In this document: positions 1 to 64,000 of the stretch, in pieces
How the letters are laid out: every line of letters starts with the position of its first letter
How positions within the stretch are numbered: position 1 is the first letter of the stretch
DNA from: Fluviicola sp. XM-24bin1
Lineage (GTDB): Bacteria > Bacteroidota > Bacteroidia > Flavobacteriales_D > Crocinitomicaceae
Reading direction: 5' to 3'
Assembly (NCBI GenBank): GCA_003149635.1
Contig: QCWI01000001.1
Span: 141,959-205,958 of the forward strand
Length of the DNA stretch: 64,000 nucleotides
Position numbers and translations under genes: made by a program
The notes under the pieces: model-generated
What the model was told of the DNA's origin: nothing
What the model saw: only the letters and a program-made list of their open reading frames with translations
Database searches by the model: none

Positions 1-473
1 CGTCAAGAGATCAAACATCAAAAAATGACTTCAATAAAAGCAGTAATTATCGTAGGGCCTTTCAGTGGATCGAACTTGTTCGGTTCTTGTGTCCTCAGGC
101 ACATTACTTCCTTGGTGTCCTCGGTGCCTCAGTGGTCGAAATGACGTACTGGGCATCCGTCAGGAGATCATCAAACATCAAAAAGTTAATTCAATAAAAG
201 CAGTAATTATCGTGACCTATCAGCGGATCGAACTTGTTCGGTTCTTGTGTCCTCAAGCACATTACTTCCTTGGTGTCCTCGGTGCCTCAGTGGTCCAAAT
301 AACGCCATGGGCATCCGTCAAGAGATCAAACATCAAAGAGTTATTTCAATAAAAAGCAGTAATTATCGTAGACCTATCAGCGGATCGAACTTGTTTGGTT
401 CTTGTGTCCTCAAGCACATTACTTCCTTGATGTCCTCAGTGCCTCAGTGGTCCAAATAACGCCATGGGCATCC
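1..473. repeat. Tandem array of three 157-158 bp repeat units
   Basis: Three near-identical copies begin at about 1, 158 and 316, each opening with cgtcaagagatcaaacatca or a close variant and ending in gggcatcc; the last ends at 473. The array may continue to the left of the window. Copies differ by scattered substitutions and small indels. Each unit contains a block reading cctcggtgcctcagtggt, which resembles a motif I recall as dispersed in intergenic DNA of many Bacteroidota. The short open frames across the array are by-products of the repeat. No protein or RNA function is evident. Confidence 0.9.
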
Positions 474-505
474 AGGGAATACTCCAGAAATCAAATAAAT
501 GCCAC

Positions 506-543
506 AAAAAAAGCCGGTCGTCGAACTAGTCGAGACGCGGCTT
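506..543 (-). terminator. Rho-independent terminator of gcdH
   Basis: Arms aagccg (511-516) and cggctt (538-543) pair, with further internal pairing. Read on the minus strand the stem is followed by a run of seven T (plus-strand A run at 506-512). It lies just past the gcdH stop codon. Confidence 0.75.
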
Positions 544-565
544 TAGTATAATTGTATAAAGTAGA

Positions 566-1774
566 TTACTTCATCTTGCTCAAATCTGGCATTGTACGCG
601 TAAATGCTGGAATTCCAGTCACGTCCATTCCAGTAATCAACAAGTGAATATCATGTGTTCCCTCGTAAGTAACAACAGATTCCAAATTCGCCATGTGACG
701 CATGATTGAGTACTCGCTAGTAATACCCATTCCGCCATGAATCTGACGCGCTTCACGAGCAATGTTCAATGCAATCTCCACATTGTTTCGTTTCGCCATA
801 GAGATTTGTGCTGAAGTGGCTTTTCCTTCGTTACGCAACTGTCCCAAACGGAACGTCAACAACTGAGCTTTTGTGATTTCAGTAATCATCTCAGCCAATT
901 TTTTCTGCGTCAACTGGAAAGCGCCAATCGGAACATCAAACTGTGTACGTTCTTTTGAGTAACGCAATGCTTGATCGTAACAATCCATTGCAGCACCCAA
1001 AGCTCCCCATGCTATTCCGAAACGAGCTGAATCCAAACAGCTCAACGGAGCCCCCAACCCAGAACGACCAGGCAAGATATTTTCCTTAGGTACTTTAACA
1101 TTATCGAAGATCAACTCTCCCGTAGCAGACGCTCTCAAAGAAAGTTTTCCGTGCATTTCCGGTGTTGAGAATCCTTCCATTCCGCGTTCTACCACCAATC
1201 CATGAATGCGGCCACTCTCATCTTTTGCCCAAACAACAGCGATATCAGCAAAAGGTGCATTTGAAATCCACATTTTAGCTCCATTAAGGATAACGTGGTC
1301 TCCGGCATCTTTAAAGTTGGACAACATTCCACCAGGGTTTGAACCGTGATCTGGCTCGGTCAATCCAAAACAACCGACCATTTCACCCGTGGCCAATTTC
1401 GGAAGGTATTTTTGCTTTTGCTCTTCAGATCCGTATTTCCAGATAGGGTACATCACCAATGAACTCTGTACCGAAGCTGTTGAACGCAACCCAGAATCAC
1501 AACGCTCAAGCTCCTGCATAATCAATCCGTAAGAAATCTGATCCAATCCAGGACCACCGTACTCAGCAGGAATATATGGACCGAACGCCCCAATTTCTCC
1601 AAGTCCACCCAAGATGTGATTTGGGAAAGTGGCATTTTCGTAATGCTCATCAATGATGGGAGATACTTCTTTCTTTACCCATGCTCGTGCAGCGTCGCGA
1701 ACCAACTTGTGTTCTTCCGACAGCAAATCATCCATGTTAAAATAGTCCGGATGTGTGTATAAATCAGTTTTCAT
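566..1774 (-). CDS. gcdH: Acyl-CoA dehydrogenase, glutaryl-CoA dehydrogenase type
   Basis: This 402-residue FAD flavoprotein should oxidise and decarboxylate glutaryl-CoA to crotonyl-CoA in lysine and tryptophan breakdown, in the cytoplasm. The segment SVQSSLVM (101-108) with Arg97 just before it is the hallmark of glutaryl-CoA dehydrogenases and corresponds to the substrate-binding Arg of the human enzyme. FGLTEPDHGS (136-145) is the FAD-binding motif, and Glu371 in TYEGTHDIH is the expected catalytic base. Length is normal for the family. It is a single-gene unit with its own -7 element (1794-1801) and terminator (506-543). A close relative with another acyl-CoA substrate is possible but less likely. 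Confidence 0.92.
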   Translation of the reverse strand: MKTDLYTHPDYFNMDDLLSEEHKLVRDAARAWVKKEVSPIIDEHYENATFPNHILGGLGEIGAFGPYIPAEYGGPGLDQISYGLIMQELERCDSGLRSTASVQSSLVMYPIWKYGSEEQKQKYLPKLATGEMVGCFGLTEPDHGSNPGGMLSNFKDAGDHVILNGAKMWISNAPFADIAVVWAKDESGRIHGLVVERGMEGFSTPEMHGKLSLRASATGELIFDNVKVPKENILPGRSGLGAPLSCLDSARFGIAWGALGAAMDCYDQALRYSKERTQFDVPIGAFQLTQKKLAEMITEITKAQLLTFRLGQLRNEGKATSAQISMAKRNNVEIALNIAREARQIHGGMGITSEYSIMRHMANLESVVTYEGTHDIHLLITGMDVTGIPAFTRTMPDLSKMK

Positions 1775-1793
1775 ATCCTAGTTTATTGAGGCA

Positions 1794-1801
1794 CAAATTT
1801 A
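1794..1801 (-). promoter_or_regulatory. Putative -7 element for gcdH
   Basis: The minus strand reads TAAATTTG, a perfect match to the Bacteroidota -7 consensus TAnnTTTG, 19 nt before the gcdH start codon. No clear -33 TTTG was seen at the usual distance. Confidence 0.5.
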
Positions 1802-1845
1802 ACTATATTTTTGTGCATTGTTAAATTTATATCACATTCAAAGTA

Positions 1846-1853
1846 TAACTTTG
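1846..1853 (+). promoter_or_regulatory. Putative -7 element for the DUF4271-hemD unit
   Basis: TAACTTTG matches TAnnTTTG and sits 29 nt before the TTG start codon at 1883. The nearest upstream TTG is 25 nt away, longer than the usual spacing, so only the -7 element is supported. Confidence 0.5.
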
Positions 1854-1882
1854 ATTGATTCCAAAACAGATTGTAAAAAAGC

Positions 1883-2581
1883 TTGAATGCACTAACTCAA
1901 ATAACACTTCAGACACAGGTTCCCGAAGCCTTAACTCCAAGGGAAACCTCGTTTAACTGGATATTAGGAATTGTGCTGTTCGCCAGTTTGATGATTCTTG
2001 CAATTGCGCGTGCAAGACAAGCAAATGTATATTATGCGGTATCTGTAGGATTAATCAAGACGCAATCTGTACGAGTTTTTTTCCGGGAGATCATGCCTGT
2101 CCGAAGCGGTGCGTCAATGTTACTCCTTTTAAATTATTGTGTTTCATCCGGATTGCTTGTGTACCTCATGGCAGAACATCTGGGGTTTGATCTATTGGTG
2201 TCCCGTATTATGGCATTAACAGTGCCAGTAGGACTGTTATTCTTCCATTTTTTCTCGCTTGTTTTTTCCGGATGGGTTACCGGAGAGATGGAGGTATTTC
2301 GAATTCCGATAATTATGAAGATTGTCGGAACGCAGGCACTTGGTATTGTTTATTTCGTCGCTGCAACGATTTGGATTCTGCAACCTGATTATGTGGATAT
2401 TACTTTTCAAGTCGTTATTTGGATATTTTTAGTTGAAACCGCATTCCGAATTTTAAAAAGTGTTTCGGTGGTTCTTCGTCAGGGGGTGACATGGTATTAT
2501 ATAATTTTGTATTTTTGCACCCTCGAAATCCTGCCTTTCTTAGTAGTTTTTTACTACGCTTCGCAGAATTTAGAGGTATGA
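1883..2581 (+). CDS. DUF4271 integral membrane protein
   Basis: A 232-residue protein with about six hydrophobic helices spread from residue 26 to the C-terminus, which fits the DUF4271 family of Bacteroidota inner-membrane proteins of unknown role. It begins with TTG: an in-frame stop lies three codons upstream and the next Met falls inside the first membrane helix, so TTG is the only sensible start. hemD follows 31 nt downstream in the same direction, a pairing recurrent in Flavobacteriales, which hints at a link with haem synthesis or simply co-transcription. The function is not known. Confidence 0.8.
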   Translation: MNALTQITLQTQVPEALTPRETSFNWILGIVLFASLMILAIARARQANVYYAVSVGLIKTQSVRVFFREIMPVRSGASMLLLLNYCVSSGLLVYLMAEHLGFDLLVSRIMALTVPVGLLFFHFFSLVFSGWVTGEMEVFRIPIIMKIVGTQALGIVYFVAATIWILQPDYVDITFQVVIWIFLVETAFRILKSVSVVLRQGVTWYYIILYFCTLEILPFLVVFYYASQNLEV

Positions 2582-2612
2582 AAACGAAGAAGTTGAACTA
2601 AAAATTGGAGCT

Positions 2613-3377
2613 TTGGCTATAAAGACAATATTGGTCTCACAACCGAAACCTGAAGGAAAGAAATCTCCCTATTTCGATTTGGCAGAAAAGTATGATTTGA
2701 AAATCGACTTCAGATCTTTCATCCAGGTAGAAGGAATCAGTTCGCAAGAGTTCCGCGCTCAAAAAATAGATCTTAGTGAACACTCAGCAGTTATTTTAAC
2801 TTCTAAAACAGCGGTGGATCACTATTTCCGTATTGCCGGAGAAATGCGATTCGAAGTGCCGGATTCAATGAAGTACTTCTGTATTTCAGAAGCGGTAGCC
2901 TACTATCTTCAGAAATACGTTACCTATAGAAAACGTAAGATTTTCTTCGGAAAACAAACGATTTTGGATTTGATTGACGTATTGAAAAAACACAAAAAGG
3001 AGACATTCTTGTTGCCTTGTGCGGATCGCCTTCGAGATCGCATCCCAATGACTTTGGAAGATAACAACTTGAAATTCACCAAAGCTATTTTGTACAGAAC
3101 CGTTGCAGCAGATTTATCCGACCTGGAAGATGTGTACTACGACATGTTGGTATTCTATAGCCCGGGAGGAATTGAGTCTTTATTGAAAAACTTCCCGAAT
3201 TTCAAGCAGAACAACACAATTATTGCAGCATTTGGACCTACAACTGCCAATGCAATCGTGAAAAACAATCTGCGTCTTGATCTTCACGCACCTCAACCCA
3301 ATGCCCCATCCATGACCGGAGCTATTGAGAACTACGTCAAGGAAGAAATTAAAACGGATCAGAAGGCAGCGAAGTAA
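2613..3377 (+). CDS. hemD: Uroporphyrinogen-III synthase
   Basis: This 254-residue cytoplasmic enzyme would cyclise hydroxymethylbilane with inversion of ring D to give uroporphyrinogen III, the precursor of haem and corrins. The HemD fold is suggested by the two-lobe pattern, including the segments VILTSKTAVDHYF and LVFYSPGGIESLL at matching places in each half and AAFGPTTANAI near the end. HemD is poorly conserved, so the call rests on these segments, the length and the DUF4271 partner. The start is TTG at 2613, with ggag upstream. Its stop codon ends at the base next to the convergent sirtuin stop, leaving no intergenic base. Haem supply matters here because of the cytochrome cluster at 33-45 kb. 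Confidence 0.82.
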   Translation: MAIKTILVSQPKPEGKKSPYFDLAEKYDLKIDFRSFIQVEGISSQEFRAQKIDLSEHSAVILTSKTAVDHYFRIAGEMRFEVPDSMKYFCISEAVAYYLQKYVTYRKRKIFFGKQTILDLIDVLKKHKKETFLLPCADRLRDRIPMTLEDNNLKFTKAILYRTVAADLSDLEDVYYDMLVFYSPGGIESLLKNFPNFKQNNTIIAAFGPTTANAIVKNNLRLDLHAPQPNAPSMTGAIENYVKEEIKTDQKAAK

Positions 3378-4085
3378 TCAACGCTTCTTAAGCCATTCCA
3401 TTATTTGTTGCATCCCTTCGGATGCCATGGTATTCACTTTTTCAAAGGAAGTCGGCACATCCAATTCATCCGCTTTTGGATCAATGATGAATTTCGTTCG
3501 AGCCTTTTCGGCGAAATGGATCAATCCTGCAGCTGGATATACTTGTAGTGAAGTTCCTATTACAATCAAAACATCGGATTTACTGAGCATCATCGCAGCG
3601 TCTTCATACGCTGGTACTGCTTCCCCGAACCAAACAACATGTGGTCGCAAACGATATCCGTCAGGGCATAAATCCTTTTCCGTCAATTCCCAGCCTTCAA
3701 TCGGATAATATGCCTTTTCCTGATTCGGGCCACTGGACTTTGCCATGCGAATCTGACCGTGTAAATGCAAGATATTGCTACTTCCTGCTCTTTCGTGGAG
3801 GTCGTCGATGTTCTGGGTGATTACCTGTACATCGGCAAAGGATTCCAATGCGGCAATCGCCTGATGCGCTTCGTTGGGTTCTGCCGCCAAAACGTTCTTT
3901 CTTCTGGCATTGTAAAAGGCAGTGACCAGATCTGGATCTTTAGCCCAGGCCTGTGGTGTTGCGACTTCCTCAATTCTATAGTTCTCCCATAGACCATTGG
4001 AATCCCGAAAGGTTGAAATGCCACTTTCGGCACTCATTCCAGCCCCCGAAAAAACACTTATCGTTAATTGTTTACTTGTTGCCAT
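3378..4085 (-). CDS. cobB: Sir2-family NAD-dependent deacylase, class III-like
   Basis: A 235-residue sirtuin that should remove acyl groups from protein lysines using NAD. The NAD motif is GAGMSAESGI (14-23), QNIDDLH lies near 91-97, and the catalytic His is His109 in HLHG. Tyr58 and Arg61 in YNAR match the Tyr-x-x-Arg pair that, in SIRT5-type class III sirtuins, binds succinyl and malonyl groups, so desuccinylase or demalonylase activity is plausible. The usual four zinc cysteines are missing: only Cys140 remains in the small domain. It converges on hemD with no gap. Confidence 0.9.
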   Translation of the reverse strand: MATSKQLTISVFSGAGMSAESGISTFRDSNGLWENYRIEEVATPQAWAKDPDLVTAFYNARRKNVLAAEPNEAHQAIAALESFADVQVITQNIDDLHERAGSSNILHLHGQIRMAKSSGPNQEKAYYPIEGWELTEKDLCPDGYRLRPHVVWFGEAVPAYEDAAMMLSKSDVLIVIGTSLQVYPAAGLIHFAEKARTKFIIDPKADELDVPTSFEKVNTMASEGMQQIMEWLKKR

Positions 4086-4245
4086 AGCTGATACATATTA
4101 GAGAGTAAGTTACTTTTTTCACAGAATTTCAGTTCTTTGATTCCTATTTAAACAACAAACTCCCAAGTTAGGAAACCAATAATTGTCCAAGGATTTTTTG
4201 TGTGCTTTGACGCGAAGGTTTTATTTTAGGCGGAAAATACGAATT

Positions 4246-6198
4246 ATGAAAAGAAATTTACTAGCAGCTTTAGCCCTTGCGTCTTCGACGATGGCTTTTG
4301 CGCAGGTACCGCAAGTTCCGATGATTGAGCATTTCACTCAGGCATCTTGTGGACCATGTGCCTCTCAAAACCCAGCTTTAAAAACTACATTGGACAACTT
4401 CTCGAACGGAGGTGGAGAATACGTTAAGATTTCTCACCAGGTATCTTGGCCGGGAACGGATCCAATGAACGCAGCGTATCCTGATGGACCAGAAGTACGT
4501 CGTAACTATTATGGTGTAACGGGTGTTCCTAACACTTGTTTGAACGGTGGAACTCCAGGGGCTCCAAACACAATTGTTACGTCTTCAACATTGACTACAG
4601 CTGCGGCTCAAACAACTCCTTACTCAATTACAGTTACGCAAACATGGCAGGATGCCAATACAGTTGATGTAGATATCACAGTAACAAATACTACTGGATC
4701 TGCAGTTTCTGATGCTGACAAGATTTACATTACTATGTATGAAGATGTAGTTGATTACGGTGGTGTAGCTCCAGGATCAAACGGAGAAACAATTTTCTAC
4801 AATGTAATGCGTCAGATGTATACTACAACAGGTAGTACTACTAACGCGGAAGATGGATCAGCATTGCCTTCAATCGCTGGTGGAGCATCTGAGAACTACT
4901 CGTTCACAATCTCTAGCCTTCCGTCATACTTGTTCGACAAAGCACAAGTTCGTTTCGCAGTATACATTCAGAACGATGCTAACAAAACAGTTCACCAGGC
5001 TGCTAAGTCTACTTATTCAACAATCCCAGGGATTGTTAACGTAGCGGCATCATCTGCTTCAACTGCAGGAGCTGGATACTGTGATTTGGCTTTCAACCCA
5101 GTAATTGAATTTACTAACAACGATGCTGGTACAGCTATTACAGATATCGTTGCTGAGTACTCTATCAATGGAGGTACTCCAGTACAGGAAACTGTTTCTG
5201 GAATCAACTTGCAACAAGGGCAAACACATACTATCAACTTCCCAGCTACAACATTGGCTGCTGGGACTTCTACAGTTTCTTACACTATCGTTTCTGCTAA
5301 CGGAGGTCAGCCTTGGTCTAGTCCTAACGCAGTAGCAATCCCAGATGAGGTTTACAACAAATTGAACGCTAACGGAACTCCAGCTCCAGTAATGGAAACA
5401 ATGGAGAACGCAACATTGGAGGCGGGAACTGGTTACTCTCGTGATCTTTCTACAGCTATCTTCGATGCTGACGCTGCTTTAACTTCAGGTGTATTCGGTG
5501 TTCTTGACGGACCAACATACAACTACGGACAAATTGGAGGATTCGGTCAGTCTGATCGTGCTATCCGTGTTCGTTTCTACAGCATCCAGTCTGGAACAAT
5601 GAACTTGACTATGCAGAAAATCAACATGCCAGCGAACAACTCAACATTGGCATTCGATCACACATACAAGCAGTACCAGTCTGAGAACGATCAGTTGACT
5701 ATCTACGTTTCTACTGATTGTGGATCAACTTGGTCTCAAGTATTCCAAGCATCAGGATCTAACTTGGCAACATTGCCTGCAAGTACTACTCAGTACAACG
5801 CACCAGTTGCTGGAGATTGGCAAGCTAACACAGTAGATCTTTCTGCTTACGATGGAATGAGTGATGTTGTAATCCGTTTCGAGTTCCAATCAGCTTACGG
5901 AAACAACTTGTTCTTGGATAACATCAACGTTGATGAGTTGAGCTCAGTTTCTGAAGAAGATGCTGTTGCATTCGCTATCTACCCGAACCCTGCATCTGAT
6001 AACTTCACTGTGAAGTTGGATGAGTCTACTGAGGCTTCTATCTCTATGATCGATGTTCAAGGTAAAGTAGTAGCATCTCAAAACGTTGCTGGACAGTCTT
6101 CAACTCAAGTTGACGTGACTGCATTGGCACCAGGAATCTACACTGTTCTTGTTTCTTCTGAGAACGGAGTAGCTACGAAGAAAGTAGTTGTTGAGTAA
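4246..6198 (+). CDS. Omp28-like thioredoxin-fold protein, T9SS cargo
   Basis: A 650-residue secreted protein. Residues 1-20 form a signal peptide ending AFAQ. A CGPC motif at 35-38 within a thioredoxin-like context resembles Omp28-type proteins. The middle is Thr/Ser/Ala-rich beta structure, and 579-650, opening YPNPASDNF and ending KKVVVE, is a type A T9SS sorting domain. The ATG at 4246 is chosen over an upstream TTG at 4183 because it directly begins the signal peptide. Codon use is strongly biased to a few codons, suggesting high expression. A terminator follows. The natural substrate is unknown; adhesion or a disulfide role at the surface is a guess. Confidence 0.85.
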   Translation: MKRNLLAALALASSTMAFAQVPQVPMIEHFTQASCGPCASQNPALKTTLDNFSNGGGEYVKISHQVSWPGTDPMNAAYPDGPEVRRNYYGVTGVPNTCLNGGTPGAPNTIVTSSTLTTAAAQTTPYSITVTQTWQDANTVDVDITVTNTTGSAVSDADKIYITMYEDVVDYGGVAPGSNGETIFYNVMRQMYTTTGSTTNAEDGSALPSIAGGASENYSFTISSLPSYLFDKAQVRFAVYIQNDANKTVHQAAKSTYSTIPGIVNVAASSASTAGAGYCDLAFNPVIEFTNNDAGTAITDIVAEYSINGGTPVQETVSGINLQQGQTHTINFPATTLAAGTSTVSYTIVSANGGQPWSSPNAVAIPDEVYNKLNANGTPAPVMETMENATLEAGTGYSRDLSTAIFDADAALTSGVFGVLDGPTYNYGQIGGFGQSDRAIRVRFYSIQSGTMNLTMQKINMPANNSTLAFDHTYKQYQSENDQLTIYVSTDCGSTWSQVFQASGSNLATLPASTTQYNAPVAGDWQANTVDLSAYDGMSDVVIRFEFQSAYGNNLFLDNINVDELSSVSEEDAVAFAIYPNPASDNFTVKLDESTEASISMIDVQGKVVASQNVAGQSSTQVDVTALAPGIYTVLVSSENGVATKKVVVE

Positions 6199-6221
6199 AA
6201 TCAACATTCCAAATAATTAAG

Positions 6222-6250
6222 AAAGGGAGGGCATTTGTCCTCCCTTTTGC
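6222..6250 (+). terminator. Rho-independent terminator after the Omp28-like gene
   Basis: The arms aaagggagg (6222-6230) and cctcccttt (6239-6247) pair around a loop of eight bases and are followed by a short T stretch. Confidence 0.8.
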
Positions 6251-6338
6251 TTGGTTAAAACTTTCACGGAATATAAACGCCCGATTCCCTGTATTCTCTT
6301 AGAAACTTCGTAACTTTATCCGCTTCAAAATAGCGACT

Positions 6339-8603
6339 ATGGCTAAAATCAGAAAACAAGACGCACTAGACTACCACTCTCAGGGGAAACCCGGGAAAAT
6401 AGAAGTGATACCAACAAAACCTTACGCCTCACAAAGAGACTTATCGTTAGCGTATTCACCAGGAGTAGCAGAGCCTTGTTTACGTATTGCAGAATCGAAA
6501 GAAGACGTTTATAAATACACAAGTAAAGGAAACCTTGTTGCAGTGATCTCAAACGGAACTGCAGTATTAGGTTTAGGAGATATTGGGCCAGAAGCATCTA
6601 AGCCAGTAATGGAGGGAAAAGGATTGCTTTTCAAAATCTTCGCAGACATCGATGTATTCGATATTGAAGTAGATGCATCCGATCCAGAGAAATTCATCGA
6701 AACGGTAAAAGCTATTGCGCCAACATTCGGTGGAATCAACCTAGAAGATATTAAAGCACCCGAAGCATTCGAAATCGAAACGCGCTTGAAAGACGAATTG
6801 GATATTCCGATCATGCACGACGACCAGCATGGTACCGCTATTATTTCATCGGCGGCCTTGTTGAATGCTCTTGAATTGGCACACAAGAAAATCGGACGTG
6901 TAAAAATCGTTGTGTCAGGGGCTGGGGCTTCAGCACTTTCTTGTGCACGCTTGTACCATGCATTGGGAGCAAAGTTGGAGAATATCTATATGTATGACTC
7001 CAAAGGATTGATTCGTGCGGACAGAACGGATCTAGATGACAACAAAAAACAATTCGCTAAACATAAGAAGGATGTCTCATTTGAAGACGCTTTCAAAAAA
7101 GCCGATGTATTCCTTGGATTGTCGCGTGGTGGTATCGTATCCAAAGAGATGATCAAGAAAATGGCAAAGGATCCCATCGTATTTGCATTGGCCAATCCAG
7201 AGCCGGAGATTTCTTACAAAGATGCCACCTCCGTTCGCGAAGACATTATTATGGCCACAGGTCGCTCCGACCACCCGAATCAGGTGAATAACGTACTCGG
7301 ATTCCCTTTCATTTTCCGTGGCGCATTGGATGTACGTGCGACGACTATCAACGAGGAAATGAAATTAGCGGCTGTAAAAGCCATCGCTGATTTGGCGAAA
7401 GAATCCATTCCAGAAGAGGTCATTGAGGCCTACGGTGAAAAGAACATTTCATTCGGGCGCGAGCAGTTCATTCCTAAACCTCTGGATCCACGGTTGATAT
7501 ACTACGTCGCTCCAGCAGTTGCGAAGGCTGCAATGGATTCTGGAGTAGCCAAAAACCCAATTGAAGATTGGGAAGCCTATGAGATGGAATTGAAAAACCG
7601 TCTCGGATTGGACAACAAATTACTTCGTAATATCACAGAGAAGGCACAACGATCGCCAAAACGTGTGGTGTTTGCCGAGGCTGATAATATCAAGATTCTG
7701 AAGGCTGCTCAAACTTCTTGGGAAGAAGGTGTTGCAGAACCAATTCTATTGGGGCGCCGCGATAAAATTGAAGCGTTGATTGAAGAATACATGATCGAAA
7801 TTCCAGATGTGGAAATCATCGATCCGAAATCGGATGAAGAGCGAGAAAGACGTGAGGCATTCGGACAAGCATTCTTCGAAAAGAGAAATCGAAAAGGAGT
7901 AACGGAATTCGAAGCGATTCAAGTCATGCGCGAGCGGAACCACTTCGGTGCCATGATGGTGGAAATGGGAGATGCTGATGCCATGATCTCAGGATTGACG
8001 CGTAACTACCGCGAATTGGTAAAAACAGCAATTCAAACGGTGGGAATTCAGAAAGACATGAATAAGGTTGCGGGGATGTACATTCTAGGTACCAAGCGCG
8101 GCCCGTTGTTCTTGGCAGATACGACTGTAAACTTGAATCCAACGGCAGAAGATATCGCAGAAATCACTTCCAACGTTGCCCGCACGATTCGTAAGTTCAA
8201 AGTGACTCCGAGAATTGCGCTCTTGAGCTACTCGAACTTTGGTTCTTCCATTGGAGACGATCCAAAGAAGATGGCAAAGGCCGTTGAAATTCTGCACGAG
8301 CAAGAACCAAACCTTATCGTTGACGGAGAGGTACAAGCGGATTTCGCATTGAACAATTCATTGATGCAAGAGAAATTCAACTTCTCAACGCTTGCTAATA
8401 AAAATGTAAATACACTCATCTTCCCGAATCTTTCTTCTGGAAACATTGCTTATAAGTTGCTTCAGGAAATTACGGAAGGAGAAGCTATTGGGCCTGTATT
8501 GGTCGGATTGCGCAAGTCGATTCACATTTTGCAAATGGGGTCTTCCGTTCGAGAGATCATTAATATGGTGAAAATCGCGGCGGTAGACGCTCAAAACAAA
8601 TAA
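6339..8603 (+). CDS. maeB: NADP-dependent malic enzyme with phosphotransacetylase-like domain
   Basis: A 754-residue two-domain enzyme that decarboxylates malate to pyruvate, giving NADPH. The N-terminal malic domain has YSPGVAEPC, HDDQHGTAII and the Rossmann motif VVSGAGASAL. From about residue 430 the chain matches the phosphate acetyl/butyryltransferase fold, which in MaeB proteins is usually regulatory and not catalytic. Length is typical. ruvA starts two bases after the stop and sprA two bases after that, so these genes are probably co-transcribed; the malic enzyme-ruvA-sprA order recurs in Flavobacteriales. Confidence 0.95.
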   Translation: MAKIRKQDALDYHSQGKPGKIEVIPTKPYASQRDLSLAYSPGVAEPCLRIAESKEDVYKYTSKGNLVAVISNGTAVLGLGDIGPEASKPVMEGKGLLFKIFADIDVFDIEVDASDPEKFIETVKAIAPTFGGINLEDIKAPEAFEIETRLKDELDIPIMHDDQHGTAIISSAALLNALELAHKKIGRVKIVVSGAGASALSCARLYHALGAKLENIYMYDSKGLIRADRTDLDDNKKQFAKHKKDVSFEDAFKKADVFLGLSRGGIVSKEMIKKMAKDPIVFALANPEPEISYKDATSVREDIIMATGRSDHPNQVNNVLGFPFIFRGALDVRATTINEEMKLAAVKAIADLAKESIPEEVIEAYGEKNISFGREQFIPKPLDPRLIYYVAPAVAKAAMDSGVAKNPIEDWEAYEMELKNRLGLDNKLLRNITEKAQRSPKRVVFAEADNIKILKAAQTSWEEGVAEPILLGRRDKIEALIEEYMIEIPDVEIIDPKSDEERERREAFGQAFFEKRNRKGVTEFEAIQVMRERNHFGAMMVEMGDADAMISGLTRNYRELVKTAIQTVGIQKDMNKVAGMYILGTKRGPLFLADTTVNLNPTAEDIAEITSNVARTIRKFKVTPRIALLSYSNFGSSIGDDPKKMAKAVEILHEQEPNLIVDGEVQADFALNNSLMQEKFNFSTLANKNVNTLIFPNLSSGNIAYKLLQEITEGEAIGPVLVGLRKSIHILQMGSSVREIINMVKIAAVDAQNK

Positions 8604-8604
8604 C

Positions 8605-9180
8605 ATGATTGCTCAGTTAAACGGTCGACTTATTGAAAAGAACCCTACGTCATTGATCATTGATTGTGGCGGAGTAGGGTATGAAGTGGCTATTTCCTTG
8701 AATACCTTCAGTGCTATCGGAGGCGATGAAGCAGTGAAAGTATATACGAAGATGATTGTCCGTGAAGACGCACAATTGCTATATGGATTTGCAGATATCA
8801 CGGAGCGTGAGATGTTCAATCACTTAATTTCTGTCTCTGGAATTGGCCCGAATACAGCCATGATCATGTTATCGTCTTTGGTGCCGCAAGAAATTGCTCA
8901 AGCGATACAATCGGAAGACGTTGCTACAATCCAGAGTATTAAAGGGATCGGGGCGAAAACAGCGCAGCGCGTCATTATCGATTTGAAAGACAAAATGTTA
9001 AAAATGAGTTTTTCAAGCGAAAATATATTTGCTGCGAACAATACAACGCATTTTGATGCGTTAACTGCATTGGTTTCCTTAGGTTTTGATAAGAAAGCAG
9101 CCGAAAAAGCGATAGATAAAGTTAGTACAGGTAACGAATCGGTTGAAGGCTTAATCAAGGAAGCGTTGAAAATACTATAA
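8605..9180 (+). CDS. ruvA: Holliday junction DNA helicase subunit RuvA
   Basis: This 191-residue protein binds the four-way DNA junction and loads the RuvB motor during recombination and repair. It shows an N-terminal OB fold, the helix-hairpin-helix segments VSGIGPNTAMIML and IKGIGAKTAQRVIIDLKDK, and a C-terminal RuvB-binding three-helix domain. It begins one base after the malic enzyme stop and ends two bases before sprA. The partner ruvB is 36 kb away at 45338. Confidence 0.96.
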   Translation: MIAQLNGRLIEKNPTSLIIDCGGVGYEVAISLNTFSAIGGDEAVKVYTKMIVREDAQLLYGFADITEREMFNHLISVSGIGPNTAMIMLSSLVPQEIAQAIQSEDVATIQSIKGIGAKTAQRVIIDLKDKMLKMSFSSENIFAANNTTHFDALTALVSLGFDKKAAEKAIDKVSTGNESVEGLIKEALKIL

Positions 9181-9182
9181 CG

Positions 9183-12100
9183 TTGATAACGAATATACTA
9201 CACACGAAACTAACAATACTACTTTGCCTTGTCGGGGCAACGTTGGGACATGCTCAGACAGAGGATGAGGATACCTTGATATATCCGATTCAGCCAACGT
9301 ACGACCCTACTCAAACGACCAATCAAAGTTTTGATCTTGGTGACCCATCCGGAGTCAACCAAACCATTGTTTACGATCCAATTACGGGAACGTACATTTT
9401 TACAGAGACCATCGGAAACAACTTGGATTACCGCAATCCGTCGGTAATGACTTTCGATGAGTACGTGGAATACGAACGCCAAAAGGCACTTCAAGCAAAC
9501 TGGCGCGATCGTATTGACGAACAAACAGAGGAAAGTCAACCTTTCCAATTACCCATTAAGATTGATAGTAAAGTATTCGAGAACTTCTTTGGATCAGATG
9601 AAATTGTCATCACCCCGCAAGGGAACGTGGAACTTTCATTTGGTGTAAACTCATCTCGTTACGACAACCCAATCTTGCCGGTACGTCAAAGAAGAATTAC
9701 ACGATTCGATTTCCAACAGCAGATCAAATTGAACCTTACAGGACAAATTGGTACCAAGTTGAAAATCAATACTAGCTACGATACACAAGCTGCGTTCAAC
9801 TTTGACAATATTTCCACGCTTGAATACGCAGGTAACGAAGATCAAATCGTTCAGAAGATTGCATTAGGAAACGTTTCCTTCAATCCTCCAACGGCCTTGA
9901 TTCCAAGTTCTCAAACCTTGTTTGGGGCGAGCACGCAATTGCGATTCGGAAAAACATACGTGGATTTGATTGCCGCTTCACAACGTGGTCAACGAAAAGA
10001 AATCACGATTGAAGGAGAAGCTCAGCAACAGCGTTTTGAGTTGACGGCTGATAATTACGAGCAAAACCGACACTATTTCATCAACCATTACCATCGCGAT
10101 CACTACAACGAAGCCATGGCGACCCTTCCAATTGCCAACACTACGATCAACATTACACGTATCGAAGTTTGGGTAACCAACCGAAACGCAACCACTGAGA
10201 ATACACGAAACATTTTGGCATTCGCCGATTTGGGGGAATCTCGTCAAGAAAACTGTGAAGGCGATCCAGGAAACTATTGGATTGAAGAATTGCCAGACAA
10301 CGATGCGAACGGATTGTACGCTTGGGCATCCGTGAATCCGCTAGTGCGTGGATTTGTGAACTCTGTTTCGGCCTTATCGTCGCAAGTAGTTCAGCCAGGG
10401 CCTTTCCAACAAGCCATTCACTACGAAAAAGTGGAAAACGCTCGTAAGCTTTCCGAACAAGAATTTACCTACAATGCACAGTTAGGATTCGTTTCCTTGA
10501 ACTTACCATTGAACAATGATGAAGTTCTTGGGGTAGCTTACGAATACACCTATAGAGGAGAAACGTATCAAGTTGGGGAATTGTCTACAGACGGCTCTTC
10601 AGGTCAAGATGCCTTGATCTTGAAAATGTTGCGTCCAACTTTATTGAATCCAAACACGAATACGTGGGATTTGATGATGAAAAACGTTTATTCAATCGGA
10701 GCGTACCAATTGGATCAGCAAGGATTCCGAATGGACGTGATGTACAACAACCCGGAAACATCCGTTCTAGGGCCGTTCTTACCAGCTGAAAACTTTGGAT
10801 TGGATCCAAATACCAGTGCTTTGGCTGAACAGCAGTTGGTGACCTTGATCGATATGGATAAAATCAACTACAACTACCAGCCGTTCTCGGATGGGGTATT
10901 TGATTTTGTGCCGTTGGAATTCGATGGAACGGAACGAAACAGAATTGTAAATGCAGGTACCATTAACACACGCAATGGACGTGTTTATTTCTCAACTATT
11001 GAGCCCTTCGGTACCACATTAGAAGCAAAATTGTTATCAGAAGGGGTGGCGCCCTCTTTAGTTGATGGAGTGGTATTCCAAGAGCTTTACGATTCGACAC
11101 AAATTGCGGCGCAGTTAATTCCTGCAAAGAATCGTTTCTCATTCTCAGGTCAATACCAGTCATCGATTAGTTCGGATATTCCGCTGAACGTATTGAACGT
11201 TCCAGAAGGTGGGGTAACGGTTACAGCGGGTGGATTGCAATTGATCGAAGGTGTTGATTACACGGTTGATTACAACCTAGGTCGTGTAAAAATCCTGAAC
11301 TCTGGAGTTTTGGAGGCAGGAACGCCGATCAATATCTCAGTAGAGAGTAATAACGTATTTGGATTCCAAGCTCGATCGCTCATTGGTTCCCGCGTTTCGC
11401 ATCGATTCAGTGATCGATTCAATGTTGGAGCCACATGGATGCGCATGATGGAGCGTCCGGTAACGCAAAAAGTGGATATCGGTAGTGAGCCATACAAGAA
11501 CAACATTTTAGGAGCAGATATCCAGTTCAGTGCTGATGTTCCGTTCTTGACGAAAATGGTCGATTTCCTACCGGGAATCTCAACCAAAGCGAAATCAACC
11601 ATCGATTTCCAAGGAGAATTTGCACACTTGATTCCAGGACAGCCCCGCGTCATTAACCGAGACGGAACTTCCTACATTGATGATTTTGAAGGAGCTCAAA
11701 GTACAATCGACCTTCGTTCTTTCACGGCATGGAATTTAGCAACGGTTCCTCAAGGACAGCCTGACTTGTTCCCTGAAGCGAACTCATTGAACTTAAGTTC
11801 ACGATTCAAAACAGCGAAGATTGCGTGGTACGTAATTGACCCGTATTTCTACCAAACTTCGGAGTGGACATCTGATCAAAATCAGATTTCGGATAGCCGT
11901 ATGCGATTGGTACAATTCCAAGAGATTTGGCCAAATCAGGTCAACCAATACGGAACGCCGACGAACGTACCTGTTCTTGACCTTGCATACTATCCAACGG
12001 AGCGTGGAATGTACAACTACGATACCACGAACACGGTAAATCCTGATGGAACGTTTACCGATCCTCAAAACCGTTGGGGAGGGATCATGCGCGCGTTGAC

Positions 12101-15100
12101 GACGAACAACTTCGAGCAAACAAACATTGAGTACATTCAGTTCTGGTTATTGGATCCGTTCAATGATGATGCAGAGGCGGTGAATCCAGGAAATCACAGT
12201 GGTGGAGATTTGTACTTCAACCTTGGAAATATTTCAGAGGACATCTTGCCGGATTCGCGTAAGAGTTTCGAGCACGGATTGCCGACATCAACGACTGCCA
12301 CAACGAACAATATTGATACTACCATCTGGGCCCGAGTATCTACGCAGCAGGTTATTGTGAATGCTTTTGATGCAAGCACTGACTCTCGTGCAAATCAAGA
12401 CGTCGGTATAGATGGATGGAGCAGTGCAGATGAAGTAGCTGCCTACCAAAACTTCATTAACTGGGTGAACGTAGCACCGTTGGATCCAGATGCAAGAGCC
12501 AAACTTTTGGCCGATCCATCTTCGGATGATTACAACTATTATCGTGATGATGATTACGATGCGGCGGACTTAAATATCCTAGAGCGCTACAAGCAGTTCA
12601 ACGGGATGGAAGGAAACTCGCCAACGACGGAAATGTCGGCGGCCTTGAACGGACAAGGTTATCCAACATTGGGATCGAATACGCCGGATATTGAGGATAT
12701 CAATCAAGATAACAACCTTTCTGAAACGGAAAGCTACTTCCAGTACAAGATCAGTTTGCGTCCGCAGGACATGATTGTAGGTCAGAACTACATCATCTCT
12801 TCTCAGGATTATACAGTTGGAACGCCGCAAGGAAACAAGGTCGAGACTTGGTACCAGTTCCGAGTTCCAGTCGTAGATTTTGAAAAGCGCGTAAACGGTA
12901 TTACCGATTTCCGTTCGATTCGTTTCATGCGAATGTTCTTGAAAGAATTCGATGAAGAAGTAGTACTTCGATTCGCTCGCTTGGAATTCATCCGTGGAGA
13001 ATGGCGTCGTTACGCTGAGGATTTGACGGAGCCAGGAGATGGTGTAACTGTTGATCCAAACTTGACAACATTTAACATTGGTGCTGTAAACATTCAGGAA
13101 AACGAGCAGCGTTCTCCGGTACAATATGTAATTCCTCCGGGAATTCAGCAAGAGATTGACCCATCACAGCCAATCCAACGTCCATTGAACGAACAATCCT
13201 TGATGTTGGAAGTGTGTAACCTTCAGGATGGAGATGCACGTGCAGCCTTCCGTAATGTTCAGTTCGACGTTCGTACATACAAGCGTTTGAAGATGTTCGT
13301 ACACGGTGAGGCCGTTGCAGGAGCTTCAACTCCATTGAACGATCAGGACGTAACGGTATTCATCCGATTGGGAACAGATTTCACAGATAACTATTACGAA
13401 TACGAAGTTCCGGTTCACATAACGGCACCGGGATCAAGTTCGGATATCGAAATTTGGCCAGAGATCAACAACATTGATATTGAATTCCAAAACCTTTTGG
13501 ATTTAAAACAAGATCGTAATTCCGCTGTGGTATCAGGTACTCCAGGAGCAGCGAACAATGTGGTGTACGAGAAGAAATTGCCAGATCAGGAGCGCATCAT
13601 TCGTGTAAAAGGAAATCCAAACCTTCAGGGAATGAAGACCATTATGATTGGTGTTCGCAACCCGGGAGAGAATTCTCACGAGTTGGATACCTGGACGGAA
13701 GATGGATTGGAAAAATGTGCCGTAATCTGGGTGAACGAATTGCGTTTGACGGATTTCGTAGACGAAGGAGGATCTGCAGCAACGGCCAGTATGCGTGTAC
13801 AATTTGCCGACTTTGCTAACCTGAATATGTCAGCGAATTACTCAGGAATTAACTGGGGAACTGTTGATAGCCGCGTTCAGGAACGTCAGCGTAACCAACA
13901 GTTCGGATTCGACTTGAACGCCAATGTTCAATTGGGTCAGTTCTTCGGACGTAAAGCACGCGTTACCTTGCCGTTCTTCTACGCATATTCCGTTGGAATT
14001 GTGAATCCTGAGTTCGATCCTTTCAACCCGGATATCAAGCTTTCTGAGTACGATGATTTGGCCGAACGCCGCCGTCGATCACGATTAGGGCAAGACTTTG
14101 CTGAGCGTCGATCGTACAACTTCTCAGGAGTTCGTAAAGAACTGAAAGCCGGAGCTACAAATCGTTTCTGGCGTGTTTCTAACTGGACGGCTTCGTACGC
14201 ATTCACGGAAAACCGATTGCGTGATTTCAATACTAAGTACGATAACACGAAGACTTGGACAGGTAATTTGACGTACAATTACTCTTTCAATTCGCGCCCG
14301 TTCATGCCGTTTAAGAACAGTAAGTTCTTGAAGAAATCGAAATGGTTCAAGATCATTCAGGATATCAACTTCTATCCGATGCCGAAGAACATCTCATTCG
14401 GAAACGATATCATGCGTTCGTACAACGAACGTGAAATCCGTAATACGATTGACACGTCGTTCTCATTCCGTCCGGTATTCGTAAAGCAATTCGATTGGAA
14501 CAGAAATTACAACCTCGGTTGGGATTTGACACGTAAGTTGAAATTCCAGTTCACTGCAACGAACCGTTCTTTGTTCAAAGAAGCAGACGGACGTGTTGAC
14601 AGAAGAACAGGCGACGGTTGGGAGGAATTTACTGACAGCGTTTCCCGCCAATTGGCAACTTTGGGTACACCGATGGATTACACGCACAATTACTCGTTTA
14701 GCTACACCATTCCATTCGATCAAATTCCAGCAACGGATTGGATCAATGGTAACGTGAAGTACTCAGGAACGTACAATTGGCAGCGAGGTCCACTGGCACA
14801 ACCAGAATTTGGAAATACGATCCAAAACAGTCGTAATATCAACTTTACAGCACAGGCGAACTTCACGAATCTTTACAATAAGATTCCTTGGTTGAAACGT
14901 GTTAATTCAGACGGAAGAAGTTCACGTGGTGGCCCACGAGGTACTGCTGTGAATCCAAGAAGAAATGCTACGGACGGGCCAACGACGAACTCGTCGCCAG
15001 AGAACACGAAATTGAAAAAACCAGAGCCTCCAAAACCAGTGGAGGACATGACGAAGAAAGAGAAGCGTAAGTGGGAGCGAACGTTGAAGAAATGGGAACG

Positions 15101-16568
15101 CAAAGTGAAGCGTGAAGAGAAACGCGAGAAACGCGGAGGAAAAGTGCATCCAGTTGCTGGGTTTACGGCACGTGCGTTGATGAGTGTTCGAAACGTTTCA
15201 GGAACGTATAGCCTTACGAACGGAACAGTGCTTCCAGGATACAATCAAGAAGTTGGATTGTTAGGATTCAATCCAAGTTTCAATTCAGGATTGGGCGGAT
15301 TCATCTTCGGCCAGCAGCGCGTGGATGTGTACGGAAGACCAACAGGATACGATATGGCGACCACAGCGGCAGCAAATGGTTGGTTGGTTACGGAAGAAGG
15401 ATTGAACCGTCAGTACACGAATACTAGCAATCAGACTTTGAATCTACGTTCTACTTTGCAACCGTTGAAGGATCTTTCCATTGAGTTGTCATTGAACAGA
15501 ACATATTCAACAAGTCAGACAGAATTCTTCCGCTTTAATCCGCTGTTAGGAACGGAGGGTGAATTTGAAGCACAATCGCCATTTGAGACGCGTACTTTGA
15601 CTTACTCGAATGTATCCTTCAGTTCAGCGTTTACAACGCTTGGTGGAGACTTCGAATCATCGGTATTCGATCGATTGTTGGCGAACCGTCAGGAGGTATC
15701 ACAGCTCTTGGGAAGTCAAAACCCGAATTCAAATCAGTTGACGTCAGGATACTTCGATGGATATGGAGATACTCAGCAAGATGTAGTAATAGGTGCCTTT
15801 ATGACATCGTTCTCAAACAGAAGTGTGAGCGATCGCAACGTGAATCCGATTCAGAACATGCCATTGCCAAACTGGTCATTGAACTACAACGGATTGAAGA
15901 ATTTCGAGTTCATGAAGAACAAGTTGAAAAACTTCGTGATTCGCCACTCATACAGCAACACGGTGAGTGTGTCTGGAATGCAAACGAACTTGAATGCAAC
16001 ATTCGATAACGGTGGATTCGCAACAGCGCGTGACTTGAACAACAACTTTATTCCTGGAATGGTGGTTCAAAACATCGCGGTATCAGAGCGCTTCTCTCCA
16101 TTGATTGGATTGGATGCGACATGGATGATCAAAACGAAAGGGAAACCACAAGGATTGATCACGAAGTTCGAATACAAGAAAGATCGTAACGCGACCTTGT
16201 CATTGAACAACAATCAGGTGACAGAGATTCTTGGAAACGAGTGGGTGATTGGTACAGGATACAAGTTTACTCAGGTGAAATTGCCATTCGGTAAGATCAA
16301 GCCAAACGATTTGAATGTTCGCGTCGATATTTCCTTCCGTGACAACCTTACAGTTATTCGTAAGATCAGTGAGGAAACGAATCAGGCAACAGCTGGTCAG
16401 CGCGTAGTTTCAATCCGATCTTCTGCAGATTACAATTTGAATAAGTACCTTGTGGTATCGTTCTATTACGATCAAACGGTGAATACACCGAAAGTAACGA
16501 CGTCATTCCCAACTGGAAACTTGAGTACGGGACTTCGTCTACGATTTAACCTTGCAGGAGTACAATAA
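9183..16568 (+). CDS. sprA: SprA, T9SS outer-membrane translocon
   Basis: At 2461 residues this is a full-length SprA (Sov), the giant single-chain beta-barrel pore through which T9SS cargo crosses the outer membrane; in gliding species it is also needed for motility. A signal peptide (about 1-25, ending GHAQ) follows a TTG start, and no Met occurs until about residue 88, so the TTG is required. The rest is dominated by aromatic, amphipathic beta strands. A very basic stretch rich in Lys, Arg and Glu lies at about residues 1940-1990. The gene overlaps the downstream GNAT start by TAATG. The T9SS cargo at 4246, 52485 and 62333 would depend on it. Confidence 0.97.
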   Translation: MITNILHTKLTILLCLVGATLGHAQTEDEDTLIYPIQPTYDPTQTTNQSFDLGDPSGVNQTIVYDPITGTYIFTETIGNNLDYRNPSVMTFDEYVEYERQKALQANWRDRIDEQTEESQPFQLPIKIDSKVFENFFGSDEIVITPQGNVELSFGVNSSRYDNPILPVRQRRITRFDFQQQIKLNLTGQIGTKLKINTSYDTQAAFNFDNISTLEYAGNEDQIVQKIALGNVSFNPPTALIPSSQTLFGASTQLRFGKTYVDLIAASQRGQRKEITIEGEAQQQRFELTADNYEQNRHYFINHYHRDHYNEAMATLPIANTTINITRIEVWVTNRNATTENTRNILAFADLGESRQENCEGDPGNYWIEELPDNDANGLYAWASVNPLVRGFVNSVSALSSQVVQPGPFQQAIHYEKVENARKLSEQEFTYNAQLGFVSLNLPLNNDEVLGVAYEYTYRGETYQVGELSTDGSSGQDALILKMLRPTLLNPNTNTWDLMMKNVYSIGAYQLDQQGFRMDVMYNNPETSVLGPFLPAENFGLDPNTSALAEQQLVTLIDMDKINYNYQPFSDGVFDFVPLEFDGTERNRIVNAGTINTRNGRVYFSTIEPFGTTLEAKLLSEGVAPSLVDGVVFQELYDSTQIAAQLIPAKNRFSFSGQYQSSISSDIPLNVLNVPEGGVTVTAGGLQLIEGVDYTVDYNLGRVKILNSGVLEAGTPINISVESNNVFGFQARSLIGSRVSHRFSDRFNVGATWMRMMERPVTQKVDIGSEPYKNNILGADIQFSADVPFLTKMVDFLPGISTKAKSTIDFQGEFAHLIPGQPRVINRDGTSYIDDFEGAQSTIDLRSFTAWNLATVPQGQPDLFPEANSLNLSSRFKTAKIAWYVIDPYFYQTSEWTSDQNQISDSRMRLVQFQEIWPNQVNQYGTPTNVPVLDLAYYPTERGMYNYDTTNTVNPDGTFTDPQNRWGGIMRALTTNNFEQTNIEYIQFWLLDPFNDDAEAVNPGNHSGGDLYFNLGNISEDILPDSRKSFEHGLPTSTTATTNNIDTTIWARVSTQQVIVNAFDASTDSRANQDVGIDGWSSADEVAAYQNFINWVNVAPLDPDARAKLLADPSSDDYNYYRDDDYDAADLNILERYKQFNGMEGNSPTTEMSAALNGQGYPTLGSNTPDIEDINQDNNLSETESYFQYKISLRPQDMIVGQNYIISSQDYTVGTPQGNKVETWYQFRVPVVDFEKRVNGITDFRSIRFMRMFLKEFDEEVVLRFARLEFIRGEWRRYAEDLTEPGDGVTVDPNLTTFNIGAVNIQENEQRSPVQYVIPPGIQQEIDPSQPIQRPLNEQSLMLEVCNLQDGDARAAFRNVQFDVRTYKRLKMFVHGEAVAGASTPLNDQDVTVFIRLGTDFTDNYYEYEVPVHITAPGSSSDIEIWPEINNIDIEFQNLLDLKQDRNSAVVSGTPGAANNVVYEKKLPDQERIIRVKGNPNLQGMKTIMIGVRNPGENSHELDTWTEDGLEKCAVIWVNELRLTDFVDEGGSAATASMRVQFADFANLNMSANYSGINWGTVDSRVQERQRNQQFGFDLNANVQLGQFFGRKARVTLPFFYAYSVGIVNPEFDPFNPDIKLSEYDDLAERRRRSRLGQDFAERRSYNFSGVRKELKAGATNRFWRVSNWTASYAFTENRLRDFNTKYDNTKTWTGNLTYNYSFNSRPFMPFKNSKFLKKSKWFKIIQDINFYPMPKNISFGNDIMRSYNEREIRNTIDTSFSFRPVFVKQFDWNRNYNLGWDLTRKLKFQFTATNRSLFKEADGRVDRRTGDGWEEFTDSVSRQLATLGTPMDYTHNYSFSYTIPFDQIPATDWINGNVKYSGTYNWQRGPLAQPEFGNTIQNSRNINFTAQANFTNLYNKIPWLKRVNSDGRSSRGGPRGTAVNPRRNATDGPTTNSSPENTKLKKPEPPKPVEDMTKKEKRKWERTLKKWERKVKREEKREKRGGKVHPVAGFTARALMSVRNVSGTYSLTNGTVLPGYNQEVGLLGFNPSFNSGLGGFIFGQQRVDVYGRPTGYDMATTAAANGWLVTEEGLNRQYTNTSNQTLNLRSTLQPLKDLSIELSLNRTYSTSQTEFFRFNPLLGTEGEFEAQSPFETRTLTYSNVSFSSAFTTLGGDFESSVFDRLLANRQEVSQLLGSQNPNSNQLTSGYFDGYGDTQQDVVIGAFMTSFSNRSVSDRNVNPIQNMPLPNWSLNYNGLKNFEFMKNKLKNFVIRHSYSNTVSVSGMQTNLNATFDNGGFATARDLNNNFIPGMVVQNIAVSERFSPLIGLDATWMIKTKGKPQGLITKFEYKKDRNATLSLNNNQVTEILGNEWVIGTGYKFTQVKLPFGKIKPNDLNVRVDISFRDNLTVIRKISEETNQATAGQRVVSIRSSADYNLNKYLVVSFYYDQTVNTPKVTTSFPTGNLSTGLRLRFNLAGVQ

Positions 16569-17026
16569 TGATCATTCGTAAAGCGCAACGCGGAGATGAA
16601 CAAGCCATTCTTGATTTGATCAAAGGATTGGCTGAGTTCGAAAAAGAGCCGGACGCTGTAGTAAATACAGCAGAGAAACTAGCAGAAGATTTATTCGATA
16701 ATGAATTGTGTGAAGCTTTGGTAATAGCTTTTCCTGAACGCGTAATTGGATTCGCTTTGTATTATATGGCGTATTCCACTTGGAAAGGGCAAATCTTGTA
16801 TCTGGAGGACTTATACGTGCTTCCTGAATACCGTGGTACCGGTGCTGGATCCAAACTCTTTGATAAAATCGTGAATATCGCAAAAGAGCGCAATTGTGCT
16901 CGCATGGATTGGCAAGTCTTAGACTGGAACGATGATGCGATTGCCTTCTACGAGCGCAAAGGAGCTACCATCGACAAAGATTGGTACAACGGGAGGATGT
17001 TCTTTCCGGAGAATGAAGGGAAGTGA
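16568..17026 (+). CDS. GNAT N-acetyltransferase, diamine acetyltransferase-like
   Basis: A 152-residue Gcn5-related acetyltransferase that transfers acetyl from acetyl-CoA to an amine. The acetyl-CoA loop is YRGTGAGSKL (about 93-102), preceded by LEDLYVLPE and followed by VLDWNDDAIAFYERKGA. That order is like spermidine/spermine acetyltransferases (SSAT), so a polyamine or similar small amine is a fair guess, not shown. Its ATG overlaps the sprA stop (TAATG), implying translational coupling, though I know no functional link to secretion. Confidence 0.88.
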   Translation: MIIRKAQRGDEQAILDLIKGLAEFEKEPDAVVNTAEKLAEDLFDNELCEALVIAFPERVIGFALYYMAYSTWKGQILYLEDLYVLPEYRGTGAGSKLFDKIVNIAKERNCARMDWQVLDWNDDAIAFYERKGATIDKDWYNGRMFFPENEGK

Positions 17027-17049
17027 CTTAAAAGAGTTGAATCCTCAAA

Positions 17050-17133
17050 TCACCCTCCCAAGACCTCCCTCAAGGGAGGAGGGATTAAATCGTCATCTTC
17101 TCTCCCCTTGAGGGGAGAATTGAAGAGGGGTGA
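17050..17133. repeat. Small inverted-repeat element (REP/MITE-like)
   Basis: An 84-bp imperfect inverted repeat. The outer ends read tcaccctccc and gaggggtga; inside are two palindromic stems, cctccctcaagggagg and ctccccttgaggggag, which resemble one another. It is C/G-rich beside AT-rich flanks and lies between convergent genes. It has the look of the short dispersed palindromic elements of Bacteroidota; no transposase is present. A double transcription terminator is an alternative reading. Confidence 0.65.
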
Positions 17134-17182
17134 CACATGAAATTCAAAAGAACTTAACAATCAATTGAGTCACGAAACTTTT

Positions 17183-17211
17183 TAAAAGTTGGCTGAGGCT
17201 CTCGAAGCCAA
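17183..17211 (-). terminator. Probable terminator of the PhoH-family gene
   Basis: On the minus strand TTGGCT (17211-17206) pairs with AGCCAA (17194-17189), with extra pairing in between, and is followed by CTTTT. It lies just past the stop codon at 17227. Confidence 0.6.
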
Positions 17212-17226
17212 CAATGGAATATCAAA

Positions 17227-18603
17227 TCACAACAACTCATTCGCCAAATTGGCCAATTCTGAGCGTTCTCCTTTTTCGAGTTTCACATGCGCGAACAGCT
17301 TTTCTCCTTTCAAGCGATCTACGAGGTAGGCCAAACCGTTACTGTTTTCGTCTAGGTAAGGTGTATCAATTTGATTGACGTCTCCTGTAAATACAATCTT
17401 GGTATTGTCACCAGCACGGGTAATAATCGTTTTTACTTCGTGTGGCGTCAAGTTTTGCGCCTCGTCAATGATGAACATAATGTTGGATAAACTACGTCCA
17501 CGAATGAAGGCTAGCGGTGTAATAACGAACTTCCCGCTTTCTTCCAGTTCTTCGATGGCTTTGCGCTTACGCTCATTTTCACCGAACTGCGATTTAATGA
17601 ACTTTAGGTTGTCCCACAGCGGCTCCATGTACGGCCCGATCTTATCCTTAGCATCTCCCGGCAAATAACCAATTTCTTTATTCGATAATGGTACAATCGG
17701 ACGGGCTAGGATGATCTGATTGAATTTCTTTTGTTGTTCGAGAGCAGAGGCCAACGCTAAAAGCGTTTTACCCGTTCCTGCGACGCCCATGAGCGCTACC
17801 AGCTTAATTTCAGGATTGCGAAGCGCATTTAAAGCGAATGCTTGTTCCGAGTTCTTAGGTTTCACACCGTAGACAAACTCCTTCTCAATCCGTTCTATAC
17901 GATCCAAGTGCGGATTGTACACTGCCAGTGAGGATGACTTCCCATTTTTCAGAATGTAGTATCCATTTGCCGCTTTGTGATTGCCAAGGATTCCGTCTTC
18001 ATCGATGAATCCTTTCGTGAAGATCTGACGAATTTGCTCTGATTCCACATTCTCCACAGTCACAACGCTAGCAGGTTGAATATTGTCGTTTGAAACTTTC
18101 CCCGTTTCGTAATCTTCAGAAATAATTCCAAGTGCCTTTCCTTTGATGCGTAGGTTGATATCCTTGGTCACCAATGTCACTTCCGTATTCGGAAACTGCT
18201 CCTTTAAATGTAGGGCAGCATTGATGATTTTATGATCGTTTTTACCTCTTGCGTAGACGTCCTCTGCATCAAACGATTTCGGCTGAGCATCCAAAATCAC
18301 CTTAAATTTTCCTTTCCCCTTTCCCAATGGAATCCAATTCTGCAGACTATTGCCCGTAGATAACTTGTCGATAAAACGAATGACTTCTCGTGCTGAAAAG
18401 TTCTTCGTGTCATTACCAATCTTAAACTTGTCCAACTCCTCTAGAACAGTGATTGGAATGGCTACATCGTGCTTATCGAAATTGGTAATAGACTGGTGGT
18501 CGTGCAATAGCACGGATGTATCAAGGACAAATACTTTCTTTTTTCGTGATTTTTTGGTTGATTTTGTGGTGGTTGCTGCAGGCGTGATTGATTTTCGGGG
18601 CAT
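17227..18603 (-). CDS. PIN domain / PhoH-family ATPase
   Basis: A 458-residue protein of the PIN-PhoH (PhoH2, YlaK) type. A Lys-rich N-terminus leads into a PIN nuclease domain (about 23-165) with the first acidic residue Asp28 in VFVLDTS and LEELDKF after it. The C-terminal ATPase has Walker A GVAGTGKT (273-280) and Walker B IMFIIDEAQ (375-383), then FTGDVNQID. Members of this family couple an RNA helicase-like ATPase to a ribonuclease, and in some bacteria form toxin-antitoxin pairs. No small antitoxin gene is visible next to it, so it is probably a stand-alone RNA-processing factor. Confidence 0.92.
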   Translation of the reverse strand: MPRKSITPAATTTKSTKKSRKKKVFVLDTSVLLHDHQSITNFDKHDVAIPITVLEELDKFKIGNDTKNFSAREVIRFIDKLSTGNSLQNWIPLGKGKGKFKVILDAQPKSFDAEDVYARGKNDHKIINAALHLKEQFPNTEVTLVTKDINLRIKGKALGIISEDYETGKVSNDNIQPASVVTVENVESEQIRQIFTKGFIDEDGILGNHKAANGYYILKNGKSSSLAVYNPHLDRIERIEKEFVYGVKPKNSEQAFALNALRNPEIKLVALMGVAGTGKTLLALASALEQQKKFNQIILARPIVPLSNKEIGYLPGDAKDKIGPYMEPLWDNLKFIKSQFGENERKRKAIEELEESGKFVITPLAFIRGRSLSNIMFIIDEAQNLTPHEVKTIITRAGDNTKIVFTGDVNQIDTPYLDENSNGLAYLVDRLKGEKLFAHVKLEKGERSELANLANELL

Positions 18604-18683
18604 AAATTGAATTTTCTATTAAGTTAGGTTTAATCCTACGTATTTCGATGTAAAATTCCGGTGTAGTTTTCTACAATTTGCTG

Positions 18684-18708
18684 TTAAAATCGTTAGTAAC
18701 TTCTAACG
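18684..18708 (-). terminator. Possible weak terminator
   Basis: CGTTAG (18691-18696) and CTAACG (18703-18708) form a perfect 6-bp stem. On the minus strand it is followed by ATTTT, and it lies downstream of the truncated gene at 18750-19082. The T tract is short. Confidence 0.4.
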
Positions 18709-18749
18709 ACCGCCAGCAGTAACGGAATGCGCCCCTTGAAATACTTTTT

Positions 18750-19082
18750 TTAGGAAGATTTTCGTGAAGAATTTCCAAATTTCCAATCCAATCGTACGGT
18801 CAAACTTTGGAAAATATCTGATTCGTATTGATAATAGGCGCTCGCATAGGTTCCGCTTGCCTGAATGCCTTCGATTGTACTCAATCCTGCCGGGTTGTCG
18901 AAACTGGTATTGATGTTGTCCCAACTGCTCACGCTTGTCATACCCATAGCTTCGGATCTGGAATCGGTGGATCGTGCAGCTGCGATGGGTTTGAATAAAT
19001 CATTGCACTCATCAGGTTGTGCAGGTTGTGAATATAGTATTCCAGTTGTAAGTAGCAATAAAGCAATAAGTAGTGTTTTCAT
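18750..19082 (-). pseudogene. Truncated outer-membrane protein gene, PorV-like N-terminus
   Basis: The frame encodes 110 residues. It opens with a clear signal peptide (about 1-19, ending LYSQ). SRSEAMGMTSVS and NPAGLSTIEG then resemble the mature start of PorV/FadL-like outer-membrane proteins, which are normally 300-400 residues. It then jumps to QSLTVRLDWKFGNSSRKSS, which looks like the last beta strand of an outer-membrane barrel. I infer an internal deletion joining an N- and a C-terminal piece, though a small intact periplasmic protein cannot be excluded. A weak terminator follows. Confidence 0.5.
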
Positions 19083-19180
19083 AACCTTGAATAGTAGATT
19101 TCAAAGTCAATACGCCAACGAGAAAAAATTATTGTTGAAATGGCCGCTGTGACTGGCTTTTTAACATTTTAACCGTATAA

Positions 19181-19527
19181 CTACTTAGGACTAAGATCGT
19201 GTGTCACCGCAATTTCAATCACGGTTAGTAATTCTGAGAATCGGTTATCGTCCATTCCGTCTAAATAGAAATGACCAATATTCGTTCTATTGCCCACGTA
19301 GGTTAGTTTGCCCATACCCGGAATATCTTTCATGTACATAATTCCCAGCAATGGTCGATCCTTCTGAACATCTAGATACGCAACGTTTTTCTTCAGCATG
19401 AATACAGGAAGACCCCATTTCTTGACCAATTGCATTCCGGATGCGCCGCCATCATTTGATCGTGCACCAATCGCAATACTTCGTGATGTTTTGGGTCTTT
19501 TATTTCGAGATAAGCTTCAAAATTCAT
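19181..19527 (-). pseudogene. DUF1801-like protein gene with a one-base frameshift
   Basis: The ATG at 19527 overlaps the end of the upstream 449-codon gene and begins MNFEAYLEIKDPKHHEVL, continuing to AAHPEC. The frame then breaks at about 19430-19433, and the -1 frame continues KKWGLPVFMLKKNVAYLD to the stop at 19181. Restoring one base (TGCAA to TGCCAA) joins the parts as HPECQLVKKWGLPVF, matching the conserved core of DUF1801 (YdhG-like) proteins, and gives 115 residues, a normal length. The function of DUF1801 is poorly defined. It may be a real pseudogene or a sequencing error. Confidence 0.6.
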
Positions 19528-20866
19528 CGGTCGGAATATTGGTTTCAACCAAACGAGCCAGCGGAATATGGAAACGGCAGTAATAGGTATTGGTGCCGAG
19601 AGAATCCAAATGAAAGGTGTACGGTGTTTTATCGTAAGTAAACATTACACTGTTCGCGGTACTCGTATCCGGCTTCTCATAATAAGTGGCTGTGTGTAAG
19701 GAGATGGCAGATTCATCTTCCTGCAATGCGAGTGGGGGAGAGAATAATAAACGATAACGTTTATCGGGTTTCGTAAGAATTCCTTTCACTTTCAATCGAT
19801 CCAGAAAATCGGGGTAACTCTCATTCATTGCAAGGTACAAGGAGAATCCAGGAAGCTTGATCGTTTTGTATTTCACCACTTCGGTAATGTTGAAATTTTC
19901 ATCCAACTCGGATTCAATGTATTTTTCTCGGTAGGTTTGAAGTCCACCCTGGCGGAAAGCCACAGATCCTTCCCAAGCCATGAGGAAATCCTGAACAGGG
20001 AAGCTAATCTTTTGTGCCACCTGTTTCATGATCTGCACAAGCGGATCGTTGGGATGATCTCTCAAGCCACTAGCGTCCAAATGTAAATTTGCGAGCGTCC
20101 GCGTATATTCTTGCTTTGCATATGTCGGACCGCTGTCCAACATTCGAATGGCAATAGAATCGTTTTGATGCACCTGACTAAGCAATGTGATGCTGGTACT
20201 GTCGTTTTGCAATCGCAGATCGACCGCATTAATGCTGTATTTGTCCAGATCCTTGGAGCTCCATTTGGCAACGAGCGCTGTTCCGTCCATTTTCGTTTGA
20301 TTCAAAAATGCGCGCCAATTTGGTGGGATTTCATTGCGTTTGGCGAATAACACATCGTGATACATTCGTTTGAAATCATCGCCACAATAGAACAAGAGCC
20401 AGTCGGATCCATATGCAATGGAAATTTTAGAAGATCGGTTCTGATATACTCTCTGATCGTATATCAGCGTATCGCTCAATTTCACCACGCTTGATAATCG
20501 ACGCACGCCTTTTTCAATCAAGGAACTGTCCTTGACATGAAACATGGCTCCAAAATCTCTCAACTCCCATTCGTTTTCGTTCGCGAAGAAGTACACCGGA
20601 TTCTGGACATCAATTCCGAAGGATTTTGATTGCAACAGGACAAATTCCCGCGTCAGGAATTCACGAAATGGAATTTTGTAATGATAGGTCGTTTGTTCTA
20701 GAGATTCTGTAAGCTCAAGTAAATTGGCCTTACCAATGATATCAGCATCCGGTAAGCGATCGAAAAAACGGGGCACATCTTCCTCATCCGATTCCCAAGG
20801 TCGAAGAACCAGCAAGGCAGCAAAAGCGGCCGCTAAACCAAAGATGATCGCTAATTTTTTACGCAT
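19517..20866 (-). CDS. Membrane-anchored envelope protein of unknown function
   Basis: A 449-residue protein with a single N-terminal membrane anchor (about 4-22) and a large soluble, probably periplasmic, region. I recognise no catalytic motif. Its early part (DADIIGKANLLELTESL, then PVYFFAN, then a segment ending FHVKDSSLIEKGV) follows the same order as the neighbouring DUF4836 protein, which suggests a distant relative. It begins two bases after that gene stops and its end overlaps the DUF1801 start, so it is part of the 23480-19181 operon. A role in envelope maintenance is only inferred. Confidence 0.75.
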   Translation of the reverse strand: MRKKLAIIFGLAAAFAALLVLRPWESDEEDVPRFFDRLPDADIIGKANLLELTESLEQTTYHYKIPFREFLTREFVLLQSKSFGIDVQNPVYFFANENEWELRDFGAMFHVKDSSLIEKGVRRLSSVVKLSDTLIYDQRVYQNRSSKISIAYGSDWLLFYCGDDFKRMYHDVLFAKRNEIPPNWRAFLNQTKMDGTALVAKWSSKDLDKYSINAVDLRLQNDSTSITLLSQVHQNDSIAIRMLDSGPTYAKQEYTRTLANLHLDASGLRDHPNDPLVQIMKQVAQKISFPVQDFLMAWEGSVAFRQGGLQTYREKYIESELDENFNITEVVKYKTIKLPGFSLYLAMNESYPDFLDRLKVKGILTKPDKRYRLLFSPPLALQEDESAISLHTATYYEKPDTSTANSVMFTYDKTPYTFHLDSLGTNTYYCRFHIPLARLVETNIPTDEF

Positions 20867-20868
20867 TC

Positions 20869-22737
20869 TTAATTAGAGATAACGTAAAGGCTGTTGATTA
20901 AGTCTAAAATGTACTTTCCGGAATCCTCTTCTGATTCAAATGTGTAAGTCAAAGCGTAATCCGATTTGGTTCCTGAAGATTTTGCCGATGTAAGTTCTAC
21001 GGTTCCTGATTTTCCTCGGAAAACGTCTAACATTTCGTTTTCACGATGATTGAACATTTCTTTCGGCAATTCGTCAATAGCACGGTTCATATCTGCGTAA
21101 GCGTAAACACTTCCTCCTTTTCGCGCCGCTTTCATACGCTTTTTCGGAATGGCATTCGATCCAAAACCGTTGGAATGTTCTTTTGCTAGGTTTTCGTCAT
21201 TCGTAAGAATGAAGACGCCATTTTTATTGATGATGTACATGGAAACGCTACCTAACATTCCATTGGTGATTTCCCAATAGTTCTCATGTTCTATTAAATA
21301 GGACGCGTTTTCATGATTGTAACGAGCCAATGAGCGCTGAGAGTGACGCATAATGCGATTGATCAAATCATGATTGTCCGTCGCAAATCCCATGGTGAAT
21401 ACAGGCATGTCCTCCTCAGCATCTTCCTCACGTTCGATGTATTCGAAGGTTTCTTCATCGTAATCGAAGACAATCACCTTCGTTTTTACTTTCTGAATTC
21501 CTTTGTAGGACATAAATGCTGAACCTTTGAAGGTTTCGAACAAAGTTTCTTTATCTAAGAAAGCGTAGAGAATGTCAAAAGTGATGGACATGGCTACCAT
21601 ATCCTCACGATCGGATTGCGTTACGATGGACATTCCGGTATCGTAGATTAAATCATACGCATTTTCATAATCGGCCTGAAATGAAGCGTAAGCGATATCA
21701 TCTTCATTAATGTAAGGAAGGAAACTCTTGTCGAATTTAGCCGACCCAAGTTTTTCGTAGATAGAACCCAATTCCTCGCCATATTGCGCTTTCAAGTCTA
21801 ATTTGATGGTATTGTCATCGATATAGAAATTTCCAGAAAGGATATTCCCGTTGTACAAATCCTTCATTCGCTTGTACACTTCGGGGTTTCTTCGCTGCAT
21901 CCAATCGAATTCATTTGAATTGACAAAGTTTTGGGTGTTATTGACGAAATACGAACCTTCGGAATTTGAATTCAATTGATTGGCAAATTCTGCATTCGCC
22001 TTTTTCAGGTTTCTTTTCTCAACAAGCAATTTCTGAGCGAAGACTTCAAGATAGATTTCATTCATTGCCACCTCAACAGAGTCTAGCAATTCGTAATACG
22101 TTTTTCCGGTTACCAGATTTTCTTCAATTTCTTCTGGTGGAGGAATCGCAATCACTTCTTCTTCAGATTCTATTTCGTTCCACTCTTCATAGTACTCTCC
22201 TTCGTATTCATCATCGTAGTACTCCCAACGGTATCCGCCGCCACGACTGTACCAAATAGAGTCCGTGATTTCGCTCACGAGGTCGAAATCTGTCCAAATA
22301 CGAAAGAAAATGGCGTTCTCGCCTTGAATCGCCAATCGATTGAAATAGGAAGCATACATCTCTACGCCAGAGAAGTTACTCGCGATGCTTTCGAAATCGT
22401 CAAAAATGGTGAACATGCGTTCTTTGTCTTTGATTCCGAAGGACATTCCCGTTACGAAATAATCTCCCGTTCCTCCCTGAAATACGTTCATCTTCTGATC
22501 GAAATCAAAACCGGAATCTTTCAAGCTCCAACCAGCCGTAGATCCGTCCGTAATTTCATGGTGTAACTCTTCCATGAAACGGTATTGAGCCAATTCATCC
22601 AATGAGATTTTTTGTAATAAATTGATGTTATTGATGCTGAGCACAGAGATAGCCTCCTCGGGAACCAAATCTTCGGATCTTTGCGCAAATCCGCTAATAG
22701 AAGCGAAAAATAGAGTGATTAGCGTAACGTATTTCAT
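20869..22737 (-). CDS. DUF4836 family protein, secreted
   Basis: A 622-residue protein with a signal peptide (MKYVTLITLFFASISGFAQ) cleaved before residue 20. After it, VPEEAISVLSINNINLLQK is the opening pattern of the DUF4836 family, Bacteroidota envelope proteins of unknown role. An acidic, Tyr-rich insert follows at roughly residues 165-195. The ATG at 22737 is preferred to one 20 codons upstream because it begins the signal peptide directly. There is no lipobox, so it is likely periplasmic. It lies between a lipoprotein gene and a membrane-anchored relative in one operon. Confidence 0.72.
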   Translation of the reverse strand: MKYVTLITLFFASISGFAQRSEDLVPEEAISVLSINNINLLQKISLDELAQYRFMEELHHEITDGSTAGWSLKDSGFDFDQKMNVFQGGTGDYFVTGMSFGIKDKERMFTIFDDFESIASNFSGVEMYASYFNRLAIQGENAIFFRIWTDFDLVSEITDSIWYSRGGGYRWEYYDDEYEGEYYEEWNEIESEEEVIAIPPPEEIEENLVTGKTYYELLDSVEVAMNEIYLEVFAQKLLVEKRNLKKANAEFANQLNSNSEGSYFVNNTQNFVNSNEFDWMQRRNPEVYKRMKDLYNGNILSGNFYIDDNTIKLDLKAQYGEELGSIYEKLGSAKFDKSFLPYINEDDIAYASFQADYENAYDLIYDTGMSIVTQSDREDMVAMSITFDILYAFLDKETLFETFKGSAFMSYKGIQKVKTKVIVFDYDEETFEYIEREEDAEEDMPVFTMGFATDNHDLINRIMRHSQRSLARYNHENASYLIEHENYWEITNGMLGSVSMYIINKNGVFILTNDENLAKEHSNGFGSNAIPKKRMKAARKGGSVYAYADMNRAIDELPKEMFNHRENEMLDVFRGKSGTVELTSAKSSGTKSDYALTYTFESEEDSGKYILDLINSLYVISN

Positions 22738-22793
22738 GACTGTGTGTGGCCTCTTTTTGAGGCCTAAATAATGTGCCTCAAAAGTACGAAATA

Positions 22794-23480
22794 TCAAGGC
22801 CTGTCAGGCGCACCAATCAAATAAATAACATTATCTAACAAATGCGGATTCTGCGTGAGCGAGTACGGGTCTGTACGAACCATGACGGCCTTTCTATTGG
22901 CAGACAGCTTCGCGTTTTCGTTATCGTAATGATCTACTTCCGACTCGAAGCGCGTGATTGAAGTGTAAGTTCCGTTCTTTAGTAGATTGCGATCTGACTC
23001 CTTGATTTCTTTGGATTTCTTGATCGTAACATCTGGAACAGATCGTTGCAATGTACTATCGCTGAACGAGAGCCAGTTATAATCCAATTCTGGAATCGGT
23101 TGATTTTTATTCTGATCGATAATTACCGCTTTCATCGCTGTTTGCAACTCTTCCAATGATTGAAAGTCGCAATTCAGTTTGAAGGTGAAGTTGCTGTAGT
23201 CTGCTTCAATCGTTGCATTTTCGATTCCTTCTTGTTCATTGAGTAGATCTTCAATACGACTTACTTTCGCTTTAATTTCAGGAACGGTCGGTACCTTTTT
23301 ACCGTCCAGACTGTCCAAGGCGAGAATGGAATTGATCTTCACTTTGCTTGAGCTCAAATTGAGGTTGTAACGCAGGCTCCCGCTACCATCAAGATTCAAG
23401 GTCAAATCATCAATGATTTCAACGCAACTTGTTAGTAGCGTGATAACGGACACGAACAGAAGAAGTAAGCCTTTGCGCAT
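22794..23480 (-). CDS. Lipoprotein of unknown function
   Basis: A 228-residue protein with a lipoprotein signal: a hydrophobic stretch then LLTSC with the lipid-carrying Cys19. The mature start, CVEIIDDLTLNLDGSGSL, has the pattern of lipoproteins with a short acidic beta hairpin (LppM-like), but this is weak. It is the first gene of a minus-strand operon with the DUF4836 protein and its relative. A perfect -7 element lies only five bases before the start codon, so the transcript may be almost leaderless. Confidence 0.7.
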   Translation of the reverse strand: MRKGLLLLFVSVITLLTSCVEIIDDLTLNLDGSGSLRYNLNLSSSKVKINSILALDSLDGKKVPTVPEIKAKVSRIEDLLNEQEGIENATIEADYSNFTFKLNCDFQSLEELQTAMKAVIIDQNKNQPIPELDYNWLSFSDSTLQRSVPDVTIKKSKEIKESDRNLLKNGTYTSITRFESEVDHYDNENAKLSANRKAVMVRTDPYSLTQNPHLLDNVIYLIGAPDRP

Positions 23481-23521
23481 GGTACAAATTTATAGAATTC
23501 CGATGTACCCAAAATTGTACC
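23481..23521. promoter_or_regulatory. Inverted repeat between divergent genes
   Basis: GGTACAA (23481-23487) and TTGTACC (23515-23521) form perfect 7-bp arms around 27 bp, with a third GTACC copy near 23505. It covers the promoter of the lipoprotein operon. A regulator site is possible; no regulator gene is adjacent. Confidence 0.35.
23485..23492 (-). promoter_or_regulatory. Putative -7 element of the lipoprotein/DUF4836 operon
   Basis: The minus strand reads TAAATTTG, a perfect TAnnTTTG, ending five bases from the start codon at 23480. The expected transcription start would fall at or next to the A of ATG. Confidence 0.5.
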
Positions 23522-23542
23522 AAAAATTTCTTCGAAATCCCG

Positions 23543-23550
23543 TATATTTG
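23543..23550 (+). promoter_or_regulatory. Putative -7 element for the RidA-family gene
   Basis: TATATTTG matches TAnnTTTG and lies 14 bases before the ATG at 23565, giving a short leader. Confidence 0.5.
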
Positions 23551-23564
23551 CCGAAAATTCGCTT

Positions 23565-23999
23565 ATGTCTGAAACATCTCGTATTTCCACGGATAACGCA
23601 CCAAAGCCTGTTGGTTCATACCCGCATGCACGTCGTGTTGGAGAATTACTTTTTTTATCAGGAGTTGGCCCTCGTGTTGCTGGTTCTGATTCGACGGATT
23701 CTGCCGTCCCGGGATTGAAGTTGGACAAAAACGGAAATTTTCTGGAGTTTGATTTTGAAGCACAGTGTCGTAGCGTTTTCGATAACGTCTGCGCTATCCT
23801 TGAAGCATCTGGTTCCAGCTGGGATGAATTGGTGGACGTGACCGTCTTTTTGGTAAACATGAAGCGCGATTTTCATACATACAATCGCATTTATGCTGAA
23901 TACTTCAAAGACAATCAACCATGTCGCACAACGGTAGAGATTAACTCTCTTCCTACACCAATCGCCATTGAATTAAAATGTATTGCAACCATTAAGTAA
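23565..23999 (+). CDS. RidA family deaminase, 2-aminomuconate deaminase-like
   Basis: A 144-residue RidA/YjgF-fold protein. Such proteins are trimers that hydrolyse reactive enamines and imines, releasing ammonia. The segments LFLSGVGPR, FEAQCRSVFDNVCAILE, VDVTVFLVNMKRDF and CRTTVEINSLP follow the order of the family, and the Arg in CRTTVE is the expected substrate-binding residue. The GVGPR opening and AQ-VF pattern are closer to bacterial 2-aminomuconate deaminases than to RidA itself, though no kynurenine-pathway neighbours are present to confirm the substrate. The next gene starts two bases after the stop. Confidence 0.85.
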   Translation: MSETSRISTDNAPKPVGSYPHARRVGELLFLSGVGPRVAGSDSTDSAVPGLKLDKNGNFLEFDFEAQCRSVFDNVCAILEASGSSWDELVDVTVFLVNMKRDFHTYNRIYAEYFKDNQPCRTTVEINSLPTPIAIELKCIATIK

Positions 24000-24001
24000 T
24001 T

Positions 24002-24580
24002 ATGATTGGATTTATTATTCGCTGCGCACTAGCAGCTGGGACACTCATTGCAACGTACCTTCTTTTTGCTGAAGGATATTGGGGATGGGGAATCACGATG
24101 ATCCTCCCGATTTTCATCATTGGATTCTCATTCTTCCGAAACGAAAACATGATTCTAGCATTGAATCAAATGCGTTTGGGAAATACAGATAAAGCAAAGA
24201 AGTACATCAATCGAATTTCTGCACCACAATTTTTACCGAAAAAGCAACATGCTTACGTATTGTTCCTTCAAGCAGTATTGAACACACAAGAACTTGGATT
24301 TGCGAAGTCGGAGCAGTTGCTTCGTAAGGCAATTGACATGGGATTGCGAACTTCTCAGGATAACGCCGTAGCACGTATGCACCTTGCAGGGATTTGCGTT
24401 CAAACGGGACGTAGAAAAGAAGCACAGACGTTATTAGCGGAGGCTAAGAAGATGGACAAATCTGGAATGATGAAAGAACAAATCAACCAGATGCAAGCGC
24501 AATTGCGTGTAGCCCCATCTAAGAATCAAATGCGCATGGCTCAGATGATGGGTGGTCGCAAGAAGATGCCACGTCGATAG
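24002..24580 (+). CDS. Membrane protein with TPR-like helical repeats
   Basis: A 192-residue protein. Two hydrophobic helices at about 4-21 and 28-44 anchor it in the inner membrane. The rest is helical with TPR-like units (AKSEQLLRKAIDMGLRTSQD, then AVARMHLAGICVQTGRRKEA) and a basic, Met/Gln-rich tail ending KKMPRR. TPRs usually mediate protein-protein contacts, but no partner is evident. It is probably co-transcribed with the RidA-family gene. Confidence 0.7.
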   Translation: MIGFIIRCALAAGTLIATYLLFAEGYWGWGITMILPIFIIGFSFFRNENMILALNQMRLGNTDKAKKYINRISAPQFLPKKQHAYVLFLQAVLNTQELGFAKSEQLLRKAIDMGLRTSQDNAVARMHLAGICVQTGRRKEAQTLLAEAKKMDKSGMMKEQINQMQAQLRVAPSKNQMRMAQMMGGRKKMPRR

Positions 24581-24590
24581 GAAGAGACCC

Positions 24591-24654
24591 GAACATTGAG
24601 GTTCTCGAAATGGAAGGGTAACAAATTACTCCATCTCGGCTCCGCTTAATGTTC
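24591..24654. repeat. Imperfect inverted repeat in an intergenic gap
   Basis: GAACATT (24591-24597) and AATGTTC (24648-24654) pair, with TGGA near 24611 and TCCA near 24630 inside. There is no T tract, so it is not a clear terminator; it could shape the leader of the methyltransferase gene. Confidence 0.4.
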
Positions 24655-24667
24655 GTAATGAACCAAC

Positions 24668-25516
24668 ATGAGCGACACTCCAAAAATTTTCACTGAAGGC
24701 TGGCAAGATTACGAGTTAATCGATGCGGGCGGCGGTAAGAAGCTAGAGCGTTGGGGTAAAATCATTACGATTCGTCCAGAGGTTCAGGCATATTTTCGAT
24801 CAGGAAAACCGTTTGAAGAATGGCGCCAACTAGCTCATTGGGAATTCCTTCAAAAAGGAGCGCAGTCAGGGCAATGGAAGCAGCTAAAAAAAGCACCTGA
24901 AACTTGGACGATTAAGTATGAGTCACTGACTTTCGAGTTGCAATTGACCAAATTCAAGCACCTCGGTTTGTTCCCAGAACAACGCACCAACTGGGATTTC
25001 ATCAAAGAGCGTTTAGATGATGAAGGACGTTTCCTGAATCTATTTGCGTACACAGGTGCCGCTTCTTTGATGGCTCGAAATACGGGCGCTGAGACTTTAC
25101 ACGTAGATTCTGTTAAGCAATTGATTTCATGGGCGCGTTCGAATATGGAGCATTCGCGTTTGATGAATATCAAATGGGTGCACGAAGACGCTTTGAAGTT
25201 TGCAACGCGTGAGGTAAAACGCGAGAATCAGTATCAGGGGATTATAATGGATCCTCCAGCCTGGGGAATTGGCGCCAAAAAGGAGAAATGGAAGCTTGAG
25301 GATAAACTAGACGATTTACTTGGAAATGCCAGTCAGCTTCTAGCACCGGATGCCTTTTTGATCATGAATACCTACAGTCCTCAAGTTTCAACCGACCTCC
25401 TAAAAGAAATGAGCGCCCTATACTTTGAGGATAGAGCGCATCAAATATCAGAGTTGTGGATGCAAACCACAACGGGTAAAAAGATGTATTTCGGTAATAT
25501 GCTGCGAGTGGGTTAA
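24668..25516 (+). CDS. Class I SAM-dependent methyltransferase, rRNA-type
   Basis: A 282-residue methyltransferase of the PF10672 group, which includes the 23S rRNA cytosine-5 methyltransferase RlmI. The SAM-binding loop is LNLFAYTGAASL (123-134), an acidic residue at HVDS (145-148) fits ribose binding, and the catalytic-site motif is DPPAWG (195-200). It lacks an N-terminal PUA domain, so it is shorter than RlmI and its target is uncertain. Its stop overlaps the convergent DUF2853 gene by four bases. Confidence 0.85.
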   Translation: MSDTPKIFTEGWQDYELIDAGGGKKLERWGKIITIRPEVQAYFRSGKPFEEWRQLAHWEFLQKGAQSGQWKQLKKAPETWTIKYESLTFELQLTKFKHLGLFPEQRTNWDFIKERLDDEGRFLNLFAYTGAASLMARNTGAETLHVDSVKQLISWARSNMEHSRLMNIKWVHEDALKFATREVKRENQYQGIIMDPPAWGIGAKKEKWKLEDKLDDLLGNASQLLAPDAFLIMNTYSPQVSTDLLKEMSALYFEDRAHQISELWMQTTTGKKMYFGNMLRVG

Positions 25517-25857
25517 TCCAACGCTGTGTGTTCTACCTCAAGAATTGCCATGAGCATGTAATAGAAAGTAATACGCGTCTTGTGACGGTTATCGCTTCCC
25601 ATTAAATCACATACTTTATCAATGGCGCTATCCAAACGTGGATCTGAAGCATCTAGGCCAAGCTTCCCAACCAAGAATTCTTTTTTGATGTATTGTGTTT
25701 CGTTGGCGTCAGAACACGCAACCAATGCCGCGTCTGCATTGTGGATTGATGGGCCTAAAAATTTGATAATTGCGTCTACCTTTTCGCGGTAGTAGTGCAA
25801 TCCCATAATTTCCATATCAATTGCGACCTTCTCGTAAAATTTGTCGTTAATTTCCAT
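25513..25857 (-). CDS. DUF2853 family protein
   Basis: A 114-residue cytoplasmic protein matching DUF2853: the segments ALVACSDANETQYIKKEFL, KLGLDASDPRLDSAIDKV and RITFYYMLMAIL occur in the family order. The function is unknown. Its first 82 bases overlap the tail of the upstream frame at 25776-26414, an overlap that disappears if a frameshift in that gene is repaired. Confidence 0.85.
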   Translation of the reverse strand: MEINDKFYEKVAIDMEIMGLHYYREKVDAIIKFLGPSIHNADAALVACSDANETQYIKKEFLVGKLGLDASDPRLDSAIDKVCDLMGSDNRHKTRITFYYMLMAILEVEHTALD

Positions 25858-26414
25858 TTCAGTGATTTTATTGTTCCAGAAAAATAAGCATTATTCTTCT
25901 TCGATGTAAAATAGCCTTGAAGACCTTGCCGTTTCTTTAGCGGGAGGTAATACCTGACAAATAATTGATGTCGATTCAAGTGCTGAATGTTCTGTCTTCC
26001 AAGGATGAAATCAAACCCATAACTGAAGCGAAAATAGTTGTGAGAAAGTCCCACCGTAGGCCGCAAAGTTTGATTGAATTTCCCTTCTTGGAAATATGAT
26101 ACCGTTCCAAAGCCAAGGTTCAATGGGAAAAGTGGAAGTGTACGCCATGCATCCAATTTGACACCGTAGATATTGTTTCCACTATTAAATTCTAAGCTCA
26201 GTCCGGCGCCTTTGAAGTCCAAGTTTTCCCATTCATCCAATTCCGCAACTCCGATTCCAACTTCTCCGAAGGTTTCTCCTCCTTGATACAAACCACCAAA
26301 AACACCAATGCTTTGTACATAGTTACCAAACTTAACAGGCGGTGTTCCCATTTTGCTTTGAGAAAAAGTCAAAATACAAGAGAATACGAACGGTATGAGA
26401 ATCAGATGTTTCAA
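25776..26414 (-). CDS. Putative outer-membrane beta-barrel protein, probable frameshift near its end
   Basis: As read, 212 residues with a signal peptide (about 1-19, ending LTFSQ) and alternating polar/aromatic strands such as FRFSYGFDFILG, typical of small outer-membrane barrels. No specific family is recognised. The last part looks wrong: after RYYLPLKKR the frame runs 82 bases into the DUF2853 gene. Adding one base in the CCC run near 25941-25945 gives RYYLPAKETARSSRLFYIEEE and a stop at 25891, which removes the overlap. The true 3' end is therefore probably 25891. The protein at 58794 is of a similar type. Confidence 0.6.
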   Translation of the reverse strand: MKHLILIPFVFSCILTFSQSKMGTPPVKFGNYVQSIGVFGGLYQGGETFGEVGIGVAELDEWENLDFKGAGLSLEFNSGNNIYGVKLDAWRTLPLFPLNLGFGTVSYFQEGKFNQTLRPTVGLSHNYFRFSYGFDFILGRQNIQHLNRHQLFVRYYLPLKKRQGLQGYFTSKKNNAYFSGTIKSLKWKLTTNFTRRSQLIWKLWDCTTTAKR

Positions 26415-26415
26415 A

Positions 26416-26442
26416 ATTGCTTATCTCACGAAAAGATAGCAA
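26416..26442. other. Hairpin upstream of the outer-membrane protein gene
   Basis: ATTGCTTATCT (26416-26426) pairs with AGATAGCAAT (26433-26442) with a one-base bulge. It lies in the 41-bp gap between the dehydrogenase stop and the next start, and it overlaps a TATCTTTT -7-like element on the minus strand, so it may act as an operator or a weak terminator. Confidence 0.4.
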
Positions 26443-26455
26443 TATCCATCCAGAT

Positions 26456-27391
26456 TTAGAAATGATTCAGAATCTTATCAGCGAGCACATTACTGAGTTT
26501 GAAGTAGCTTTCGTGCGTCCATCCACCGACGTGAGGAGACAACAGCACTTTGTTGCTTTCGAGTAAGTACTTAAATGAAGGATCCAGATCCTGTTCAAAG
26601 AAGGATTCGAAGCTGGCCTTTTCGTATTCCAGTACGTCCAAACACGCTCCTAAAATGGAACCGTTTTGCAATCCGTTCACGAGTGCTCTAGTTTCGATGA
26701 TCTTTCCGCGAGCTAGATTGATGACGTAAATGGATTTCTCGAATTGTTTGAAATAAGCTTCGTTGGCAAGGAAAAGAGTTTCTTCATTCTGAGGAATGTG
26801 AAAGCTCAAAACATCTGCCTCTTTGAAGATCTGATCCATATCAGCCTCAGTAACGTGTTCATCGCCGAAACCGTATTTGTATTTGTCGTATGCTAGCACA
26901 TTGACATCAAATCCGCGCAATTTCCTGGCAAAAGCACTACCGTTGTTACCATAACCAATGATCCCAACGGTTTTTCCATCCAATTCGAATCCACGATTTC
27001 CTTCCCGATCCCACTTGCCATTTCGAACCTCGGCATGGGCAAGGTGCAAACGATTCAACAAGGACAAAAGCATTCCCAGTGCGTGTTCACCCACCGCATT
27101 TCTGTTCCCTTCCGGCGCGTTTAATAAAACGATGCCTCGTTGTTCACAATATTCGATATCGATGTTTTCCATTCCCGCACCAGATCGTGCGATGAATTTC
27201 AAATTCGGTGCGTTATCCAGCAGTTTCGCATTCATCGGAAATCGCGATCGAACCACAATTCCCTCCGCAAGTTTTAGCGTTGACGAAAGTTCTTCTATGC
27301 TTTGATCAGTGGCGTCCAGACAGGAATGTCCTGCTTCCTCCAAACGATTTTGAAGCACGTCATGAACCGTATCGATAAAAACAACTTGCAT
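26456..27391 (-). CDS. D-2-hydroxyacid dehydrogenase (phosphoglycerate dehydrogenase-like)
   Basis: A 311-residue NAD-dependent dehydrogenase. The Rossmann motif is GIIGYGNNGSAFARKL (about 144-159), preceded by the family pattern NAVGEHALGMLLSLL. Catalytic residues fit: Arg in NLARGKII, a Glu in DVLEYE and His in SPHVGGWT. It lacks the regulatory ACT domain of long SerA proteins. Serine synthesis from 3-phosphoglycerate is the likely role, but other 2-hydroxyacid substrates cannot be excluded. Its ATG overlaps the mgtE stop (TAATG), indicating coupling. Confidence 0.85.
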   Translation of the reverse strand: MQVVFIDTVHDVLQNRLEEAGHSCLDATDQSIEELSSTLKLAEGIVVRSRFPMNAKLLDNAPNLKFIARSGAGMENIDIEYCEQRGIVLLNAPEGNRNAVGEHALGMLLSLLNRLHLAHAEVRNGKWDREGNRGFELDGKTVGIIGYGNNGSAFARKLRGFDVNVLAYDKYKYGFGDEHVTEADMDQIFKEADVLSFHIPQNEETLFLANEAYFKQFEKSIYVINLARGKIIETRALVNGLQNGSILGACLDVLEYEKASFESFFEQDLDPSFKYLLESNKVLLSPHVGGWTHESYFKLSNVLADKILNHF

Positions 27392-28743
27392 TACAATCCG
27401 TAGAAAAGGACTCCGATGGTCAGATAAATAAACAATCCGAGTACGTCATTGAGCGTTGTGATAAATGGCCCAGTAGCCAATGCAGGATCAATTTTGTAGC
27501 GATCCAATAGAAGCGGAATCAAAGTACCGAATACTGCTGCAAACATGATCACGGTGAACAGCGAAATTCCTACGACCCATCCGAGGGTGCTGCTATCAAA
27601 AATGTAGGCGAAGCCATAAACGATCAAGGAAAGTAGGATTCCGTTTACGACAGCGACTAAGGCCTCCTTGCTAATTTTTTTAAGAATCGATCCAAACTGA
27701 TCATCACCTTTGGCCAGCGATTGTACCACAATTGCCGATGATTGTACACCGACATTTCCTCCCATTGCTGTAATCAGCGGAATGAAAAAAGCAAGCGCAG
27801 GAACTTCACTAATCCCGCCTTCGAAACCAGAAATAACCTGCGCACCCAGAATTCCTCCGAGCATTCCAATGATCAGCCATGGCAAACGTGCTCGCGAGAT
27901 CCGCCAAACACTACTGCTTGATTCAATCTTTTCCGAGATACCCGATGCCAATTGCATGTCTTTTTCGGCCTCTTCCATGATGACATCGACAACGTCGTCA
28001 ATGGTAATGCGACCGACCAACTTGTTATTCAAATCAACAACGGGAACTGATACGAGGTCATACTTTTCCATGATGCGCGCTACGTGTTCATCGTCGTCAC
28101 TCGTTTTCACGGAAATCATGTTTTTATTTTGGTACAAATCCTTGATCAAGGTCTTCGGACTTGCAAAGAGCAATCGTTTCAAGGAAAGGAAGCCCACTAA
28201 GCGGTCGTCATCATCGACAACATAAATGGTAAAGACTTTTTCAACTTCCTCGGCCTGACGTCGTAATTCCACCACGCAACGATTCACTGGCCAGTCAATC
28301 TTTGCTTTGATGAACTCTTTCTGCATGAGTCCACCTGCGGTATCCTCTTCGTAATTCAGGAGGTCGACGATATCATCTGCCGCCTCGTCATCCTTGATGT
28401 GCGAGATGACCTCCTCGATTTGTTCTTGAGGTAAATCGGCGATCAAATCGGCAGCATCATCCGAATCCATGTTCTCCAATTGAGAGGCAATTTCCTCGGA
28501 GGAGAGGGATTTGATGAGTTCGTCCTGCGCTTCATTATCTAGTTCTGCCAGGATGTCCGCTTGGCGCTCTTCGTCTAGTAAATCGTAGAGACTTTTGGCT
28601 TCCGTAGCTTCTAACTCATCAACGATGATAGCGATGTCAGCGTCGTGTAATTCGAACACATGGGTTTCCAGCCATTGAACATCGTTCGATGTAACAGCTA
28701 CGGAGACTTCGTCCAAAAATTCCTTTGTTAACTTAAACCCCAT
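27391..28743 (-). CDS. mgtE: Magnesium transporter MgtE
   Basis: A 450-residue Mg2+ channel. In order: an acidic superhelical MgtE_N domain (about 1-130) with DDAADLIADLP, a pair of CBS domains (about 130-255), a plug helix, and five membrane helices from about 285 to the end. The pore helix region LITAMGGNVGVQSS is the conserved ion path. The cytosolic domains sense Mg2+ and close the channel when it is abundant. Length is standard. Confidence 0.95.
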   Translation of the reverse strand: MGFKLTKEFLDEVSVAVTSNDVQWLETHVFELHDADIAIIVDELEATEAKSLYDLLDEERQADILAELDNEAQDELIKSLSSEEIASQLENMDSDDAADLIADLPQEQIEEVISHIKDDEAADDIVDLLNYEEDTAGGLMQKEFIKAKIDWPVNRCVVELRRQAEEVEKVFTIYVVDDDDRLVGFLSLKRLLFASPKTLIKDLYQNKNMISVKTSDDDEHVARIMEKYDLVSVPVVDLNNKLVGRITIDDVVDVIMEEAEKDMQLASGISEKIESSSSVWRISRARLPWLIIGMLGGILGAQVISGFEGGISEVPALAFFIPLITAMGGNVGVQSSAIVVQSLAKGDDQFGSILKKISKEALVAVVNGILLSLIVYGFAYIFDSSTLGWVVGISLFTVIMFAAVFGTLIPLLLDRYKIDPALATGPFITTLNDVLGLFIYLTIGVLFYGL

Positions 28744-28810
28744 GACGTATCGATGTCGCTTTTACGCAAAGCGAATTTACACTTTCCTTTACGGAACTTT
28801 CTAGGAAAGG

Positions 28811-30358
28811 TTAGGATTTCCGTTGTTTTTTCAGCGGAATGATGTAAAGCCCATAGAATAGGCCGAAGTAGGTGATTCCCGATTGCGTTTCTAACGTGTC
28901 CTCGACCAGATAGGAAATCATGATGATAATGATGAAGCCCAATCCAACCAACTGACCGTTTTTGAACTGTTGACGGAGATATTGGATATGCGAAATAAGC
29001 AATAGGAACAATCCAGGAATTCCGAAGCCGAGAAGCATGGTCAAATACATGTTGTGCGTTCGGTCGCGATGATCTTCGGTAAGAGCCGAATCCGTCGCTT
29101 CGTAATGAGCGTTGAAACTGTCCTGAATATCGCCACCGCCAACTCCGATGAGCCAGTGCTGTTTGCTTAAGTGCATACCTACTTTCCAATATTCGATTCG
29201 TTGCAATAAAGAATGTCCGTTGGGATCGGTAGCGTTGTTCAATTGATATCGAAGTCCATTGACACGGGCCCAAATTCCTTTGTGGTAGATACTCGTATGT
29301 CCTTGCTCTACCGCACGAATGTCCTTTTTGCTCATGGAGCGGAATCCTTCGGCATCTTTTCGGACATCTTTCGAAGCCATATAGCGCGTCAGCGTTCGGA
29401 AGATGAGCTGTCCTTTTTTATCGCGTCCGTAATACGGAATATCCGATGCCTTTTCCCATTCTCGTTTGAGCTCTTTATGACAAATGAAAATATCAATCGG
29501 CTTGCCTGTTTCTGGGGAAACTTCGCCAGGTCGGTTGTAATAACCGTTGCCTTCTGCTGTTCTTTCTTTGTTCAAGATATCCTTGTGATATACCGCCGGA
29601 TCGTACGTGATGGGTTTGAAAATCCAGATGAGACCGGCAAGAATCACTCCAACGAAAACGGCCAATCCAGTAAAGGCCAAATATTTGTATCGATGATACA
29701 TCCAATAGAAGCCGTAAACCGCGTAGATTCCAATGAGAACAATGGTTCCGGTGAGGACTTGCGAATAATAGGTATAAAAATGCAGCCAAACGACGATAGC
29801 GACCATGGCAAAAACTGGAAGCTTGCGCCAACGATAAAATTGCACAGCAATCACGATGCCCATTACCACCATCAAAGCGTGTCGAACGTGTGAATCGAAA
29901 AGCGACATTCCTCGAATGTCATCGTAATATCTCGGCCCAAAGACCTGCTGATAAGAAAGGAAATTATACAACGATGCAAAAAGAACTGTTGCCAAGAAGA
30001 TTCCCAACACCCATTTCAGTCGTTTTCTTTTGCCGATGGGCTTGCAGGTCAAAACGAGAGGAATAACGATTAACGGAAGGGTTACTTTGATATCATGGAA
30101 TCCGTAATCCCAATTCGCCGACCAAATTAAGCTGATGAGGTGCCAAACAAATAAAAATGCAACCCAATGGAAAAGGCGGGTGGATTTGATGCGCTCCCAA
30201 TACGATTTGAAATCTGCCTCCAGAAGAATGTTGAGCAGCAAGAGCATCATGCTCAGGGACATCACAAATTTACTCACCACAATACTCGACGCTAATGCGC
30301 AAAGCAGAAATACGTGAATTTGCGTATGTATTTTAGGACCGAAAAATCGGCTGAGCAT
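28811..30358 (-). CDS. O-antigen ligase / polymerase family membrane protein
   Basis: A 515-residue polytopic inner-membrane protein with roughly ten helices and a long hydrophilic loop at about 255-410. Near the end of the loop, RTHNMYLTMLLGFGIPG is the signature of WaaL/Wzy ligases, where the His takes part in glycan transfer. These proteins join an undecaprenyl-linked glycan to lipid A core or polymerise it. In T9SS organisms an anionic LPS is the surface anchor for cargo, so a link to the secretion system is possible but not shown. The neighbours are unrelated. Confidence 0.8.
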   Translation of the reverse strand: MLSRFFGPKIHTQIHVFLLCALASSIVVSKFVMSLSMMLLLLNILLEADFKSYWERIKSTRLFHWVAFLFVWHLISLIWSANWDYGFHDIKVTLPLIVIPLVLTCKPIGKRKRLKWVLGIFLATVLFASLYNFLSYQQVFGPRYYDDIRGMSLFDSHVRHALMVVMGIVIAVQFYRWRKLPVFAMVAIVVWLHFYTYYSQVLTGTIVLIGIYAVYGFYWMYHRYKYLAFTGLAVFVGVILAGLIWIFKPITYDPAVYHKDILNKERTAEGNGYYNRPGEVSPETGKPIDIFICHKELKREWEKASDIPYYGRDKKGQLIFRTLTRYMASKDVRKDAEGFRSMSKKDIRAVEQGHTSIYHKGIWARVNGLRYQLNNATDPNGHSLLQRIEYWKVGMHLSKQHWLIGVGGGDIQDSFNAHYEATDSALTEDHRDRTHNMYLTMLLGFGIPGLFLLLISHIQYLRQQFKNGQLVGLGFIIIIMISYLVEDTLETQSGITYFGLFYGLYIIPLKKQRKS

Positions 30359-30389
30359 GATGAGTAGTTTTGGACTACGTTAACAACGA

Positions 30390-32030
30390 TTAAAATCCGA
30401 GAATCGTATTGTATTCGCCAGAACTTTTGAAAATTTCTAGAGCGCGTTCGATGTAAACGTCATCCTTGAAGGCGTGAATCGAACGACCATTCTGATAATG
30501 GTATCTCGAAACGATTTCATTCTCAAGTAATTGAATGATTTCGTCCTTGAATTTCTCTAAATCACGTTCTTTTGATGGAACCACTTTTTCGAGAAGTGCT
30601 TCGTATTCCGCTTGCATGTCTTCATAGAAACCTTCGTCCTCAGCGGTTTCTTTCATTTTCTTCAAACGCTCTTCCGATGCCGTCGAATACGTAAAGTCCT
30701 GTTCCAAAACATACGCCTTGAATTTTTCATACTCCGCCTCCGGCAAATTGAAGCTTTCCGCAGGTGCATTGTCTAGATTGCGATAGAAGTAATCCGTAGC
30801 AAAATCAAAAATGAAATTCTGTCCGTATAATACAGCAGTCAATCGACTGAATTCTCCTGGATCGACCTCAGCATCTGGTTCAATTCCGCGCCCGTCGATA
30901 ACTTCGCGTCCGTTCTTCGTATGGAAAATTTGAATCAGGGAATCAGGAATCTCTTCTGGGCGATCTCCGTCGGCACGATCATAATATTCCAAGCGCTGAA
31001 CGCATCGACCAGATGGTGTGTAGTATTTAGCAATAGTCAATTTCATTTTTGAACCGTAGCTCAAATCGTACGTTCTTTGAACCAGTCCCTTTCCGAATGA
31101 AGTAGTTCCTACGATCACCGCGCGATCGTAATCTTGTAAACTTCCAGCTACAATTTCACTTGCCGAAGCAGATCCGCCATCAACCAATACAATGACAGGG
31201 ATGTCCAAATCTGTCGGTGCATTCATCGTCGTGTACTTACGATTTTCTTCAGCTACACGCGCTTTTGTAGTCACAACGATTTCATTCTTCGGCACGAACA
31301 TGTTTACAATCCTCACAGCTTCAATTAGCAAACCTCCACCGTTTCCACGCAAGTCAAGAATTAGTTTCTCCATTCCTTCCGATTTCAAATCTGTGTAGGC
31401 TGCCAAAACTTCGGAATGCGCAGATCGCGTAAAACTGTTCAATTTGATGTATCCAACGTTGTCTTCCATCAATCCTGAATAAGGAACGTCTGGCAATTTG
31501 ATTTCATCACGGTTGAATTTGAATTTCTTGCGTTCACCATCTGGACGCTCAATTTCAACTTCCAGTTCCTTCCCTTTAGGGCCTTTCAAAGCAGTCGAAA
31601 CTTCAGACGATGGCTTGTCTTTCATGTCCTTTCCGTCAATGGCAATGATTTTATCTCCGGCGCGCAAACCAGCGACTTGAGCGGGCTTTCCTTCGTACGG
31701 CTCTGTGATATAACAGTAATCATCCACCTTGCGGATCAAGGCACCGATCCCACCGTATTGCCCTGTAGTCATCAATTGGTAATCCTCGATTTCAGTTTCG
31801 TGATAATACACCGTATAAGGATCCAAATCTTTGAGCATGGCATCGATGGCCGCCTTGGACATACTTCCAGAGTTGAGATCATCCACATAATACTTCTCCA
31901 GATTCTCATAAATCTCGTTCATGATTTCCAGACTTCGAATGACTTCGAATCCATTGTTCTGACTGTAGCCAAATCCAGAGATGAAGACGGTGGCTAGAAC
32001 TAATATGAAAGATCGAAAGGTATTACGCAT
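30390..32030 (-). CDS. S41 family C-terminal processing peptidase
   Basis: A 546-residue periplasmic or envelope serine protease. The chosen ATG (32030) overlaps the rnpA stop and begins the signal sequence MRNTFRSFILVLATVF; a longer form starting 19 codons upstream is unlikely. A PDZ domain (about 85-165) with YGGIGALI precedes the protease core. The catalytic Ser lies in GGSASASE (285-292) and the Lys in SFGKGLVQ (311-318, Lys314). The C-terminal 150 residues form a helical extension common in Bacteroidota Ctp proteins. Substrates are unknown. Confidence 0.93.
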   Translation of the reverse strand: MRNTFRSFILVLATVFISGFGYSQNNGFEVIRSLEIMNEIYENLEKYYVDDLNSGSMSKAAIDAMLKDLDPYTVYYHETEIEDYQLMTTGQYGGIGALIRKVDDYCYITEPYEGKPAQVAGLRAGDKIIAIDGKDMKDKPSSEVSTALKGPKGKELEVEIERPDGERKKFKFNRDEIKLPDVPYSGLMEDNVGYIKLNSFTRSAHSEVLAAYTDLKSEGMEKLILDLRGNGGGLLIEAVRIVNMFVPKNEIVVTTKARVAEENRKYTTMNAPTDLDIPVIVLVDGGSASASEIVAGSLQDYDRAVIVGTTSFGKGLVQRTYDLSYGSKMKLTIAKYYTPSGRCVQRLEYYDRADGDRPEEIPDSLIQIFHTKNGREVIDGRGIEPDAEVDPGEFSRLTAVLYGQNFIFDFATDYFYRNLDNAPAESFNLPEAEYEKFKAYVLEQDFTYSTASEERLKKMKETAEDEGFYEDMQAEYEALLEKVVPSKERDLEKFKDEIIQLLENEIVSRYHYQNGRSIHAFKDDVYIERALEIFKSSGEYNTILGF

Positions 32031-32415
32031 AGTTTTGTTGTAAATCGTCAATAATTTTTTGGAAAAGTGCTTTGGTTTTTTGCTCAAGCTTTAGAGCTCC
32101 GACTTCCTCTTTTCCGGTGTAAAGTAAGAAAATTCCCAGTTGCTGATTCTGCTCCAACAAATAGGATTCTAATTCCATTTTATTTTTCCGTACAGCTTCC
32201 CTACAAATTCGTTTCACACGGTTCCGTTGGATGGCTGTTTTAAATGTTCGTTTTGGTGCGGCAATCACAATTTGGAACGGAGTATTGCTTTTCAACTCTT
32301 GTACATCGTACTTAGCAATAAGCGGATATTGTTTCTGTGAACGCCCCGAATCAAATAGTGCATCAATGAGCTGTTTGTTACACAACTTGTACTCCTTGCC
32401 TAATTGTTGATTCAT
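32023..32415 (-). CDS. rnpA: Ribonuclease P protein component
   Basis: A 130-residue basic protein that assists the RNase P RNA in maturing tRNA 5' ends. The family motif is RNRVKRICREAVR (about 65-77). Length is normal. Its stop overlaps the start of the S41 protease by eight bases, and a SPOR protein gene lies five bases upstream, so the three form one unit. No RNase P RNA gene was found in the window. Confidence 0.93.
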   Translation of the reverse strand: MNQQLGKEYKLCNKQLIDALFDSGRSQKQYPLIAKYDVQELKSNTPFQIVIAAPKRTFKTAIQRNRVKRICREAVRKNKMELESYLLEQNQQLGIFLLYTGKEEVGALKLEQKTKALFQKIIDDLQQNYA

Positions 32416-32420
32416 TCGAT

Positions 32421-32837
32421 CTAGCGGTCCTCTTCTTTTACAAGTCGTGGTAAGTTGATGTCTTCCTCAATGACAAAACATGTAGGAAACTCCGCGGTCA
32501 TCGCAGCCTTGATTTTCTCTGCCTCCAAGCGCGTTCTGAAATCGCCCACTTTCAAATAGTAATTGGGTGCAGTGTATTCCACATACGTGTCCACGCGCGG
32601 GAATTGAGCGATAAATCGAGAACGGGCATTATTAATTGTACCACGATCCGAATCAAAGTACAATTGAACGCGATATCCTTTAATCTTCGTCTTGGTGTCC
32701 GGAGGAATTACTTCGCTTTGCTTTGCAACAAGCGCATCAATACGGCCATCTTTCTTGACTTGAATGTCTCCTTGTTGGGCAATAGAAAGCCCTGTGAAAC
32801 TGAATGCGGCGATGAATAATAATAAGGTCTTCCTCAT
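32421..32837 (-). CDS. SPOR domain protein
   Basis: A 138-residue exported protein with a signal peptide (about 1-21, ending LSIAQ). Residues about 53-125, with GYRVQLYFDSDR and YYLKVGDFRTRLEAEKIKA, form a SPOR domain, which binds peptidoglycan stripped of stem peptides, often at division sites. It is first in the SPOR-rnpA-S41 unit and has its own -7 element. Confidence 0.85.
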   Translation of the reverse strand: MRKTLLLFIAAFSFTGLSIAQQGDIQVKKDGRIDALVAKQSEVIPPDTKTKIKGYRVQLYFDSDRGTINNARSRFIAQFPRVDTYVEYTAPNYYLKVGDFRTRLEAEKIKAAMTAEFPTCFVIEEDINLPRLVKEEDR

Positions 32838-32858
32838 AGGTGCAGATCAATGTTGATT

Positions 32859-32866
32859 CAAAAATA
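32859..32866 (-). promoter_or_regulatory. Putative -7 element of the SPOR-rnpA-S41 unit
   Basis: The minus strand reads TATTTTTG, a perfect TAnnTTTG, 21 bases before the start codon at 32837. Confidence 0.5.
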
Positions 32867-32958
32867 CAAAAGTTGGGTCAATGACTATGCCAAAATATCT
32901 AAACAAGCCGGAAAGTACTGACGGAACAGCAGTTGAAAGAATACGCACAAGTATCTTT

Positions 32959-32977
32959 ATTTAGAATCTTTCTAAAT
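32959..32977. promoter_or_regulatory. 19-bp palindrome, candidate operator upstream of actA
   Basis: ATTTAGAA and TTCTAAAT are perfect arms around TCT. The size and shape fit a dimeric regulator site, possibly of the Fur family. It lies in the 251-bp divergent gap, 56 bases upstream of the actA -7 element and 92 bases upstream of the SPOR gene -7 element. The remainder of the gap shows nothing else clear. Confidence 0.5.
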
Positions 32978-33033
32978 TAATTCGTGGCGATTCAAAAGTG
33001 TCATACAAATGTCATGTAAACTGACTTTTGTGC

Positions 33034-33041
33034 TAAATTTG
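33034..33041 (+). promoter_or_regulatory. Putative -7 element of the act-cox operon
   Basis: TAAATTTG is a perfect TAnnTTTG, 47 bases before the actA ATG. ACTTTTG lies immediately upstream, too close to be a normal -33 box. Confidence 0.5.
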
Positions 33042-33088
33042 CTAGCGTCAAAACCCGCATTTTTGGCGCAAGACGAACAGTTTTTTAC

Positions 33089-34456
33089 ATGAAAATATCT
33101 AGTAGTCAGATGTTTAGAAATTTTAACAAATGGTGTCTAGCCGTAATGACAATCCTGTTTTTAACAGGGTCATATACTGCTCAGGCTCAAGATGGAGGAA
33201 CTTTATTTAAGGCCAACTGTGCCACGTGTCACCATCCTTTTAACGATGGTACCGGGCCAAAGCTTTCCGGAGTACGTGATGCTTGGTTGGAAAATGCTGA
33301 TGAGGCTACGTTAATCCTATGGGTTCGTAACTGGCAGGATGCAGCAGCACAAAGTTCTTATGCTCAGCAACGCTCAACATTGAAAGGGTCGGCAATGACT
33401 GCTTTTGGTGATAAGTGGACAGACGAGCAAATTCTTTCAATTTTCGATTGGATCGATGCACAAGTGCAGGATGATGGTTCCGGTGGCGGAGGCGATGCTG
33501 GAGGTGCTGAAGGTGGAGCCACAGAAGAAGAAGAATCTTCTTTAGGTTGGATCTGGATCGCATTGTTCGCAGTATTCGCAACAATTATTCTTGCAGTAGG
33601 AGGTGTTCGTCGTCAACTGAAGCATGCGCAAGTAGAAGTTGAAGGAGATGAAGAAGGAGCTACAGCAAGCTACGCAGATGAATTGAAGAAATGGGCATGG
33701 TTGAACCGCAAGTATGTTGGACTGGGAGCCTTGGTTGTAGTGATTGCATTGTTGGTGACATTGTTCCAAGGACTTTACAGTATCAATATTATGGAGGGAT
33801 ACCAGCCTTCTCAGCCGATCGACTTCCCTCACCAAACGCACGCTGGAATCAACGGTATTGATTGTAAGTACTGTCACAACACAGTAACTGAGTCAAAATC
33901 TGCAAGTATTCCATCGGTAAACGTTTGTATGAACTGTCACAAGCAGATCAAAGGAAACGAGCCGGAGCAGCAAGCGAAAATCCAGAAGATTTACGATGCA
34001 GCAGGATGGGATGGTCAGAAATACACAGGTAAAACAAAACCTATCGTTTGGAACAAAGTTCACAACCTTCCAGATCACGTGTACTTCAACCACCAACAAC
34101 ACGTAGTTGTAGGAGGATTGGATTGTGCGCAATGTCATGGAGATATGACGAAGCAAGTTGAGGTTGCGAAAGTTCAAACGCACGAAGAGTTGAATGCAGT
34201 TCAAGCGAACATCGATGCAGGAATCAACTTTACAAAAGCAACATTGACAATGGGATGGTGTATCGAATGTCACAACCAAGCGACAATCGCTCCTGGAATT
34301 TTGGCAGACGATAACCCACAAACATTGACATACTACGATGAGATTCACAACCGATTGGTGAAGCATAACAAATCATTGTATAGCAAGTTCCTTGATGATG
34401 ATAAAGTGAGTCCGAGAGAACTAGGTGGATGGGAGTGTGCTAAGTGCCACTATTAA
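33089..34456 (+). CDS. actA: Alternative complex III multihaem cytochrome c subunit ActA
   Basis: A 455-residue multihaem cytochrome. After a signal sequence, a mono-haem domain has CATCH (44-48). A Gly/Glu-rich linker and two membrane helices (about 152-170 and 213-231) lead to a C-terminal domain with five more motifs: CKYCH, CMNCH, CAQCH, CIECH and CAKCH. That gives six haem c sites, facing the periplasm. In alternative complex III these form the wire carrying electrons from the quinol site to the oxidase. It is the first of eight genes in one direction with short gaps. Confidence 0.93.
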   Translation: MKISSSQMFRNFNKWCLAVMTILFLTGSYTAQAQDGGTLFKANCATCHHPFNDGTGPKLSGVRDAWLENADEATLILWVRNWQDAAAQSSYAQQRSTLKGSAMTAFGDKWTDEQILSIFDWIDAQVQDDGSGGGGDAGGAEGGATEEEESSLGWIWIALFAVFATIILAVGGVRRQLKHAQVEVEGDEEGATASYADELKKWAWLNRKYVGLGALVVVIALLVTLFQGLYSINIMEGYQPSQPIDFPHQTHAGINGIDCKYCHNTVTESKSASIPSVNVCMNCHKQIKGNEPEQQAKIQKIYDAAGWDGQKYTGKTKPIVWNKVHNLPDHVYFNHQQHVVVGGLDCAQCHGDMTKQVEVAKVQTHEELNAVQANIDAGINFTKATLTMGWCIECHNQATIAPGILADDNPQTLTYYDEIHNRLVKHNKSLYSKFLDDDKVSPRELGGWECAKCHY

Positions 34457-34486
34457 TTAAGAACTTGAAGAATTCGAATTAAGAAT

Positions 34487-37400
34487 ATGGGAATGAATAG
34501 AAAATATTGGAAGGGGATTGACGAGTTGCACGAGACTCCTCAGTTTCTAGAATCCAGAGATCAGGAATTTCCGACTCAAACTTCTGTAGAGGAGTTTTTG
34601 GGTGATGATAAATTACAAGAGTCATCTACAGGACGACGCGACTTCCTAAAGTTTTTAGGGTTTAGTGTGGCGGCAGCAACAGTTGCAGCATGTGAGGCTC
34701 CAGTAAATAAAGCGGTACCTTATGTAAACAAGCCAGAGAATGTAACGCCAGGTATGCCAACATGGTATGCTTCTACTTACTACGATGGAATTTCTTACGC
34801 TAGTATCCTAGTTAAGACGCGCGAAGGTCGACCTATCTTTATTAAAGGAAACAAAGACTACGGTATTACAAAAGGTGGTGTGAATCCTCGCATCATTGCT
34901 TCTGTATTGAGTCTTTACGATAGCGAGCGTATCACGCGTCCAACAATTAAAGGAGATTCAACTTCATATACGGATCTTGATAAGAAAGTGGCTGCTGGAC
35001 TGAAGTCTGCAAACAAAGTAGTTCTCGTATCCAATACGGTTACAGGGCCTACTGCGATGACAGCAATTGGAGCGTTGAAAGAAAAAGTAGGTGCGGATAA
35101 ATTCCAGCACATTCAATACGACGCTACTTCATACGCAGGAATGCGTGAGGCAAACAAGCAATCTTTCGGATTGACTGTGAACTCAATGATGGCAGCACCA
35201 ACTGAGCCAGTTGAAGGTGATGAAATGGCAGACAACGCCGAGCCAGTAATGGCAGCGCCTGCTGATGACGGGCCTGGAATCATTCCAAGCTACGATTTCT
35301 CGAAAGCGAAAACAATCGTTTCTATCGATGCTGATTTCTTAAACTCTTGGTTGATGCCAACAGTATTTGCAGGTCAGTACGGTGAGCGCCGTAACCCAGA
35401 TGGGGAATGGATGAATAAACATTTCCAGTTCGAATCAGTAATGTCTGTTACAGGATCAAACGCTGACGTTCGTGGAATGATCAAGCCTTCTCAACAAGCG
35501 AATGTAATCGCTTACTTGTTGAAAGAATTCAATGTTTCGACTTCAGTTTCTACGAAATTGGAAGGTTCAGCATTGAAGGCGGCTAAGAAAGCGGCGAATG
35601 CATTGAAAGTATCGAAAGATGCTTCTGTAGTAGTTTGTGGATCGAATGACGTGGATGTTCAAATGATGGTGAACAAATTGAACCACGTTATTGGAGCGTA
35701 CAAAACGACAATCAATGTAAACGATCCAATCAAGATGTTTATGTCTGATGATGCAGCAATGACTGAGTTTGCATCTTCAGTAGCGAAAGGAAACGGGCCG
35801 GATGCTGTAATCTTCTACGGAGTGAATCCAGTGTACACGCTTCCAAACGGAAAAGATTTCGCGAAAGGATTAAAGAAAATTAAAACATCTGTTTCTATGT
35901 CGCTTTACGCGGATGAAACAGCTTCTCGTTGTAAATATGTTGCATCTGACCTTCACGCATTGGAGGCTTGGAACGATTTCAACGTAATGGGTGATCACTA
36001 CGCGATCGCTCAACCAACCATTCGTCCACTTCACAATACAGCTTCAGCTATTGAATCTTTCCTAGTTTGGGCAGGTGAAGAAACGCGACCAACATCAGCG
36101 GAAAGAAAAGACTCTAAAATTGTTCATGACTTCATGCGTGGACTGTGGGTAGAAAATGGAATGCCATTATCTAACTACACAGACGAGCATACGTACTGGA
36201 ACATGATGGTGCACAACAGTTGTACAGATACAACAATGGTGGCACCAACGCAACCAGATTTCATCGGTAATCTTTCATCAGTGAAAGCACCAGCAATTTC
36301 AGGAAAATGGGAAGTGGTGATGTACCAGAAGTCTGGAATGGGAATTGGTCAGCAAGCAAACAACCCTTGGTTGCAGGAAATGGCGGATTCTCTAACAAAG
36401 GCTACTTGGGACAACTACATCACAATGGCTCCAAGAGATATGGACGACAATAAATGTGAAAAGTTCTTCGATCAGGAGAACGGATTAACTTTAGCAACAT
36501 TGACAGTTAACGGTGCGTCTGTGAAACTTCCAGTTATGCCTTTGCCAGGTCAAGCGCCAGGAACAGTTGGTGTCGCTTTAGGATACGGACGCGGTGCTGA
36601 CGGTGAGAAAATCGGTATGGCTGCCTACCAAACTGCAGAGTACGGTGGACACGTTACTGATGAGAAAGGTAACAAAGCAACAATTGGAGAGAATGCCTTT
36701 GCATTGACTTCAGTTTCGAATGGAACATATTCATTGTACGGAGGAGGTTCTCTGAAAGTACATGCAGATGAAAAATACTTGGTAGCGGTAACGCAGATTC
36801 ACGGAACAGCAATGGGACGTAACTCTGTAATTCGTGAGACTACGAAGGACATCTACGATAATAAAGATAAATCAGCTTACAACCCTGAGTACACGCTACA
36901 GAAAGTAGATGAGCATGGGCACCACGTGGAAGCACCAATCGAAGAGTTTGATCTTTGGGATGCGCATCCAGTTGAAAACGTAGGGCACCGTTGGGGAATG
37001 ACAGTTGACTTGTCTTCTTGTTTCGGATGTGGATCTTGTTTGATCGCATGTCAGTCAGAGAACAACGTACCAGTTGTAGGTAAGACAGAAGTACGTCGCG
37101 GACGTGAAATGGCTTGGTTGCGTATCGATCGCTACTTTGCTTCAACAGAAGAAGCAGCGCCAGGTACACGATACGATCACGAGAAGAGCAAAATGGAGTG
37201 GTTTGCTGATGCTGAGAACCCAGAGGATAACCCGATGGTAGTGCACCAGCCAATGATGTGTCACCACTGTAACCACGCTCCTTGTGAGACAGTTTGTCCG
37301 GTTGCAGCGACAACGCACTCAAACGAAGGATTGAACCAAATGACATACAACCGTTGTATCGGTACTCGTTATTGTGCGAACAACTGTCCGTACAAAGTAC

Positions 37401-37888
37401 GTCGATTCAACTGGTTCAACTACCCATCTTACAAAGCACAAGCAGAAATCAACCCAGCACAAGACGATCTTGGACGTATGGTATTGAACCCTGACGTAAC
37501 GGTTCGTACACGAGGTGTGATGGAGAAATGTTCAATGTGTGTGCAGCGTATTCAAGCTGGTAAATTGGATGCTAAAACGGAAAATCGTCCAGTACAGGAT
37601 GGTGATTACACGACAGCATGTGCCGATGTATGTCCAGCGAACGCAATTACGGTTGGAGACTGGAACGATCCGAACTCAGCAATTCGTAAGAGCGCAGATG
37701 ATAAACGTGCATACCAAGCTCTTGAAGAAGTTGGTGTGAAACCAAATGTGTGGTTCAAAGTGAAAGTTCGTAACGAAGCAAATGATGCTTTGGCGAAAAT
37801 TCAGAAAGAGAAGCACCATGAAGAGCACGGTGAACACGGTGATAAAGGTCACGGTGGACACGGAAAGAAAAAAGAAAAAGCACATTAA
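34487..37888 (+). CDS. actB: Alternative complex III iron-sulfur subunit ActB
   Basis: A 1133-residue fusion of a molybdopterin-oxidoreductase-like region (without expected cofactor) and a ferredoxin-like region. RR at 50-51 in TGRRDFLKFLGF is a twin-arginine signal, and Cys69 in VAAC may carry lipid. From about 845, CFGCGSC, CHHCNHAPCETVCP, CIGTRYCANNCP, CSMCVQ and CADVCP supply the ligands of four Fe-S clusters. The last residues are His/Lys-rich. ActB sits in the periplasm and relays electrons within complex III. It follows actA by 30 bases. Confidence 0.95.
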   Translation: MGMNRKYWKGIDELHETPQFLESRDQEFPTQTSVEEFLGDDKLQESSTGRRDFLKFLGFSVAAATVAACEAPVNKAVPYVNKPENVTPGMPTWYASTYYDGISYASILVKTREGRPIFIKGNKDYGITKGGVNPRIIASVLSLYDSERITRPTIKGDSTSYTDLDKKVAAGLKSANKVVLVSNTVTGPTAMTAIGALKEKVGADKFQHIQYDATSYAGMREANKQSFGLTVNSMMAAPTEPVEGDEMADNAEPVMAAPADDGPGIIPSYDFSKAKTIVSIDADFLNSWLMPTVFAGQYGERRNPDGEWMNKHFQFESVMSVTGSNADVRGMIKPSQQANVIAYLLKEFNVSTSVSTKLEGSALKAAKKAANALKVSKDASVVVCGSNDVDVQMMVNKLNHVIGAYKTTINVNDPIKMFMSDDAAMTEFASSVAKGNGPDAVIFYGVNPVYTLPNGKDFAKGLKKIKTSVSMSLYADETASRCKYVASDLHALEAWNDFNVMGDHYAIAQPTIRPLHNTASAIESFLVWAGEETRPTSAERKDSKIVHDFMRGLWVENGMPLSNYTDEHTYWNMMVHNSCTDTTMVAPTQPDFIGNLSSVKAPAISGKWEVVMYQKSGMGIGQQANNPWLQEMADSLTKATWDNYITMAPRDMDDNKCEKFFDQENGLTLATLTVNGASVKLPVMPLPGQAPGTVGVALGYGRGADGEKIGMAAYQTAEYGGHVTDEKGNKATIGENAFALTSVSNGTYSLYGGGSLKVHADEKYLVAVTQIHGTAMGRNSVIRETTKDIYDNKDKSAYNPEYTLQKVDEHGHHVEAPIEEFDLWDAHPVENVGHRWGMTVDLSSCFGCGSCLIACQSENNVPVVGKTEVRRGREMAWLRIDRYFASTEEAAPGTRYDHEKSKMEWFADAENPEDNPMVVHQPMMCHHCNHAPCETVCPVAATTHSNEGLNQMTYNRCIGTRYCANNCPYKVRRFNWFNYPSYKAQAEINPAQDDLGRMVLNPDVTVRTRGVMEKCSMCVQRIQAGKLDAKTENRPVQDGDYTTACADVCPANAITVGDWNDPNSAIRKSADDKRAYQALEEVGVKPNVWFKVKVRNEANDALAKIQKEKHHEEHGEHGDKGHGGHGKKKEKAH

Positions 37889-37909
37889 TCGAAATAAAAC
37901 CCTGTTGTA

Positions 37910-39439
37910 ATGCATAAGGAAGCAGCAATTAGAGAACCCCTCATATTAGGTCACAAGACCTATCATGACATCACCGAAGACGTATGTCGCCCGATTGAGG
38001 ACAAGGCACCACGTATGTGGTACATCCTTTTCGGAATTGCATTGATCATCGGATTGTATGGTGTAGGATGTATTCTTTACCTACTAGGTACCGGTGTCGG
38101 TGTTTGGGGACTTAACAAAACCATCGGTTGGGCATGGGATATTACCAACTTCGTTTGGTGGGTAGGTATCGGACACGCCGGAACCTTGATCTCAGCCGTG
38201 CTACTCTTGTTCCGTCAAAAGTGGCGTATGGCGATCAACCGTTCAGCGGAAGCGATGACAATCTTCGCCGTATTTATGGCAGGTTTGTTCCCGCTGATCC
38301 ACATGGGACGTCTTTGGTTAGGATACTGGGTATTGCCACTTCCAAACCACTTTGGTTCTCTTTGGGTAAACTTTAACTCACCACTCCTTTGGGACGTATT
38401 CGCGATCTCTACCTATCTATCAGTTTCCCTTGTATTCTGGTACATTGGTCTAATTCCAGATTTCGCGACAATTCGTGACCGCGCGAAAAAGCCGATTCCA
38501 AAGAAGATGTACTCAATCATGTCATTCGGATGGTCAGGACGTGCAAAGCACTGGAACCGTTTCGAATTGGTATCATTGGTATTAGCCGGATTGGCAACGC
38601 CACTAGTATTCTCGGTACACTCAATCGTATCCTTTGACTTCGCCACTTCAGTTATCCCTGGATGGCACACCACTATCTTCCCTCCATACTTCGTAGCAGG
38701 GGCGGTATTCTCAGGATTCGCAATGGTACAAACGCTTCTACTCATCATGCGTAAAGCAATGAACCTTGAGGCTTACATCCATACGAAACACGTAGAGTAC
38801 ATGAATATCGTAATCATGGTAACCGGATCTATCGTAGGTACGGCATACATTACCGAGCTGTTCATCTCATGGTACTCAGGTGTAGAATACGAAGCATACG
38901 CATTCATCAACCGTGCAACTGGTCCTTACTGGTGGGCATACTGGGCAATGATGACGTGTAACGTAATCTCTCCACAGTTGATGTGGTTCAAGAAATTGCG
39001 TCGTAGCCTTCTATTTACGTTCATCATTTCAATTGTAGTAAACATTGGTATGTGGTTCGAGCGTTACGTAATTATCGTAACATCATTGCACCGCGACTTC
39101 CTTCCTTCATCTTGGAGCATGCACTACCCAAGTCACATCGATATCGGTGTGTACATCGGTACAATCGGATTGTTCTTCGTGTTCTTCCTATTGTTCGCGC
39201 GTTACTTCCCGGTATTGGCATTGAACGAGGTGAAATCAATCTTGAAAGGATCTGGAGAGTCATACAAGAACATGCCAGACGATCACCACCACGAGGAGCC
39301 AGCAGCTGTTGAAGAAGCACCAAAAGCGGAAACGCCAGCAGAGGAGCCGAAGGCAGAAGAATCAACTGAGGAGTCTTCAGACGATTCAAACGAAGGTGAT
39401 GCAGAAGAGAAAGAAGATAATAACGATAATAACGAATAA
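37910..39439 (+). CDS. actC: Alternative complex III NrfD-like membrane subunit ActC
   Basis: A 509-residue integral membrane protein with 8-10 helices, of the NrfD/PsrC family that binds quinol. ActC and ActF are the two such subunits of alternative complex III, and ActC is considered the quinol-oxidising one. The conserved His/Asp-rich face near GIGHAGTLISAVLLLFRQKWR is visible. The last 55 residues are a highly acidic, Glu/Asp/Ser/Asn-rich tail not needed by the fold. Confidence 0.95.
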   Translation: MHKEAAIREPLILGHKTYHDITEDVCRPIEDKAPRMWYILFGIALIIGLYGVGCILYLLGTGVGVWGLNKTIGWAWDITNFVWWVGIGHAGTLISAVLLLFRQKWRMAINRSAEAMTIFAVFMAGLFPLIHMGRLWLGYWVLPLPNHFGSLWVNFNSPLLWDVFAISTYLSVSLVFWYIGLIPDFATIRDRAKKPIPKKMYSIMSFGWSGRAKHWNRFELVSLVLAGLATPLVFSVHSIVSFDFATSVIPGWHTTIFPPYFVAGAVFSGFAMVQTLLLIMRKAMNLEAYIHTKHVEYMNIVIMVTGSIVGTAYITELFISWYSGVEYEAYAFINRATGPYWWAYWAMMTCNVISPQLMWFKKLRRSLLFTFIISIVVNIGMWFERYVIIVTSLHRDFLPSSWSMHYPSHIDIGVYIGTIGLFFVFFLLFARYFPVLALNEVKSILKGSGESYKNMPDDHHHEEPAAVEEAPKAETPAEEPKAEESTEESSDDSNEGDAEEKEDNNDNNE

Positions 39440-39442
39440 GAC

Positions 39443-39979
39443 ATGGCAGATAAAGTAATATATGCAATGTATGACGACGACAACGTACTGAAAGACGGTG
39501 CGAAGAAGTTGGTATCGAAAGGAGTAAAGGTATCGGAAGTATTCTCTCCGTTCCCAATCCACGGTATTGATCCTATCATCGGTGTTAAAAACACACGTTT
39601 GGGTATCATGGCCTTTATCTACGGTCTGACGGGTCTTACGTTAGCGACAATTGGGATGCGCTACTTCATGGTAGTGGATTGGCCAATGAACATTGGTGGT
39701 AAACCGAACTTTACATACTTGGATAACATTTTGGCATTCATTCCAATTTCATTCGAGTTCACTGTATTGTGTGCGGCACACGGAATGGCAATTACGTACT
39801 TCTTGCGTAACAAAACGCTTCCGGGAATGCCAGCGCAAAACCCAGATCCACGTACAACGGATGATCGTTTTGTAATGGAACTACGCACTTCTGAAAACTC
39901 TCAGTTCTCTGCAGAGGAATTAGAAGCCATGTTGAAAGAGACAGGTATCGTAGAGTTGGATCAAAAAGATGTAGCATAA
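39443..39979 (+). CDS. actD: Alternative complex III subunit ActD (DUF3341)
   Basis: A 178-residue protein matching DUF3341/ActD. A soluble N-terminal part starting VIYAMYDDDNVLKDGAKKL is followed by two membrane helices (about 53-70 and 98-118) and a soluble tail. It is a structural subunit of alternative complex III without redox centres. The gap from actC is three bases. Confidence 0.95.
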   Translation: MADKVIYAMYDDDNVLKDGAKKLVSKGVKVSEVFSPFPIHGIDPIIGVKNTRLGIMAFIYGLTGLTLATIGMRYFMVVDWPMNIGGKPNFTYLDNILAFIPISFEFTVLCAAHGMAITYFLRNKTLPGMPAQNPDPRTTDDRFVMELRTSENSQFSAEELEAMLKETGIVELDQKDVA

Positions 39980-39995
39980 TTATTCAGTTCAGAAG

Positions 39996-40787
39996 ATGAA
40001 AATGAAATTGAGAATAATAGGAAGTTTAGCGATCGCAGCAGTATCCACGTTGATCCTTGGATCTTGTGGAGGTGATCCGGATAGCCCAGGGTTGGAATAC
40101 ATGCCAGACATGTACCGCTCGCCTGCAGTAGAGCCGTACGTAGATTACGGACACATCAAAGAGCGTGAGAATCCTGAATTGAAAACGCGTTTGTCTGCAA
40201 TGACACCTCCAAATGGAACGATTCCTTACTACGGAACAGATTCAGCAGAAGTGTACCTAATGTTGCCATACAAGCACAAAGCGAACGACGAGTTTAGAGA
40301 AACACACGGAATGTACGGTGAAGAGCTTTCTCCGAAAAGTATCAACACGTACGAATTGGCTGCAACAGACAAGAACCCATTGGCATTGCCAGCAGAATCT
40401 GATTCATTGGCATACAAAGCCTTCTGGAAAGGAGCTGAGAAGTTATTCGTAGCGAACTGTGCACACTGTCACGGTGAGAAAGGAGACGGTAACGGCCCAA
40501 TGATGGCTAACGAAACGTACACAGGAGTTCCTGATTACAAAAACGTAGCGGCAACAGAAGGACAAATGTTCTACTCTATTTACTACGGTAAAGGAGCAAT
40601 GGGATCGCACAGATCAATTGTAAACAAGAAGGAAATCTGGACATTGGTTCACTACATCCAACGCTTGTTGAACAAAGATTACGGAACTGCTGATTTTGAA
40701 GCTGAGGCTGACACCGAAGGTGAAGAAGCTGAAGGAGAAGAAGTAGCAGATGGAGAAGAGTCTGAAGGAGACGGAGAAGAAGGATAA
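39996..40787 (+). CDS. actE: Alternative complex III mono-haem cytochrome ActE
   Basis: A 263-residue lipoprotein cytochrome. The signal ends in LILGSC, with the lipid-carrying Cys at about 24. One haem motif, CAHCH, lies at about 154-158, and the axial Met is probably in KGAMGSH. The final 40 residues are almost all Glu, Gly, Asp and Ala. In the complex ActE gives a haem c near ActA and ActB on the periplasmic side. Confidence 0.93.
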   Translation: MKMKLRIIGSLAIAAVSTLILGSCGGDPDSPGLEYMPDMYRSPAVEPYVDYGHIKERENPELKTRLSAMTPPNGTIPYYGTDSAEVYLMLPYKHKANDEFRETHGMYGEELSPKSINTYELAATDKNPLALPAESDSLAYKAFWKGAEKLFVANCAHCHGEKGDGNGPMMANETYTGVPDYKNVAATEGQMFYSIYYGKGAMGSHRSIVNKKEIWTLVHYIQRLLNKDYGTADFEAEADTEGEEAEGEEVADGEESEGDGEEG

Positions 40788-40828
40788 GAAACTGCTAAGA
40801 AGAATTTATAATAGACGAACGAAGTACG

Positions 40829-42034
40829 ATGGAATTTAAAGTATCAAGTAAATCAAACATGATCTCCTACGGTCTGATCATCGCAGGAATCCTAAGTTTA
40901 GTGATAGGTTTGGCAGTTCACAGTGGTGACGGAGATCTTTACGTAACGCGCATCATGGGTGGGTTGCTTTCCAACAGTTATTTCTATTTCTGTATTGCGT
41001 TAGGAGCATTGTTCTTCCTAGCGTTGAACTACGCAACGGAAGCTGGATGGTACGCATATATCAAACGCCCAATTGAAGCAATTGCTTTGGCACTTCCTTA
41101 TGGAGCAGGAATGCTTGCTGTAGTTCTTTTGGTAATTACAGTAATGGACGGAGCACACGTTTACGGATGGATGGATCCTGAATTGTATAAAGAAGGTGGT
41201 CATCATTATGATCCAATTGCAGCAGGGAAACAATTCTACTTGAACAAAACATTCTTCTGGATCAGAACAGTAGCATACCTTGCGACATATTTAATCTTTC
41301 TTCGCGGATTCCGCAAGCGTTCATTGGAAGAAGATCGCGTAGGTGGAACAGAAATTCACTTCCGCAACTACCGTAAAGGAGCTTTGTTCTTGGTATTCTT
41401 CGCAGTATTTAGCTCAACATCTTCTTGGGATTGGATCATGTCAGTAGATTACCACTGGTTCTCAACACTCTTTGGATGGTACAACTTCGCAGGAATGTGG
41501 GTATCTACAATGGTTGTATTGGTGATGTTGGTATTGTACCTAAAAAAGCAAGGATACTTGCCAAAAGTGAACGACAGTCACATTCACGATATCGGTAAAT
41601 GGATGTTCGCCATCTCTTTCCTATGGTCGTACTTGTGGTTCTCACAATTCATGTTGATCTGGTACGCAAATATCCCGGAAGAGGTAACGTACTACGTAGC
41701 TCGTATCCAGGATCACAAATTCTTGTACTTCTTCATGTTCATAATCAACTTCGCATTCCCAATGTTGATTTTGATGTCACGTGATGCGAAACGCCATGCA
41801 GGAATCTTGACATTCATTGGAATTATCATTCTTCTAGGACACTGGTTGGATGCTTACCAAATGATCGCAATTGGATCTCAAGGGCCAAACGCATACCCTG
41901 GATTCATTGAATTCGGAATCGGAATCGCACTTGCTGGAGTATTGCTCAAACTAGTTTTGACAAACCTTACGAAGGCACCATTGACGCCGGTGAATCACCC
42001 ATTCTTGGACGAAAGTATTCACCACGACATTTAA
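40829..42034 (+). CDS. actF: Alternative complex III membrane subunit ActF
   Basis: A 401-residue membrane protein with about ten helices, the second NrfD-like subunit of alternative complex III. The segments STSSWDWIMSVDYHWFSTLFGWYNFAGMW (cited as landmarks at about 194-222) and LGHWLDAYQMI are typical. It stabilises the complex and may contribute a proton path. It is the last act gene; coxB follows after 29 bases. Confidence 0.93.
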   Translation: MEFKVSSKSNMISYGLIIAGILSLVIGLAVHSGDGDLYVTRIMGGLLSNSYFYFCIALGALFFLALNYATEAGWYAYIKRPIEAIALALPYGAGMLAVVLLVITVMDGAHVYGWMDPELYKEGGHHYDPIAAGKQFYLNKTFFWIRTVAYLATYLIFLRGFRKRSLEEDRVGGTEIHFRNYRKGALFLVFFAVFSSTSSWDWIMSVDYHWFSTLFGWYNFAGMWVSTMVVLVMLVLYLKKQGYLPKVNDSHIHDIGKWMFAISFLWSYLWFSQFMLIWYANIPEEVTYYVARIQDHKFLYFFMFIINFAFPMLILMSRDAKRHAGILTFIGIIILLGHWLDAYQMIAIGSQGPNAYPGFIEFGIGIALAGVLLKLVLTNLTKAPLTPVNHPFLDESIHHDI

Positions 42035-42063
42035 TAATTTTTGATAGTATAACACACAGATAG

Positions 42064-43407
42064 ATGGCTAAATTGTTCGTATTACTGGTAATTATTTTGG
42101 GAGTTATAGCTCTTGCGCAATTGATGCGTGTATATGAGTTATCCTCAAAATTGACGAATAAGAAAGAGAACGAGATCACGAACCGTGACAACCGTTTGAA
42201 TGCAAAGCTTATGCTTGGATTCATGTTGTTCTTATTCATTGGATTCATCTGGTTGATGCTTAAGTATGGATGGACAGGTCGAGGGCCTGCAGCTTCCGTT
42301 CATGGTGAGCAAACGGATTGGTTATTGAACCTAAACTTCGTAATCATCATTATCGTATTCTTCCTTACAAACGCACTATTGTTTGTATTCGCTTGGAAGT
42401 ATGTGAAGAAGCCAGGAGTTCCTGCATTCTACTACCCGCACAACAACAAGTTGGAGATGGTATGGACGGTAATCCCAGCGATTGTTTTGGCTGTGATCAT
42501 CATCTTGGGTCTTCGTAGTTGGAATGAAGTAACGGATGATGCTAAAGATGACGCTATCCGCGTAGAGTTGTTCTCGTACCAGTTTAACTGGAACGCTCGT
42601 TACGCTGGTGTGGACAACAAACTTGGAAAGTACGATTACAAATTGACTGACGATGCTTCAAACCCATTGGCATTGATGACAACCGAAACAATCGATAAGT
42701 CGATTGAGTTGATGACATCTGGACCAAACGGAATTGAAGATTTGGAAGCGAAATTGAACGATCCAAAATTGGTGTTCTCTGATAAGATCCGTACGGAAAT
42801 GGAAGAGCGTTTGGCACGCAAAGAGCAATTGATTCGCTTGTTGCACCAAATGAAAGCACGTCACACAGGTGAGACGGACAAGCAAGCAATGGATGATTTC
42901 ATTACAGATACATTGTTCTTGTGTAAAGGAGAAAACTACGAGTTCACATTCCGTTCGAAAGACGTAATTCACTCGGCTTACATTCCTCACTTGCGTGCAC
43001 AAATGAACACGGTACCTGGAGCGATCACACGTTTCAAGTTAACACCGAGTATGACGACACAGGAAATGCGTGAGGAGAAGAACGATGAGAATTTCAACTA
43101 CATCCTCATGTGTAACAAGATTTGTGGTGGAGCTCACTACAACATGAACATGATTGTTGTTGTATTGGATAAAGCTGAATACAAGGCTTGGTGGAAATTG
43201 AAAACAGAAGGAGCGAAAGATCCAGCGAATTCAAAAATGTACACCACTTTCCCTGCAACGTTTGGAGAATCTTACTACAAGACACTTCAATCAGCGCAAG
43301 AAGAAATGCAGAAAGAATTGGACGCGGCTAAAGTTGCTGAAGAAGTAGAAGGAGAGGAAGGAGAAGATGCTGAAGGAGGCGAAGTAGAAGGAGCACCAGC
43401 AGCATAA
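42064..43407 (+). CDS. coxB: Cytochrome c oxidase subunit II
   Basis: A 447-residue subunit II, longer than usual. Three hydrophobic segments come first, including an N-terminal helix at about 1-20 before the usual pair. The CuA site is complete: His in VIHSAYIP and the C-x3-C-x3-H-x2-M set in CNKICGGAHYNM. An insertion of about 100 residues lies inside the CuA domain, a feature of Bacteroidota CoxB, and the C-terminus is a Glu/Gly-rich tail. It accepts electrons from the act complex and passes them to subunit I. Confidence 0.95.
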   Translation: MAKLFVLLVIILGVIALAQLMRVYELSSKLTNKKENEITNRDNRLNAKLMLGFMLFLFIGFIWLMLKYGWTGRGPAASVHGEQTDWLLNLNFVIIIIVFFLTNALLFVFAWKYVKKPGVPAFYYPHNNKLEMVWTVIPAIVLAVIIILGLRSWNEVTDDAKDDAIRVELFSYQFNWNARYAGVDNKLGKYDYKLTDDASNPLALMTTETIDKSIELMTSGPNGIEDLEAKLNDPKLVFSDKIRTEMEERLARKEQLIRLLHQMKARHTGETDKQAMDDFITDTLFLCKGENYEFTFRSKDVIHSAYIPHLRAQMNTVPGAITRFKLTPSMTTQEMREEKNDENFNYILMCNKICGGAHYNMNMIVVVLDKAEYKAWWKLKTEGAKDPANSKMYTTFPATFGESYYKTLQSAQEEMQKELDAAKVAEEVEGEEGEDAEGGEVEGAPAA

Positions 43408-43454
43408 GAAAAGATATTTATACTAGTTAGACTAAAAAATTAAATTAAGATAGA

Positions 43455-45260
43455 ATGGGGGCAGTAGCGCACGAAGCACACGGACACCACGACGATCACG
43501 GACACCACGAGGAAAGTTTCGTATCAAAGTACATCTTTAGTCAGGACCACAAAATGATTGGTAAGCAGTTCTTAATGACTGCTGTCTTCATGGGGGTTGT
43601 GGCAATGTTGTTATCTATTTTGTTCCGTATCCAATTGGCATGGCCAGGAGAAGAGTCTGAATTTCTTTCTTTCTTCCTTGGGAGTGATTGGGCACCGAAC
43701 GGAGTATTGAGTGAGGACATGTACCTCGGATTGGTAACAATTCACGGTACAATCATGGTATTCTTCCTTCTTACAGGTGGATTGTCAGGAACATTCTCAA
43801 ACCTTCTAATTCCATTGCAGGTTGGAGCACGTGATATGGCATCAGGATTCCTGAACATGTTGTCGTACTGGTTCTTCTTTATCTCATCAGTTTTGATGTT
43901 CGTTTCATTGTTTGTTGAGACGGGGCCAGCGATGGCCGGATGGACGATTTACCCTCCACTATCCGCCTTGCCAACTGCGGTACAAGGATCAGGGATGGGT
44001 ATGACACTTTGGTTGTTCTCCATGAGTATCTTCATCGCATCCTCATTGATTGGATCTTTGAACTACATCGTAACAGTATTGAACTTGCGTACAAAAGGAA
44101 TGTCTATGACGCGTCTTCCATTGACGATTTGGGCGTTCTTCGTTACAGCAATCCTAGGGGTACTTTCATTCCCGGTACTACTTTCAGCAGCAGTACTATT
44201 GATGATGGATCGTATGGCAGGAACAAGTTTCTACCTATCAGACATCATCGTACAAGGAGAAATGTTGACGCAACACGGTGGTTCACCACTCTTGTACCAG
44301 CACTTGTTCTGGTTCCTAGGTCACCCGGAGGTATATATCGTACTCTTACCTGCCCTTGGATTGTCATCAGAAATTATTTCAACGAATTCACGAAAGCCGA
44401 TCTTTGGTTACCGTGCGATGATTGGATCCATTCTCGCAATTGGATTCCTCTCATTCATCGTATGGGGTCACCACATGTTCGTCACCGGTATGAACCCATT
44501 CCTGGGTAGTGTCTTCGTATTTACGACCTTATTGATTGCTATCCCATCAGCGGTGAAAGTGTTTAACTACATCACAACGCTTTGGAGAGGATCGATTGTT
44601 TACACACCAGCAATGTTGTTCGCCATCGGATTGGTATCAACGTTTATCACAGGTGGGGTAACAGGAATCATCCTCGCGGATTCAGCATTGGATATTGCCA
44701 TTCATGATACCTACTTCGTAGTTGCTCACTTCCATATTGTGATGGGTATGTCAGCCGTCCTCGGTATGTTTGCCGGAGTCTACCACTGGTTCCCTAAGAT
44801 GTATGGAAAAATGATGAATACACGCCTTGGATACGCTCACTTCTGGATCACATTGATCGGAGCATACGGAGTATTCTTCCCAATGCACTTTGTTGGATTG
44901 GCAGGAGCGCCTCGTCGTTACTACGATTACTCAGTGTACGAGTCATTCGACGGAAGCACATTCGAAATGATGATGGACTTGAACGTAATCATTACCATTT
45001 TCGCAATCATCGCGGCATTGGGTCAGATCTTGTTCTTGTTCAACTTCTTCTATAGTATTTTCCGAGGGCCAAAAGCACCTCAGAACCCATGGCGTTCGAA
45101 TACGCTTGAGTGGACAACGCCAGTAGAGCACATCCACGGTAACTGGCCAGGAGAATTGCCTACGGTACACAGATGGCCGTACGATTATTCGAAACCGGGT
45201 CAAGAAGAAGATTTCGTTCCTCAAACGGTGCCATTGGCAGAAGGCGAGGAAGAGCATTAA
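43455..45260 (+). CDS. coxA: Cytochrome c oxidase subunit I
   Basis: A 601-residue haem-copper oxidase core that reduces O2 and pumps protons. GHPEVYIVLLPALG holds a CuB His, the cross-linked Tyr and the Glu of the D-channel, which marks an A1-type oxidase. WGHHMFVTGMNP supplies the other CuB ligands, and HDTYFVVAHFHIVMG the haem a3 and a ligands. The N-terminus is unusually His-rich (GHHDDHGHHEE). A terminator follows. No subunit III gene is adjacent. Confidence 0.97.
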   Translation: MGAVAHEAHGHHDDHGHHEESFVSKYIFSQDHKMIGKQFLMTAVFMGVVAMLLSILFRIQLAWPGEESEFLSFFLGSDWAPNGVLSEDMYLGLVTIHGTIMVFFLLTGGLSGTFSNLLIPLQVGARDMASGFLNMLSYWFFFISSVLMFVSLFVETGPAMAGWTIYPPLSALPTAVQGSGMGMTLWLFSMSIFIASSLIGSLNYIVTVLNLRTKGMSMTRLPLTIWAFFVTAILGVLSFPVLLSAAVLLMMDRMAGTSFYLSDIIVQGEMLTQHGGSPLLYQHLFWFLGHPEVYIVLLPALGLSSEIISTNSRKPIFGYRAMIGSILAIGFLSFIVWGHHMFVTGMNPFLGSVFVFTTLLIAIPSAVKVFNYITTLWRGSIVYTPAMLFAIGLVSTFITGGVTGIILADSALDIAIHDTYFVVAHFHIVMGMSAVLGMFAGVYHWFPKMYGKMMNTRLGYAHFWITLIGAYGVFFPMHFVGLAGAPRRYYDYSVYESFDGSTFEMMMDLNVIITIFAIIAALGQILFLFNFFYSIFRGPKAPQNPWRSNTLEWTTPVEHIHGNWPGELPTVHRWPYDYSKPGQEEDFVPQTVPLAEGEEEH

Positions 45261-45279
45261 TAAAGCATTTATCGCAACC

Positions 45280-45312
45280 AACCCTGACTTCGCAAGAACG
45301 TCAGGGTTTTTT
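45280..45312 (+). terminator. Rho-independent terminator of the act-cox operon
   Basis: AACCCTGAC (45280-45288) and GTCAGGGTT (45300-45308) are perfect 9-bp arms followed by T residues. The same arms recur at 60976-61008. Confidence 0.92.
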
Positions 45313-45337
45313 GTACATTTGAATAAAGCGGCGAGCA

Positions 45338-46363
45338 TTGGACGATTCATTTGATTACAGAGAGGAGGCAGAAGGCAGATCAAACGATCAGGATTACGAC
45401 AAAGTCTTACGCCCCAAACGACTCGAAGATTTTACCGGACAAAAGAAAGTCACAGAGAACTTGGAGGTCTTTGTGAAAGCTGCTACGCTTAGAAATGAAC
45501 CTTTGGATCATGTTTTATTGCATGGCCCTCCAGGATTGGGTAAAACGACCCTTGCGAATATCATTGCTAATGAACTAGGCGTTAATTGTAAGGTCACTAG
45601 TGGCCCTGTATTGGATAAGCCAGGAGATCTTGCTGGATTGCTGACTAACCTGGAACGAGGTGATGTTCTTTTCATAGATGAAATTCACCGATTGAGTCCT
45701 GTCATTGAAGAATACTTGTATTCAGCCATGGAGGATTACACCATTGATATCATGATTGACTCGGGCCCCAATGCCAGAACAGTTCAAATTGAATTGAATC
45801 CTTTCACGTTGATTGGAGCTACCACGCGATCTGGATTATTGACATCGCCTTTACGTGCTCGTTTCGGGATTAATTCCCGTTTGGAATATTACGATGCGAA
45901 GACCTTAACCTTAATTGTGGAGCGTTCTGCGAGTCTATTGGACATTCCCATTAATGAGGATGCCGCATATCAAGTAGCGAGTCGAAGTAGAGGGACACCA
46001 CGAATTGCCAATGCATTGCTTCGACGCGTACGAGATTTCGCTCAAATCCGTGGTGACGGTACGATTACCCTTGATATTACAGATCATGCCTTAGAAGCGC
46101 TTAATGTAGATAAGAACGGTTTGGATGAGATGGACAATAAAATCCTTTCGGTGATCATCGATAAATTCGGAGGAGGCCCTGTAGGAATGTCAACGATTGC
46201 TACGGCAATTGGAGAAAACGCAGGCACCTTGGAAGAAGTGTACGAACCCTTCCTCATTCAAGAGGGATTCATCATGCGCACACCTCGCGGTAGAAAAGTA
46301 ACAGAGAAAGCGTATAAGCATCTCGGTAAAAATTTGGGATACTCACAAGGTGGATTGTTCTGA
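45338..46363 (+). CDS. ruvB: Holliday junction branch-migration ATPase RuvB
   Basis: A 341-residue AAA+ motor that drives branch migration with Ruv[13 protein letters not shown] opens the core, Walker A is GPPGLGKT (about 64-71), Walker B is [19 protein letters not shown] is sensor 1 and [17 protein letters not shown] is sensor 2. A winged-helix domain closes the chain. It begins with TTG at 45338; the next Met comes too late to be the start. The next gene overlaps the stop by TGATG. Confidence 0.97.
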
Positions 46364-46917
46364 TGGAACTGATTTCGAACGACGAACTTACTTTAGATAT
46401 TATTGAATCCGGGTGCGTGACCTGGGAAGATTTGGTGCGGAGTGTTCGCAACTTCAAATACGGCCGATCCGAAAATCGTGGAGATTTTACCTCTGTTTGG
46501 TACCGAAGAGTAGGAACGTGCAGCACGAAACACGGCTTTTTGTACCAAGTCGCCCGACAAAACAATTTCGAAGCGGTTCAATTGATCGTTGGCATCTATC
46601 TCATGACCGGATCGAATACTCCTAAAGTGAAACCTGTTCTCGAAAAGTATCAATTGGACGGAATTCCAGAAGCACATTGTTACCTAAAAGTCGGGGAGGA
46701 ATATCTGGATGCGACCTCCAATTACAGTTCCTTTGAATCGATTGCTGAGGACGTAATGAATGAACGGGTAGTGGAATCGGAATTCTTAATTGCGGACAAG
46801 ATTCAGCACCATAAGAAATTCATGAAGTCATGGCGTACGTTGGTCAGCGCCCCATATTCGGATGAGGAGCTTTGGAAGATTCGAGAGGAATGTATTGCCG
46901 CTCTTTCGGCAGACTAG
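46363..46917 (+). CDS. Transglutaminase-like fold protein, function unknown
   Basis: A 184-residue cytoplasmic protein. Cys53 in GTCSTKHGFL, His105 in PEAHCYL and Asp116 in YLDATSN have the order and rough spacing of the Cys-His-Asp triad of transglutaminase-like proteins, so I infer a cysteine hydrolase or transferase of that fold. No substrate can be named. The ATG overlaps the ruvB stop (TGATG), suggesting coupled translation. It ends directly against the stop of the next, convergent gene. Confidence 0.6.
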   Translation: MELISNDELTLDIIESGCVTWEDLVRSVRNFKYGRSENRGDFTSVWYRRVGTCSTKHGFLYQVARQNNFEAVQLIVGIYLMTGSNTPKVKPVLEKYQLDGIPEAHCYLKVGEEYLDATSNYSSFESIAEDVMNERVVESEFLIADKIQHHKKFMKSWRTLVSAPYSDEELWKIREECIAALSAD

Positions 46918-47535
46918 TTAGGCCTCATCGCTTTCGAAGCCCGCTTTGGTAACGACAATTGTCTTCAAACGCGCTGGTTTTTCAATGAAAATAAGTCGTG
47001 AATGTCGCGCTACTTTCTCAGCTTGATATTTCGCACGGTTGTAATCATCCAATTCCAATAATGAAATCGATTTGTTCAAACCCGGACTCACCAAACGAAC
47101 GTAGTAATACGCATCCGTATCGAACTTCTTACCTGTGACGCTGCCTACCAATCCTCGGCGGGTCTTTAACTTATGCTGATAGACGCGAACGCTATCAAAT
47201 GCACCTAAATCTAGCCAATCACCGCTGTGCAATCCCAAGAAAGAACGATACTTTCGAATTTTTCCATTTTTGAAATCGACTTCGATTCCCTGAATGTCCA
47301 TGATGAATGCTGAGATGGGAATAAGCAGGGGCAAAATGGCCAATCCAACGATGAAATTGCCATTAATCATAAGACTAATGGAAGCCACAAGAATCATCAT
47401 AACCACGATGACTAAGTACGTCCCTCCGGGTCTGTCAAATTGCATTCCTTGACTAAGTCGAAGGATTCCCGAGGAAGGCGTTTGCTTTTTGAACATCGCT
47501 TCCAACGTACGCTGAATGTTTTGATGGTGGCTCAT
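46918..47535 (-). CDS. Membrane protein with PH-like domain
   Basis: A 205-residue protein with two close hydrophobic helices (about 40-60 and 63-80), followed by IEVDFKNGKIRKYRSFLGL and a beta-rich region ending in a helix. This is the arrangement of small Bacteroidota proteins with a bacterial pleckstrin-homology-like domain. The function is unknown. It converges on the transglutaminase-like gene with no intergenic base. Confidence 0.6.
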   Translation of the reverse strand: MSHHQNIQRTLEAMFKKQTPSSGILRLSQGMQFDRPGGTYLVIVVMMILVASISLMINGNFIVGLAILPLLIPISAFIMDIQGIEVDFKNGKIRKYRSFLGLHSGDWLDLGAFDSVRVYQHKLKTRRGLVGSVTGKKFDTDAYYYVRLVSPGLNKSISLLELDDYNRAKYQAEKVARHSRLIFIEKPARLKTIVVTKAGFESDEA

Positions 47536-47604
47536 GCTGTGAAAATAAGAGTTCTGGTTCAGTTATAAGGAGAATGATTCCAACTTGATAAGTAACAATT
47601 CGAA

Positions 47605-48588
47605 TTAGAGGGCAAAGATGTCGTACACTTTCGCAATGTTGAATCCAGCTTCCAATACTTGCTTCGCCTCTTTGCTTTTGGGGTTGATGATCGGATTCGT
47701 ATGGTTAAAATGAATGAAGTGAATTTTACTTTTCTCCGAAGCATCTAGATGTTTGAAGAGCTCCATACTTTCAATCACAAAAGGATGTGGAATTTGAGAG
47801 ATGTCTCTGTTATTTATTTCTTCTCCGCTGAAGAAGGTAGCATCCAGAAAAGCGTAATCGACTTTCGCTACTTCCTTGATGATGTCTTCACCCCACTTGT
47901 CCCATTTATCAATGTCTGGAATGAACAACGCACTTTTGTTCGGCCCTTCGATTCGATAACCAACCGTTTCTGAGAGTTCATCACGATGTGGAACCAAGAT
48001 CGGCGTAACTTTCACATTGCTAAATCGAACAGATTCATTTTCGTTCAAAGTGTTTATTGCAATGTTATTTCGCTCACTTAACAAGCTCCATGGGCCGTTG
48101 TTTTGTAGAAATTCACTCATCCGAGGCATCGCATAAACAGGTACTTTTCCGGCATCCATGGCTTCCTTCCCTAAATACATGAGTCCTGTGTAATGTCCAA
48201 TGTGGGCATATGTCAGGAAGATTCCACTCGGAGTTTTTATCTCTTGATTGTTCCCCATATCTCGGAGTAAATCATTTTGGCGCGTATAATCTGGAGTAGC
48301 TTCGAAGATGTAGTATTGTCCATCAGTGTCCACAACGCCAAGAGAGACGACCATGCGATCCGGATCAGGATTTTCAAGAAGATCTTTGCAACAATCTTTC
48401 GTGCATCCAATTTGAGGAGAACCAGCATCTTGAATCGTTCCGAGTACCGTGAGCATTGGATAGCTGTATTCTGCTTCCTTCTTACCCGCTTCCTTTTGTA
48501 GTTCATTCTCATTTGAAATCGTGGCTTCATTGCACGACAAAAGAAGAATTCCCAAAAGAACAAAAAGTAAGAAGTTCATTGATTTCAT
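47605..48588 (-). CDS. MBL-fold lipoprotein, PqqB-like
   Basis: A 327-residue lipoprotein with lipobox ILLLSC (Cys19). The mature part is a metallo-beta-lactamase fold close to PqqB: LGTIQDAGSPQIGCTKDCC at the start of the domain, then LTYAHIGHYTGL, a HRDE segment, and late HFIHFNHTNP. The classic HxHxDH zinc motif is replaced by HIGH, as in PqqB, so metal binding may be altered. No other PQQ synthesis genes are present, and attachment to the envelope argues against a PQQ role; the substrate is unknown. Confidence 0.82.
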   Translation of the reverse strand: MKSMNFLLFVLLGILLLSCNEATISNENELQKEAGKKEAEYSYPMLTVLGTIQDAGSPQIGCTKDCCKDLLENPDPDRMVVSLGVVDTDGQYYIFEATPDYTRQNDLLRDMGNNQEIKTPSGIFLTYAHIGHYTGLMYLGKEAMDAGKVPVYAMPRMSEFLQNNGPWSLLSERNNIAINTLNENESVRFSNVKVTPILVPHRDELSETVGYRIEGPNKSALFIPDIDKWDKWGEDIIKEVAKVDYAFLDATFFSGEEINNRDISQIPHPFVIESMELFKHLDASEKSKIHFIHFNHTNPIINPKSKEAKQVLEAGFNIAKVYDIFAL

Positions 48589-48713
48589 GCTGACTGAGTT
48601 GGCACCGATGTGTGCTAAAGATACGCATCAAATTGTTTAAGTCGATTGAGAAAAAGCTAAACTCTATTTTCAAGAATAATGCGTAAGTTTCTGGACGTTT
48701 AAACGCAACAAAC

Positions 48714-49766
48714 ATGTACACTCAACGCAGGTTCCCTATGCGTGCCGTTATTATATGGACGCGCCGGGAATTGATCTTTTTCGTATGCCTTTCGGCGCTC
48801 GTGACCGTTCTATATGAAATCTTGGATATCAAATGGCTGCAATTGCCTTTCACTCCGGTTGGGGTGGTTGGTACCGCTGTCGCCTTTTTGATTGGTTTTC
48901 AAAACAATGCTGCCTACGACAGAATCTGGGAAGCACGGAAAATCTGGGGTGGAATCGTAAACGTTTCGCGCTCATTTGTGATTACTGTGAAGGACAGTTT
49001 CTACATCCACAATACCTCGGAAGCAAAGGACGAAAAAGAGAACATTCGGATCATTACGCGTCGTCACGTGGCTTGGTTGACAGCCCTGCGCTATGCCATG
49101 CGAACGAAGAAACAATGGGAGGCGTCGTATCATCAAGAAGGGAAGAAGAAGGTTACTTTTCCGTACAATGTTCCTGAGTACGAAACGCCGATTGAAGACG
49201 AATTGAGGCCGTATTTATCCGAGGAAGACTTTGAATACGTGATGCGCATGGATAACAAACCCAACGCTATTATCAATCTTCAATCGATGCACTTGCGCAA
49301 ATTAGCCGATGAAGGAAAAATCTGGGATTTCTCGTTGCTACGAATGCAAGAAATGTTGCAAGAAATGACGGCGTTGCAAGGAAAATCGGAGCGAATTAAA
49401 AATTTCCCATATCCAAAGCAGTATGGAAGTATCGGATATCATTTCGTTCATATTTTTATGTGGTTATTGCCATTCGCAATCATTCCAAGTTTTGCGAGCA
49501 TGGGAGCGGCTTTAGGGAAATCTTATGAGATTGTCGGCGAATACTTCATTTGGGTGAACATTCCGTTTACAGCTCTTGTGATTTGGGTCTTCAACACGAT
49601 GCTCCGCATTGGGTTGGCGGGTGAAAATCCATTCGAAGGATCTGTGAATGATGTTCCGATTTCTAACATCTCCAGAGGTATTTCGCGAGATATTCTTCAA
49701 TTGATTGATGAAGATCCGAAGGACATCCCAGAGCCGTTCGACAATATCAATAACGTTCAGATGTAA
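48714..49766 (+). CDS. Bestrophin family channel
   Basis: A 350-residue member of the bestrophin/RFP-TM (UPF0187) family, pentameric anion or cation channels of the inner membrane. RRELIFFVCLSALVTVLYE and IGFQNNAAYDRIWEARKIWG near the N-terminus are family signatures. A second pair of helices lies at about 245-290, followed by NPFEGSVNDVPISNISRGI. A TAAGTTTC -7-like element precedes it at 48692-48699. Ion selectivity cannot be read from sequence alone. Confidence 0.9.
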   Translation: MYTQRRFPMRAVIIWTRRELIFFVCLSALVTVLYEILDIKWLQLPFTPVGVVGTAVAFLIGFQNNAAYDRIWEARKIWGGIVNVSRSFVITVKDSFYIHNTSEAKDEKENIRIITRRHVAWLTALRYAMRTKKQWEASYHQEGKKKVTFPYNVPEYETPIEDELRPYLSEEDFEYVMRMDNKPNAIINLQSMHLRKLADEGKIWDFSLLRMQEMLQEMTALQGKSERIKNFPYPKQYGSIGYHFVHIFMWLLPFAIIPSFASMGAALGKSYEIVGEYFIWVNIPFTALVIWVFNTMLRIGLAGENPFEGSVNDVPISNISRGISRDILQLIDEDPKDIPEPFDNINNVQM

Positions 49767-49832
49767 GACAGATCTTGTGGCTTAAATCTTCGTACAATTG
49801 CGTACTTTCATACTTCAAACCAATCGAAGGAG

Positions 49833-50768
49833 TTGAGCAAGGAAGTACATACGCAACTAATTAAAGGCAAGGCGCAAGAATTGGGCTTCATGTACTGTGG
49901 TATTTCAAAGGCTGATTTTCTGGAAGATGAAGCCCGACGTTTGGACGATTGGCTGAAGAAGGATTATCACGGCAAGATGTCATACATGGCCAATAATTTC
50001 GACAAACGTTTGGATCCTAGGTTGCTTGTCGATGGAGCCAAATCCGTCGTTTCCTTACTCCTAAATTACTTTCCTGAACAAACGCAGGAAGATTCCGATG
50101 CTCCGAAGATCTCTAAATACGCGTACGGGAAGGATTATCACTTTGTGATTAAGGATAAGCTGAAATCTCTGATGACCTACATCAATGAAGAAATTGGTGA
50201 AGTAGGAGGGCGCGTATTTGTGGACTCGGCACCTGTAATGGACAAAGCTTGGGCAGCAAAAAGCGGATTGGGTTGGATCGGTAAAAACAGCAATTTGATT
50301 CATCCGAAACACGGTTCCTTTTTCTTTGTTGCGGAGTTGATCATCGATTTGGAGTTGGAGCCAGATGGCCCCATGAAGGATTACTGCGGAACGTGTACCG
50401 CATGTATCGATGAGTGTCCAACGGATGCCATTGTGGAGCCCTACGTGGTAGATGGTTCGAAATGTATTTCTTACCTCACAATTGAATTGAAAGATGCCAT
50501 AATCCCGGGTCATTTCAAAGATCAAATGGACGGTTGGATGTTCGGCTGTGACGTGTGTCAGGATGTTTGTCCTTGGAATCGCTTTTCGAAAGCTCACAAC
50601 GAACTGTCGTTCAACCCGCATGAAAATCTCTTGAAGATGTCTAAATCTGATTGGGAGGATCTCAGCGAAGAAGTATTCCGCGAAATTTTCAAAAACAGCG
50701 CCGTGAAGCGAACCAAGTATGCCGGTTTGAAGCGCAACATTCAGTTTCTTAACAACCCAAGTAGTTGA
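49833..50768 (+). CDS. queG: Epoxyqueuosine reductase
   Basis: A 311-residue cobalamin and Fe-S enzyme that reduces epoxyqueuosine to queuosine in t[22 protein letters not shown] and GKNSNLIHP belong to the B12-binding core, and two [4Fe-4S] sites are formed by [12 protein letters not shown] and [11 protein letters not shown]. The first codon is TTG at 49833 with gaaggag upstream; a Met at residue 20 is too far into the fold. The C-terminal HEAT-like repeat of longer homologues is absent. Confidence 0.95.
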
Positions 50769-50845
50769 TCGTTAGATTCCTAATTCCTTTTGGGAAATTT
50801 GGTAGGGTTTTCGTAGTTTGACGACTGCTAACTATAAAAAGCACT

Positions 50846-52465
50846 ATGATGCCGGAAAACGAACCGTTACCGGGCGTCTCACTAAGTTTAACGCCATATA
50901 CTGGCCCATGGACTAAAGCGGAGGCAGCTCACCTATTACGAAGAACTACATTTGGCGCTACCAATCAAGAAATTTTGGACGCCGTTACCAATGGAATGAA
51001 CGCTACCGTCACCTCGTTGATGCAAATTCCTTCCATTGGAGAACCATTAGCCTTTCATCCTGATGAAACTATTGTTGCGCAAGGACAATCTTGGGTGACA
51101 GCCGTATATCCATCCAATGTTCTGGATGCACAGACAGTTGAAACTGCACGGATTTCGTCACTTGCTGGATGGGCAATGCAACGCCTAAACAGTGAAACAT
51201 TGACGATTGCTGAGAAAATTTGCCTCTTCTGGCACAATCACTTCTCTGCAACTCCAACGCAGGATTCTCGTGCAACTTACGACTACCATGCATTGTTGCG
51301 TTCGCACGCGCTGGGCGATTTCAAACAAATGGTGAAGGACATAACCGTCAATCCATGTATGCTTTTGTTCCTAAACGGTGCCGAAAACAATGTTTTCAGT
51401 CCGAATGAGAACTATGCGCGGGAGCTTTTGGAATTGTTCACGATCGGAAAAGGGCCACAAATTGGTCCGGGAGATTACACCAATTATACAGAGCATGATA
51501 TCGCTGAAGCGGCGAAAATCCTAACAGGATATTACGTGACCGGACTTCGAAGCGATACGCAAACTTCGGTGGATGCAGTGTACGATTCGTTGTTGCACGA
51601 TCAGTCGAATAAAACATTGTCGGCAGCATTCAACAATGCCAGCATTCCTGCAAATGGAGCGAATGAATACAACGATCTTATCGATGTGATCTTCCTGCAG
51701 GATGAAGTGGCCAACTACATCTGTCGTAAGTTCTATCGCTATTTCGTGAATTACGATTTGACCGCTTCGGTTGAATCGACAGTAATTGCTGAGATGGCGA
51801 ATACATTTATTGCCAACAACTATCAAATTGAGCCGGTATTGACGGAGTTGTTCCTAAGTGAACATTTCTACGACATTTCGGTTCGCGGTGCCCTCATCAA
51901 AGGGCCGATGGATATGCTTTACTCCATGCTGAACCAATGTGAGGCGGAACCTAACTTCAACCTTGCCACCGATTATGAAATGCTATTGAACGTTTATTGG
52001 TTGGGTGAAGCGCTTGGGCAAGCATATGCTTTCCCTCCAAGTGTTGCAGGATGGCCGGCGTATTATCAAACGCCTTCGTTCTCGAAACTTTGGGTGAATG
52101 CAACACACATTAAAACACGATTTGACATTGCGCTTTGGATGACCATTGCCACAGGAATTCCTGTGAACGGTGATTTCTTCAAAATAGATGCATTGCACGT
52201 GGTGGATAGTCTTTCGACTCCTGCGAGTGCTCCAGACGTGATTCAAGACTTGACAGATATGTTCTGTCCGAAAGGATTGACCGCGACGCAGCAGTTAACG
52301 CTGAAGTTGATGCTAACAAATGGTCTGCCTGATTTCGAATGGACGTTAGAATACAACGATTATCAGGCAAATATCGGGAATCCAACGTACGAGGATCCTG
52401 TGCGTACTCGTGTTGAGCTAGTGCTTTCACAAATGTTCCAGATGCCGGAATTCCATACAATGTAA
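50846..52465 (+). CDS. DUF1800 family protein
   Basis: A 539-residue DUF1800 protein. AEAAHLLRRTTFGATNQEI near the start, ICLFWHNHFS, NENYARELLELFTIGKG and AAKILTGYYV are the family landmarks. I see no signal peptide. DUF1800 genes are nearly always next to DUF1501 genes, as here (20 bases apart), and the pair is thought to act together on an envelope or extracellular substrate that is not known. Confidence 0.9.
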   Translation: MMPENEPLPGVSLSLTPYTGPWTKAEAAHLLRRTTFGATNQEILDAVTNGMNATVTSLMQIPSIGEPLAFHPDETIVAQGQSWVTAVYPSNVLDAQTVETARISSLAGWAMQRLNSETLTIAEKICLFWHNHFSATPTQDSRATYDYHALLRSHALGDFKQMVKDITVNPCMLLFLNGAENNVFSPNENYARELLELFTIGKGPQIGPGDYTNYTEHDIAEAAKILTGYYVTGLRSDTQTSVDAVYDSLLHDQSNKTLSAAFNNASIPANGANEYNDLIDVIFLQDEVANYICRKFYRYFVNYDLTASVESTVIAEMANTFIANNYQIEPVLTELFLSEHFYDISVRGALIKGPMDMLYSMLNQCEAEPNFNLATDYEMLLNVYWLGEALGQAYAFPPSVAGWPAYYQTPSFSKLWVNATHIKTRFDIALWMTIATGIPVNGDFFKIDALHVVDSLSTPASAPDVIQDLTDMFCPKGLTATQQLTLKLMLTNGLPDFEWTLEYNDYQANIGNPTYEDPVRTRVELVLSQMFQMPEFHTM

Positions 52466-52484
52466 AACCCCACAAACGAACGCA

Positions 52485-54044
52485 ATGAAAAGAAGAGACT
52501 TTGTAAGAAATTTAGCCGTTGCATCCGCTGGGGTGCCCATATTATTCAAAAGTGGAATTCAGATTCAATCGTTAGGACAGAAGATGTTCCAACCGGCGAG
52601 TATGGCGGACGATCGCGTGCTTGTAATTATTCGATTGAATGGAGGAAATGATGGATTATCCACCGTAATTCCTATTGATCAGTACGATAACCTGGTAATT
52701 CAACGATCCAATGTATTGGTTCCGGAAACTAGTATTTTGAACATTACTCCTGAAGTAGGATTCCATCCAGTAATGACAGGAATGGAAACGATGTTCAATA
52801 ATGGTAACCTTGGAATCATTCAGAATGTTGGATATCCGGATCAAAACCGATCGCATTTCCGATCGATGGACATTTGGACGTCAGGTTTGATCGATTCTCC
52901 TGCCGATACCGGTTGGTTGGGTCGAAATTTTGACAATCATTATCCGAATTATCCAGACGCATATCCGAATGCTCAAAACCCAGATCCATTTGCGATCAGT
53001 ATGGGGTATGAGGTATCGGCAACGTGTCAGGGATTGATGGCGAACTTTAGTCACGCCGTAGTTGATCCAACGGATGTGTATAACTTGAATACCAGTACAT
53101 CGGTAAATGATGGAACGTACTACGGTTCACACATTGAATATTTGACAACACTAATCGCTCAGGCGAATGCATACGGTGCGCAAATTAACGCTGCTGCGAA
53201 TGCAGGGAACTCAAACGCTGGTTTGTATGATATCGCCAACAATCCGTTAGCGGAGCAACTGCATCATGTTGCGAACATGATTGATGGAGGATTGCAAACG
53301 AAAGTGTACGTCTTAAACATCAATGGATTTGATACGCACGCGGCTCAAGTAGATCAATTAGATCCACAGTTGGGAATGCACGCTGATTTGATTTGGCGCT
53401 TGTCTGATGCGATTTCGTCGTTCCAACAGGATATTCAAACACTTGGACATGGAAGCCGCGTTGCCGGTATGACTTTCTCTGAGTTTGGTCGTCAGATTGC
53501 CTCCAATGCAAGTTTCGGTACGGATCACGGAGATGCGGCACCGCTATTCTTGTTCGGTGAATGTCTGGATTTCCAAATTATGGGGCCTAATCCAGTTGTG
53601 AGCGATACGGTTGTGAATCAAGCCGGAGTTCCAATGCAAATTGATTTCCGCGACGTGTATGCTTCCGTATTGAAAGATTGGTTCGGAGTGGATACAACGG
53701 ATATTCAAAGTTTGTTTGAGCATACGGTTACTTTCTATCCAGTTCTAGGCGCTTGTAATGTTGGAATTGACGAGGAGGAAGAAATTGCAAAAGATCAAGC
53801 GATTATTTATCCGAATCCAGCTGGAGCTGACGCTACGGTGCGTTTTGCATGTTCTGCTGAATGGGTGAAAGTTGAAGTCTACGATATGCAAAACCGTAAG
53901 GTGCTGGATGTATATGATGGGAACTTATCCCAGGGTCGACACGACATTCCAATGGTGACGGAAAATCTACCAGCTGGAAGTTATGTGGTATTGATTCGTA
54001 AAGAGTCTGGTACTGTGCATAGTACGTTAGTGCGCGTAGACTAG
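52485..54044 (+). CDS. DUF1501 family protein, T9SS cargo
   Basis: A 519-residue protein with a twin-arginine-like signal (MKRRDFVRNLAVASAGVPI). The DUF1501 core, of the alkaline phosphatase/sulfatase-like superfamily, shows VLVIIRLNGGNDGLS, INGFDTHAAQ and FSEFGRQIASNASFGTDHG, where Asp, His and Asn could bind metal. From about 440, IYPNPAGADATVRF to the end is a T9SS type A sorting domain. It should therefore be exported by Tat and then secreted by T9SS. It is partnered with the DUF1800 gene. Confidence 0.9.
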   Translation: MKRRDFVRNLAVASAGVPILFKSGIQIQSLGQKMFQPASMADDRVLVIIRLNGGNDGLSTVIPIDQYDNLVIQRSNVLVPETSILNITPEVGFHPVMTGMETMFNNGNLGIIQNVGYPDQNRSHFRSMDIWTSGLIDSPADTGWLGRNFDNHYPNYPDAYPNAQNPDPFAISMGYEVSATCQGLMANFSHAVVDPTDVYNLNTSTSVNDGTYYGSHIEYLTTLIAQANAYGAQINAAANAGNSNAGLYDIANNPLAEQLHHVANMIDGGLQTKVYVLNINGFDTHAAQVDQLDPQLGMHADLIWRLSDAISSFQQDIQTLGHGSRVAGMTFSEFGRQIASNASFGTDHGDAAPLFLFGECLDFQIMGPNPVVSDTVVNQAGVPMQIDFRDVYASVLKDWFGVDTTDIQSLFEHTVTFYPVLGACNVGIDEEEEIAKDQAIIYPNPAGADATVRFACSAEWVKVEVYDMQNRKVLDVYDGNLSQGRHDIPMVTENLPAGSYVVLIRKESGTVHSTLVRVD

Positions 54045-54069
54045 AAAAATTTGGAGAAAAGTTTGTTCG

Positions 54070-54105
54070 ACTGTAACAAAAATTGTAAATTTACGTTTAT
54101 ACAGT
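54070..54105 (+). promoter_or_regulatory. Promoter-operator of the toxin-antitoxin pair
   Basis: A perfect 10-bp palindrome GTAAATTTAC (54085-54094) contains TAAATTTA, close to TAnnTTTG, and is flanked by ACTGTA (54070-54075) and TACAGT (54100-54105). Such nested symmetry overlapping a promoter fits autorepression by the antitoxin. Confidence 0.5.
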
Positions 54106-54120
54106 AGTAAAAATACAATC

Positions 54121-54579
54121 ATGAGTAGCGCAGCCGAAAAGCTAAACCCATCTTCAGGATCAAGTTCAGAGAAATATTCACCATTGTGGGTCGCTTATAA
54201 TGTTAAAGATGCTCCGGGGTATCACCTGGAGCTCATTGACCGTATCCGTAACGGAGTTAAAAAGTCCGATTGGAAAGGCTTTATCACAAGCATAGGTGCT
54301 ACTGAAAAAGAATTCGAGAATATTCTTCCCGTTTCTATTAGCAGTATGCAGAAGAAACAAGTCTACGGAAGAGAAACTTCAGAACGCATTTATGAGTTGG
54401 CCCGTTTGTTTGGGCTGGGTTACGAAGTCTTCGATTCCCAGATTGATTTCAAGCAGTGGCTCCTTACGCCTTCCAAAGCATTGGGAGACAAAATTCCCTT
54501 TGATCTTCTTGACAGCAGTCTTGGGTTCGAAATGGTCAGTGATGCTATCAATAGAATTCGCTACAACGTTTACAGCTAA
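54121..54579 (+). CDS. Antitoxin, Xre/MbcA/ParS type (DUF2384)
   Basis: A 152-residue antitoxin. A helix-turn-helix-like region (about 60-95) is followed by the DUF2384 toxin-binding domain: FKQWLLTPSKALGDKIPFDLL with the usual LL-x-G-like end, then NRIRYNVYS. It should neutralise the RES toxin and repress its own promoter. The ATG of the toxin overlaps its stop (TAATG), the usual layout for such pairs. Confidence 0.9.
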   Translation: MSSAAEKLNPSSGSSSEKYSPLWVAYNVKDAPGYHLELIDRIRNGVKKSDWKGFITSIGATEKEFENILPVSISSMQKKQVYGRETSERIYELARLFGLGYEVFDSQIDFKQWLLTPSKALGDKIPFDLLDSSLGFEMVSDAINRIRYNVYS

Positions 54580-55040
54580 TGATTGTATATCGTATTGCGA
54601 ACAATAAGTTCAAACATTTTACGCTTTCGGGCATTGGGTCTGAAAAATTTGGTGGACGATGGAATGAAATCGGTACGCGCGCTGTGTATTGCTCGGAGAA
54701 TCGTGCATTGGCGCTGTTAGAGTATTACGTGCACTCGGATAACGTGGCTTTATTGCCAAAAGACATTTTGCTCGCTGTTATCGAGATTCCTGATGATCTT
54801 CCCATCAAAACATTGGAGAAGCTGCCTGAGCGCTGGAAACAGTACCCATATTCAGCCAAGACGACCAAGGTATTTACCAATTATGTTCAAAATGAAGATT
54901 TTTTCGCCTTGAAAGTGCCTTCAACTATCGTACCCATGGAGCATAATATCATTCTGAACCCTTTGTATTCAAGGTTTTCCGAAGTTAAAATCAAGGATTT
55001 CGTACAGGTCCCATTGGACTATCGATTGAAGAATCGATGA
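54579..55040 (+). CDS. RES-domain toxin
   Basis: A 153-residue RES-domain protein. The three residues naming the family can be placed: Arg in FGGRWNE, Glu in LALLEYY, and Ser in VPSTIVPMEHN. RES toxins consume NAD, by phosphorolysis or hydrolysis, or ADP-ribosylate metabolic enzymes, and so stop growth. Translation is coupled to the upstream antitoxin. Confidence 0.9.
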   Translation: MIVYRIANNKFKHFTLSGIGSEKFGGRWNEIGTRAVYCSENRALALLEYYVHSDNVALLPKDILLAVIEIPDDLPIKTLEKLPERWKQYPYSAKTTKVFTNYVQNEDFFALKVPSTIVPMEHNIILNPLYSRFSEVKIKDFVQVPLDYRLKNR

Positions 55041-55180
55041 TGCCACATCTGGCTCGTATCAATTAAATCATTAGTTTTAACCATCTTTCGTGGTGCGGAA
55101 TGCATATAAGCATCGCCCTTTCGAGCTAACAATTCCTAAGAGCTTTCTTTTTTCATTCGCTATCAAAGGATAGTACTTGT

Positions 55181-55201
55181 GGCATAGAACGGTTCTATGC
55201 C
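55181..55201 (+). promoter_or_regulatory. Hairpin in the leader of the cold-shock gene
   Basis: GGCATAGAAC and GTTCTATGCC are perfect 10-bp arms around one base, 28 bases upstream of the start codon. The gap of 189 bases from the toxin stop is long. The hairpin could be a temperature-sensitive leader element or a protein-binding site; there is no T tract for a terminator. Confidence 0.5.
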
Positions 55202-55229
55202 GGGTACGAACAATTTAATACAACACAAT

Positions 55230-55421
55230 ATGAAAACAGGATCAGTAAAATTCTTCAATACAGAGAAAGGATTTGGATTCATCGTTGATGCGGAGACAGG
55301 TAAAGATGTCTTTGTTCACAAAACAGGATTAATCGACAACATTCGTGAGGACGACAAAGTTGAGTACGAAGAAGAAGATGGACCGAAAGGAACAAACGCA
55401 GTGAATGTAAAGCGCGTTTAG
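55230..55421 (+). CDS. Cold-shock domain protein
   Basis: A 63-residue single-domain RNA chaperone. RNP1 is KGFGFI (about 13-18) and RNP2 is VFVH (about 28-31). The ATG at 55230 is chosen over an upstream one at 55197, because MKTGSVKFF is the canonical start. It melts RNA secondary structure, often during cold shock. A strong terminator follows. Confidence 0.93.
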   Translation: MKTGSVKFFNTEKGFGFIVDAETGKDVFVHKTGLIDNIREDDKVEYEEEDGPKGTNAVNVKRV

Positions 55422-55440
55422 TTAAATATATTCGCAAAAG

Positions 55441-55476
55441 AAAAGCCACCGCATCTCAATGATCGGTGGCTTTTTT
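55441..55476 (+). terminator. Rho-independent terminator between csp and rseP
   Basis: AAAAGCCACCG (55441-55451) pairs with CGGTGGCTTTTTT (55464-55476). A and T runs on the two sides allow termination in both directions, serving also the convergent rseP. Confidence 0.92.
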
Positions 55477-55496
55477 AATTCAATACGATTCAATCA

Positions 55497-57029
55497 CTAA
55501 TTAAAGAAGTACCTGAATATATCGTTTCCGTTGGCATAAAGAACCAATCCAAGGATGATGATAATTCCGATGTATTGTGCAATCTCCAGTACTTTCTCCG
55601 GTGCTTCGCGACCAGTTACCATCTCATACAACAAGAACACTACGTGTCCACCATCCAATGCAGGAATAGGAAGAATGTTCATGAAGGCAAGAATGATAGA
55701 GATCAATGCCGTTCGTTCCCAGAATACCTGCCAATCCCAAGTTGGGGCAAACAAGTTTCCAATGGCTCCAAACCCTCCCAGGGAACTAGCCCCTTTCTCC
55801 GTAAAGATGAACTTCATTTGCGCCACGTAATCGTGGAGTGTCCAATATCCCTGCGAGATTCCGGCTCCAATACTTGATCCGAACGAGAAGTCTTCATGAT
55901 AGATTGCGTCTTTGTCCGCCATCTTCATCTTTTTCTTCTCATTACGCCCGATTCCGAATGTCCCACCACTGGTTACGCGCGTTTTAAGATCCACCAATTC
56001 ACCGCCTCTTTTCACGGTAATTGTTGTGTATTTCTTTTTGTTGTCAAGCAAAGCCACTTGCATTTCATCGTAGAAAGTTACCTCCTCACCATTAACTGCA
56101 ACAACTTTGTCTCCCGTGTGAACACCTGCGCTCAAAGCCGGTGCAGCCCACAATAACAATTCAAATTCTTTCGCATTCAGTGATACTGTTGACGTTTCAC
56201 CATCTTTGATGAAGGTTACTTTGTGTCCTTTCTTTCTGAATTCCGGGTCTTTGACATCCAGATTGTTGATCTCTTTTCCGTCAATCTTTTTAATGACAGA
56301 TCCTGCTGAAAACTTCTGGTTGTACACAGGTTGTGCGACGTTCAGGTTATCAATGCTCCAAATATATCCACGTAAGCTGAATACTCCAGCACCCCCTGTT
56401 TTCTTGAAGATTTCGTAGTCGATGTTCTCCGGGAGTTTGATTGTTTCAACACTACCATCCTGATGCTTCACCTTCAATTTACGACCTCCGCGAACCATGA
56501 TTTGCTTGGTAACCTCCTGAGGCCCGTATACTTTTTCGCCATCAACGGCAATTACGTTGTCACCAGACTCAATTCCGAATTTTTGCATGTACGGATGCAC
56601 TGCCATCCCATGGTCCAGTTTGTTGACATCCACTTTATCCTGTCCCCAGGCAAAAAGGATACATACGTAGATCAACATTCCCAGGATCAGGTTTACAATA
56701 ACTCCCCCTGTCATGATGATCAGTCGTTGCCATGCTGGTTTCGAGCGGAATTCCCACGGTTTTGGTGGTTGCTTCATCTGCTCTTTGTCCATGGACTCAT
56801 CAATCATCCCGGAAATTTTCACGTATCCACCCAATGGAATCCACCCAATTCCCCATTCCGTTTCTCCGATTTTCTTCTTGAAAAGAGAGAACTTATAGTT
56901 GAAGAAAAGGTAGAACTTCTCGACGCGTGTTTTAAAGATTCGCGCCGGGATATAGTGACCGAATTCGTGTAATACAACCAAGATGGAAAGCGACAGAAGT
57001 AACTGTGCAGCTTTAATCCAAAATTCCAT
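55497..57029 (-). CDS. rseP: RIP metalloprotease RseP (site-2 protease)
   Basis: A 510-residue intramembrane zinc protease. The zinc motif HEFGH is at 21-25 in the first helix, and the third ligand is in LDGGH at 458-462. Two PDZ-like segments lie between (GIESGDNVIAVDGEKVYG and GVHTGDKVVAVNGEEV). In other bacteria RseP cleaves anti-sigma factors and leftover signal peptides. No anti-sigma factor gene is adjacent. Confidence 0.95.
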   Translation of the reverse strand: MEFWIKAAQLLLSLSILVVLHEFGHYIPARIFKTRVEKFYLFFNYKFSLFKKKIGETEWGIGWIPLGGYVKISGMIDESMDKEQMKQPPKPWEFRSKPAWQRLIIMTGGVIVNLILGMLIYVCILFAWGQDKVDVNKLDHGMAVHPYMQKFGIESGDNVIAVDGEKVYGPQEVTKQIMVRGGRKLKVKHQDGSVETIKLPENIDYEIFKKTGGAGVFSLRGYIWSIDNLNVAQPVYNQKFSAGSVIKKIDGKEINNLDVKDPEFRKKGHKVTFIKDGETSTVSLNAKEFELLLWAAPALSAGVHTGDKVVAVNGEEVTFYDEMQVALLDNKKKYTTITVKRGGELVDLKTRVTSGGTFGIGRNEKKKMKMADKDAIYHEDFSFGSSIGAGISQGYWTLHDYVAQMKFIFTEKGASSLGGFGAIGNLFAPTWDWQVFWERTALISIILAFMNILPIPALDGGHVVFLLYEMVTGREAPEKVLEIAQYIGIIIILGLVLYANGNDIFRYFFN

Positions 57030-57106
57030 AGACTATGAGATTAGGTTGCGAAGATAGTCATTTCATGCATCAAAAAACGTTAAATGATCAGCCCTTTGCT
57101 GAGTAA

Positions 57107-57466
57107 TCAACCCATTGATTTTTTAGATACGTATTCGTTCGCTTCCATGTAATCGATAATGGCCTCTTTGATGAGGTGTTGTTGCTCACGATCTTTTAAC
57201 GGTGGTAATTTCTTGAGCAATTTAAAATGCGGCCAGTTTTCCTTATCTCTTCCTTCAAACTCGTAGTATCCATGGGGCTCAAGCAGTGTACAGATGGCCA
57301 CATGAAGCAGGTCGGTTTTTTCACTTTTGCTAAAATCCTTGTATCCGATCCCTAATTCATTCACACCGATCAAAAACAGGATTGCCTGAACGTCCATTCC
57401 TCCTCCAAATTGCTCTTCGAGTTCTTTTAAGACCTCTTGAAAACGCAACTCCACATCAAAATCCAT
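57107..57466 (-). CDS. Conserved Bacteroidota protein of unknown function
   Basis: A 119-residue soluble, mostly helical protein. LLHVAICTLLEPHGYYEFEG followed by a WPHF segment looks like a conserved core that I recall from uncharacterised Bacteroidota proteins. No catalytic motif or signal is seen. It lies upstream of rseP in the same direction with a gap of 77 bases and may be co-transcribed. Confidence 0.65.
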   Translation of the reverse strand: MDFDVELRFQEVLKELEEQFGGGMDVQAILFLIGVNELGIGYKDFSKSEKTDLLHVAICTLLEPHGYYEFEGRDKENWPHFKLLKKLPPLKDREQQHLIKEAIIDYMEANEYVSKKSMG

Positions 57467-57484
57467 GAGACAAAATTAGAGAAA

Positions 57485-57545
57485 ACTGACTAGACGAATT
57501 AGATGAATTAAACAAATTAGAAAATCTAATCTGTCCAATCAGTCT
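57485..57545. repeat. AT-rich inverted repeat between divergent genes
   Basis: A 3-base-loop hairpin ATTAGA/TCTAAT (57516-57530) sits inside a longer imperfect repeat with GACT (57488) and AGTC (57541) at the ends. A TAACTTCG -7-like element for the YceI-like gene follows at 57587-57594. Confidence 0.4.
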
Positions 57546-57616
57546 AAAAGTGTCTTATGGCCAACGTTCTTTCAAAATTTGTTTGCTAACTTCGGGACAA
57601 ACAGAAAAGCGTAGAT

Positions 57617-58252
57617 ATGAAAAAGCAATTTTACCTATTGGGAGCACTTTGTTTGACTTTCGTTTTTGCATCATGTGGAGGCGGTGAAGGAGATGAAGCG
57701 GGAGAAGAAAAAACAGAAGAACAAAAGTGTTTTTACACGTTGAATCAAGAGTCGTATGAGCTAAAATTTGTTGCGTACAAAACCACTGAGAAGAAGCCTG
57801 TTGGAGGTTCATTTAATGAAGTTACTTGGACAGCAGGTGAATCAGAAAGAATGGAAGGTGCGATTACATCGATTGAATTCGAAATCAACACCAGCTCTGT
57901 TGAAACGAACGATGAAGGACGTAATTTAAAAATTGCAGAACATTTCTTCGGAACGATCAATACACCAACGATTTTCGGAAGTGTAAAATCTATAGATAAG
58001 GATGCCGGAAAAGCAATCGTAACTATCAAAATGAACGGAATTTCTTTCGATGTTGAAGGAGATTTCGCAATGAGTGAAGAAAACTTCGATTTCAAGGCGG
58101 ACATTGATGTTCAGAAATGGAATGGAGTTATCGGAATTGACGCATTGAACGCGGTATGTGAAGATCTACACAAAGGAGACGACGGTGTTTCTGTTCTTTG
58201 GCAAAATGTTGACATCGCATTCTCTGGAAGTTTGAACAAAGACTGCGAATAG
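57617..58252 (+). CDS. YceI-like lipoprotein
   Basis: A 211-residue lipoprotein with lipobox VFASC (Cys20), a Gly/Glu-rich spacer and then a YceI-type beta barrel: a start YELKFVAYKTTEKKPVGGSF, a middle ITSIEFEINTSSVET and the later FFGTINTPTIFGSVKSI. YceI proteins bind long isoprenoid or fatty chains in a lipocalin-like pocket. The ligand is unknown. It heads a run with cvpA and an outer-membrane protein gene. Confidence 0.8.
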   Translation: MKKQFYLLGALCLTFVFASCGGGEGDEAGEEKTEEQKCFYTLNQESYELKFVAYKTTEKKPVGGSFNEVTWTAGESERMEGAITSIEFEINTSSVETNDEGRNLKIAEHFFGTINTPTIFGSVKSIDKDAGKAIVTIKMNGISFDVEGDFAMSEENFDFKADIDVQKWNGVIGIDALNAVCEDLHKGDDGVSVLWQNVDIAFSGSLNKDCE

Positions 58253-58260
58253 TATAGCGC

Positions 58261-58797
58261 GTGAACGTACTGGACATTGTATTCCTGATCTTAATTGGGT
58301 TGTCAGGGTGGAACGGTTTTAAGAAAGGTTTGGTCATTGAGATCTTCGGCTTTTTAGCGCTTTTCGTCGGTCTTTATGCTGGAATCCTCTTCTCTGACTG
58401 GTTAAGCCGCGTCATCATCGAAGATTTTGGATCGGATTCTAAGTACGTTCCAATCATTTCATTTGCCATCATATTTATTGCCGTTGGCGCCATGGTGTAC
58501 TACGTCGGAAAGCTGGTAGAACGTGTCATTAAAGTGGTTCGCTTATCTCCCTTGAACAAGGCAGCCGGATTGTTTTTTGGCGTTTTGAAAATGGCTTTTT
58601 ATTTGGGTGCCGGATTGATTTTAATGGAATCCTACGACGAGCGATCGGATATTCTCAGCGAAGAAACTAAGGCAGGGTCTTTGCTGTATCATCCCATGAA
58701 AGACATGACACGAACGTGTATCCCTGCATTCGACGAAAGTACTTTGGTGCTGAAAAACACGTTAAAAGTATTAGGAGACAAATTACCTGAGAAATGA
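58261..58797 (+). CDS. CvpA family membrane protein
   Basis: A 178-residue membrane protein with four helices (about 4-20, 25-45, 62-82 and 100-122). VFLILIGLSGWNGFKKGLV is the CvpA opening with its Gly and Lys. CvpA members influence envelope stress, bile or colicin sensitivity, but the molecular role is unclear. It starts with GTG at 58261, eight bases after the previous stop, and overlaps the next gene by ATGA. Confidence 0.85.
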   Translation: MNVLDIVFLILIGLSGWNGFKKGLVIEIFGFLALFVGLYAGILFSDWLSRVIIEDFGSDSKYVPIISFAIIFIAVGAMVYYVGKLVERVIKVVRLSPLNKAAGLFFGVLKMAFYLGAGLILMESYDERSDILSEETKAGSLLYHPMKDMTRTCIPAFDESTLVLKNTLKVLGDKLPEK

Positions 58798-59312
58798 GAA
58801 ATTGGCTGATCGCAACTTTTTTCTGTTTGCCGCTGTTGACTTTTGGTCAGCTGAACGAGTCGTATGGAATGCCTCAAAAGCGTTTGATCGACGCGAGCTT
58901 GAACGTGGTAAAAACAGGCCCGTATCTCGGATTGCAGCAGGGGAAATATTTGGTTTTGGAATTGGGCGCCGAACGTCAGTGGCGTAAAATTCAACTCTTG
59001 AAAGCCCAAACGCATGCTGTTCACATGGGATTCAATTACAATTTCCGATACAATGTTTTAGGATATGACGTAGGGTATTGGTACCGTCCTAGTCGACTAG
59101 GATTGACCTACGGCGGAAACCTATTTTTCCGTACAGATTTCAACAATCCGAAAGTAGGAATTGCCCCCGCGATTGGCTGGAAATTCTGGTGGTTGCATCT
59201 TCAAACCGGATATCATTTTATGCCACGCCCTAACGATTTCGAAACCAATACGTTCTTCATTTCACTGCGCTTCGGAATCATCAATGATCGCGACTTCGAA
59301 TTGAAACGCTAA
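58794..59312 (+). CDS. Putative small outer-membrane beta-barrel protein
   Basis: A 172-residue exported protein with a signal peptide (about 1-19, ending LTFGQ) and repeated amphipathic strands rich in Tyr, Trp and Gly (GFNYNFRYNVLGYDVGYWYR, IGWKFWWLHLQTGYHF). No named family is recognised. The overall pattern and the Lys/Arg end resemble the protein at 25776-26414. It overlaps cvpA by four bases. Confidence 0.65.
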   Translation: MRNWLIATFFCLPLLTFGQLNESYGMPQKRLIDASLNVVKTGPYLGLQQGKYLVLELGAERQWRKIQLLKAQTHAVHMGFNYNFRYNVLGYDVGYWYRPSRLGLTYGGNLFFRTDFNNPKVGIAPAIGWKFWWLHLQTGYHFMPRPNDFETNTFFISLRFGIINDRDFELKR

Positions 59313-59389
59313 AAAAATCACGAATTTTCTTCTGAAATGCGCGTGTAAACTACGTTTATTGTCTATCTTCGCGGACTCAAACCTAAGTT

Positions 59390-60322
59390 ATGTCTGCAGG
59401 AGTGAAAATATTTGCCGGAAGCGGTACCCAAGATTTAGCCCAAAAAATTGCGGCTGCATACGGTACTGAATTGGGTAAAGTAAGTAAAACGGAATTCTCT
59501 GATGGTGAGTTTACTATCTCTTTCGAAGAGACGGTTCGCGGTCAGAAAGTATTCATCGTTCAATCGACTATTCCACCTGCTGACAATCTTCTGGAACTTT
59601 TGTTGATGGTAGATGCAGCACGTCGTGCATCGGCTTACAAAATCTGTGTGGTTGTTCCTTATTTCGGTTTTGCTCGTCAGGATCGTAAAGATAAACCGCG
59701 TGTTGCTATCGGTGCAAAATTGGTGGCCAACATGATGATGGCTGCCGGTGTGGATCGCATCATGACCATGGACTTGCATGCAGATCAAATTCAAGGATTT
59801 TTCGAAGTTCCGGTAGATCACTTGTTCGGCTCTACGATTTTCAATGAGGAAATTGAGAAGATGAACAATGGTAACTTGATCATGGCTGCGCCAGATGCAG
59901 GGGGAGCGAAACGAGCGAACTCATACGCAAAGCGTTTGGACGTAGGTTTGGCAATCTGTCATAAGCACCGTAAAAAGGCAAACGAAATTGCTGAAATGAC
60001 GGTGATTGGAGACGTAGCAGGTAAAGACGTTGTGTTGGTTGACGACATGATTGATACTGCCGGAACGTTGACAACAGCTGCCGATCTCTTCATGGAGAAA
60101 GGTGCGAAAAGTGTTCGTGCATTCTGTACACACGCCGTTCTTTCGGGGCCAGCGTACGATCGCATCAACAACTCACGCATCACAGAATTAATCGTAACGG
60201 ATACGATTCCTTTGAAACAACAAAGCGATAAAATCCGAGTACTCTCCGTAGCAGATTTGTTCGGAGACGTGATTCATCGAGCGGTGAATGACGAATCAAT
60301 AAGTTCACATTTTATAATCTAA
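59390..60322 (+). CDS. prs: Ribose-phosphate pyrophosphokinase
   Basis: A 310-residue enzyme that makes PRPP from ribose 5-phosphate and ATP, feeding nucleotide, histidine and tryptophan synthesis. GRQ-type ATP contacts near FGFARQDRK, the flexible-loop region DLHADQIQGFF, and the PRPP-binding loop VVLVDDMIDTAGTL are all present. A TATCTTCG -7-like element lies at 59364-59371. rplY follows after 11 bases. Confidence 0.97.
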   Translation: MSAGVKIFAGSGTQDLAQKIAAAYGTELGKVSKTEFSDGEFTISFEETVRGQKVFIVQSTIPPADNLLELLLMVDAARRASAYKICVVVPYFGFARQDRKDKPRVAIGAKLVANMMMAAGVDRIMTMDLHADQIQGFFEVPVDHLFGSTIFNEEIEKMNNGNLIMAAPDAGGAKRANSYAKRLDVGLAICHKHRKKANEIAEMTVIGDVAGKDVVLVDDMIDTAGTLTTAADLFMEKGAKSVRAFCTHAVLSGPAYDRINNSRITELIVTDTIPLKQQSDKIRVLSVADLFGDVIHRAVNDESISSHFII

Positions 60323-60333
60323 ATAAATAAACA

Positions 60334-60954
60334 ATGAAAAAAGCGCAATTGAGCGGTTCGTTACGAGCGAACGTAGGGAAGAAGGACGCGAAGGCATTGA
60401 GAAATGCTGGGCAGGTTCCTTGTGTGCTTTACGGTCAAGGTGAGCAAACTCACTTTTCTGTAAGGTCAGTAGATGTAGAAAAGTTGATTTTCTCTCCAGA
60501 TGTGTACCAAGTTGAATTGGACATCGATGGAACGAAGAAAGTTGCCATCATCCAAGATTTGGATATGCACCCAGTGAAAGATAAGCCAGTTCACATCGAC
60601 TTCTTGGAGTTGAGTGATGATAAGCCGGTGAAGTTGCAATTGCCATTGCGCCATACAGGATCTCCAATTGGGGTAATGAATGGTGGTAAATTGCGTCAGC
60701 CTTACCGTAAGCTTCGTGTAATTGGTCTTCCGGGAGCATTGCCAGAAGCAATTTCAGTAGAGATTGGAGAATTGCGTATCGGTCAGTCGGTTCGTATCTC
60801 TGATTTGAACGTTGAAGGAGTAACTTTCCTTGAGCCTGCTAACGCTGTAATCCTTGCTGTGAAAATGGCTCGTGGTGCGGTTGCAGACGAAGAAGAAGAG
60901 GAAGAAGGAGCTGAAGGTGAAGAAGCACCAGCAGAAGGAGCTTCTGAAGAATAA
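60334..60954 (+). CDS. rplY: 50S ribosomal protein L25 (CTC form)
   Basis: A 206-residue two-domain L25/TL5 protein that binds 5S rRNA. The N-terminal domain (about 1-92) includes LRNAGQVPCVLYG; the C-terminal beta domain continues to about 183. The last 23 residues are almost only Glu, Ala and Gly, an acidic tail. prs-rplY is a common pair. A terminator follows. Confidence 0.95.
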   Translation: MKKAQLSGSLRANVGKKDAKALRNAGQVPCVLYGQGEQTHFSVRSVDVEKLIFSPDVYQVELDIDGTKKVAIIQDLDMHPVKDKPVHIDFLELSDDKPVKLQLPLRHTGSPIGVMNGGKLRQPYRKLRVIGLPGALPEAISVEIGELRIGQSVRISDLNVEGVTFLEPANAVILAVKMARGAVADEEEEEEGAEGEEAPAEGASEE

Positions 60955-60975
60955 GAAATAACTTACTCTACATAG

Positions 60976-61008
60976 AACCCTGACCTCGGAAGAGCGTCAG
61001 GGTTTTTT
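60976..61008 (+). terminator. Rho-independent terminator of prs-rplY
   Basis: AACCCTGAC (60976-60984) and GTCAGGGTT (60996-61004) pair perfectly and are followed by T residues; the arms equal those at 45280-45308. Confidence 0.92.
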
Positions 61009-61029
61009 ATGTGATAAAGAATATGTTTT

Positions 61030-61812
61030 CTATTTGGTACCAACGAAGAACAAGTCGAAGCAATCGTCGTCGATGTCCGCCAGGAAATAATCGTCCAGTT
61101 TGATTTGCTTCGTAAGCAAGGCATTCTCCCTGAGGAGCTTTTTTCGATTGATCCGATTCAAGATATCGTACGGGATTTGTAACATCCAACGCGGCAATCG
61201 ATACTGGAGGTTTAGGATATCGTATCGCGTAATTTTTTGGACTGCGGCACTGTTCTTCTCGTAATAATCGGCAATGCGTTCATTTCCGAAAACTCCCTTT
61301 TTATCGATGTCTTGGAAGTACATTTTCATGAGGTTTTCCAATTCGTCCGCGGTGTACTCGCGCACATGCCACGGGTTTCGGGTGAGCGACATCGGTTTGT
61401 TCGGTGTGGTCACAATGAATTTGCCGCCCGGTTTTAAAACGCGAAATGCTTCTTTCACGAACAAATCATCCTTTTTAATGTGTTCGATTACCTGAAACGT
61501 AATGACGCAGTCGAAGTAATTGTCCGGTATATCCATCAAAGGAGGCACTTTCATCTGGATGAACTGAACGTTTTCTGATTGAATCAGCGTGTTGTTGGAA
61601 ACGCTGGATGGCTGGTTTTTGTCTAGGGTAATAAAGCGATTGGAATTCTCAGCAATGTGCTCAATACCATAGCCACTTCCCGTGCCAATTTCCAGTGTGT
61701 TTCCGTGGATTAATCTGGCAGCTTCGATGTAGGCCAGTACCGATCTTTGGTAGACAAAATTGTCTGAGACCTCCTCATGAGAGACCCGCTCTGCGGTCTG
61801 AAATAATTTCAT
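61030..61812 (-). CDS. Class I SAM-dependent methyltransferase
   Basis: A 260-residue cytoplasmic methyltransferase. The SAM loop is LEIGTGSGYGIEHI, the acidic ribose contact is in ITLDKN, and FDCVITFQVIEHIKKDD with RVLKPGGKFIVTTPN are the later motifs of UbiE/Methyltransf_11-type enzymes. The ATG at 61812 is used in place of a TTG- or ATG-like site 18 codons upstream, because MKLFQTAERVS begins the conserved part. Its substrate is not evident; a small molecule or glycan precursor is likely. Confidence 0.85.
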   Translation of the reverse strand: MKLFQTAERVSHEEVSDNFVYQRSVLAYIEAARLIHGNTLEIGTGSGYGIEHIAENSNRFITLDKNQPSSVSNNTLIQSENVQFIQMKVPPLMDIPDNYFDCVITFQVIEHIKKDDLFVKEAFRVLKPGGKFIVTTPNKPMSLTRNPWHVREYTADELENLMKMYFQDIDKKGVFGNERIADYYEKNSAAVQKITRYDILNLQYRLPRWMLQIPYDILNRINRKKLLRENALLTKQIKLDDYFLADIDDDCFDLFFVGTK

Positions 61813-61933
61813 AAAGTAACGTTTAATTAAAAATTTCAGAGCGCATACAAGTACCACGATCAACAACCTCGTTGCAGGCTGTCAAAAGTGACTGTAGCAG
61901 GAAAGTCCGATGGACGTAGAGACAATTTAGTTA

Positions 61934-61992
61934 GGAGCAGCGCAAGATACGCTCCTTATTCTTATAGATATGGTTAGTATGCAATGCGCTGC
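61934..61992. other. Overlapping alternative hairpins in an intergenic gap
   Basis: GGAGC (61934-61938) can pair with GCTCC (61951-61955), while GCAGCGC (61937-61943) can pair with GCGCTGC (61986-61992). The two stems share bases 61937-61938 and exclude one another. On the minus strand they lie between the small lipoprotein and the methyltransferase. The rest of 61813-62006 shows nothing further that I can name. Confidence 0.45.
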
Positions 61993-62006
61993 GTGAAGAA
62001 CATAAT

Positions 62007-62251
62007 TTATTTGTCTTGACAAGTAACAGTTACGGTTTGCGTAATGCCATTTACTTGTTGATTTACCGAAGTCTCAGCAGGTGCATTGTCGTAGTTGTCT
62101 CCGCAATAATCTTCGTCTTGAGCAGACACTTCAACATTGATACCTTGTACGTTTTGAGTTACGCGAGTGGTACACGTTTGACATTTGTTCTTTTTACATG
62201 ATGCTAGGATAACGCTCCAGCAGTAAGAGCTACGAATAGTAAAGTTTTCAT
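62007..62251 (-). pseudogene. Small cysteine-rich lipoprotein gene with a one-base frameshift
   Basis: The ATG at 62251 begins MKTLLFVALTAGA, and this frame stops at once. In the next frame, VILASCKKNKCQTC begins and continues to a stop at 62007. Restoring one base near 62213 joins them as LTAGAVILASCKKN, a textbook lipoprotein signal with lipobox LASC, giving 81 residues. The mature part has further cysteines (CQTC, YCGD, TVTC) that may form disulfides. The function is unknown. It is either a broken gene or a sequencing error. Confidence 0.7.
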
Positions 62252-62332
62252 AGTTTTTATGTTTCGATTTAAAAACTGAAACGCAAGAACCAGACCAGTT
62301 TTGTTTAAATATATGGAAAACAGCTTATTGGC

Positions 62333-64000
62333 CTATCGCTTCTGAATCTTTCGAACTACGAATTCGCTACCCGATTGAATGACCAATTGATAGGTGCCAG
62401 ATGCTAATGAAGAAACGGAAATTGGTTCTTCGGTATTTACGGTTTGCTCCAAACACTTTTTGCCAGCGGCATCAAACAAAGTGACTGTGATTGTACCATT
62501 TAATCCCTCAACAATGATGTTGTTTGTCGAAGGATTTGGATAGACATTCACAAAGCTCCAATCCTGTGTTTCTAATCCTAGATCGTCAATGTAGCGCTGA
62601 CCGTCTGATGTCAAAGTATCGACCAAACCTGCTCCGTTGGTCGCACGAACGGATATGTAATACACCTGATCGTACACTGGACTTCCAATGATTTGCGCAT
62701 AGGCAGTGGACAACCCGTTCGACGTCCAGGCTACAACATCGTCCAAAGTAGGTAAGGTTCCAATCGCAACTTCGTAATCAGAAATGTCTGAGTGGATGTC
62801 CTGAGCCGTCCAATTCGCTTCCAAAGTAGCCGAGGTAACTGTATCGATGTCCGCTCCTGCCCCATCGTTTAGCGACAAGAATTCCGGTGTAGAGAAGTCC
62901 AACAAATAGGTTTCTTCGGCAATGTTCGACCAGTTATCAGAGGAATCCAATGCAACGCTGTACACAAATCCAGTAAGAACAGCGCCTTCACTTTCGATGG
63001 ACATCAATTCATTGAACCCAGCTGGAACGTTAACCTGAGTACCTCGAGATTGATACACCCGAACATCATCAAAATGAATGTGACATCCTCCTGAACGCAA
63101 AGAAATGGAGTTACCGCTGGTTAATGGTGTTGGATCTTGCCATTCTCCAACGAATGTATCATCTATAAATACGCGAATCCACCCCGTTGTTGGATCGTAC
63201 TGGACTCTACAGTCGTAATCGACATCCGTATCGATGTTAAATGTCAGGTTCTCTTCCAATGTGAAAACATCGTTGGTCACAGAGTAAATCTGCACCAAAT
63301 CGGAAGCTCTTAAGTACACGAAATAGGAATTCCCACGATTGGGTAAGGTTGGATCATCACAGAAGAAATGCAATCCTGCACGTTGGTTGGTTGCCGTTCC
63401 TTCGATTCGTTGCGTCCATGCGTACAGATAATTCTGACTATTATTCTGATCTACCATGGCGTACGCGTTCGAGTTTTGCTCTAGGGTATCATTCAAACTA
63501 TACGCTCCACCATTGATGGTAAACGCCCCAGTTTGATTCGTCCAAAGGTTGGCTCCATCTGAAAAGGATTCATTTACAAATCCGTAAGATCCATTACTTT
63601 TCGGTGCGTTCTCAGCGATTTCTTTTTCTGAAACCAAGTAGTAACGATCCTGAATTCCTGATTGATTATCCGTATCGATGAAATCGACTGTGAAATCATC
63701 CGTCTCCCAGAGGTTTCCTGCAACTATTGACGATTGCGGCGGAACATTATCCAATGGAGTTGCAACGTAATTGGCTTCCCAACCGGGCGCCGTGGTAGCA
63801 CAATCGCTTCGGAATTCAAGCAACAAAGACCCGCCCGTTGAGGTTATTTGCGGAATGGTTGTTCCGGTGAATTGCCCAATCAATGGATCGTTGATGGAAT
63901 CGCCATCATACACGAAGAGATAATCCCAGTCCAGTTCGATATCGAAAAGGGTAAAGTCCAAGGTAATGTAATCCGTATTCGGTGGTTGAATTAACCAGAA
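62333..64000 (-). CDS. CUB-domain surface protein with T9SS sorting signal (5' end missing)
   Basis: The frame is open to the right edge, so the N-terminus lies outside the window; an apparent start at 63961 is only an internal TTG. The visible part begins in a CUB domain (WLIQPPNTDYITLDFT, then DYLFVYDGDS) with its calcium-type acidic residues. A LamG-like beta-sandwich (about residues 130-310), a fibronectin III-like domain (about 370-465) and a T9SS type A sorting domain (VYPNPSTNNI to the end) follow. It should be anchored to or released at the cell surface through SprA. Adhesion or protease-associated roles are usual for this layout. Confidence 0.85.
   Translation of the reverse strand, partial: FWLIQPPNTDYITLDFTLFDIELDWDYLFVYDGDSINDPLIGQFTGTTIPQITSTGGSLLLEFRSDCATTAPGWEANYVATPLDNVPPQSSIVAGNLWETDDFTVDFIDTDNQSGIQDRYYLVSEKEIAENAPKSNGSYGFVNESFSDGANLWTNQTGAFTINGGAYSLNDTLEQNSNAYAMVDQNNSQNYLYAWTQRIEGTATNQRAGLHFFCDDPTLPNRGNSYFVYLRASDLVQIYSVTNDVFTLEENLTFNIDTDVDYDCRVQYDPTTGWIRVFIDDTFVGEWQDPTPLTSGNSISLRSGGCHIHFDDVRVYQSRGTQVNVPAGFNELMSIESEGAVLTGFVYSVALDSSDNWSNIAEETYLLDFSTPEFLSLNDGAGADIDTVTSATLEANWTAQDIHSDISDYEVAIGTLPTLDDVVAWTSNGLSTAYAQIIGSPVYDQVYYISVRATNGAGLVDTLTSDGQRYIDDLGLETQDWSFVNVYPNPSTNNIIVEGLNGTITVTLFDAAGKKCLEQTVNTEEPISVSSLASGTYQLVIQSGSEFVVRKIQKR

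Follow-up and report, generated by a model that had tools for sequence, protein, structure and literature searches.

What acts at the palindrome that precedes the act-cox operon of Fluviicola sp. XM-24bin1, and in which direction? The palindrome, ATTTAGAA-TCT-TTCTAAAT, had been singled out in a sequence-only reading and is confirmed at positions 32959-32977 of the 64,000-nucleotide stretch of DNA analyzed here (the window). It reads ATTTAGAATCTTTCTAAAT in full, with two perfect 8-bp arms and a 3-nt loop, and lies in a divergent intergenic region between a SPOR-domain gene and actA.

Layout of the act-cox promoter and operon

The features of the region are as follows.

32421-32837, minus strand: divergent SPOR-domain gene, its start 122 bp from the box in the same intergenic region
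32957-32979, plus strand: predicted Fur-type box, from conservation before actA (palindrome at 32959-32977, centre at 32968)
32999-33015, plus strand: direct repeat TGTCAT-N5-TGTCAT with an 11-bp period, probable site of a second regulator, from the repeat in aligned act promoters
33034-33041, plus strand: -7 element TAAATTTG (Bacteroidota TAnnTTTG), starting 66 bp downstream of the palindrome centre
33089-34456, plus strand: actA, multihaem and monohaem cytochrome c of alternative complex III (Pfam cytochrome families)
34487-37888, plus strand: actB, molybdopterin-type and 4Fe-4S subunit (Pfam 4Fe-4S families; TIGR04519 over its cut-off)
37910-39439, plus strand: actC, NrfD-like membrane subunit (PF03916)
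39443-39979, plus strand: actD (PF11821 ActD, E 3.7e-53)
39996-40787, plus strand: actE, cytochrome c (PF13442)
40829-42034, plus strand: probable actF, from its position alone, with no family match
42064-43407, plus strand: coxB, cytochrome c oxidase subunit II (PF02790 over its cut-off; PF00116 and TIGR02866 below theirs)
43455-45260, plus strand: coxA, cytochrome c oxidase subunit I (PF00115, E 5.2e-138)

The gene order after the box is thus actA, actB, actC, actD, actE, probable actF, coxB, and coxA. The sequence TAnnTTTG is described as the -7 consensus of Bacteroidota promoters (PMC9723704). Outside the operon, the genome holds a second ActA-like multihaem stretch (C7:177854-178258), an open frame of 187 amino acids that is 70% identical to ActA residues 232-356.

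In terms of shape, the palindrome does not stand out. The window contains 13 perfect dyads with arms of at least 8 bp and loops of up to 10 nt, compared with 12.6 expected from 20 second-order Markov simulations (sd 2.9), and two dyads with a 3-nt spacer, compared with 1.25 expected from the same simulations. The notion that the palindrome is remarkable by shape alone was therefore rejected, as a dyad count so close to chance means that shape by itself proves nothing. As a specific sequence it is single in the window, where the next best 19-mers match the published Fur box of Riemerella anatipestifer at 14 of 19 positions. It is conservation in relatives that makes the palindrome significant, and alignment of these relatives widens it to a conserved 23-bp block, 32957-32979.

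Conservation of the box before act

The box was found before act in two sets of loci that share some genomes, the counts of which are kept separate and never summed. In the first set, 29 of 30 loci include the upstream region, and all 29 carry the box with at most two mismatches to TTTAGAATNATTCTAAA. The second set comprises the best 80 of at least 583 genome-contig matches, 77 of which are usable with at least 140 bp of upstream sequence; the box precedes actA in all 77 with at most two mismatches, the count of mismatches to TTTAGAATNATTNTAAA being zero in 45 loci, one in 31, and two in one. Loci not counted in the analysis as a whole were L040 and L278 (too short), L205, L217, and L226 (less than 140 bp upstream), and L092 and L336 (less than 100 bp). 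In control stretches taken from the same act loci, 77 from coding sequence and 73 from 640-900 bp upstream, no match with two or fewer mismatches was present, the best having three and four. Among the matches listed, the closest ActA proteins in named genomes belong to Flavobacteriales, Crocinitomicaceae, Fluviicola, and Lishizhenia. The box of the present genome has a T at a core position where all 77 relatives have A, G, or C; this T is also seen in genome G009.

The distance from the box centre to TAnnTTTG at act is 66 bp in 75 of the 77 loci of the second set (from the best 80 of at least 583 matches), 64 bp in one, and 67 bp in one. For the 75 promoters with a spacing of 66 bp, mean pairwise identity is 0.92 over the 19-bp box and only 0.33 over the linker at +14 to +27. 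The distance from the box to the -7 element is thus preserved where the sequence of the linker is not. Just upstream of the box, on the side of the SPOR-domain gene, identity in the same 75 promoters is 0.325. The low identity on that side bears on a reading in which the box serves the divergent SPOR-domain gene, or an unseen RNA on that side. The box does sit in a shared intergenic region, 122 bp from the start of that gene, but it is the flank toward act that is conserved, and we consider this reading very unlikely.

Beyond the family, the box is present before act in 13 of 14 loci from other families of the order, at spacings of 65-67 bp, and absent in one. In a sample of the phylum that yielded 13 further act loci of the same class, one of them from the same family, it is present in nine and absent in four; the spacing is 55/56 bp in six of these nine and 66/67 bp in two, and in the ninth no phased -7 box is present.

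Further copies of the box adjoin mostly iron-linked genes

The pattern ATTTAGANTNANTCTAAAT, with up to one mismatch allowed, matches 29 of 30 genomes at 1 to 10 sites each, giving totals over the 30 genomes of 150 forward matches versus 10 in a reversed control. Looser patterns showed no enrichment genome-wide (33 versus 55 and 42 versus 35 matches, forward versus reversed control), so enrichment is limited to the strict motif. The lack of enrichment for loose patterns, together with the chance-level number of dyads in 64 kb, could be taken to mean that the palindrome arose by chance and has no function. Such an origin is extremely improbable given a box at a fixed distance in 77 of 77 usable relatives (from the best 80 of at least 583 matches) and the excess of strict matches over the control.

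The sequence-only reading had proposed a search for copies near genes for siderophore or haem uptake, and the outcome bears it out: 36 of 41 sites adjoin a recurring, mostly iron-linked set of genes. These 41 are the sites of eight genomes among the sites listed, with act and nqrA left out. Targets were named from translations, with Pfam or NCBIfam backing for one to a few representatives of each and from translation alone for a small peptide. They comprise the small Cys/Lys-rich peptide (seven sites), sufA (six), DUF4856 (six), hemA (five), hmuY (three), DUF6607, imelysin, and a LuxR-type response regulator (two each), and HTTM, sdhC, and Fe/Mn superoxide dismutase (one each). No clear target was evident at the remaining five of the 41 sites (L112, L133, L135, L137, and L143). 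Copies in the present genome lie upstream of sufA, of a DUF4856 gene, and of a DUF6607 gene that is followed by a HmuY-like gene (HmuY match of 25.5 bits, below the 27-bit cut-off); one further site lies between paa genes and one near sufS. In relatives, copies lie upstream of HmuY (over the cut-off), imelysin, HTTM, and sufA.

The small Cys/Lys-rich peptide is 39-51 amino acids long with a core of KKKKCCKK...CKKCPK. Its frame starts 2-3 nt after the box, which itself directly follows TAnnTTTG (L136, L139, L117, L129, L147, and L123, from 2001 on the plus strand; L125 on the minus strand). Fur probably represses this small protein. A CotH gene and a PepSY gene were rejected as targets, as the sites precede the small Cys/Lys-rich frame and hmuY, respectively. 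A small-RNA reading of a conserved box downstream of an HDAC-like gene was likewise rejected, as that box precedes a small Cys/Lys-rich open reading frame. At three loci (L127, L148, and L047), the start codon of a LuxR-type response regulator follows shortly after a Fur-type box.

A second palindrome, approximately ATACC-N8-GGTAT, was noticed by eye close to the -33 or -7 region of sufA, hmuY, DUF4856, DUF6607, imelysin, and HTTM promoters, next to Fur boxes at L115, L138, L142, L134, and L118. It is perhaps the site of a second iron or Fe-S regulator.

Fur is the very likely binder of the act box

The palindrome had been read as a site for a dimeric metal regulator of the Fur type, and comparison with R. 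anatipestifer, a member of the same order, supports that reading, as do the copies near iron genes. The R. anatipestifer Fur box, ATTTAGAATTATTCTAAAT, was predicted with RegPredict, has EMSA support on four promoters (PMC5609570), and is the same 19-bp palindrome, agreeing with that of the window at 17 of 19 positions. A rhuB box with one further change was also shifted by Fur in EMSA (PMC10986502); an E. coli-type Fur box is cited instead for this organism in PMC7976709. Genes reported as Fur-regulated in R. anatipestifer include those for HmuY, HmuR, imelysin, and vitamin K-dependent gamma-carboxylase (PMC5609570), and these uptake families are those found next to boxes here.

Two proteins of the genome match the Fur family (PF01475), with E values of 4.1e-25 (contig C13) and 3.4e-9 (contig C10), and comparison of the first with PDB sequences gives Fur proteins as its best matches. 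The strong match is encoded at L150:2106-2558 on the minus strand, where a 114-aa frame and then a purA-like gene come after fur (L150:472-2558, by eye). In Flavobacterium psychrophilum, deletion of fur is reported to have failed, and purA lies downstream (PMC9331221). The weaker Fur-like protein adjoins genes that resemble COG0523 and MerC (by eye), neighbors that suggest a role in zinc. Because of the box match, the common target families, and the presence of a Fur protein in the genome, Fur is very likely the protein that binds the act box.

IscR- or PerR-type regulators also control genes such as sufA, hemA, and superoxide dismutase, all of which occur in the gene set described above. A different regulator that responds to iron, Fe-S, or redox state (Rrf2/IscR, MerR-like MliR, or PerR-like) could bind the act box, alone or along with Fur, and the ATACC-N8-GGTAT palindrome (by eye) in several uptake promoters would fit a further regulator of this kind. 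MliR of Bizionia, a MerR-like protein, is reported to support iron use and complex III transcripts in this member of the Bacteroidota (PMC9478572). We regard another binder as unlikely: the box is, at 17 of 19 bases, one with EMSA support for Fur, the uptake targets belong to the same gene families, and the genome's other Fur-like protein is the weaker match with neighbors that suggest zinc.

Promoter geometry suggests activation at respiratory operons

The box recurs upstream of three further operons, nqrA, sdhC, and hemA, for which spacing was measured from the box centre to the -7 box with explicit coordinates per locus. At nqrA, 30 of 39 promoters carry the box with at most three mismatches, the -7 box being 65/66 bp away in 26 and 55/56 bp away in three, and the box is absent in eight of the 39 (6-7 mismatches). 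Outside the order, only two of nine nqrA loci from the class or phylum have it (at 66 and 57 bp), and the other seven lack it. At sdhC, the box is present in 22 of 37 loci with at most three mismatches and in 30 with at most four, and the spacing is 44/45 bp in 25 and 66/67 bp in two. At hemA, the corresponding counts are 19 and 26 of 28; [TC]AnnTTTG occurs at 54-56 bp in 19 loci, with the strict TAnnTTTG in only one. Control stretches for nqrA, sdhC, and hemA gave 0/36, 0/28, and 0/28 matches at three or fewer mismatches, and two sdhC controls matched at four. Stray -7 matches were seen at other distances, e.g. 21, 23, 26, 30, 36, and 76 bp, one each.

Across these four operon families, the box is therefore upstream of the -7 element at mostly 44/45, 54-56, or 64-67 bp. 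The main spacings of 44, 55, and 66 bp are one DNA turn apart, as for an activator site, and the promoter geometry at act suggests activation. At other targets the arrangement is reversed. A -7-like TAnnTTT[GA] lies 16 to 35 bp before the site centre at the small peptide (7/7), sufA (6/6), hmuY (2/3), and the response regulator (2/2), which puts the transcription start under the site, the placement expected of a repressor. The geometry is ambiguous at the DUF6607 sites, with boxes at +39 and at -16 or -23; the superoxide dismutase site has one at +26, and no -7 box was recognized at four of six DUF4856 and two of two imelysin sites. Read most simply, these promoter sequences would have the site repress suf and several uptake genes and activate the respiratory ones.

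A TGTCA repeat in the act promoter, between box and -7 element

All 75 aligned act promoters (among the best 80 of at least 583 matches) contain [TC]GTCA-N5..7-TGTCA between the box and the -7 element. In the present genome, the exact repeat TGTCAY-N5-TGTCAY occurs four times versus zero in a reversed control, the four copies being located at act, at hemA, upstream of a fused ccoNO, and at tatA (by eye); the copies other than that at act are at C1:103228, C3:196922, and C7:78869. The repeat may also be a Pho box, for which copies before phosphate-starvation genes would be expected; the four exact ones are at respiratory or related genes and none is at a phosphate gene. The repeat suggests that a respiratory regulator works together with Fur at act and hemA, and its copies perhaps mark a small respiratory regulon. 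A frame of 786 amino acids at L362:1904-4264 on the minus strand consists of CcoN and CcoO of cbb3 oxidase in fused form (COX1 and FixO domains).

The position of the repeat in these 75 promoters also fits a reading in which the act box is a Fur box but Fur lowers act, through interference with the regulator of the TGTCA repeat or by bending the promoter into an inactive form. Fur is, moreover, mainly known as a repressor (PMC5609570). Interference, however, needs no constant or phased spacing across an unconserved linker, and the phased box is present at nqrA and sdhC as well. Repression of an iron-costly complex under plentiful iron would also make little sense. We consider lowering of act by Fur improbable.

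Iron-dependent expression in R. anatipestifer

Published expression data from R. anatipestifer bear on the sign of control. The complex III subunit RAYM_00020 goes down at low iron, with listed values of -1.01 in the wild type and, more strongly, -3.47 in the fur mutant; for the fur mutant over the wild type, the table gives -2.23 at low iron and a blank at high iron (PMC5609570). Succinate dehydrogenase genes also go down in both strains, with values at low iron of -1.01 to -1.46 in the wild type and -2.47 to -2.79 in the fur mutant, with no listed effect of the mutation, and SufA, SufB, and SufD rise at low iron in both strains, thus also without Fur (PMC5609570). In strain CH-1, cytochrome genes are reported to fall at low iron (PMC5429918). 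According to these data, iron controls complex III, succinate dehydrogenase, and suf genes in R. anatipestifer, where Fur also sustains complex III at low iron.

The data fit activation by Fur only in part. An activator in the form of iron-loaded Fur predicts a drop in the mutant at high iron, and the blank at that position in the table counts against the simple model; the absence of a listed loss of complex III at high iron is equally a point in favor of Fur lowering act. On the other hand, the fur mutant at low iron has less complex III than the wild type, which is the opposite of what such lowering would produce. The response of complex III, succinate dehydrogenase, and suf genes to iron without Fur means that R. 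anatipestifer must have another iron-linked input, an observation that favors a different regulator at the act box. Table 5 of PMC5609570 gives 11 Fur boxes, none of them at complex III. Apart from the expression table of that paper, the literature searches brought up nothing on control of complex III by Fur, and a paper that mentions both alternative complex III and Fur draws no link between them in the available text.

Discussion

We consider it fairly probable that Fur, when loaded with iron, represses uptake genes and is itself a direct activator of iron-rich respiration, with the palindrome as the Fur box of act-cox. Confidence in the parts of this model differs: it is strong for Fur as the binder, moderate for activation as the effect at act, and weaker for iron-loaded Fur as the active form. 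When iron is sufficient, the Fur dimer would bind the act-cox box. At sufA and several uptake genes, Fur on a box over the transcription start would bring expression down. At act, the box centre, 66 bp upstream of the -7 element, would place Fur on the same helix face as at nqrA, sdhC, and hemA (44, 55, or 66 bp), where it may help RNA polymerase, and iron-rich respiration would be made when iron is available. The TGTCA direct repeat, downstream of the Fur box and ahead of the -7 element, would be bound by a second regulator.

The proposed arrangement can be compared with known systems. In E. coli, the Fur regulon includes iron sparing by RyhB, and respiration is controlled through this small RNA. 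The logic would be the same here, with sufficient iron shutting off uptake and turning on iron-rich respiration, but unlike the RyhB route, the box is located directly in the promoters at helically phased distances. Class I activation of the CRP type in E. coli employs activator sites at several upstream positions one helical turn apart, like the phased boxes described above; CRP is of another protein family and acts at another promoter type than the -7/-33 promoters considered here. The streptococcal PerR box, TTAGAATCATTCTAA, belongs to a peroxide regulon. Its core is nearly identical to that of the present box and PerR is of the same protein superfamily, whereas the targets here are mostly iron and haem genes. 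The closest system is that of R. anatipestifer, with the same palindrome and the same uptake target families (HmuY, imelysin, and vitamin K-dependent gamma-carboxylase). In contrast to the reading proposed for the act box, the reported role of the R. anatipestifer box is repression from within 100 bp of start codons, and the available part of that report describes no phased upstream position of the kind found at act, nqrA, sdhC, and hemA (PMC5609570).

The box is thus known from one relative, and no description of a conserved, phased position before core respiratory operons came up in our literature searches. In our estimate, the chance is even that, across much of the class to which Flavobacteriales belongs, Fur activates alternative complex III, Na+-NQR, succinate dehydrogenase, and haem synthesis directly and in dependence on iron. 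If so, Fur at boxes placed whole turns upstream of the -7 element would achieve through direct activation what E. coli achieves through small RNAs of the RyhB type, and a widespread example would join the few in which Fur is known to activate directly. The implied rule would be activation at 44, 55, or 66 bp and none at half-turn spacings. Iron sparing in Bacteroidota is little known, and a phased Fur box at complex III, NQR, succinate dehydrogenase, and HemA would explain how respiration is matched to iron in a large group of aerobic bacteria.
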